DNA of 25,977 nucleotides from a virus. A program made the position numbers and the translations under genes. The stretch is from positions 1 to 25,977 of IMG/VR virus record IMGVR_UViG_3300004806_000087; one strand, 5' to 3'. Position 1 is the stretch's first letter. Each line of letters opens with the position of its first letter. Positions 1 to 25,977 of the stretch are shown piece by piece. A model generated the notes under the pieces. It ran no database searches. It worked only from the letters and a program-made list of their open reading frames with translations, and was not told where the DNA came from.

Positions 1-416
1 GAGCAACTTACGGATTAGATGATGTTTATTTTAGATACAACGGCGACACAGGAAATAACTACACTAATCATGGATTTTATGGTGATGGCGGTAGCGCAAC
101 AGCTTTTGCCCCCTATGGAACAACCACTGGACCGTATCTAGGTGGTGCTTTAGGCACCACAACAGGTAACAATTTTGGTGCAGTTATCCTAGACATTCTT
201 GATTACACAAATTACAGCAAAAACAGAACCATTAGGGCTTTTGGTGGACAAGATACAAACGGCACTATTTCTGGTTACGGTGGACGTATACACTTATCTT
301 CTGGTCTTTGGATGAATACAACTAACCCAATCAACAGCATTACTATAGTTGGTGTCTCTGGAAACTTTACTCAGTATACACAAGCTGCTTTATATGGGAT
401 TAAGGCGGCCAGCTAA
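1..416 (+). CDS. Adhesin-like virion protein, 3' part (N-terminal module type)
   Basis: The reading frame is open from base 3 to the TAA at 414-416; the start lies before the window. The visible 137 residues are rich in Gly, Thr, Asn and Tyr, as in phage fibre beta-structure. The C-terminus ends in ALYGIKAAS. The next two genes carry the same motif (IYGIKAAD, TLYGIGSG) at residue 163-170, where their N-terminal beta-module stops and a glycine-rich region begins. This protein therefore seems to be the same module without the glycine-rich extension. It joins the next gene by a TAATG overlap, so the two are probably translated together. Role in host or surface binding is inferred from family resemblance; catalytic residues are not seen. 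Confidence 0.6.
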   Translation, partial: ATYGLDDVYFRYNGDTGNNYTNHGFYGDGGSATAFAPYGTTTGPYLGGALGTTTGNNFGAVILDILDYTNYSKNRTIRAFGGQDTNGTISGYGGRIHLSSGLWMNTTNPINSITIVGVSGNFTQYTQAALYGIKAAS

Positions 417-1801
417 TGGCTAATATTGGCGCATCTACCTATAACTTTATTGCACAGCAGACTACGGGAAGTTCGGTTGCAGCTATAACTTTTAACAATA
501 TACCTCAAAACTACACCGATTTAGTAGTGGTATTAAATGGAACACTTTCTTCAACAGGAAGAATTGACATTCAGCTTGGTAACGGAAGTATTGACGCAGG
601 CTCGAACTATTCAAATACAGAATTAAATGGTAATGGCTCTGCAGCTAACAGCTACCGATATCCCAACACTACAACTATGCAGGGTGCGTTTGACTCTTAC
701 GCTACGGGAACTGGACAGGTAGCTGCTCAGTGGCACGTTATGAATTACTCTGCTACTACCATGTATAAGTCCGTACTGAGTAAAGCGGCTTCCGCAAGTA
801 ACGGAGTTAACACATCTGTTGGAATGTGGAGAAGCTTTAATCCAGTAAACGTTTTATCTATTGTCCCTACATCTAACTTTTCTTCAGGTGTTACGGCAAC
901 TATCTATGGAATTAAGGCCGCAGATGTAACCTCTATTATTCCTACAAAAGCGTTTGGTGGGGACCAGATTGTTACAGACGGAACGTATACCTACCATGTC
1001 TTTAAGAACTCTGGAGTGTTTAACACCTCGTCTGCTGTAACTGCGGATGTGCTTGTTATTGCAGGAGGTGGCGCTGGTTCAGGTGGCGGTGGTGGTGCAG
1101 GTGGTTTTAGAACTGCTTTATCCCAATCTCTTACAGCCTCAACTTCATACGCTGTAACTGTTGGTGCTGGTGGACCTGGTCAAAATAACCAGGGCTATAC
1201 CGGTGGTGGACAAGGTGGTAATTCTTCACTTGGCTCTGTACTTGCTTCTACGGGTGGTGGACAGGGTGGCTACGTAAACAATAACAGTGCTACAGCTGGT
1301 GGTTCTGGAGGTGGAGCGGGTGGTGGTTCTGTAGGCTCTTACGGAGGCGGTGCGGGTAACGCTGGTTCATATTCTCCAGTAGAAGGCTACGCTGGTGGCG
1401 GAAATACAGCTACAAGCCCTTATCCAGCAGGTGGTGGAGGTGGAGCTGCTGTTGCTGGCGGTAACGGAACTGGTAGCCAATCGGGTGCTGGTGGAGCTGG
1501 TACATACTCTACGCTTAGTGACTCAGTTGGAGCTTTAGTAAACCTAGGTGTTTTGTCTTCCTCTCATTACTACTTTGCTGGCGGTGGTGGTGGCGGTGCG
1601 TCTAACCAAGGAGCCGCAGCAGGTGCAGGAGGATTAGGCGGAGGAGGAGTAGGAGCTAATGCTGGTAGCTCATCTTTTGTACCGTCTTCTTCAGGTCTAT
1701 ACAACACAGGTTCTGGTGGTGGCGGCAACATGATTACCAACGTCACTGCGTTTGGCGGTAATGGCGGCTCAGGCTTAGTAGTAGTGAGGTACGCATCCTA
1801 A
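416..1801 (+). CDS. Glycine-rich phage adhesin/fibre protein
   Basis: A 461-residue protein in two parts. Residues 1-170 form a beta-rich module carrying ITFNNIPQNYTDL, a motif seen in many environmental phage fibre-type proteins, and ending in IYGIKAAD. A short bridge (YTYHVFKNSGVF, then VLVIAGGG) leads into a glycine-rich domain at about 216-455 with runs of Gly broken by Ala, Ser, Asn and aromatics. Such domains can pack as polyglycine-II helices, as in the gp38 adhesin tip of T4-like phage S16, and their loops contact receptors. The last residues, SGLVVVRYAS, match the usual closing strand of this domain. The gene overlaps both neighbours by one base. Tail-tip versus capsid-surface location cannot be told from sequence; the neighbours are neck and decoration genes rather than baseplate genes. 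Confidence 0.75.
   Translation: MANIGASTYNFIAQQTTGSSVAAITFNNIPQNYTDLVVVLNGTLSSTGRIDIQLGNGSIDAGSNYSNTELNGNGSAANSYRYPNTTTMQGAFDSYATGTGQVAAQWHVMNYSATTMYKSVLSKAASASNGVNTSVGMWRSFNPVNVLSIVPTSNFSSGVTATIYGIKAADVTSIIPTKAFGGDQIVTDGTYTYHVFKNSGVFNTSSAVTADVLVIAGGGAGSGGGGGAGGFRTALSQSLTASTSYAVTVGAGGPGQNNQGYTGGGQGGNSSLGSVLASTGGGQGGYVNNNSATAGGSGGGAGGGSVGSYGGGAGNAGSYSPVEGYAGGGNTATSPYPAGGGGGAAVAGGNGTGSQSGAGGAGTYSTLSDSVGALVNLGVLSSSHYYFAGGGGGGASNQGAAAGAGGLGGGGVGANAGSSSFVPSSSGLYNTGSGGGGNMITNVTAFGGNGGSGLVVVRYAS
1061..1780 (+). repeat. Low-complexity GGN-rich coding tract (first adhesin)
   Basis: Irregular runs of GGT/GGC/GGA codons encode the glycine-rich adhesin domain. Repeat units vary in length and spacing, so this is protein-level low complexity, not a regular satellite. 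It resembles the tract at 2428-3140 and could support recombination between the two genes. Confidence 0.7.
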
Positions 1802-3168
1802 TGGCTAAAACATACTCTGCTATTCAGACTATTGTATGTGCTGGCGGCGAAACATCAATTACGTTTAATAATATCCCTCAAAACTATACAGATTTAAAGA
1901 TTGTTACGTCGGCTCGTTCTACCTCACAAAATGGAACTACTACTTGGGCAGACGTTCAACTGCGGCCAACTAATTCCACAACTGGTCTGAGCTCTAAATC
2001 TGTATACGGACAAGGTTCAGGCGCGTACTCTAATGTTGACACAAATCCAACAGGTGGGTTTGCTGCTGGTTCTACTGCAACAACAAACACGTTTTCAAAT
2101 GTTGAAATTTATATTCCAAATTATACGTCATCAAATAACAAAAGTTGGTCAGTTGATGCGGTTACTGAAAACAATGGGTCAGTAGCAATTGCTTGGTTGG
2201 GCGCAAATCTTTGGGCTAACACATCGGCAATAACAAGTTTAGTTATTGCTCCAATTCAAGGTTCCTTTGTTCAATACTCTACCTTTACTCTTTACGGAAT
2301 TGGTTCAGGAGCTAAAGCAACTGGCGGGACTGTAGTGGGCGCGGGTAACTATATTTATCATACCTTTACTTCTTCGGGAACTTTTCAACCTACCGAGCAA
2401 ATTAAGAATGCAGAAGTGCTTGTAGTGGCGGGTGGTGCGTCAGCTGGTTGGGATACGGCAGCGGGTGCTGGTGCTGGAGGTGTTCTTTGGGCACCAAATC
2501 AAACATTTAGCGCAGGAACTGGCTATACCTGCACAGTGGGTGGTGGCGGGGCAAAGCTAAGCGGAGCTGGTACTGGAAATAACGGAAGTAACTCTAGTTT
2601 TAACGGTGGACCTATAGCTTTATCTGCAATTGGTGGCGGAGCATCTGCAACCAACGGCGCTGCTGGAGTAAGCGGCGGTTCTGGCGGCGGAGGTGGATTC
2701 AACGCAACTTCCGCAGGTTCGGCCCTTCAAACTTCTTCAGGTGGCGGGTACGGATATGGGAACGCTGGGGGAACAGCAACAAACCCAGGAGGCTATCCAA
2801 CTGGTGGTGGAGGTGGAGCAGGCGCCGCTGGCGGAAATTCATCTGGAAACACTGCTGGTTCTGGTGGAGTCGGTACTTCTTTGTTCTCTGCTTGGCATTA
2901 CGCAACTCAAACAGGAGTTAACGTTGGCGGCACCTATTACATTGCTGGTGGCGGTGGCGGTGGAGCTTATGGCGGAGGAGGTGGTGTGGCTGGTGCAGGT
3001 GGATACGGCGGCGGCGGCGCTGGAACTGCGGCACCTATTGGAACATCTGGAGGAAATGCGTTAACTAACTCTGGCGGCGGTGGCGGCGGAGGAGCAGGCG
3101 GCGGAAGCTCTACTGGTGGTGGTTCGGGCGGTTCTGGATTACTAATCATTCGTTACCCAGTTAACTAA
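1801..3168 (+). CDS. Glycine-rich phage adhesin/fibre protein, second paralogue
   Basis: A 455-residue paralogue of the gene before it. The N-terminal module (residues 1-168) has the same ITFNNIPQNYTDL motif and closes with TLYGIGSG at nearly the same residue as its neighbour. It then passes through YHTFTSSGTF and VLVVAGG into a glycine-rich domain (about 210-445) with very long Gly runs, ending SGLLIIRYPVN. Between the shared motifs the N-terminal modules have diverged strongly, and the glycine-rich loops differ in sequence, as expected for receptor-contact variation. The start overlaps the previous stop by one base. A good Shine-Dalgarno (AAGGAGG) after the stop belongs to the next gene. 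Receptor binding is inferred; the family assignment is well supported by sequence. Confidence 0.75.
   Translation: MAKTYSAIQTIVCAGGETSITFNNIPQNYTDLKIVTSARSTSQNGTTTWADVQLRPTNSTTGLSSKSVYGQGSGAYSNVDTNPTGGFAAGSTATTNTFSNVEIYIPNYTSSNNKSWSVDAVTENNGSVAIAWLGANLWANTSAITSLVIAPIQGSFVQYSTFTLYGIGSGAKATGGTVVGAGNYIYHTFTSSGTFQPTEQIKNAEVLVVAGGASAGWDTAAGAGAGGVLWAPNQTFSAGTGYTCTVGGGGAKLSGAGTGNNGSNSSFNGGPIALSAIGGGASATNGAAGVSGGSGGGGGFNATSAGSALQTSSGGGYGYGNAGGTATNPGGYPTGGGGGAGAAGGNSSGNTAGSGGVGTSLFSAWHYATQTGVNVGGTYYIAGGGGGGAYGGGGGVAGAGGYGGGGAGTAAPIGTSGGNALTNSGGGGGGGAGGGSSTGGGSGGSGLLIIRYPVN
2428..3140 (+). repeat. Low-complexity GGN-rich coding tract (second adhesin)
   Basis: A second GGN-rich tract encodes the glycine-rich domain of the 1801-3168 adhesin. 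Its reverse strand reads as an open proline-rich frame, which is a composition artefact. Confidence 0.7.
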
Positions 3169-3177
3169 GGAGGCATC

Positions 3178-3708
3178 ATGCGCGGATATACGCAAGGCGG
3201 TCGGTTTGATTCCGACTTTGAAACAAATGACATCCTAGCTGGTGTTAACTCTGAGCTTAGAAACCCAGTTGGTACCCACGCCCAATGGTGGTTCTTTGAT
3301 GCCGTCAATACAACTGTAGACCCAATCTACGATGTTGGCGATAACATATCTGTATCTGGCGGCGGCCGTAAGTGGACTGGCCCATACCCTATTCCTGTAG
3401 TCCGCGCAGTTATTGCTCAGGGCTCAGCTAAGACATCTGAGGCTGGTTTCTATAAGGCCGATGAGCTTCACTTAACTTTAAACATTGACGACCTCAATGC
3501 AATTGACCCTGGCTTTGAGTCAGCTATTCAAAACATTGGCTCTCAAGATAAAAGCCGCGTAGTATGGAAAGGTCAAGTTTACCGCCCATACCTCACTCAG
3601 CAACGCGGCATTGTTACAGAGCGCTATACTTTACTTGCTATTGATTGTATTCAGGTCATGCCAGAAGAAATGGTTAATGACCCTCAATTTGCACAGTACG
3701 CCAACTAA
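3178..3708 (+). CDS. Putative head-closure (neck) protein
   Basis: A 176-residue protein preceded by a strong TAAGGAGG site. The predicted fold is mostly beta. The C-terminal half (KADELHLTLNIDDLNAIDP, then VVWKGQVYRP, then YTLLAIDCIQVMPEE) reads like the small head-closure or head-completion proteins that sit on the portal and accept the tail. The later genes fit: a gp10-like neck protein and a tail-terminator-like protein lie at 5299-6259, just before the sheath. This assignment rests on pattern and order, with no diagnostic motif. Adhesin genes end 9 bases upstream, and decoration-like genes follow 8 bases downstream. The alternative is another minor virion protein. Confidence 0.45.
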   Translation: MRGYTQGGRFDSDFETNDILAGVNSELRNPVGTHAQWWFFDAVNTTVDPIYDVGDNISVSGGGRKWTGPYPIPVVRAVIAQGSAKTSEAGFYKADELHLTLNIDDLNAIDPGFESAIQNIGSQDKSRVVWKGQVYRPYLTQQRGIVTERYTLLAIDCIQVMPEEMVNDPQFAQYAN

Positions 3709-3716
3709 GGAGACCC

Positions 3717-4028
3717 ATGGCACTATCTCATGCAACAGTTGCACTTAACAGTTCAACAGCTGTTGACTTAAACGCAAACGCAATAATTACAGACCCAGTA
3801 ACTGGTGAAAAAAATTACACTTGGCAGTCAGCCACCGTATACGTTGAAAACGTAGACACCGCTGCTACCGTATATCTTGGCGCCTCTGGAGTTACCTCTT
3901 CAAACTATGGTATCTCTTTAGTACCAGGGGCTTCTGTTTCAATTGACCTCCTCGGAGGAAATGAAAATGTGTGGGCAATCTCAAGCGGCTCTTCTAACGT
4001 AGCGGTATTGTTGGTGACAACAGCATGA
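3717..4028 (+). CDS. Small beta-sandwich virion protein, decoration-like
   Basis: A 103-residue protein with a clear AAGGAGA ribosome site. It has no cysteine and no charged catalytic-looking cluster. Alternating hydrophobic strands (SATVYVENVDTAATVYLGAS, then LVPGASVSIDLLGG, then VWAISSG and VAVLLVTTA) fit a compact beta-sandwich like those of phage capsid decoration or head-fibre-anchor proteins. Its stop overlaps the next start as ATGA (4025-4028), so the two are likely made together. Structural role is inferred from fold pattern and position among virion genes; it could also be a fibre accessory protein. Confidence 0.45.
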   Translation: MALSHATVALNSSTAVDLNANAIITDPVTGEKNYTWQSATVYVENVDTAATVYLGASGVTSSNYGISLVPGASVSIDLLGGNENVWAISSGSSNVAVLLVTTA

Positions 4029-4519
4029 GCGTAAAGAAATCATTATCTCCCGCAGCTATTCTTTACTACGGTAACTTTGCTAGAAGTACAAGCCAAGCTA
4101 GTGGTGGGACCACCTCAGATAACTTAATTACTTGGGATACAACAAACTTAACTAAAGGAATGGCTCTTGGTTCAGATACTAGCAAGATTGTTTTTGCTGT
4201 ACCTGGCACCTACAACCTTAACTTTTTAGGTCAGTTTAACTTTACTGGTGGAACAAGTGACTACCACATTACTTGTTGGTTTTCTAAAAACGGTGTTCAG
4301 GTTCCGTCTTCTGCTTTTACCTTTACTACAGCTAGTGCTCAGAATTCACAAGTATTAGCAAATATTGAAGCCCCTATTTCAATTGTTGCTGGGGACTATA
4401 TCCAATTTCACTGGTGGTCTGGTGCATCGGGGATGTCACTAATTGCTACTGCAGCTGGTACAAACCCAACTCGCCCAGCATCTCCATCAGCTAACTTAAC
4501 CATCTATAACGTCGGATAA
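4025..4519 (+). CDS. C1q/TNF-like jelly-roll virion protein
   Basis: A 164-residue protein resembling the C1q-like trimeric jelly-roll domain. An early ILYYGNFARST segment is followed by IVFAVPGTYNLNFLGQFNFT, a pattern typical of the central C1q strands (a PGxY turn then aromatic strand), and IVAGDYIQFHWWSG, the usual late strand with an aromatic cluster. Phages use this fold in capsid decoration and at receptor-binding fibre tips. The gene is coupled to the preceding beta-sandwich gene by ATGA and to the next tiny gene by TAATG. The trimer and surface location are inferred from the fold; the ligand cannot be guessed. Confidence 0.55.
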   Translation: MSVKKSLSPAAILYYGNFARSTSQASGGTTSDNLITWDTTNLTKGMALGSDTSKIVFAVPGTYNLNFLGQFNFTGGTSDYHITCWFSKNGVQVPSSAFTFTTASAQNSQVLANIEAPISIVAGDYIQFHWWSGASGMSLIATAAGTNPTRPASPSANLTIYNVG

Positions 4520-4671
4520 TGCCATTTAAGTCTAGACAGCAAGAAAAGTGGATGCGGGCGACCCATCCACAGATGGCCCAGCAATGGGAAGAGCACACCC
4601 CCAAGGGCGAGAAGTTGCCCAAGAAAGTAGGTAAAAAAGATGGAAGCAAAAAAGGCAGCAAAAAAGCCTAA
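4519..4671 (+). CDS. Small basic phage protein of the MPFKS...HTPKG type
   Basis: A 50-residue gene starting at the ATG of a TAATG overlap (4517-4521) and ending with TAA at 4669-4671. It begins MPFKSRQQEKWMRATHPQMA, followed by QQWEEHTPKGEKLPKK. I recognise this as a widespread tiny phage protein with an N-terminal amphipathic helix and a conserved HTPKG(x)KLP tail, of unknown function. Twelve of 50 residues are Lys. It overlaps the next gene by 32 bases, in another frame. Its small size would cause many gene callers to miss it. Likely minor virion or DNA-associated protein, by composition and by location among structural genes only. Confidence 0.7.
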   Translation: MPFKSRQQEKWMRATHPQMAQQWEEHTPKGEKLPKKVGKKDGSKKGSKKA

Positions 4672-4825
4672 GCTGGGCTCAGGCAAGCGCTTTGAAAAGG
4701 TTGAGGCTGAGGCTAAGAAATCTGGCGCTAAGAACCCTGCCGCTGTAGCGGCTGCGGCTGGTATCCTTAAGTACGGCAAGAAAAAGATGACCAAGATGGC
4801 CGTTAAAGGAAAGAAGGACAAGTAA
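4640..4825 (+). CDS. Small lysine-rich phage protein (KLGSGKRF...KYGKKK type)
   Basis: A 61-residue protein, 19 of them Lys. The core (KLGSGKRFEKVEAEAKKSG, then KNPAAVAAAAGILKYGKKKM) belongs to a recurrent family of tiny phage proteins with a GSGxRF start and a helical Ala-rich segment before a KYGKKK motif. The function of that family is not known to me. The start lies inside the preceding gene (32-base overlap) with only a weak ribosome site, so translation probably depends on coupling. It joins the next gene by a TAATG overlap at 4825. Its charge suggests binding to DNA or a negatively charged virion surface; this is inference. Confidence 0.7.
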   Translation: MEAKKAAKKPKLGSGKRFEKVEAEAKKSGAKNPAAVAAAAGILKYGKKKMTKMAVKGKKDK

Positions 4826-5049
4826 TGTGCATGTCATGCGGTTGCGGTAAGAAAAAGGGCGAAGCTGGATACGGCAAGGGTAAGTCTGCCGATAAGAAGC
4901 AAGACGCCAAAGTCATGAAGGGCATGTCCCCAAAGCAAAAGGCAGCTTTTGAAAAGGCTGACAAGAAGATGGATAAGAAGAAGCCATCTGCTAAGGAAGA
5001 CGCCAAGATGGACAAGGCTTTGGCCAAGAAGGTCAAGAAGTCCAAGTAA
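4825..5049 (+). CDS. Small lysine-rich protein with N-terminal MCxxCGCG motif
   Basis: A 74-residue protein that opens MCMSCGCGKKK: four Cys within the first eight residues (2, 5, 7 plus the Gly-framed CGCG), then a highly charged, disordered-looking or helical tail of Lys, Asp and Ala with 25 Lys in all and a basic end (AKKVKKSK). The Cys knot could bind a metal ion such as zinc, though with three cysteines (2, 5, 7) a further ligand would be needed. Similar tiny MCxSCGCG proteins occur in many phages without known function. It is the last gene before the terminator at 5064-5090. The tail composition resembles histone H1-like tails; DNA binding is speculation. Confidence 0.65.
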   Translation: MCMSCGCGKKKGEAGYGKGKSADKKQDAKVMKGMSPKQKAAFEKADKKMDKKKPSAKEDAKMDKALAKKVKKSK

Positions 5050-5063
5050 AGAAGTAAACGCTT

Positions 5064-5090
5064 AGGCCGCCTACGGGCGGCCTTTGCTTT
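5064..5090 (+). terminator. Rho-independent terminator with C(UACG)G tetraloop
   Basis: An 8-bp perfect stem, AGGCCGCC (5064-5071) with GGCGGCCT (5076-5083), closes on a TACG loop. C(UACG)G is a member of the very stable UNCG tetraloop class. A T-rich run (TTTGCTTTAT) follows. It lies 14 bases after the stop of the lysine-rich gene cluster and marks the end of a transcription segment. Confidence 0.85.
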
Positions 5091-5102
5091 ATCCTTATAT
5101 TA

Positions 5103-5119
5103 GTTCCCATGCGGGGAAC
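5103..5119. promoter_or_regulatory. Inverted repeat in leader, possible operator or hairpin
   Basis: GTTCCC (5103-5108) and GGGAAC (5114-5119) form perfect 6-bp arms around ATGCG, 20 bases after the terminator and in the longest gene-free stretch of the window (5050-5165). It could be a protein-binding site or an RNA hairpin at the start of the tail transcript. No convincing -35/-10 pair was found beside it, only weak matches such as TATATT at 5096 and TATGTT at 5140. Confidence 0.3.
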
Positions 5120-5147
5120 AAAGTTTCACCCTTGCGAAGTATGTTGC

Positions 5148-5159
5148 CTCCTAAAGGAG
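5148..5159 (+). promoter_or_regulatory. CTCC/GGAG hairpin over the ribosome binding site
   Basis: CTCC at 5148-5151 can pair with GGAG at 5156-5159 (loop TAAA). GGAG is the Shine-Dalgarno of the 5166 gene, six bases before its ATG. The stem is only 4 bp, so it is weak alone. The layout GCCTCC...AAAGGAG recurs at 19774-19792 before the other gene that follows a true intergenic gap. Confidence 0.3.
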
Positions 5160-5165
5160 ATACCA

Positions 5166-5318
5166 ATGGCCGACCGTAAAATAGATAAGCCCTCAGACAC
5201 TGAGTTTGCTAAAGCTATTGTACAAAACGTCCCTGACGTAGACCCATCTATGCTCAACTCGCAAGGAGAAACGTACTACACAGCAACGGTGTTTAAGCGT
5301 GTTATCAAGAAAAAATAA
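5166..5318 (+). CDS. Small protein of unknown function, first gene of the tail segment
   Basis: A 50-residue protein, MADRKIDKPSDTEFAKAIVQ then NVPDVDPSMLNSQGETYYTA and a basic end VFKRVIKKK. I chose the ATG at 5166 because AAAGGAGA sits at the right distance upstream; the same frame is open to an ATG at 5109, but that one has no ribosome site and falls in the loop of an inverted repeat. I do not recognise a family. It is acidic in the middle and basic at both ends, with no membrane segment. It overlaps the next gene by 20 bases in another frame, and is the first gene after the terminator at 5064-5090. Confidence 0.6.
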   Translation: MADRKIDKPSDTEFAKAIVQNVPDVDPSMLNSQGETYYTATVFKRVIKKK

Positions 5319-5637
5319 CATAGACACGCTGGCTAAAAAAACATCAGCCGACTTAGTACCTCTACTTACAGAGGAACTCCATAGTATTGCCAACGCTTCA
5401 GGCTGGCCTAAAGACATAGTTGTTGCTTTAGGGGTAGAGGTTGATGAGTTCTACAACCTAGAAGTTACTTATCCTCCAGAGCTTAAGTCTCAAATTGAAG
5501 ACCTAGAGTACGGAGCTGAATTTGGCCTGCCTAACGCGGCAATCCGCCCATTCTTACTCCGTTCGAGCTCAACTATTGAGCGTGTTGTTGAAAGAGACGC
5601 CGTACTTACAATGATAGCGGGGGTGTTCAATGGGTAA
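5299..5637 (+). CDS. Putative neck/tail-completion protein (HK97 gp10-like)
   Basis: A 112-residue protein that begins with GTG at 5299 inside the end of the previous gene. The middle has alternating helices, and the segment LEYGAEFGLPNAAIRPFLLR has the YG...P...RPFL pattern typical of HK97 gp10-like neck proteins, followed by a final helix. These proteins form a ring between head closure and tail terminator. The next gene looks like a tail terminator, which supports this. No strong ribosome site precedes the GTG, so translational coupling is likely. It overlaps the next gene by 8 bases. Assignment is by motif pattern and synteny, not by a diagnostic residue. Confidence 0.5.
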   Translation: MLSRKNNIDTLAKKTSADLVPLLTEELHSIANASGWPKDIVVALGVEVDEFYNLEVTYPPELKSQIEDLEYGAEFGLPNAAIRPFLLRSSSTIERVVERDAVLTMIAGVFNG

Positions 5638-6259
5638 CCCATTTATCGTAGCCGAGGACTTGGCTATTAAAACTCTTTTGGCTGGCATCACAGTATCTGA
5701 TGATAAGAACGCAACCCGACCAGTTAAGACTTGGTTTGGGTATCCTGATATTGAAATCCGTGACCAGGCTTTCCCTTTTATTACTATTGACCTTATCGAC
5801 ATCATGCCTGGCAACGACCGCCAAACATACGGCATCCTAACAGACGATGACTACCAAGGCACTATCGCACCCGCCTCTGGAATCTCGTACCAATACGTAA
5901 CCCCTGTGGCATATGACCTTGTTTACCAGGTCACTTCGTACTGTCGTCATCCGCGCCATGACCGTGCGCTTATGTACCAGCTACTAAATAAGTTTCCATC
6001 AAAGTACGGCTACCTAACAGTGCCTAACGAACTGGGTACGGAAAACAGTATCCGTTCTATGTTCCTTGATGGATTTGTAAAAAGAGACGCAGTTACTGGC
6101 GAGACTGGTGACCGTCGTCTTCTTAGAAATGTGCTTACTGTTCGAGTGCTAAGTCAAATGACCCCAGCACAGGCAGCTACTGCCTACAAGAATGTGGAGC
6201 ACGTTTCTATCAACACTACTACATCGTCCATCCCGTCTGGCTACCAACCGCTTCCCTAA
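5630..6259 (+). CDS. Putative tail terminator protein
   Basis: A 209-residue alpha/beta protein directly before the sheath gene, where contractile phages usually encode the tail terminator. The segment QAFPFITIDLIDIMPGNDRQ followed by VAYDLVYQVTSYCRHPRHDR and MYQLLNKFP fits the terminator pattern of a conserved FPxIxV strand, then a strand with long hydrophobic side chains and a helix that packs on the ring. The terminator caps the tube and sheath and joins the tail to the neck. Start is the ATG overlapping the previous gene by 8 bases. A Ser/Thr-rich tail follows residue 190. A sheath-stabilising neck protein (T4 gp3 or gp15 role) is the main alternative. Confidence 0.5.
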   Translation: MGNPFIVAEDLAIKTLLAGITVSDDKNATRPVKTWFGYPDIEIRDQAFPFITIDLIDIMPGNDRQTYGILTDDDYQGTIAPASGISYQYVTPVAYDLVYQVTSYCRHPRHDRALMYQLLNKFPSKYGYLTVPNELGTENSIRSMFLDGFVKRDAVTGETGDRRLLRNVLTVRVLSQMTPAQAATAYKNVEHVSINTTTSSIPSGYQPLP

Positions 6260-6270
6260 TCGTAAACTAC
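6256..6270 (+). repeat. 15-base intergenic element, copy 1
   Basis: CTAATCGTAAACTAC begins at the stop codon region of the terminator gene and lies 20 bases before the sheath start. The copy at 8522-8536 differs at one base (CTAATCATAAACTAC). The two copies bracket the sheath-tube gene pair. The TAAACTA core is somewhat like a T4 late-promoter -10 box, but this is not established. Confidence 0.4.
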
Positions 6271-6290
6271 GTCTATAAGGAGACTATATA

Positions 6291-7805
6291 ATGGCAACAT
6301 ATCAACGTCCAGGGGTGTACGTTCAGCAAACGCTAAACCCTATTCAACCAGTTGCTGGTCCGTCATCTAACACAGTTGCAGCTTTTGCTGGTGCTAATGA
6401 CCGTGGTCCAGTAACACCTACTTTGGTTACTTCTTGGAGCCAATACGTAAATCTTTACGGCTCTTGGAACACTGTTCAATCTAACGCTCTTCCACTTGCT
6501 TTGTACATGTACTTCAACAACGGTGGAAACTCAGCATTTGTAAACCGCGTACCTGGCTCAGGTGCTACCGCCGCTACTCGTACATTTAGTGATGCTGAAG
6601 TTCCTTCAGTAGCTACATTAAAAGTAAGTGCTAATAACGTTGGTACTTGGGGAAATAGCCTCAACGTAACAATTGTTGCTAGCGCTGCAACAGGATACTT
6701 TGACCTCACTGTGTACCAGGGCGGAAATACCGCAGCAAACATTGTTGAAGTCTGGCCAACAATTTCAATGACAGCTTCAGATTCACGTTATGCAGTTAAC
6801 GTAATCAACAGTGGCTCTAACTTCATTACCGTAACAGATATGGGCTCTACTGCAACAGGCGCTACTCGCAACCCTACCGCAATTCCTAACGCAGCATTGT
6901 CTTCAGGCTCTGACGGCTCGGCTGTTACAGGAAGCACCATTGTTTCTGCTCTTGGAAACTTTGACACTATCCAACAGTCATTGGTACTTAACATCCCAGG
7001 ATACACAGACTCAACAACTGTTAACGGAGCTATCTCATACGCTACTGGTTCAACCCGAACCAACGACGTATTTGTTGTAGTTGATGGCGTAAACGATACT
7101 GTTGCTAACCAGCTTACATTAGCTGCTACATACACAGCAACACCAGTTGCGGCTGTTTACTACCCACAAATTACAATTGCTGACCCAACTGTTGGTGTAG
7201 GAGCGTCACGTAACGCTACCCTCACTATTGGTGCTGGAGCATCCGTTGTTGGTCTGTACTCTGCTACAGATTCTTCACGCGGTGTCTTCAAGGCCCCTGC
7301 TGGTCTTCAAGCTCGTCTTGCTGGCGTTGTTTCAGTTCCTAACTTGACAAACGCTAACTTGGATTCTCTTAACAGTGCATCTGCTCCTGTTAATGCAATC
7401 CGCTACATCCCAGGCTCAGGCATTGTGGTCATGGGTGCCCGTACTCTACAAGCAGGATACACAACTCGTTATGTACCAGTAGAGCGCACACTCATTTACC
7501 TACAAAAGTCTCTTCAAAGCCTTACACAGTTTGCGGTCTTTGAGCCAAACAACTCAGTACTTTGGGGACGTATTAACGCCACTGTTAGCTCGTTCCTTAC
7601 AGGGTTCTGGTCTCAGGGCGGTCTAACGGGTTCATCGCCATCGCAAGCATTCTTTGTCCTCTGCGATAGCACGAACAACACTCAAGCATCCATTGACAAT
7701 GGATATGTAAATATTCAGGTAGGCGTAGCTCTACAGCGTCCAGCTGAATTCGTAATCATCAACATCGGCCAGTACAGCGGTGGTAGCACCATCACTGTTT
7801 CTTAA
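6291..7805 (+). CDS. Contractile tail sheath protein
   Basis: A 504-residue sheath subunit. It starts MATYQRPGVYVQ, the usual N-terminus whose arm links neighbouring subunits, followed by AAFAGANDRGPV and a strand with SWSQYVNLYGSW, all characteristic of the family. The C-terminal domain (about 360-504) has the conserved YVPVERTLIYLQKSL and GRINATVSSFLTGFWSQG segments, then FVLCDSTNN, DNGYVNIQVGVA and a final PAEFVIINIGQ strand. The middle residues (about 110-300) form a variable outer beta-domain. Strong site AAGGAGA lies before the ATG. It is followed at 15 bases by the tube gene, as in most contractile phages. Sheath contraction drives the tube into the host. Confidence 0.95.
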   Translation: MATYQRPGVYVQQTLNPIQPVAGPSSNTVAAFAGANDRGPVTPTLVTSWSQYVNLYGSWNTVQSNALPLALYMYFNNGGNSAFVNRVPGSGATAATRTFSDAEVPSVATLKVSANNVGTWGNSLNVTIVASAATGYFDLTVYQGGNTAANIVEVWPTISMTASDSRYAVNVINSGSNFITVTDMGSTATGATRNPTAIPNAALSSGSDGSAVTGSTIVSALGNFDTIQQSLVLNIPGYTDSTTVNGAISYATGSTRTNDVFVVVDGVNDTVANQLTLAATYTATPVAAVYYPQITIADPTVGVGASRNATLTIGAGASVVGLYSATDSSRGVFKAPAGLQARLAGVVSVPNLTNANLDSLNSASAPVNAIRYIPGSGIVVMGARTLQAGYTTRYVPVERTLIYLQKSLQSLTQFAVFEPNNSVLWGRINATVSSFLTGFWSQGGLTGSSPSQAFFVLCDSTNNTQASIDNGYVNIQVGVALQRPAEFVIINIGQYSGGSTITVS

Positions 7806-7820
7806 GGAGATAGATAAAAA

Positions 7821-8525
7821 ATGACAAGCAGCTCACTAAGCACATACAACTCAAGTCTGGCCACAGACCCGCTACGCTCGTTTAGGTTCAATGCAACCTT
7901 CACCGCAGCTTCTACGGGTGACGGTGTCTTTGACTCACGAATTGTAAGCAACGGCGGAACCTCTGTTCCTACCACTGGAGTCTCAACTGGATGGGTTGGC
8001 GGTTTCACCAACATCTCTGGTTTGAGCATCAACACTCAAGCTATCCAGTACCGTGAAGGCGGCTACAACACAACTGTCCACCAGATTCCTGGTATGACTA
8101 CGTTCTCGCCACTTTCGTTTACCCGTGGAGTACTCTACGGCAACGACCAAGCAATGACCTGGATGCGCGGCTTGTTTGCCGCAGCGGCTGGCTCAGGACT
8201 TAACCCTTCAGCTAAGGGCGGCACTGCGGCCTCTACTCCTACCTCAACAGGTGGATTTAACGGCCAAGGCGGTTTTCGTGTTGACATCCTAATCACTGTC
8301 AACGAGCACCCAGGAACTGACGTAGTTAACGACGCTCCTCAAATGGCGTTCAAGGTACACAATGCTTGGATTTCAAACCTAAGCTATACGGACTTGGATG
8401 CAACAAACGGAGCAATTCTGTTTGAGTCAATGCAGTTGGTACATGAAGGCATCTCTGTCTTCTTCACCAATTCATCTGGCTACCCAACAGAAGCACCTAC
8501 AGCAGCTGGTCTAAACGACTTCTAA
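7821..8525 (+). CDS. Tail tube protein (T4 gp19-like)
   Basis: A 234-residue tube subunit. N-terminal DPLRSFRFNATF leads to the signature region with VSGF-like FTNISGLSINTQAIQYREGG, followed by TVHQIPGMTTFSPLSFTRGV, where the IPG and ltRG motifs are typical of gp19-type tubes (they form the inner beta-barrel). A loop of about 30 residues rich in Gly, Ser, Thr (near residues 120-150) comes next, then FRVDILITVNEH and a closing AWISNLSYTDLDATN strand. AAGGAG precedes the ATG. The gene follows sheath at 15 bases, as expected. It forms stacked hexameric rings through which DNA passes. Confidence 0.9.
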   Translation: MTSSSLSTYNSSLATDPLRSFRFNATFTAASTGDGVFDSRIVSNGGTSVPTTGVSTGWVGGFTNISGLSINTQAIQYREGGYNTTVHQIPGMTTFSPLSFTRGVLYGNDQAMTWMRGLFAAAAGSGLNPSAKGGTAASTPTSTGGFNGQGGFRVDILITVNEHPGTDVVNDAPQMAFKVHNAWISNLSYTDLDATNGAILFESMQLVHEGISVFFTNSSGYPTEAPTAAGLNDF

Positions 8526-8536
8526 TCATAAACTAC
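8522..8536 (+). repeat. 15-base intergenic element, copy 2
   Basis: CTAATCATAAACTAC matches copy 1 (6256-6270) at 14 of 15 bases. It begins at the tube stop codon and lies 15 bases before the GTG of the next gene. Together the copies flank the sheath and tube genes exactly. Confidence 0.4.
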
Positions 8537-8551
8537 ATAGGAGAATAACAC

Positions 8552-9346
8552 GTGTCACAAATTATCACAGACGCAGAACTAGTAAATCAATTTGCTAAAA
8601 AGGCTATGGAGGAGCCCGAGCAACTCATTGAGACTCGGGCCCCTCTTGGTCCAGAAGTAAAACTTCCAGGCGGGTACATTGAACCTAACGGAGAGCTAGT
8701 GACCACAGTAGAAGTACGAGAGCTTAACGGCGTTGACGAAGAGGCTATTGCCAAAGCGTCTACCACTGGCAAGGCTCTTAACATCCTTCTTCAACGTGGT
8801 TTAGTAAAGATTGGTGGCCGCGACGCTACTAGAGACGACCTAGATAAGTTGTTATCTGGTGACCGCGACGCCATCTTGATTGGTATTCGCCGTATTACTT
8901 TTGGCGAAACTATCGACCTAAGAATACAGTGCCCATCCTGTGGGGTAGAGCAAGAAACATCTATTGACCTAAATGAAGACGTTCCTACTAAGACTATGGA
9001 CGACCCAATCGCGGACCGAGCATGGAAAGTAGAGACAAAGCAAGGTTACGTAGATATAGCTCTTCCTACTGGAGTAACGCAGAGAAAGCTTCTTGAGAAC
9101 TCGGATAAAACTTCCGCGGAAATCAACACCCTTCTTCTCTCTGGCTGTGTGCTATCGGTAAACGGTAAGCCGTCTATTGGAGCCAGCACAGTTCTTTCTT
9201 TGGGTATGGCGGACCGCTCAAAGATTGTTCAAGAAATTATTGACCGTAACCCAGGCCCACGCCTTGGGGAGGTGAGCAAGACCTGCAAGGCATGTGGTGA
9301 AGGAGTCGCACTACCACTTAGTCTTGTTGATTTGTTTCGCCTATAA
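8552..9346 (+). CDS. T4 gp26-like baseplate/tail assembly protein with split zinc ribbon
   Basis: A 264-residue protein with a GTG start at 8552 preceded by AGGAG. The central part (VEVRELNGVDEEAIAKAS, then DAILIGIRRITFG) resembles the T4 gp26 baseplate family, which acts in hub assembly. Two CxxC pairs, C127/C130 and C245/C248, could bind one zinc ion, joined across a 110-residue middle domain. Its place between tube and tape measure is that of tail assembly chaperones in other phages. The ORF stops at TAA 9344-9346, but a second frame without a credible start continues to 9491, suggesting a frameshifted longer product of about 312 residues. Whether the short form is hub subunit or chaperone is unresolved. 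Confidence 0.75.
   Translation: MSQIITDAELVNQFAKKAMEEPEQLIETRAPLGPEVKLPGGYIEPNGELVTTVEVRELNGVDEEAIAKASTTGKALNILLQRGLVKIGGRDATRDDLDKLLSGDRDAILIGIRRITFGETIDLRIQCPSCGVEQETSIDLNEDVPTKTMDDPIADRAWKVETKQGYVDIALPTGVTQRKLLENSDKTSAEINTLLLSGCVLSVNGKPSIGASTVLSLGMADRSKIVQEIIDRNPGPRLGEVSKTCKACGEGVALPLSLVDLFRL
9335..9341 (+). other. Candidate +1 frameshift site (TTT C...)
   Basis: The only region where the gp26-like frame and the downstream frame are both open is 9276-9346, just before the TAA at 9344. Here TTT CGC CTA TAA is read in the upstream frame. A Phe tRNA (anticodon GAA) slipping from UUU to UUC by one base would continue as GCC TAT AAC, entering the downstream frame. Phe pairs better with UUC, which favours +1 slippage. 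A -2 shift gives the same frame. CTT AGT C at 9317 is a second possible site. None is proved. Confidence 0.4.
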
Positions 9347-9491
9347 CGATAAAGATTACGAGAACTTGTTAGACCAGTACGAGTTCTTGACCAGAACATT
9401 TACTGGTTGGCCTTTGTCGGACGTTAAAAACATGTCTGTCAGAGAACGTTGGAACTGGATTGACCGAGCTAAAAGAAATAGGAGGTACTGA
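9339..9491 (+). CDS. Frameshifted C-terminal extension of the gp26-like gene (probable tail assembly chaperone extension)
   Basis: About 50 codons after the shift point, ending at TGA 9489-9491. The peptide reads AYNDKDYENLLDQYEFLTRT, then FTGWPLSDVKNMSVRERWNW and IDRAKRNRRY. It looks like coding sequence: soluble, helical and charged, ending in a basic tail. The frame is open only from 9276; its starts there are GTG codons at 9294 and 9297 with no ribosome site, and they give an unnatural hydrophobic lead (SHYHLVLLIC). Overlapping ORFs joined by frameshift before the tape measure gene are a hallmark of tail assembly chaperones in long-tailed phages. A separately started gene is the alternative. 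The tape measure ATG overlaps its stop by one base. Confidence 0.6.
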   Translation, partial: AYNDKDYENLLDQYEFLTRTFTGWPLSDVKNMSVRERWNWIDRAKRNRRY

Positions 9492-11554
9492 TGGACGACA
9501 GTAAGCTGGCGTTTAACCTATCAGGCCAGGGCGGTAACGGTAACGTGTCCGTTTCTATTACTAATATCAAGAACGATATTCTCGGTCTTTCTAACGTCAT
9601 TACTAACACGCTTCAGCCAGCCATCGACAAGATGGTGCGCTCGCTTAATAGCGTAAAGCTCCCTGGTCTTGTAGACGCTAAAGGCAACCCTATAAGCAGT
9701 GGTGGCGGTGTACCCTCTGAAAAAGTTGCTGACAATGGAGTGCGCACCTCAGCTGGCGGCGGCACTACTGCTGGTTCCAATAAAGTTGCTGACAACGGCA
9801 CAGCTGGAGGCGGCGGAGGCGGAAATGTATTTAACCGAGTAGCTGCGGCTGCAGGTGGGTTTTCTAATGCTGTAGGTAGAGCTCAGGGAATATCTGATGC
9901 CATAGGCAATTTAATACCTTCGACTCAAACTGCAGTTATGCAGGACTACCTAACTAATCGCTCTGCCTTCTTTGGGCAAGGCGGTTATGCGGGCACATTA
10001 GCGCAACAGACCGGAAATGTTCGAGCTCTTCAGCAGGCTCTTGCGCGAAATGGCACGGCGCTTAATCCTATGGATACTACTAACGCCCTTGCTGCAGCAC
10101 AGGCAACAGGGCTTAGCGGAGCATCTAACTTTAATCAAGTAATGCAGGGAGCTGCTCAAGCATCTAACTTTACTCCTGGACTAGGTTTGACTGGGGCCAC
10201 TCAAGAAATCGGCTCTAACCTAAACGCACCTGGAACCGTAAACATGTTGCGTACTATTGGAATTAATTTGCGCGGTGCTAACGGCAGCATGCTCTCTTTG
10301 CCGCAAGTAGTAGACGAAATTTGGAACTATTTAACTCGATATAACGCTGGAAAAGCTCCGGACAAGAAGTCTATTCAATCTTCTTTAATACCTGGTAATG
10401 GTATCTATAACATGTTAAACAACTTGTTTAACGGCGATGCCACTATGGTTCAAATGGTATCTAATATGCTCTTAGCTAAGGCTCAATTTGGCGGACAAGC
10501 TTTGGGAACTATTACTAAAGACCAGCTTGTTGGTGCGGGTATTCAGACACAGACTGTTAAGGATATTGCTAGCCAAACCGCTGCTCAAACAAATCTTTTA
10601 ACTAATACCTCCTCGGCTATATCTGGTGGATATGATGCCGCTACTAAATTTAACACTGCAGTCACAAACTTCCAAAACTCCGTAAACGGATTTACTAAAG
10701 TCTTTGGCTTTGGCAACGCTCTTACTGGCGGTCTTTTGGGCGGAATTATGGGTACAGGAACCAAGGTCCTAGGAAAGTTATTCTCCTTACTTGGTTTTGC
10801 TGATGGCGGTAACGTAAAGCAAGGCGGACCTACTGGCCAAAACGACATCCCTTACATTGTTGGTGAAATGGGACCAGAGCTCTTTGTACCTAAAACTGAT
10901 GGGGTTATTATCCCTAATGACCTTTTAGGAAAAAGAAATAGAGCTAGCGGTGGACCTGTATATGGTCAACAAGACTTTGCTAAACAATTGCTCGCTGGAC
11001 TTGGTGCGCCACTAACCTCTCAAAACATAGCTGACCTTGTTATGTGGGAGGGCAAGGAAGGCGGTAACTGGAAAAACACAGCTAGCTATAACCCACTAAA
11101 TACATCTTACCAAATGCCAGGCTCTGTTAACTTTAACAGCAGAATGTCAGGAAGTGGCGTACAGGCTTACCAAAACTGGGCTCAAGGAGTCGCCGCAACT
11201 GTAGGAACTCTTACTGGAAAAGATGCGGCTTCCCGCGGCTATACCAACATAGTTAATCTGCTTAAAAATGGAACGGCATCTCAAGCAGATTTCTTTAAAG
11301 CAATGCAGGCCTCTGCGTGGGACGCTAACCATTACGCAGGCGGTTCGTCCTCCTCAGCGGTCTCTGCTACGCCAGCTGTTACTGGAAGTTTAGCTGCCGC
11401 TGCCGCATCCGCCGAAGGCCTGGGTTCCACTGGTGGCGGAACAACCGTTAACTATGGTGGAGTTACAATTAACGTAAATGGCGCACAGAGCCCTACGGCT
11501 ACTGCGGCTGCAATCCAAAAGGCGCTGACAAACACTAAGATAGGTAAGAGCTAA
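9491..11554 (+). CDS. Tape measure protein with probable peptidoglycan-hydrolase domain
   Basis: A 687-residue protein with AGGAGG upstream of its ATG and a TGATG overlap. The N-terminal region is helical and Ala/Gln/Asn rich; glycine linkers at about 75-115 interrupt it. A hydrophobic segment (about 410-440) precedes YIVGEMGPELFVPKTDG (around 455-472), a motif commonly found near the C-terminus of tape measures. Residues about 490-620 look like a lysozyme- or glucosaminidase-like fold: ADLVMWEGKEGG, NPLNTSYQMPGS, FNSRMSGSGVQAYQNWAQGV, then a helix. This would open the cell wall during injection. A glycine-rich strand and a final helix follow. Length suggests a tail of roughly 100 nm, using about 0.15 nm per residue. 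Confidence 0.8.
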   Translation: MDDSKLAFNLSGQGGNGNVSVSITNIKNDILGLSNVITNTLQPAIDKMVRSLNSVKLPGLVDAKGNPISSGGGVPSEKVADNGVRTSAGGGTTAGSNKVADNGTAGGGGGGNVFNRVAAAAGGFSNAVGRAQGISDAIGNLIPSTQTAVMQDYLTNRSAFFGQGGYAGTLAQQTGNVRALQQALARNGTALNPMDTTNALAAAQATGLSGASNFNQVMQGAAQASNFTPGLGLTGATQEIGSNLNAPGTVNMLRTIGINLRGANGSMLSLPQVVDEIWNYLTRYNAGKAPDKKSIQSSLIPGNGIYNMLNNLFNGDATMVQMVSNMLLAKAQFGGQALGTITKDQLVGAGIQTQTVKDIASQTAAQTNLLTNTSSAISGGYDAATKFNTAVTNFQNSVNGFTKVFGFGNALTGGLLGGIMGTGTKVLGKLFSLLGFADGGNVKQGGPTGQNDIPYIVGEMGPELFVPKTDGVIIPNDLLGKRNRASGGPVYGQQDFAKQLLAGLGAPLTSQNIADLVMWEGKEGGNWKNTASYNPLNTSYQMPGSVNFNSRMSGSGVQAYQNWAQGVAATVGTLTGKDAASRGYTNIVNLLKNGTASQADFFKAMQASAWDANHYAGGSSSSAVSATPAVTGSLAAAAASAEGLGSTGGGTTVNYGGVTINVNGAQSPTATAAAIQKALTNTKIGKS

Positions 11555-12732
11555 TGAGTGCACCAGTCTCAATTACTTCTGGAAAAGGCGTTGCTTGGCT
11601 AAAGACACAAGGCTACACGCTGTCTCAATACAACGCTAGACCAGATGTAGTTAAGCGCATCCTTAAAGAAGAATTTGCAAACTATGAGTTTCAACAAGGA
11701 AACACTACAGTAAATAACCCTTACTCATTTCAAGGCCCTGCAAATGTCACCGCAAAACAATTAAATGAATTAAACATTAAAAATGGGTTCGGCGGAACTA
11801 AAACTGGACCTGCGCCACAAGCAAATACTCAACCACTACTTGCCGTGGATTTAGCAAAGTTTAACCTTCCGCCGCATAAGTGGAGCCTTCCAATAGACCC
11901 AGCTTCATTGAGCTCTCCTACTGGATACACTAACGCGTCTGACTCTCTTCGATTAGCTCGTATGTGGTTTTACGCTGGGGCAAACGGCGGCGGAGAAATT
12001 AATACTCCTATTAGTCCAACCAGCACTAGTAGTTCAAGTTCTAAGTCAAGCGCTCTTGATAACAACTGGGGATTCCAGTTCTTGTGGAACCCTACCCAAA
12101 TCTCTAACAGCCTAAGCCGTAACATGAGTGTTACGCCAAGCTCAACCGATAGCTACGCTGGTCTAAGCGGTCTATTTACGGCTATGGAGACTGTTCAGTT
12201 CTCTATAGTCATCGACCGTGTTAATGACTTTGCTTGCGCTAAGTATGCTGGGCAGGCGGCAGAAACATCATCTGCTCACACTGAGTCTTGGAGCAGAAAC
12301 TATGACCGAGCTCTTCTCAACAACATAGCTTCTACCTACTACACTGGCGGGTATAACTCAGTTAGCTCATCTAACCCAGTTAACCCAGAAACAGCAGCAG
12401 ATAAGCTAGACCAGCTGTTACGCCTTGGAACTATGGCCGATATTGAGTACATCTTTAGAATGGTAAACGGCTGGGGACAAGTACAAAATAATCAAACCCA
12501 ATACTGGACCAACCCTCTTGGAAAAAAGACTGCAGATATTGCCTTCTTAAACCCAACAGCTGTGGCTATTCAGTTCGGCCCGACTAAAGATAGCTTGTCC
12601 TATGTGGGATGGATTGACAGCATATCTATTGCCCACACCATGTTTACTCAAGACATGATTCCTATTCACTCTGAGGTTCAAATGTCTTTCCTTGGATTCT
12701 CTCAGGTAACTCAATCGGCAGGTGCTATCTAA
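11554..12732 (+). CDS. Tube-initiator/hub-adaptor-like tail protein
   Basis: A 392-residue protein starting at a TAATG overlap with the tape measure. The first 150 residues, with a helical SGKGVAWLKTQGYTLSQYNA segment, are not assigned. From about residue 170 there is GFQFLWNPTQISNSLSRNM, the FxFNPtxIsxSxS pattern of the tube-initiator domain of contractile injection systems (Afp7/PVC7) and phage equivalents, followed by FSIVIDRVNDFACAKYA. In Afp7 this domain is fused to a LysM; here the LysM is the next gene, overlapping by one base. It is likely to join the tube to the hub. The role is inferred from motif and order; a gp48/gp54-like tube-baseplate protein is the same functional idea. Confidence 0.55.
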   Translation: MSAPVSITSGKGVAWLKTQGYTLSQYNARPDVVKRILKEEFANYEFQQGNTTVNNPYSFQGPANVTAKQLNELNIKNGFGGTKTGPAPQANTQPLLAVDLAKFNLPPHKWSLPIDPASLSSPTGYTNASDSLRLARMWFYAGANGGGEINTPISPTSTSSSSSKSSALDNNWGFQFLWNPTQISNSLSRNMSVTPSSTDSYAGLSGLFTAMETVQFSIVIDRVNDFACAKYAGQAAETSSAHTESWSRNYDRALLNNIASTYYTGGYNSVSSSNPVNPETAADKLDQLLRLGTMADIEYIFRMVNGWGQVQNNQTQYWTNPLGKKTADIAFLNPTAVAIQFGPTKDSLSYVGWIDSISIAHTMFTQDMIPIHSEVQMSFLGFSQVTQSAGAI

Positions 12733-13013
12733 TGACTATCTACAAAGGTTCTAGATACGAATACTCTACCGTTGACTTTGTAAGCACCACTGTAAACGGT
12801 GACGCTAACCCTATTGTGTACTACCAGCTTACTAAGCTGCCTAAGATTACCTACACAGAGCACGTATACACTCAAGGCGAGCGCCTTGACCAACTGGCGT
12901 ACAAGTATTACAAAAATCCAGAGTACTGGTGGATTATCCCTGAGTTTAATCCTGAGATAAGTGACTTTACAAATATTCCTACAGGAACGGTAATTAAGAT
13001 TCCAAATGTTTAA
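12732..13013 (+). CDS. LysM-domain baseplate protein (T4 gp53 / P2 gpX-like)
   Basis: A 93-residue protein with one LysM domain at about 45-93: the segment VYTQGERLDQLAYKYYKNPE, then YWWIIPEFNPEI and IPTGTVIKIPN follow the LysM pattern (YtV..GDtL..IA..fyg....w..I...N......l..G..l.IP). The WW pair and terminal IP are well kept. Phage LysM proteins of this size act in the hub or wedge as structural contacts rather than as wall binders. Residues 1-40 form a separate beta-hairpin-like lead. It overlaps the preceding gene by one base and the hub gene by 8. The split from its likely partner domain is discussed under findings. Confidence 0.8.
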   Translation: MTIYKGSRYEYSTVDFVSTTVNGDANPIVYYQLTKLPKITYTEHVYTQGERLDQLAYKYYKNPEYWWIIPEFNPEISDFTNIPTGTVIKIPNV

Positions 13014-14352
13014 TTACGTTACCGTAGACTTTCCAAATACCTCTGTACCCCCACAGCAGGTTTACTCTATGTCTTTTTACCAAAATAGGTACGAGCATGA
13101 GGTTGCGGTAATTAAGTTTAGGGACTGGGGAGTCAGTTACGACACAGTTCAATCAGGCTCCCCTATTACTTTTACTCTTTCTAATAAAGTAAACAGTAGA
13201 ACTTTTTATGGCTACGTTCACCACATAAATCTATCTAGAACTAGCGGAATAAACATAACTGAAGTGGTTGCTATTAGCGCGTCTTTTGTTATGAAGAACC
13301 AGTACCAAACTGTGTACAAAGGCCTTACCGCTGACGCTATTGTTCAACAGATAGCTAAGAGAAACAACTTTGTCTGCTTCTCTGTCCCGCATCCACGAAT
13401 CTACCCACAGGTAGCTCAGGCTGGACATACGGACTGGGAGCTTTGCGTTCGCCTAGCTAAGCAGGCTGGGTACAGTCTTCGCACAGAAAACACTGAGCTT
13501 TACTTTCAGCCTATGCTCTATGACTATACAAATAAGCGCTTAGAGGCCCCAGTGTTTACTCTTAGAGAAGCCAACGACCCTAGCGGTTCTAGCATTTATT
13601 CTTTTGAGCCAGTTGTCAGCGAATCTATGGATTACGACGGTGATATGAAAGCTGCCGTGGCTATCTCTGGCGTAGATAAGTCAACCGTGTCTAGTATCTC
13701 TGTGACCCAACAACTTAGAGCAAAAAACACAAAGACAAAAACTTCGCCCGAGTTCTTTGATAAATATGCAACAGAAGTAGTTGCGCCAGACCCAGCGGTA
13801 GCTCAGTATGAAGCAGAAGCTGCGGAAAACAGAAACTTATTTCCATACAGAGGCACCGCTGAGGTAATAGGCAATCCTTCTTTGCGACCTGATATGCCAG
13901 TCTACTTAGATGGAGTAGGCGCCCACTACACTGGGTACTGGACGGTACTTGGCGTTGAGCACAGAATTCAAGAGACAGAAAGAAACACGCAAACTTACAT
14001 AAGCGTTCTTACTGTAGGCACTGACTCTTTAGGCTCAGCTATTACTTGGAGCGACGGAAAACAAGTCGTCAAACCAAATGAGAAACCAGCTAGAACTATA
14101 ATCCCTAATGTACGGCAAACCAATGAACCTCCTAAGTCAAGGTTGGTAAAGTCGTCAATTAACCTTGGCCCACAAAACCCTGGTTATTTTGGTGTAGCAA
14201 GTAACCGAGCAAAGCCAACTACAAACGGGCAAATTATTAACGGACCTTATTGGGTTACCGCTACTCAAAGCTTAGACCCAGTAGCCGCAACTACATCTAG
14301 CGTTGTTCAGACACCAAATCGAATACTAAATAGGATAGCTAAAACGCCATGA
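13006..14352 (+). CDS. Baseplate hub protein (gp27 / gpD-like)
   Basis: A 448-residue protein with the hallmarks of the gpD/gp44/VgrG-type hub. N-terminal strands (residues 1-90) carry YEHEVAVIKFRDWG and YGYVHHI, the usual first barrel. A mid region has GLTADAIVQQIAKRN, the helix typical of the family. HTDWELCVRLAKQAGYSLR (about 140-160) and the TELYFQPML strand are highly characteristic. A final part (about 280-350) has PSLRPDMPVYLDGVGAHYTG, the common PxLxpG-like segment, and WTVLGVEHRIQE. The last 100 residues are Pro/Asn rich and appear unstructured. The hub is a trimer on which the OB-fold spike, encoded next (ATGA overlap at 14349), sits. Confidence 0.8.
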   Translation: MFNYVTVDFPNTSVPPQQVYSMSFYQNRYEHEVAVIKFRDWGVSYDTVQSGSPITFTLSNKVNSRTFYGYVHHINLSRTSGINITEVVAISASFVMKNQYQTVYKGLTADAIVQQIAKRNNFVCFSVPHPRIYPQVAQAGHTDWELCVRLAKQAGYSLRTENTELYFQPMLYDYTNKRLEAPVFTLREANDPSGSSIYSFEPVVSESMDYDGDMKAAVAISGVDKSTVSSISVTQQLRAKNTKTKTSPEFFDKYATEVVAPDPAVAQYEAEAAENRNLFPYRGTAEVIGNPSLRPDMPVYLDGVGAHYTGYWTVLGVEHRIQETERNTQTYISVLTVGTDSLGSAITWSDGKQVVKPNEKPARTIIPNVRQTNEPPKSRLVKSSINLGPQNPGYFGVASNRAKPTTNGQIINGPYWVTATQSLDPVAATTSSVVQTPNRILNRIAKTP

Positions 14353-14702
14353 CATACGATAAAAGATTCTATGGGATATACGAAGGCATCTGTACTAGCA
14401 CAGATGACCCAGAAAACTCATACCGCATAAAGTTGCTGGTTCCCCAAATACTGGGACAGGCTGAAACGGATTGGGCTAAACCCTGCCTCCCAGTTACAGA
14501 TAACAGCACGCACCTAAACCACACCGACACAGTTACCTCTAGCGCTACCTCCGTAGCTACTTATGGAACGCACACGCATACTGTTACTTTAAATTCTGCC
14601 CACAGCTCACACAATGCAACCCCTAACGTAGGGCAAAAAGTGTGGGTCATGTTTATTGCTGGAGACCCTAATCACCCTGTATGGATGGGAGTACAAATAT
14701 GA
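14349..14702 (+). CDS. Baseplate spike protein, OB-fold (gp5/gpV-like)
   Basis: A 117-residue OB-fold spike protein. FYGIYEGICTSTDDPENSYR matches the opening strand of gpV-type proteins, KLLVPQILG follows, then WAKPCLPV, and the end has PNVGQKVWVMFIAGDPNHPVW, a pattern close to the family consensus (p.vGd.VwV.F..GDp..PVw.G). Between them lies a 36-residue loop with six His (residues about 52-90: two in THLNH, two in THTH, two in AHSSH). No beta-helix or PAAR-like tip follows the OB domain, so this may be only the adaptor base of the spike or the tip may be encoded elsewhere. ATGA overlap with the hub gene. Confidence 0.75.
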   Translation: MTYDKRFYGIYEGICTSTDDPENSYRIKLLVPQILGQAETDWAKPCLPVTDNSTHLNHTDTVTSSATSVATYGTHTHTVTLNSAHSSHNATPNVGQKVWVMFIAGDPNHPVWMGVQI

Positions 14703-15100
14703 CAAGCACAGCTATCTCTTTGCCATTTAGCTTTAACGTAAATGGGGGCGTCTCGGCTACTACGGACCCCGCAAAAATTCTCCAAGACAGAATAACCCTT
14801 ATGACCATGACGCTACTTGGCGAGCGGGTTATGCGACCAAACTTTGGCACAAATATCCGCGGCGCGGCATTTGAAAACATAGGAACTGCCCTAACCGTTA
14901 TTGAGCAAAACATCCAGGCTGGCTTTGCAAAGTGGTTGCCGTACCTAACCCTACTTAGTGTCACTGGAAACATCGACCCTCAGACTAGCGGGTTGAATAT
15001 TTCTATAACTTATAACTACGGCTCAACTAGTACCCCCAACACTGTTGTGGTCAAGACTGCTATCCTTAGCCAGTCTGGCGATTTAATCTCGGAGGCTTAA
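14699..15100 (+). CDS. Baseplate wedge protein (gp25/gpW-like)
   Basis: A 133-residue protein of the gpW/gp25 family. LPFSFNVNGGVSATTDPAKI followed by LQDRITLMTMTLLGERVMRP and NFGTNIRGAAFENIG is the signature gp25 pattern: a helix with the (I)xxlLxT/GERxMRP(x)FG motif. The E-R-x-M-x-P-x-F-G core is fully kept. I chose the ATG at 14699, which overlaps the previous stop as ATGA and has GGGAG seven bases upstream, over an ATG 18 bases before it (14681) that lacks such spacing. gp25 links the wedge to the sheath and triggers its contraction. The C-terminus is a short beta-structure. Confidence 0.9.
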   Translation: MTSTAISLPFSFNVNGGVSATTDPAKILQDRITLMTMTLLGERVMRPNFGTNIRGAAFENIGTALTVIEQNIQAGFAKWLPYLTLLSVTGNIDPQTSGLNISITYNYGSTSTPNTVVVKTAILSQSGDLISEA

Positions 15101-15101
15101 A

Positions 15102-16862
15102 ATGGCGACCAATAACTACGTACCATCCATAGACTACACAACTAGGGATTACTCGTCCATCTTGTCTGATATGACAAGCCTTATACCTAACTTCTCCCCT
15201 AACTGGACAAACCGAGACCCTTCAGACCCAGGCATGACCTTGGTAGAGCTATTTGCCTACATGGGAGACATACTCAATTACTACATCGATGTGGCCGCAA
15301 ACGAAGGCTTCATCACCACAGCCACCCAGCGCCAAAGCGTCTTGAACATTGCCAGCCTTTTGGGTTATATCCCAACAGAGTCAACGGCATCAAGTGTGAC
15401 CTTGACTTTCCAAAACTCTACGGCCTCCCCTATTACAGTGCCAGCGCTCACTCAGGTAGCAACAGCCCTTGTTGCTAACTCAACTAGCACCCAGGTTATC
15501 TTTGAAACTAATACAGCTGTTACGGTCCCAGCAAAGTCTGGTTCAACTAACGGCTCAGCTACAGTAGCTGCTACTCAAGGAACGACGGTTAGTAATGAAA
15601 TTATTGGCACCTCTAATGGCTCTCCTTACCAGCAGTATCAACTAGCTAACCACTCTGTTATTAGCGGCAGTATCAAGGTCACTGTAAGCGGAGTTCAGTA
15701 CCAGCAGGTCCCTTACTTGATTGATTCAAGTGGTTACTCTCCTGTCTACACCGCAACTACTAATGCTAACGGCGTTACTTACATTGAATTTGGCGATGGA
15801 ATTAGCGGTCGAATTCCGCCAAACGGACTTCAAATTTATGCTACTTACCGAATTGGCGGTGGCGTAATAGGTAACGTGGCGTCTGGCACTATTAAGTACA
15901 TTGTTAAGTGGCCGTCTGGAACTACTCCAGCAGGTCTATCTGTACTTAACCAAGATGTTAGTCTTGCTGGAGACGGAGCTGCTACTGGCGGCGCTGACCC
16001 AGAAAGCACCGACTCAATTCGAATTAATGCGCCATTAAGTATTCGTGCGATTAACCGAGCTGTATCTTTAACTGACTACGCCTATCTTGCTGTTCAAGTT
16101 ACTGGAGTATCAAAAGCGGTTGCAGCAGCAAGCGTTTATTCTTCTGTTACCTTGTACATAGCACCTACGGGTGACCCTGGAGTCGGCTCAGATAATGCCA
16201 CTCCTACAACCGTGTTTAATAATATTGTGCCTTCTATACAGAGCTATCTTGTAGATAAAGCGCCAGCAAACACAACAATTACGTTTCAACCACCAAAGTA
16301 TGTGGGAGCCTACATTATTGTAGCTTTAACTGTTCTGCCTACCTATAGCCAGTCCTCAGTTATTGCTAACGTAACCTCAGCAATCAATAACCTGTTCAAC
16401 ATTGATAACGTTGTGTTTGGTGACACTATCTACCAGTCTGACGTACATAATGCTATTGGCTCGGTAGACGGAATTGCGTCTCAGCAAATTATTAAGATGG
16501 TAAGAGCTGACCAAGACCAGACGTTCTCAATTACTAATAAGGCTTTGACGGCAAACGTTGCTACCCTAACAACATCGGCCACTCACAACTTAACCGTAGG
16601 CCAGACAATTTCAGTGTCTAACGTTGACTCAACGTTTAACGGAACATACGTCGTAACGGCTGTAACAAGCAACACGTTCTCCTACGCTCTAGTGGCCCCT
16701 ACGGTCTCCTCTACACCAAGCTCTGGTGGCTCTGTTACAGCACTTACTGTAGGAAGCATCATTTGCGGAACTGGGGAGATACCTACAATCAACGAGCTTA
16801 GTGGAAATAGCACAGGCGTAGGTTCTGTTACTGTAAATGCTAGTGGTGGAATTCTAAGCTAA
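15102..16862 (+). CDS. Baseplate wedge protein (gpJ / gp6-like) with inserted beta-domain
   Basis: A 586-residue protein. The start MATNNYVPSIDYTTRDYSSI and NRDPSDPGMTLVELFAYMGD ILNYYIDVAANEGF belong to the baseplate J family (P2 gpJ, T4 gp6). A core with VTYIEFGDGISGRIPPNG (about 225-245) and DYAYLAVQVTGVSKAVAAAS (about 325-345) is kept, and the end has the family's GEIP signature (GTGEIPTINELSG). Between VRADQDQTF and that end, residues about 476-548 are an extra beta-domain with SNVDSTFNGTYVVTAV, also present twice in the next protein. It builds the wedge ring that holds the baseplate together. The gene follows gp25 by one base and precedes the gpI-like gene, the usual gp25-J-I order. Confidence 0.85.
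   Translation: MATNNYVPSIDYTTRDYSSILSDMTSLIPNFSPNWTNRDPSDPGMTLVELFAYMGDILNYYIDVAANEGFITTATQRQSVLNIASLLGYIPTESTASSVTLTFQNSTASPITVPALTQVATALVANSTSTQVIFETNTAVTVPAKSGSTNGSATVAATQGTTVSNEIIGTSNGSPYQQYQLANHSVISGSIKVTVSGVQYQQVPYLIDSSGYSPVYTATTNANGVTYIEFGDGISGRIPPNGLQIYATYRIGGGVIGNVASGTIKYIVKWPSGTTPAGLSVLNQDVSLAGDGAATGGADPESTDSIRINAPLSIRAINRAVSLTDYAYLAVQVTGVSKAVAAASVYSSVTLYIAPTGDPGVGSDNATPTTVFNNIVPSIQSYLVDKAPANTTITFQPPKYVGAYIIVALTVLPTYSQSSVIANVTSAINNLFNIDNVVFGDTIYQSDVHNAIGSVDGIASQQIIKMVRADQDQTFSITNKALTANVATLTTSATHNLTVGQTISVSNVDSTFNGTYVVTAVTSNTFSYALVAPTVSSTPSSGGSVTALTVGSIICGTGEIPTINELSGNSTGVGSVTVNASGGILS
16527..16745 (+). repeat. Coding copy A of a shared beta-domain
   Basis: About 73 residues (NVATLTTSATHNLTVGQTIS ... 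FNGTYVVTAVTSNTFSYAL) lie within the gpJ-like protein. The pattern NVAT(L/V)T...H.L.VG..I.ISGV...(F/Y)NGT..I.AVT...(S/F)FA recurs at 17800-18000 and 18660-18895. The copies are related as protein, while the DNA has drifted. Confidence 0.6.
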
Positions 16863-19462
16863 TGTCACGTTACGGTATTGACTACTACGGCATAGCCTAT
16901 TACGGCGGCACGAACCCGCTTAAGTATGACGCTTCTCCGTTTACTGCTACGCCATCAAACTATGGCCAAATTACCCTTAAGTGGGCTGACCCTTCTGGTA
17001 CATGGTCTCAGTTAATTTTGGTAAGAAACGCGTATGGCTACCCAGTTAACCCATACGATGGCGTACGGCTATTAGTAGTTAATAATGGGTCAGACCCAGT
17101 AACTTATATTGATTCGTCAAACTTAGTGCAAGGTGCGTTTTACTACTATTCCATATTTGTATACAACACTGTTAACTATGTTTGGACTAACGCAGGTAAC
17201 GCTATTGGCCTTTCTGTACAAAACTGCGGTAACACAGATAAGCTGTACAGCTACTTGCCGGAAATCTATAAAATTACCCAGCCCTACGCGGCAACATCTG
17301 ACTGGGACAACCCAGACCTCTATGCGTTCCTTAGTAACTTTGGGTTCCAGCTAGACTACGACCAAACTCTTTCTAACCTTCTTATTAACCGCTACAACAC
17401 TGAAACTGTTAGCGGAACAGCTATCCCCACCATGCTTAATCAATTTGGCCAAAAGTACGAACAAGCAATTGGTCTACAGCAAAACAGAATTCTTCTACGC
17501 GACAGCGTAATACTAACCTCACAACGCGGCTCTAAGCGCGGACTTGTTGGGTACCTAGAAGACTTTAGCGGCTGGGGTGTACCTAACCCAGTACCACAAC
17601 CAAGTTTTGTTATTAACCCTACTACTGGTCAGCGCACACTAGTTTCCTCCACAGTAGCGGCTGCCCCTAACCCAAGCGTAAACGGCATTGTTATTGGGCA
17701 CAATCTTATGCTTGATTACAATGATTCTTCTTTTGAAGAAAGCAGCGGTCACTGGGTTTCAACAGACGGAACTGCAGACTATGACCAACTTCAAGTTCTT
17801 CCTATTACGACTCTGTCTTTAACTTCTAACGTTGCAACACTAACAATTGGGCCAAACTACTACGACGTAGGTAACTCAATAACTATTAGCGGTTTGCCTT
17901 ATCCTCTTTTTAACAGCGCTGTGCCCGTAGTGTTAACTGCTGTAACGCCTACAACTATCAGCTTTGCTCTTACAGGGGCTAACTTAGCCCCTACAAGTGG
18001 ATACAACCCGACAACTGGAAAGTATGGAACTGTCATCCCCTACCCATCTCCATGGGTAGAGCCAACTGCTCCAATTCTATTTCCCAATAAAACTGGTGGA
18101 GTACTTGCTATGTATAACCTCTCAACCAGTTCGCAAACAGTTACAGCTTACTGCGGAGACGATAAGCCAGTTACAAACGGTATACCCGTAACCGCTGGAA
18201 CTACATACACATTTAGTATCTATGCCGCCAAAGGCGCTGGCACTACAGCTAGAGCAGTTACGGCAGCTATAAAATGGTTTGACCGTTTAGGTAACTTTAT
18301 CTCTACTTCTACTGGAACTGGCGTATCAGATAACACAGCGTTGTTCTCTGCGTCCTACAGACCATACGTGTCTGCTGCTGCTCCTTCTGGCGCGGCCTAT
18401 GCCTGCCCTGGAGTTTCTATTGCCTCTATTGGAGGTAGCGCCTCTAATGAGCACCATTTCTTTGACGCAGCTCAGTTTGAGGCCGCATCATCTCCAACTT
18501 CATTTGATGAGGCACGGCAGCTGCACGTAACACTAAAAGCAAATAGAATTAATGAACTTATAAACCCACACTTTGTGGCACCAACAACCACTAGCTGGAT
18601 AACATCTGGCGGAACTTCGTCGTCAGTAACAACGGTTCTTGAGCCTACAGCGACAAACTATTCAATAACCTCAACAGCTATATCCTCTAACGTAGCCACT
18701 GTAACGTTGAGCGCCCCACATAACCTTCAAGTCGGAGCCACTGTTTACATATCTGGAGTATCTGGTTCTGGGGTAACAGCAGGAAACTACAACGGAACGA
18801 GAACAATTACGGCGGTAACACTAAGCTCACTGTCGTTTGCCGTAACGGCATCCAACCAATCAGCTACTGCAACGACTGGAAACCTTTACCAAACAGGGCA
18901 CACATATCAGGTAACAGCTAGCAGTTCTTCAGTTTCTGTTAGCTCATGGGACGGCTCTACAACGTCAGAGCTGTGCAATATCTTCTACCCATCTACTTCG
19001 TACACGTTTAGCGTTTATGCTCAAGCAGTAACTGCAACTGAGTCTATGACCGCGGTTATAAACTGGTACGACATAACACATACCCTTATAAGCTCATCAA
19101 CTGGGGTTGCAACAAGCGTACCCACTGGCTCATGGGCTAGACCATACGTAACAGATACCGCACCGTCCAATGCGGCATATGCAAGTGTCAGCTTAGTATG
19201 GGGAACTACATCAGGTAACGTTGCATATCTAGACCAAGCTGTGTTTGAAAACGCTGGAACCCTGCTTCCATACTTTGATGGCAGTGGCGGACCAGGACTA
19301 ACAACTGACTTTATGTGGGAAGGCAACGCAGTTAACGCTGGACGAAGCCATTACTACAAGAACAAGCTGAACGTTCAGACTCGACTTTACACGGACGTGC
19401 TTCAATCCCAGCTAGTGCTAGGCTCAACGGCGGCGTTGTACATAGGCCAGCCAAACACGTAG
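16862..19462 (+). CDS. Large baseplate/tail protein (gpI-like) with duplicated carbohydrate-binding-like modules
   Basis: An 866-residue protein at the position of gpI (T4 gp7 end). Residues 25-125 look like a fibronectin-III or Ig-type domain (QITLKWADPSGTWSQLILVR, YYYSIFVYN). Residues about 130-250 have YSYLPEIYKITQ, then LYAFLSNFGFQLDYDQTLSN and LRDSVILTSQRGSKRGLVGY, the helical tail protein I pattern. After that come two copies of a carbohydrate-binding-like module (about 285-550 and 565-825) with an N-terminal FE..W or HF..W strand, then (S)YTFS(I/V)YA, W(F/Y)D, YRPYV and DAAQFE-type strands. Each copy holds an extra beta-domain between its first strand and the rest. Likely the wedge outer arm and a host-surface contact; specific ligand unknown. 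Last 40 residues have a mixed basic end. Confidence 0.75.
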   Translation: MSRYGIDYYGIAYYGGTNPLKYDASPFTATPSNYGQITLKWADPSGTWSQLILVRNAYGYPVNPYDGVRLLVVNNGSDPVTYIDSSNLVQGAFYYYSIFVYNTVNYVWTNAGNAIGLSVQNCGNTDKLYSYLPEIYKITQPYAATSDWDNPDLYAFLSNFGFQLDYDQTLSNLLINRYNTETVSGTAIPTMLNQFGQKYEQAIGLQQNRILLRDSVILTSQRGSKRGLVGYLEDFSGWGVPNPVPQPSFVINPTTGQRTLVSSTVAAAPNPSVNGIVIGHNLMLDYNDSSFEESSGHWVSTDGTADYDQLQVLPITTLSLTSNVATLTIGPNYYDVGNSITISGLPYPLFNSAVPVVLTAVTPTTISFALTGANLAPTSGYNPTTGKYGTVIPYPSPWVEPTAPILFPNKTGGVLAMYNLSTSSQTVTAYCGDDKPVTNGIPVTAGTTYTFSIYAAKGAGTTARAVTAAIKWFDRLGNFISTSTGTGVSDNTALFSASYRPYVSAAAPSGAAYACPGVSIASIGGSASNEHHFFDAAQFEAASSPTSFDEARQLHVTLKANRINELINPHFVAPTTTSWITSGGTSSSVTTVLEPTATNYSITSTAISSNVATVTLSAPHNLQVGATVYISGVSGSGVTAGNYNGTRTITAVTLSSLSFAVTASNQSATATTGNLYQTGHTYQVTASSSSVSVSSWDGSTTSELCNIFYPSTSYTFSVYAQAVTATESMTAVINWYDITHTLISSSTGVATSVPTGSWARPYVTDTAPSNAAYASVSLVWGTTSGNVAYLDQAVFENAGTLLPYFDGSGGPGLTTDFMWEGNAVNAGRSHYYKNKLNVQTRLYTDVLQSQLVLGSTAALYIGQPNT
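17800..18000 (+). repeat. Coding copy B of the shared beta-domain
   Basis: Around residues 314-378 of the 866-residue protein: LTSNVATLTIGPNYYDVGNS, then ITISGLPYPLFNSAVPVVLT and AVTPTTISFALT. This copy lacks the FNGTY motif seen in copies A and C, and has FNSAV in its place. It sits between the first strand and the remainder of the first carbohydrate-binding-like module. Confidence 0.5.
18660..18895 (+). repeat. Coding copy C of the shared beta-domain
   Basis: Around residues 600-672: ISSNVATVTLSAPHNLQVGA, YISGVSGSGVTAGNYNGTRT and ITAVTLSSLSFAVTASN. It matches copy A at the start, in the NGT turn and in the final SFAV strand. Its place in the second module equals that of copy B in the first. 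Confidence 0.6.
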
Positions 19463-19474
19463 TACACTTTTCCC

Positions 19475-19753
19475 ATGTTTGACTTACTACTTGTTGGAAT
19501 GTTTACGGCTTTTGTTTTAGCGGTCTTAACCCCGCTTATAGACCTACTCAACGTATTCATTAGCCCTATTGCGGTAAACGCTGTTATCTCGTTGATAGTC
19601 TCAGCTGGCGGAAACTACCTAGTCTCTACTCATACTGTCAAAGGATTTATTATCAAGGCAGTAGCTGGGGCATTCTTTGGTCGCTTCCTTCTTACCGTGG
19701 GCGAGCGCCTTGCGACATACCGCCCTGTAGTAATCAACTCCGCTAGACAATAA
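19475..19753 (+). CDS. Small membrane protein, possible holin
   Basis: A 92-residue protein with two or three hydrophobic segments: LLLVGMFTAFVLAVLTPLID (about 4-26), PIAVNAVISLIVSAGGNYLV (31-50) and FIIKAVAGAFFGRFLLTVG (about 57-75), ending in a charged tail (GERLATYRPVVINSARQ). Size, membrane segments and place after the tail genes fit a holin, but no endolysin is visible in the window, so the call is cautious. ATG 19475 has no good ribosome site; the ATG at 19499 has a slightly better GGA context and would give 84 residues. The gene ends 44 bases before the next one. Alternative: membrane anchor or superinfection exclusion protein. Confidence 0.45.
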   Translation: MFDLLLVGMFTAFVLAVLTPLIDLLNVFISPIAVNAVISLIVSAGGNYLVSTHTVKGFIIKAVAGAFFGRFLLTVGERLATYRPVVINSARQ

Positions 19754-19771
19754 AACTTCCTGTGCTAGTCT
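19744..19771 (+). promoter_or_regulatory. Candidate promoter before the replication genes
   Basis: TAGACA (19744-19749, five of six matches to TTGACA) and extended -10 TGCTAGTCT (TG at 19763-19764, -10 TAGTCT at 19766-19771, only three of six matches) are 16 bases apart. A start near 19778 would leave a leader of about 20 bases carrying the AAAGGAGG site at 19785-19792. It overlaps the end of the membrane-protein gene. Weak evidence, but it lies in the largest gap of the late-to-replication boundary. Confidence 0.25.
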
Positions 19772-19772
19772 A

Positions 19773-19794
19773 GGCCTCCCCTACAAAGGAGGTC
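19773..19794 (+). promoter_or_regulatory. Hairpin masking the ribosome binding site of the 19798 gene
   Basis: GGCCTCC (19773-19779) pairs with GGAGGTC (19788-19794) in a 7-bp stem (one G-U pair) around an 8-base loop. The right arm contains the Shine-Dalgarno GGAGG. Transcripts reading through from the tail genes would carry both arms; transcripts starting near 19778 would lack most of the left arm. A comparable, weaker arrangement exists at 5148-5159. Confidence 0.35.
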
Positions 19795-19797
19795 CGA

Positions 19798-20442
19798 ATG
19801 GACAAGTACTATGTGATAGTCGCTGGTAACGGAATTACTAGCCGCGCTAATTTAGAAGCGCTTATGGAAGACCACTACTACGCTAATGGCCCTAAAGGAA
19901 TATTGGTCCTAGCGTTTGATGGCAAGCCAAGCCAAGGGCAGATATTCGCAGCCCAGCTTGCAAAAGATAAAAACATCGAAACAGTTGTATTCAATACCAA
20001 AGACGATGCACCTGGCCTTCCGCCATGTAGCGTCGCGGTTGTAGATAACCCATTACTTGCAGCAGTCTCTTCTAATGAAGGAGAGAAAGCTTCTGCATTT
20101 GTTCTCTGGTCTGACGAAGACACAGGTTGCCTGAACCTACTTGCTTACTGCAAGAAGGCTGGCGTCCCGTGCTTTGACTTGACCGATGGGCTCAACCCGC
20201 TTACCGCCTCTCCAAAGGCCAAGGCACAAGACGCGCCTGAAATCCCTGAGGCTGAACAGGAAGAGGTCGAGGAAGAGTACGTTCTTCCCCTAGAAGACCC
20301 TGAGGAGGAAGAAGACATGGACGAGGACGAGACGCTTGATGAGGTCTACATGGCCGTTGAGTACCTAGTCCAAGCCATAGCCAAGGCTGTGCGGGCCGAG
20401 CTAAGTGCCTCTAATAAGCCTCAGAAGGGCTCTAAGGCGTGA
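19798..20442 (+). CDS. Rossmann/SLOG-like protein with acidic C-terminal tail
   Basis: A 214-residue protein with the very strong site AAAGGAGGT. Residues 1-130 look alpha/beta: YYVIVAGNGITSRANLEALM begins with a strand and a glycine-containing loop; ILVLAFDGKP, IETVVFN and AFVLWSDEDTGCLNLLAYCK give strands, and AGVPCFDLTDG the last. The pattern recalls SLOG or DprA-type nucleotide-binding Rossmannoids, where a (D)G(x)SxGT loop is replaced here by DEDTG. I do not claim a match. Residues 150-185 are extremely acidic (QEEVEEEYVLPLEDPEEEED), followed by a helix and a basic end. Acidic tails often imitate DNA or bind DNA-binding proteins. First gene of the replication segment, overlapping the next by four bases. 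Confidence 0.4.
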   Translation: MDKYYVIVAGNGITSRANLEALMEDHYYANGPKGILVLAFDGKPSQGQIFAAQLAKDKNIETVVFNTKDDAPGLPPCSVAVVDNPLLAAVSSNEGEKASAFVLWSDEDTGCLNLLAYCKKAGVPCFDLTDGLNPLTASPKAKAQDAPEIPEAEQEEVEEEYVLPLEDPEEEEDMDEDETLDEVYMAVEYLVQAIAKAVRAELSASNKPQKGSKA

Positions 20443-21254
20443 TTACAGCCAGAGCCATAGGTATCCTCGAGGAAATAGCCATGAGACCGTCCCACGGGGG
20501 CGCTGCGGGCCTTTCTCGGGTAGTCGGAGAAGGCCGAGAGGCTATCCAGAACGCAATCACCCTTCTTCGGAAGGAGGGTCTCCTAGAGACCATCACTAAC
20601 CGCATGAGCAACGGCAAAACCGTCTCTACATTGCGAGTAACCAGTGCGGGTTACCAGTTACTGGAAACCCGTATCCACATACTACAGACACAGCTGAATA
20701 GCTATAAATCCTTTAATGCTTATTCTATAAATAGTAAACCGAATAGCGAAACAAGTTCGCGGGAGGCTCACGTGGAATATTACGAAACAGAAGAAGAGCG
20801 GCTTGAGGCTCAGCGTAAGCATTACGCCCGCAAGCAAGCTGAGAAGGCGGAGGCTAACCAGAAGCGCGTCAGCGAGAACATGGTTCGCCGCAGTGAGCTA
20901 AACGCCGCTAACTGGTCAGTCACGGATTCAACCTTTGAGTTCGCCAACCAGATGCACGGCATCTTCCACATCGCGCCGTGGCAAGTTACCCGCAGCCGAT
21001 TTCGTTATGCCTTGGCTAACAAGCGCGCCGAGTTCGGTACTACTGGGGATGTAGAGATAGTCATGATGCGTTTGTACTTTGACAGCATCCGCCACGACAC
21101 CCAGCTCAGTGACCCTGAAATGGTGTGGAAGCGGTTCATCACCCAGTTTGCTTTGTTGCTAGAAAAGGCAAAGCAGTCTATGGTTACCGAAGAGCAGGTT
21201 GAAGAGATTAAGCAAGAAATAGATAAGTCAAGAGATTGGTTGCGAAATGTATAA
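20439..21254 (+). CDS. Winged-helix DNA-binding protein, putative replication initiator
   Basis: A 271-residue protein with a GTG start (20439) overlapping the previous stop; GAAGGG lies upstream. Residues 1-80 form a winged helix-turn-helix: AIGILEEIAMRPS, GLSRVVGEGREAIQNAITLL RKEGLLET, then the TVSTLRVTSAGYQLLE wing. A low-complexity linker of about residues 82-110 (Ser, Asn, Lys) follows. A charged helical section comes next (residues about 115-145), then a compact domain, 150-271 (TDSTFEFANQMHGIFHIAPW, RSRFRYALANKRAEFG, VMMRLYFDSI). The gene precedes a DnaC-like loader and, further on, helicase and primase, as in lambda O-P. The DNA coding for its wing and linker contains origin-like repeats (20637-20760). 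A transcription regulator is the main alternative. Confidence 0.55.
   Translation: MITARAIGILEEIAMRPSHGGAAGLSRVVGEGREAIQNAITLLRKEGLLETITNRMSNGKTVSTLRVTSAGYQLLETRIHILQTQLNSYKSFNAYSINSKPNSETSSREAHVEYYETEEERLEAQRKHYARKQAEKAEANQKRVSENMVRRSELNAANWSVTDSTFEFANQMHGIFHIAPWQVTRSRFRYALANKRAEFGTTGDVEIVMMRLYFDSIRHDTQLSDPEMVWKRFITQFALLLEKAKQSMVTEEQVEEIKQEIDKSRDWLRNV
20637..20760. other. Origin-like cluster inside the putative initiator gene
   Basis: Three 9-base units of form GTWWCCAGT lie in 32 bases: GTAACCAGT (20637-20645), GTTACCAGT (20650-20658) and, reversed, ACTGGAAAC (20660-20668). The last two are the core of a 23-base near-palindrome (20648-20670; 10 of 11 pairs). GTATCCACA (20671-20679) matches the DnaA box TTATCCACA at 8 of 9. 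An AT-rich tract follows (20695-20745, about 76% A+T) with CTATAAAT twice (20702, 20725) and GAATAGC twice (20696, 20741). An inverted repeat GCGAA/TTCGC ends it (20746-20760). Confidence 0.45.
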
Positions 21255-21942
21255 CCTAGAAGAAGATGTAAAGCTTCGTCGCAAGACATGGATAAAGATA
21301 GCTAACATTCCAACCGCTCGAGTTGGCTGGACTCTTGAAGACTGCACTGACATTAGCGACGATGACATGGAGCTGGTTAATAACTGGCTCAAGCTGTTTA
21401 AACGTGGCGAGGTAATCCGTGCTACTAACAGCAAGTTCTGTGGCAAGGGTTTAATGCTCTGGGGAAAGCCAGGTCAAGGCAAGACAACACTTGCTTTGTC
21501 TTTGATGCAGGATGTGCTTAGAACTTTTTCTTTGGAAGAGTTTGATGTCAAAGAGGGTGGCGCGTTAATTCGTCCAGCATACTTCATTACATATAACGAC
21601 TTGCTTAGTTTGTATGGCCGCGTAATTCACGACGAGGGCTCAGATGATGATGTAGTTATTTATCAAGGACTACTAGGTGAGTGTCCGAACGATGCTTATA
21701 ACATTCGATTGCTAATTATAGATGACATAGGTAAAGAACACACCACTCAAACTGGTTGGCAAAAGAATGTATTACATCAAGTTTTGCGCACACGATTTAA
21801 CAATGGTCTGCCTACAATTGTTACTACTAACATTGAGAAAAAGAATTGGGCAGGTCTTTACGGTGACGCCACAGAAAGCTTTGCTAACGAAGCCTTTGGT
21901 TACCTGCCAATTAACTCTCTTAAAGGTGACCTTAGAAAATGA
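21247..21942 (+). CDS. DnaC/DnaI-like AAA+ helicase loader
   Basis: A 231-residue P-loop ATPase. Walker A is GKPGQGKT with Lys79, Walker B is LLIIDDIGKE with Asp159-Asp160, followed by a helix with VLHQVLRTRFNNGLPTIVTT that carries the sensor-1-like TTN, as in DnaC/DnaI loaders. The N-terminal 60 residues carry a helical, charged section that may contact the initiator or helicase. The protein would load the DnaB-like helicase (22657-23883) at the origin. It overlaps the preceding gene by 8 bases and the next by four. No fusion or truncation is seen; length is close to normal for the family. IstB-like transposition ATPase is the only related alternative and has no context here. Confidence 0.85.
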   Translation: MYNLEEDVKLRRKTWIKIANIPTARVGWTLEDCTDISDDDMELVNNWLKLFKRGEVIRATNSKFCGKGLMLWGKPGQGKTTLALSLMQDVLRTFSLEEFDVKEGGALIRPAYFITYNDLLSLYGRVIHDEGSDDDVVIYQGLLGECPNDAYNIRLLIIDDIGKEHTTQTGWQKNVLHQVLRTRFNNGLPTIVTTNIEKKNWAGLYGDATESFANEAFGYLPINSLKGDLRK

Positions 21943-22253
21943 AAGAGAATAAAGTGAGTAACGCTACTCGGTTAGTTCAAGTGTTTCTAAGCCAGTCTCA
22001 CGTGCCTGGCCCAGGAATCTTTGAGGTATCCAACAACAAGAGTGGTGACCTATTCTGCACTTGCCCAGGATTTAAAGGGCGCGAGACCTGTAAGCACACT
22101 AAGTTCGTACAGGCTCGTCTCGATAATAACAACGGCACCTATCCGCTAGAGATTTCTAGCCGCGCTACGCAAGAAGATGCTGAAAAAGCAAAGCGCTCCA
22201 ATCAGGACTTTCGTGAGTTCGTTATTAAGTTTGGAAAAATAGAGGTCTACTAA
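21939..22253 (+). CDS. SWIM zinc-finger protein
   Basis: A 104-residue protein with a complete SWIM motif: C40-x-C42-x8-C51-x-H53, in LFCTCPGFKGRETCKHTKF. SWIM fingers bind zinc and usually mediate contacts with DNA or other proteins. An N-terminal stretch (residues 8-38) has beta-strands, as in typical SWIM preludes; the C-terminus has a helix with EDAEKAKRSNQDFREFVIKF. ATGA overlap with the loader gene at 21939 supports this start, though GTG 21954 is possible. Stop overlaps the next ATG as TAATG. Its presence inside the replication operon suggests an accessory replisome or recombination factor; the exact function is not known. Confidence 0.75.
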   Translation: MKENKVSNATRLVQVFLSQSHVPGPGIFEVSNNKSGDLFCTCPGFKGRETCKHTKFVQARLDNNNGTYPLEISSRATQEDAEKAKRSNQDFREFVIKFGKIEVY

Positions 22254-22660
22254 TGCGTGGAGGGGACATCAGCAATGAGCTCCCCAAGAGAATAATCGTT
22301 ACAACAGACGTATTCTTAGAAGTTGAGCTCACCGTTAAAAAACGTTTTAAGGTTGTACCAGTACCAGAGGTCAACCAAAAGATTAGAAGAGAAACACTTA
22401 GCTTTCTCTATCTATACACCGTCAAGCGCGGGATAACACTCGAGCTTGCATCCTTTGATTTAGACGATGAACGTCTGTCTAAGACAATGGATATTCTTGA
22501 CAACATGGGTACTAATCCGTTTAGATACTTTACGGCGTATGAGTCGGTAGGCCACTTAGTGGCCGAGCTCCCCTATCGCCCCGAAGTGGTCGGCGTTTTA
22601 GATAAACCTGAACGACTGCTACGATACGGACACTGGGGATTGGACATCAATAGCTTATGA
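22253..22660 (+). CDS. Unknown protein in the replication operon
   Basis: A 135-residue protein starting at a TAATG overlap. I do not recognise a family. Visible: beta-strands in RIIVTTDVFLEVELTVKKRF, a helical part (RRETLSFLYLYTVKRGI), then FDLDDERLSKTMDILDNMGT with a helix typical of HAD or Rossmannoid caps, and a conserved-looking end PEVVGVLDKPERLLRYGHWG. The last motif has the flavour of a HAD-like or nucleotide-related fold, but there is no DxDxT motif near the N-terminus, so HAD activity is not supported. ATGA joins it to the helicase gene. It is flanked by loader, SWIM finger and helicase genes, so a replication-related role is reasonable by context only. Confidence 0.6.
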   Translation: MRGGDISNELPKRIIVTTDVFLEVELTVKKRFKVVPVPEVNQKIRRETLSFLYLYTVKRGITLELASFDLDDERLSKTMDILDNMGTNPFRYFTAYESVGHLVAELPYRPEVVGVLDKPERLLRYGHWGLDINSL

Positions 22661-23883
22661 ATAACGAAGCAAAGCTACTTAGCAAAGTAATTGAATCACG
22701 CGACCTTGGAATAATTTTAGAGCGCGGTGTTAATGAGGCATGGTTTAACGACCCTGCCGACAAGAAGCTATTTAAGTTCCTGCACTCGCACTACTCAAAC
22801 TATCAAGAGTGCCCGAGCATGGATGTCATACAAGAAAACTTTCCTACCTATCAACTGCTTCCTGTTCAGGACAGTGTCTTTTATCTTGTAGACAGACTGG
22901 TTGATGCACGCCGTAAGTTAAACATTGTTAACGCAATTGGTAGTGCCCTTGATGCTTTAGAGAAGCAGAAAGACCACGAAGCCGCTCTTGCTTTGATTGA
23001 GCGCGGCATTATTAAGATTGAGGAAGAGGGACTTAACCGCTCTAACGACCTTGAAATTACTGCAGCCGCTAAGAAGGCTAAAGAGGAATATGAGTTCCGT
23101 AAAAATAACCCAGGGCTATTAGGATTACCGACAGGATTTAAAACTATGGATGACGCAACTTCAGGTCTACAACCAGGACAGCTAATCGTTATTGTTGCTC
23201 CACCTAAGACAGGTAAGTCAACTCTAGCTTTGCAGATTGCTATTAACGCGCACCTCTCGGGCAAGACTCCAATGTTTATGTCTTTTGAGATGAGCAACGC
23301 TGAGCAGAAGAGCCGTTACTACGCTATGCGCGCTCGCATCTCTCACCGCCGTCTTATGACTGGTTCTTTGACTCCAGAAGAAGAAGGCCGCTATATAAAG
23401 ATTGCCTCTGGTATTGAGAACATGCCAGACAAGTTCTGGTTTGTAGACTCAGCCAACGGTCAGACCGTTAGCGCTGTAGCCAGCAAGATTCAGAGCAAGA
23501 ACCCAGACATCGTATTCATCGACGGTACCTACCTTATGATTGATGAGCAGACTGGTGAGTCCAACACTCCACAAGCCATTACTAACATCACTCGTTCTCT
23601 AAAGCGTTTGGCGCAGAAGATTAACAAGCCTATTGTTATCTCAACCCAGGCGCTGACATGGAAGATGAAGAAAGGCCAAGTCACAGCTGACTCTATTGGT
23701 TACTCCTCATCCTTCCACCAAGACGCTGACGTTATCTTTGGCCTACAGCGCGAAGACGAGAACGTAGACGACACTCGTTTGCTACGCGTTATTGCTAGCC
23801 GTAACGGTGGCCTTAGCGAAGTATCTTTGATTTGGGACTGGAATACAGGACAGTTCCGTGAAGTGAGCGAAGACGACCTATGA
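22657..23883 (+). CDS. DnaB-like replicative helicase
   Basis: A 408-residue RecA-type hexameric helicase. The N-terminal domain (residues 1-105) includes LLSKVIESRDLGIILERGVN and a following helix, as in DnaB. The motor domain begins LGLPTGFKTMDDATSGLQPG, then Walker A APPKTGKST with Lys187, FEMSNAEQKSRYYAMRARIS (motif H1a region with glutamate), and Walker B IVFIDG with Asp289. ISTQALTWKM and a late HQDADVIFGLQRED give the motif H3 and H4 elements. It unwinds DNA at the fork and is loaded by the AAA+ protein at 21247. ATGA overlaps at both ends. Walker A differs from the usual G-x4-GKT in its APPKTGKS form; otherwise complete. Confidence 0.9.
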   Translation: MNNEAKLLSKVIESRDLGIILERGVNEAWFNDPADKKLFKFLHSHYSNYQECPSMDVIQENFPTYQLLPVQDSVFYLVDRLVDARRKLNIVNAIGSALDALEKQKDHEAALALIERGIIKIEEEGLNRSNDLEITAAAKKAKEEYEFRKNNPGLLGLPTGFKTMDDATSGLQPGQLIVIVAPPKTGKSTLALQIAINAHLSGKTPMFMSFEMSNAEQKSRYYAMRARISHRRLMTGSLTPEEEGRYIKIASGIENMPDKFWFVDSANGQTVSAVASKIQSKNPDIVFIDGTYLMIDEQTGESNTPQAITNITRSLKRLAQKINKPIVISTQALTWKMKKGQVTADSIGYSSSFHQDADVIFGLQREDENVDDTRLLRVIASRNGGLSEVSLIWDWNTGQFREVSEDDL

Positions 23884-24812
23884 CAGTTGAGGAGATGACT
23901 GAGACTCTCTCCCGCCTTGGCATAGAAGTACTTGACACTCGCGGAGATGAGATTAACGGCTATTGCTATGCTCACAAAGAGCGCACTGGTCACGTAGACA
24001 ACAACCCTTCATGGTGGATTAACGCCGACTCTGGCGCGTTCATCTGTTTCTCTTGTGGTTGGAAGGGAAACCTTTACAAGCTAATCGGTTATGTAACTGG
24101 TATTGACTACAAAGATGTCAATGACTGGGTAGGTTCAGCTGCCAGCATGGTGGCTAGGTTCAATAGGCTTACTAAAGAAACCAAGCCAGTTATAGAAGAC
24201 CCAGTTACAGTTACTGAGTCTATGCTCAGCGCTTTTACTAACGTGCCAGAAGAAGCGTTGAAGTCCAGAGGACTTACAGCGTTCAGCGCCAAGTACTACG
24301 GTCTAGCGTGGGATGCTCGTAACAAGAATTGGATTATTCCTATCCGTGACCCGCTAAGCAACAAGTTACTAGGCTGGCAAGAAAAGGGTTACGACCGCCG
24401 TTACTTTAACAACCGACCTGCCAAGGTTAAGAAGAGCGGCTCGCTATTTGGCTACGAGCAGTATGGCGGCGGAGACATGATTGTCGTTGAGTCCCCACTG
24501 GATGTAGTACGCCTAGCTTCCATAGGATTTAATGGTCGAGGGGTAGCCACCTACGGAGCGATAATCTCACACGAGCAATTCAACTTGATTCGTGGAGCTG
24601 ACCGCATTATCTTTGCTCTAGACAACGACGAGGCGGGACGCGCCAATTCCCTAGCAATGCTAAAGCTTGCGCAGGATATGGGTGTAGAGTGCTGGTTCTT
24701 CAACTACGGCAAGATTGACGTTAAGGATATTGGCGGCATGAGCTTGGCGGAGGTTGAGGAGGGGCTACAGAACGCTCGTCACTCAGTTAAAGGGGAGAAA
24801 GCAATCGTATGA
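23880..24812 (+). CDS. DNA primase (CHC2 zinc domain plus Toprim)
   Basis: A 310-residue primase. The N-terminal zinc domain has C29, H32, C56 and C59 (YCYAH ... ICFSCGWKGN), a CHC2 ligand set. A helical and linker section follows (65-110). RNKNWIIPIRDPLSNKLLGW QEK begins the catalytic core, DMIVVESPLDVVRLASIGF has the Toprim Glu204, and IIFALDNDEAGR has D248-x-D250, which coordinate Mg for primer synthesis. It would prime lagging-strand fragments with the adjacent helicase. Gene order helicase then primase, as separate genes joined by ATGA at 23880, is the opposite of the T7 gp4 primase-helicase fusion. No C-terminal helicase-binding domain is apparent. Confidence 0.9.
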   Translation: MTVEEMTETLSRLGIEVLDTRGDEINGYCYAHKERTGHVDNNPSWWINADSGAFICFSCGWKGNLYKLIGYVTGIDYKDVNDWVGSAASMVARFNRLTKETKPVIEDPVTVTESMLSAFTNVPEEALKSRGLTAFSAKYYGLAWDARNKNWIIPIRDPLSNKLLGWQEKGYDRRYFNNRPAKVKKSGSLFGYEQYGGGDMIVVESPLDVVRLASIGFNGRGVATYGAIISHEQFNLIRGADRIIFALDNDEAGRANSLAMLKLAQDMGVECWFFNYGKIDVKDIGGMSLAEVEEGLQNARHSVKGEKAIV

Positions 24813-25339
24813 TTATTGGACTAACAGGTTATGCGCGGTCAGGCAAAGACACAGTTGCAAAGATTCTTGTAGATAGCTACGGCTACAAGAGAATTGCTTT
24901 TGCCGACAAGATTCGAGAGTTACTTGTAGAGATTAACCCCATCCTTGAAAACGGTCATACCCTTAACGAGATGCTTAAAGAGTATGGCTGGGAAGTTACT
25001 AAGGCTCGTAGAGAAGTTCGTCGCTTGTTGCAGGACACTGGTATAGGCGCTCGAGTAATCTTTGGTGAAAACTTTTGGATACAGCAGGTATTGCGTCAAG
25101 TTCATTTCCAGGAAAACTGGGTTATTACAGACGTACGGTTTTCAAATGAAGCCTCAGCCATTAAAAAATATGATGATGCACAGCTCTGGCGGGTAGAGCG
25201 ACCAGGCGTAGGTGCCATTAACGACCACGTATCAGAGTCTCAGCTTGCTAACTTTGACGTTGACCAGACTATTCTTAACAGCGGTTCCGTAGAAGACTTG
25301 GAGCTACTGCTTAAGACTAGGATGTATAACTTAGTATGA
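24809..25339 (+). CDS. Deoxynucleoside monophosphate kinase (T4 gp1-like)
   Basis: A 176-residue P-loop kinase. The start MIIGLTGYARSGKDTVAKIL carries the Walker A with Lys13. AFADKIRELLVEINP has the ADxlR pattern of dNMP kinases, RRLLQDTGIGARVIFGENFW is a signature segment, and VITDVRFSNEASAI the D-x-R-F-x-N-E motif. It phosphorylates dNMPs (in T4, dTMP, dGMP, 5-hydroxymethyl-dCMP) and so supplies precursors for the polymerase. The specific substrates cannot be read from sequence. ATGA overlap with the primase gene and with the next gene. A standard, full-length member, in good context for a replication operon. Confidence 0.85.
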   Translation: MIIGLTGYARSGKDTVAKILVDSYGYKRIAFADKIRELLVEINPILENGHTLNEMLKEYGWEVTKARREVRRLLQDTGIGARVIFGENFWIQQVLRQVHFQENWVITDVRFSNEASAIKKYDDAQLWRVERPGVGAINDHVSESQLANFDVDQTILNSGSVEDLELLLKTRMYNLV

Positions 25340-25977
25340 CTTTCACAGGTACGCTTCTTCCGTACCAACCAGAAGCCGTAGACCGTATGTGTGAGCGGGG
25401 GCGTATGCTGGTTGCGTACGACCTTGGTCTAGGCAAAACCGTTCTGACCATTGCTGCCATAGAGCGGTTGATGGATGAGAACAAAGTTACCGAGCCAGGC
25501 CTTATCATTTGCTTATCCTCACTTAAATACCAGTGGGCTAACCAGATTGAGAAATTTACTAATGGGTCTTCACGAGCTTTGGTTATTGATGGAACACCAA
25601 AGAAAAGAGCAGAACAATACGCAGAAGCTCTCGACTGGAGAAACTCTGGGGTTGACTACATTGTTCTTAACTATGAGCAGATTGTTAACGACTGGGAGCA
25701 AATCAAAAAGTTACCACGAGGATTTGTCGTCCTTGATGAAGCCACAGCCATCAAGTCTTTTCGCTCTAAGCGTTCTAAAGCAGTTAAGAGACTAGTAAGT
25801 TCTCCTTACAGATTTGCTTTGACTGGCACGCCTATTGAAAACGGAAAGCCAGAAGAGCTTTACAGCATCATGCAGTTTGTAGATGCCAGCCTTCTTGGTC
25901 GCTTTGACATCTTTGACCGCGCTTTTATTGTTCGCAATAGCTGGGGCGGCGTAGAGCGCTATCGCAACCTAGGCACA
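25336..25977 (+). CDS. SNF2-family DNA helicase/ATPase, 5' part
   Basis: The first 214 codons of a longer gene; the window ends inside it. It begins at the ATGA overlap with the kinase. LLPYQPEAVDRM with Gln11 is the Q motif region, YDLGLGKT (Lys34) is motif I, LIICLSSLKYQWANQIEKF is motif Ia, and VVLDEATAIK carries motif II as Asp134-Glu135-Ala-Thr, a DEAT form instead of the usual DEAH or DEGH. ALTGTPIENGKPEELYSIMQ contains motif III and the L(Y/W)S segment. Phages encode such proteins in replication or recombination. The second RecA-like domain should follow beyond the window. Assignment to SNF2 is firm; the exact role is not. Confidence 0.9.
   Translation, partial: MTFTGTLLPYQPEAVDRMCERGRMLVAYDLGLGKTVLTIAAIERLMDENKVTEPGLIICLSSLKYQWANQIEKFTNGSSRALVIDGTPKKRAEQYAEALDWRNSGVDYIVLNYEQIVNDWEQIKKLPRGFVVLDEATAIKSFRSKRSKAVKRLVSSPYRFALTGTPIENGKPEELYSIMQFVDASLLGRFDIFDRAFIVRNSWGGVERYRNLGT

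Follow-up and report, generated by a model that had tools for sequence, protein, structure and literature searches.

A predicted +1 frameshift at a conserved UUU C between a gp26-like tail gene and a start-less extension

Frameshifting in the lambda G/GT tail genes and their analogues was described by Xu, Hendrix and Duda (2004, as cited in PMC6316719) and has been reviewed (PMC5009743). Phage P2 makes its E+E' product by a -1 frameshift at T6G (PMC3931495), and for the Halorubrum myovirus HSTV-2 the tail frameshift was rated as 'very likely +1' (PMC5009743). Tail frameshifting is regarded as widely conserved 'except T4' (PMC5009743). Furthermore, a 5' stem-loop has been proposed as the motor of bypassing in T4 gene 60, and the known range of SD stimulators is 3 nt for +1 and 9-14 nt for -1 shifts (both PMC5009743).

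The DNA analyzed here, referred to as the window, is the stretch of 25,977 nucleotides representing the IMG/VR virus record IMGVR_UViG_3300004806_000087. It carries a contractile-tail module (Table 1) featuring the gene order tube, gp26-like gene, extension and tape measure, which is common to BRock-type phages, with hub and wedge genes located 3' of the tape-measure-like gene. No Pfam match was obtained for the latter, whose SD AGGAGG (9480-9485) is embedded in the final part of the extension and whose ATG shares bases with the stop codon of the extension. On the 5' side of the tail module, two adjoining Gly-rich proteins of adhesin- or tail-fibre-like character are encoded at positions 416-3168.

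A first-pass annotation made from the sequence alone had placed the short ORF in the +1 (equivalently -2) frame of the gp26-like gene and had proposed a programmed tail-chaperone frameshift 5' of the tape measure gene. The frame assignment was confirmed by the ORF coordinates, and comparison of relatives supports the putative frameshift. The gp26-like ORF ends with TAA at 9344-9346, and the junction reads GAT TTG TTT CGC CTA TAA in the 0 frame, with TTT C lying in the gp26-like frame two codons 5' of the stop. The motif GAYTTGTTTCG occurs once in the window, compared to 0.01 occurrences expected by chance. The size predicted earlier for the fused product (about 312 residues), with the shift soon after the second CxxC pair, agrees with reading through TTTC, which gives 312 residues and a junction at F262, 14 residues past the second CxxC.

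Table 1. Features of the tail module and of the predicted frameshift locus in the window
Feature	Position (strand)	Basis or remark
Sheath gene	6291-7805	part of the contractile-tail module
Tail tube protein gene, 5' neighbour of the gp26-like gene	7821..8525 (+)	Pfam Phage_T4_gp19, E=9.5e-22
gp26-like gene, proposed short tail assembly chaperone, 264 aa	8552..9346 (+)	T4_baseplate PF12322 / phrog_150 'baseplate hub'
Hairpin H1, CCCAGGC-CCAC-GCCtTGGG	9250..9268 (+)	helix pairing 95.9% (38 sequences)
SD-like GGGGAGGTG, roughly 60 nt 5' of the slip	9266..9274 (+)	codon conservation
Stop-to-stop short ORF, 71 codons	9276-9491 (+)	ORF listing
Overlap, +1 frame open, protein not conserved	9276..9338 (+)	frame opens at varying distances among relatives
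Stem-loop H2, CAAGGC..GYGG / CCRC..GYCTTG	9286..9326 (+)	covariation
Putative slip site UUU-C, P-site tRNA-Phe UUU to UUC	9335..9338 (+)	comparison of relatives
Predicted +1-frame extension, 50 aa plus stop, completing the 312-aa fusion	9339..9491 (+)	pN/pS, Pfam GpE, AF2
Tape-measure-like gene	9491..11554 (+)	inferred from position, length and gene order

Based on these features and on the comparisons described below, a +1 frameshift at UUU C producing the 312-residue fusion is considered very probable. Most ribosomes would terminate at 9346 and release the 264-aa gp26-like protein. In a minority, the P-site tRNA-Phe on UUU (9335-9337) would move ahead by one base onto UUC (9336-9338), after which these ribosomes would read the +1 frame to 9491, yielding the fusion with its three-helix extension. 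One initiation site would in this manner supply both members of a tail assembly chaperone pair. The occurrence of the shift in cells and the minor share of ribosomes involved are inferred from comparative sequence data.

Conservation of the slip site among relatives

With the gp26-like protein as query, a scan of viral contigs yielded 80 loci. In all 80 sequences containing the gene end (79 loci plus the window), the short ORF is in the +1 frame and TTT C is present near the stop. Further scans were queried with the divergent L079 and with a Streptomyces phage protein; the extension is in the +1 frame in all 42 loci examined from these. The Streptomyces isolates LuckySocke, BRock, pSt2308 and GiJojo (4/4) possess CTG TTT C and an extension in the +1 frame. 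Two scans of bacterial-genome contigs with the BRock and window proteins returned no relative. A non-redundant set of 56 sequences was divided into clade A (window-like, 38), clade B (L127-L136, 6) and clade C (Streptomyces-like, 12).

Within this set, the downstream ORF is always in the +1 frame (56/56). The Phe slip site suggested by the first-pass annotation at TTT C is likewise retained, with UUU in 56/56 sequences; it reads TTTC in all but one of them (55), the exception being L128 with TTTT (GAT TTG TTT TGA G). In L128-L130, TTT is followed by TGA, i.e., by a stop codon in the A site. The codon 5' of TTT is TTG in 41 sequences, CTG in nine, CTA in four, TTA in one and CTC in one. Alignment of relatives near the slip had been named as a check, and in the close set TTG (31/32) and TTT (32/32) proved to be synonymously conserved where neighbouring codons vary.

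Among the 56 sequences, the 0-frame stop is located 0-3 codons past the slip and a +1-frame stop occurs as little as 5 nt before TTT. Since the tightest sequences leave few codons before the stop and only UUU re-pairs, the shift is assigned to UUU, where re-pairing would be to UUC, or to UUU in L128. On UUC, tRNA-Phe would gain a G-C wobble pair. The ambiguity between +1 and -2, left standing by the first-pass annotation, narrows to +1 on the same grounds. A -2 shift would lead into the identical final frame, and there is precedent for -2 shifts that present as +1 (PMC10885494). From UUU, however, a -2 step lands tRNA-Phe on UGU wherever UUG or CUG precedes, none of the remaining conserved codons within the permitted interval re-pairs at -2, and UUU UGA in L128-L130 represents a classical +1 context. 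The -2 shift was rejected on re-pairing and is judged extremely unlikely.

Transcriptional slippage or a sequencing error could also join the two frames, but the site (TTGTTTCG) is devoid of a homopolymer run of useful length and the arrangement recurs in many independent contigs as well as in isolate genomes, which leaves this explanation a negligible chance. Against the +1 frameshift at UUU C stand the 0-frame A-site codons CGC and CGT, whose frequencies in the window (10.2 and 7.9 per 1000) are not those of rare codons, and the absence before the slip of the SD at 3-nt spacing known for bacterial +1 shifts. RNAalifold predicted no stimulatory structure in the 90 nt past the slip.

An extension lacking its own start

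The conserved part of the short ORF had been described as preceded by neither an ATG nor a ribosome site. In the window, the only possible starts before this part are GTG 9294/9297, TTG 9324/9327 and ATT 9330, none of which has a properly spaced SD, and a usable start is thus lacking. As a minor correction, GTG and TTG do occur in the +1 frame of the window, but they are not conserved in relatives. Between the upstream stop and the fourth extension codon, ATG, GTG and TTG are absent from the +1 frame of 27 of the 56 non-redundant relatives; in ten of the 56, including L079 and seven BRock-type sequences, CTG, ATT, ATC and ATA are absent as well, and L045 is likewise without +1-frame start codons, near-cognates included. 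In the clade with CTAG before the slip, the +1 frame opens at ATT, a codon that is ACT in others.

The extension shows a pN/pS of 0.33 in the +1 frame versus 1.04 and 1.77 when these bases are read in the two other frames, indicating that it evolves as a protein in the +1 frame only. The second ORF hence combines, as expected for a tail chaperone pair, an out-of-frame overlap with protein-level selection and no start of its own, and the absence of start codons in relatives argues that the extension is not a separate gene. Translation from an own start (GTG 9294, TTG 9324/9327 or ATT 9330) by translational coupling would be in accordance with the strong SD-like GGGGAGGTG upstream, with the in-frame GTG and TTG codons of the window and with the separate annotation of the ORF in BRock, LuckySocke and GiJojo; in a variant, GGGGAGGTG would perhaps serve as SD, with H2 folding out the gap. 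Both the relatives without ATG, GTG or TTG in the open +1 frame (27/56, ten of them also lacking CTG and ATH) and the conservation of UUU C beyond amino-acid need contradict this explanation, and an independent start, rejected on the start-codon surveys, is rated very unlikely. Relatives with a clear separate start, or relatives that have lost the overlap, both named earlier as counter-evidence to a frameshift, were not found. In public annotations, the short ORF starts too late in BRock, LuckySocke and GiJojo and is missing in pSt2308 (L081-L084).

RNA elements upstream of the slip site

A conserved upstream RNA element and the wider gp26/gp51 relationship go beyond the first-pass annotation. 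In clade A, synonymous sites at 9246-9292 are near-frozen (CGC 32/32, GAG 32/32, GTG 32/32, GGG 31/32, GCA 31/32). This applies to the codons of GGGGAGGTG (GAG and GTG 32/32, GGG 31/32), from which only L006/L007 deviate within clade A (TCGGAGGTG). GGGGAGGTG occurs once in the window, and no start codon is present at SD spacing from it. A role for it as start signal or as direct stimulator of the +1 shift was rejected, the spacing of about 60 nt being wrong and the element being absent from clades B and C.

The conserved block folds into H1, with GGGGAGGTG next and H2 after it. Over the 38 clade A sequences, this structure is 92.3% paired, its covariation exceeds that of all 500 shuffles and slid registers are all worse. 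The H2 pair 51-72 is realized as UA in 24, CG in nine and UG in four sequences, and the outer helix of H2 is paired in only 84.6% of cells. Since the shuffle control keeps relatedness among sequences, the clade A covariation is strong but no proof. Folding against synonymous-codon shuffles gave a mean z of about -2 over H1 and part of H2 and about 0 further upstream. The clade A covariance model found one site per locus, and positions 9100-9600 returned no Rfam 15 covariance-model match at E values of up to 5.

In clade B, the corresponding z amounts to -3.1 for the 45 nt preceding the slip, where a stem TCCGCTA-TAGCGGA ends 4-5 nt before UUU, is 100% paired and agrees with RNAalifold. Clade C features a stem CCCRC-GTGGG ending 7 nt before UUU, which is 91.7% paired without double changes. 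Its folding z of about -1.0 is matched by another folding window as low (-1.17), and the clade C structure is therefore weakly supported.

The 3' end of H2 lies 8 nt before UUU. When UUU occupies the P site, the 3' arm of this stem-loop is inside the mRNA exit channel or emerging from it. H2 may re-form as the mRNA exits the ribosome, pull the mRNA 5'-ward and favour the forward slip. This mechanism, drawn by analogy, is proposed tentatively and with somewhat less than even confidence; alternatively, the element may slow the ribosome or act elsewhere. A rival explanation accepts the frameshift but lets the upstream RNA block act elsewhere, i.e., in mRNA stability, in binding of a protein or small RNA or in translation control of the tape measure. 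Conservation of the H1 plus GGGGAGGTG block, situated 60-85 nt 5' of the slip, is confined to clade A. This restriction, and a distance exceeding the known SD stimulator range (PMC5009743), speak for such a role, whereas the presence in three clades of stem-loops that are unrelated in sequence and all end 4-8 nt 5' of UUU speaks against it; it is possible, though on balance doubtful. Part of the synonymous constraint on H1 may serve another purpose.

The set of upstream RNA elements is unusual and can be tested with reporters. If the pulling mechanism is true, the +1 stem-loop would represent a class of frameshift signal without SD or obligatory stop.

The chaperone pair and its relation to known systems

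The gp26-like protein matches Pfam T4_baseplate (E=1.9e-10, 41.3 bits versus a gathering score of 24.5) and PHROG phrog_150 (E=8e-10). T4_baseplate is also matched by the gp26-like proteins of clades B and C, of SP-15 and of cyanophages. AF2 was applied to the gp26-like part and the extension separately. The gp26-like model (pLDDT 87.5) matches predicted viral T4-like hub assembly proteins, and among 350,542 PDB chains it is matched best by 2ob9_B, the tail assembly chaperone of HK97 (prob 0.91, TMt 0.58), with an E of 0.65 that is not significant alone. A PDB sequence search returned nothing. The extension was modelled as three helices (pLDDT 85.5). Compared with Phage_P2_GpE (PF06528), the window member reached 17.9 bits and thus stayed below the cut-off of 23 (E=0.0023); weak GpE matches were obtained for 23 of 39 extension members (best E=6e-4).

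Gene order, with the gp26-like gene between the tube and tape measure positions, the HK97 structure match and the GpE likeness lead us to regard the gp26-like protein and the fusion as probably forming a pair of tail assembly chaperones comparable to lambda G/GT and P2 E/E+E'. As in those pairs, the common part would coat the tape measure protein and the extension would recruit tail tube subunits. Six extension sequences (A4 alignment) match Pfam DUF6760 (best E=8.6e-5). This family occurs in contractile injection system loci, which may carry the same chaperone pair.

Among T4-like cyanophages and relatives, gp26 genes with T TTT TTC near their end were found in cyanophages S-SM1, ACG-2014d, P-SSM7 and S-SRM01, pelagiphage Mosig, Vibrio phage nt-1 and Stenotrophomonas phage Yut3. 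These phages encode gp51, or a counterpart of it, in the frame -1 to gp26, and no ATG, GTG or TTG precedes the conserved start of gp51 in ACG-2014d and P-SSM7. An apparently unannotated -1 frameshift would thus join gp26 and gp51. With gp51 encoded in this frame, mostly across U UUU UUC, the T4-type chaperone pair would seem to be gp26/gp51. This suggests that relatives of T4 have tail frameshifting in gp26/gp51. In the T4-type Escherichia coli phage APCEc01, the gp26 and hub assembly protein genes are apart and on opposite strands. Cyanophage C48C1 has a -1-frame ORF after gp26 with poly-U at the slip. The likeness between the gp51 profile and the window-type extension is weak (hhalign E 3e-4, probability 41%). 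In the open-access literature, no report of gp26/gp51 frameshifting or of the present UUU C site was found.

The gp26/gp51 layout with a -1 frame was observed at loci L164, L165, L166, L167, L168, L170, L172 and L173. Short ORFs in the +1 frame after gp26-like genes were detected in Listeria phage LIS04, Bacillus phage SP-15, Streptococcus phage SagM-GXN1 and a huge phage (L158-L161); in L158, L159, L160 and L161 the slip codons are less clear. Pseudomonas phage sp. 30-3 (L162, near 2600-2836) shows a -1 frame over AGT TTT TTC, with differing neighbour genes.

A broader scheme could be drawn from these sequences, in which the gp26 family would comprise myophage tail chaperones, frameshift-paired with gp51 by -1 in cyanophages and by +1 in actinophages, the +1 stem-loop pushing the ribosome and the split genes of T4 being the exception; the chances of this scheme being right in full are seen as slightly below even. 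It would offer an answer to why T4 seemed to be without tail-chaperone frameshifting, namely gp26/gp51 in its relatives, and gp51, named hub assembly 'catalyst', would be a chaperone extension. For annotation, gene calls are truncated or missing here in BRock, GiJojo, LuckySocke, pSt2308, ACG-2014d and P-SSM7. Moreover, the predicted slip site adds a deeply conserved +1 site to signals described as having no general motif (PMC10885494).

Like the window pair, lambda G/GT is located between tube and tape measure genes and comprises a short and a C-terminally extended product with a start-less extension. Lambda shifts by -1 at X XXY YYZ, whereas the window pair is predicted to shift by +1 at UUU C and differs further in its upstream RNA stem-loops and its gp26-type protein with CxxC motifs. 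P2 shares the contractile tail and a faint likeness of the extension (GW-L--I--LS-RER--W); its E/E+E' shift is -1 instead of +1, and the upstream protein of the window hits no P2 E-like family in Pfam. The cyanophage genes gp26 and gp51 ('baseplate hub' and 'baseplate hub assembly catalyst') resemble the window in combining a gp26 family protein with an out-of-frame short ORF, but the extension is reached by -1, mostly at U UUU UUC, compared to +1 at UUU C.

Release factor 2 resembles the window in a P-site +1 slip to equal or better pairing, and L128-L130 share its A-site stop. In contrast, no SD is located 3 nt before the window-type slip, and in 55/56 sequences a sense codon (CGN, CAR) occupies the A site, a stop being present only in L128-L130. 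T4 gene 60 has in common a stem-loop 5' of the codon where slip or take-off occurs; forming at the mRNA exit, this stem-loop could draw the mRNA 5'-ward. Gene 60 bypasses 50 nt whereas a one-base slip is predicted for the window, and the shared mechanism is only proposed. HSTV-2, likened to the window by description, is archaeal and resembles it as a myovirus with a tail frameshift that is very likely +1.
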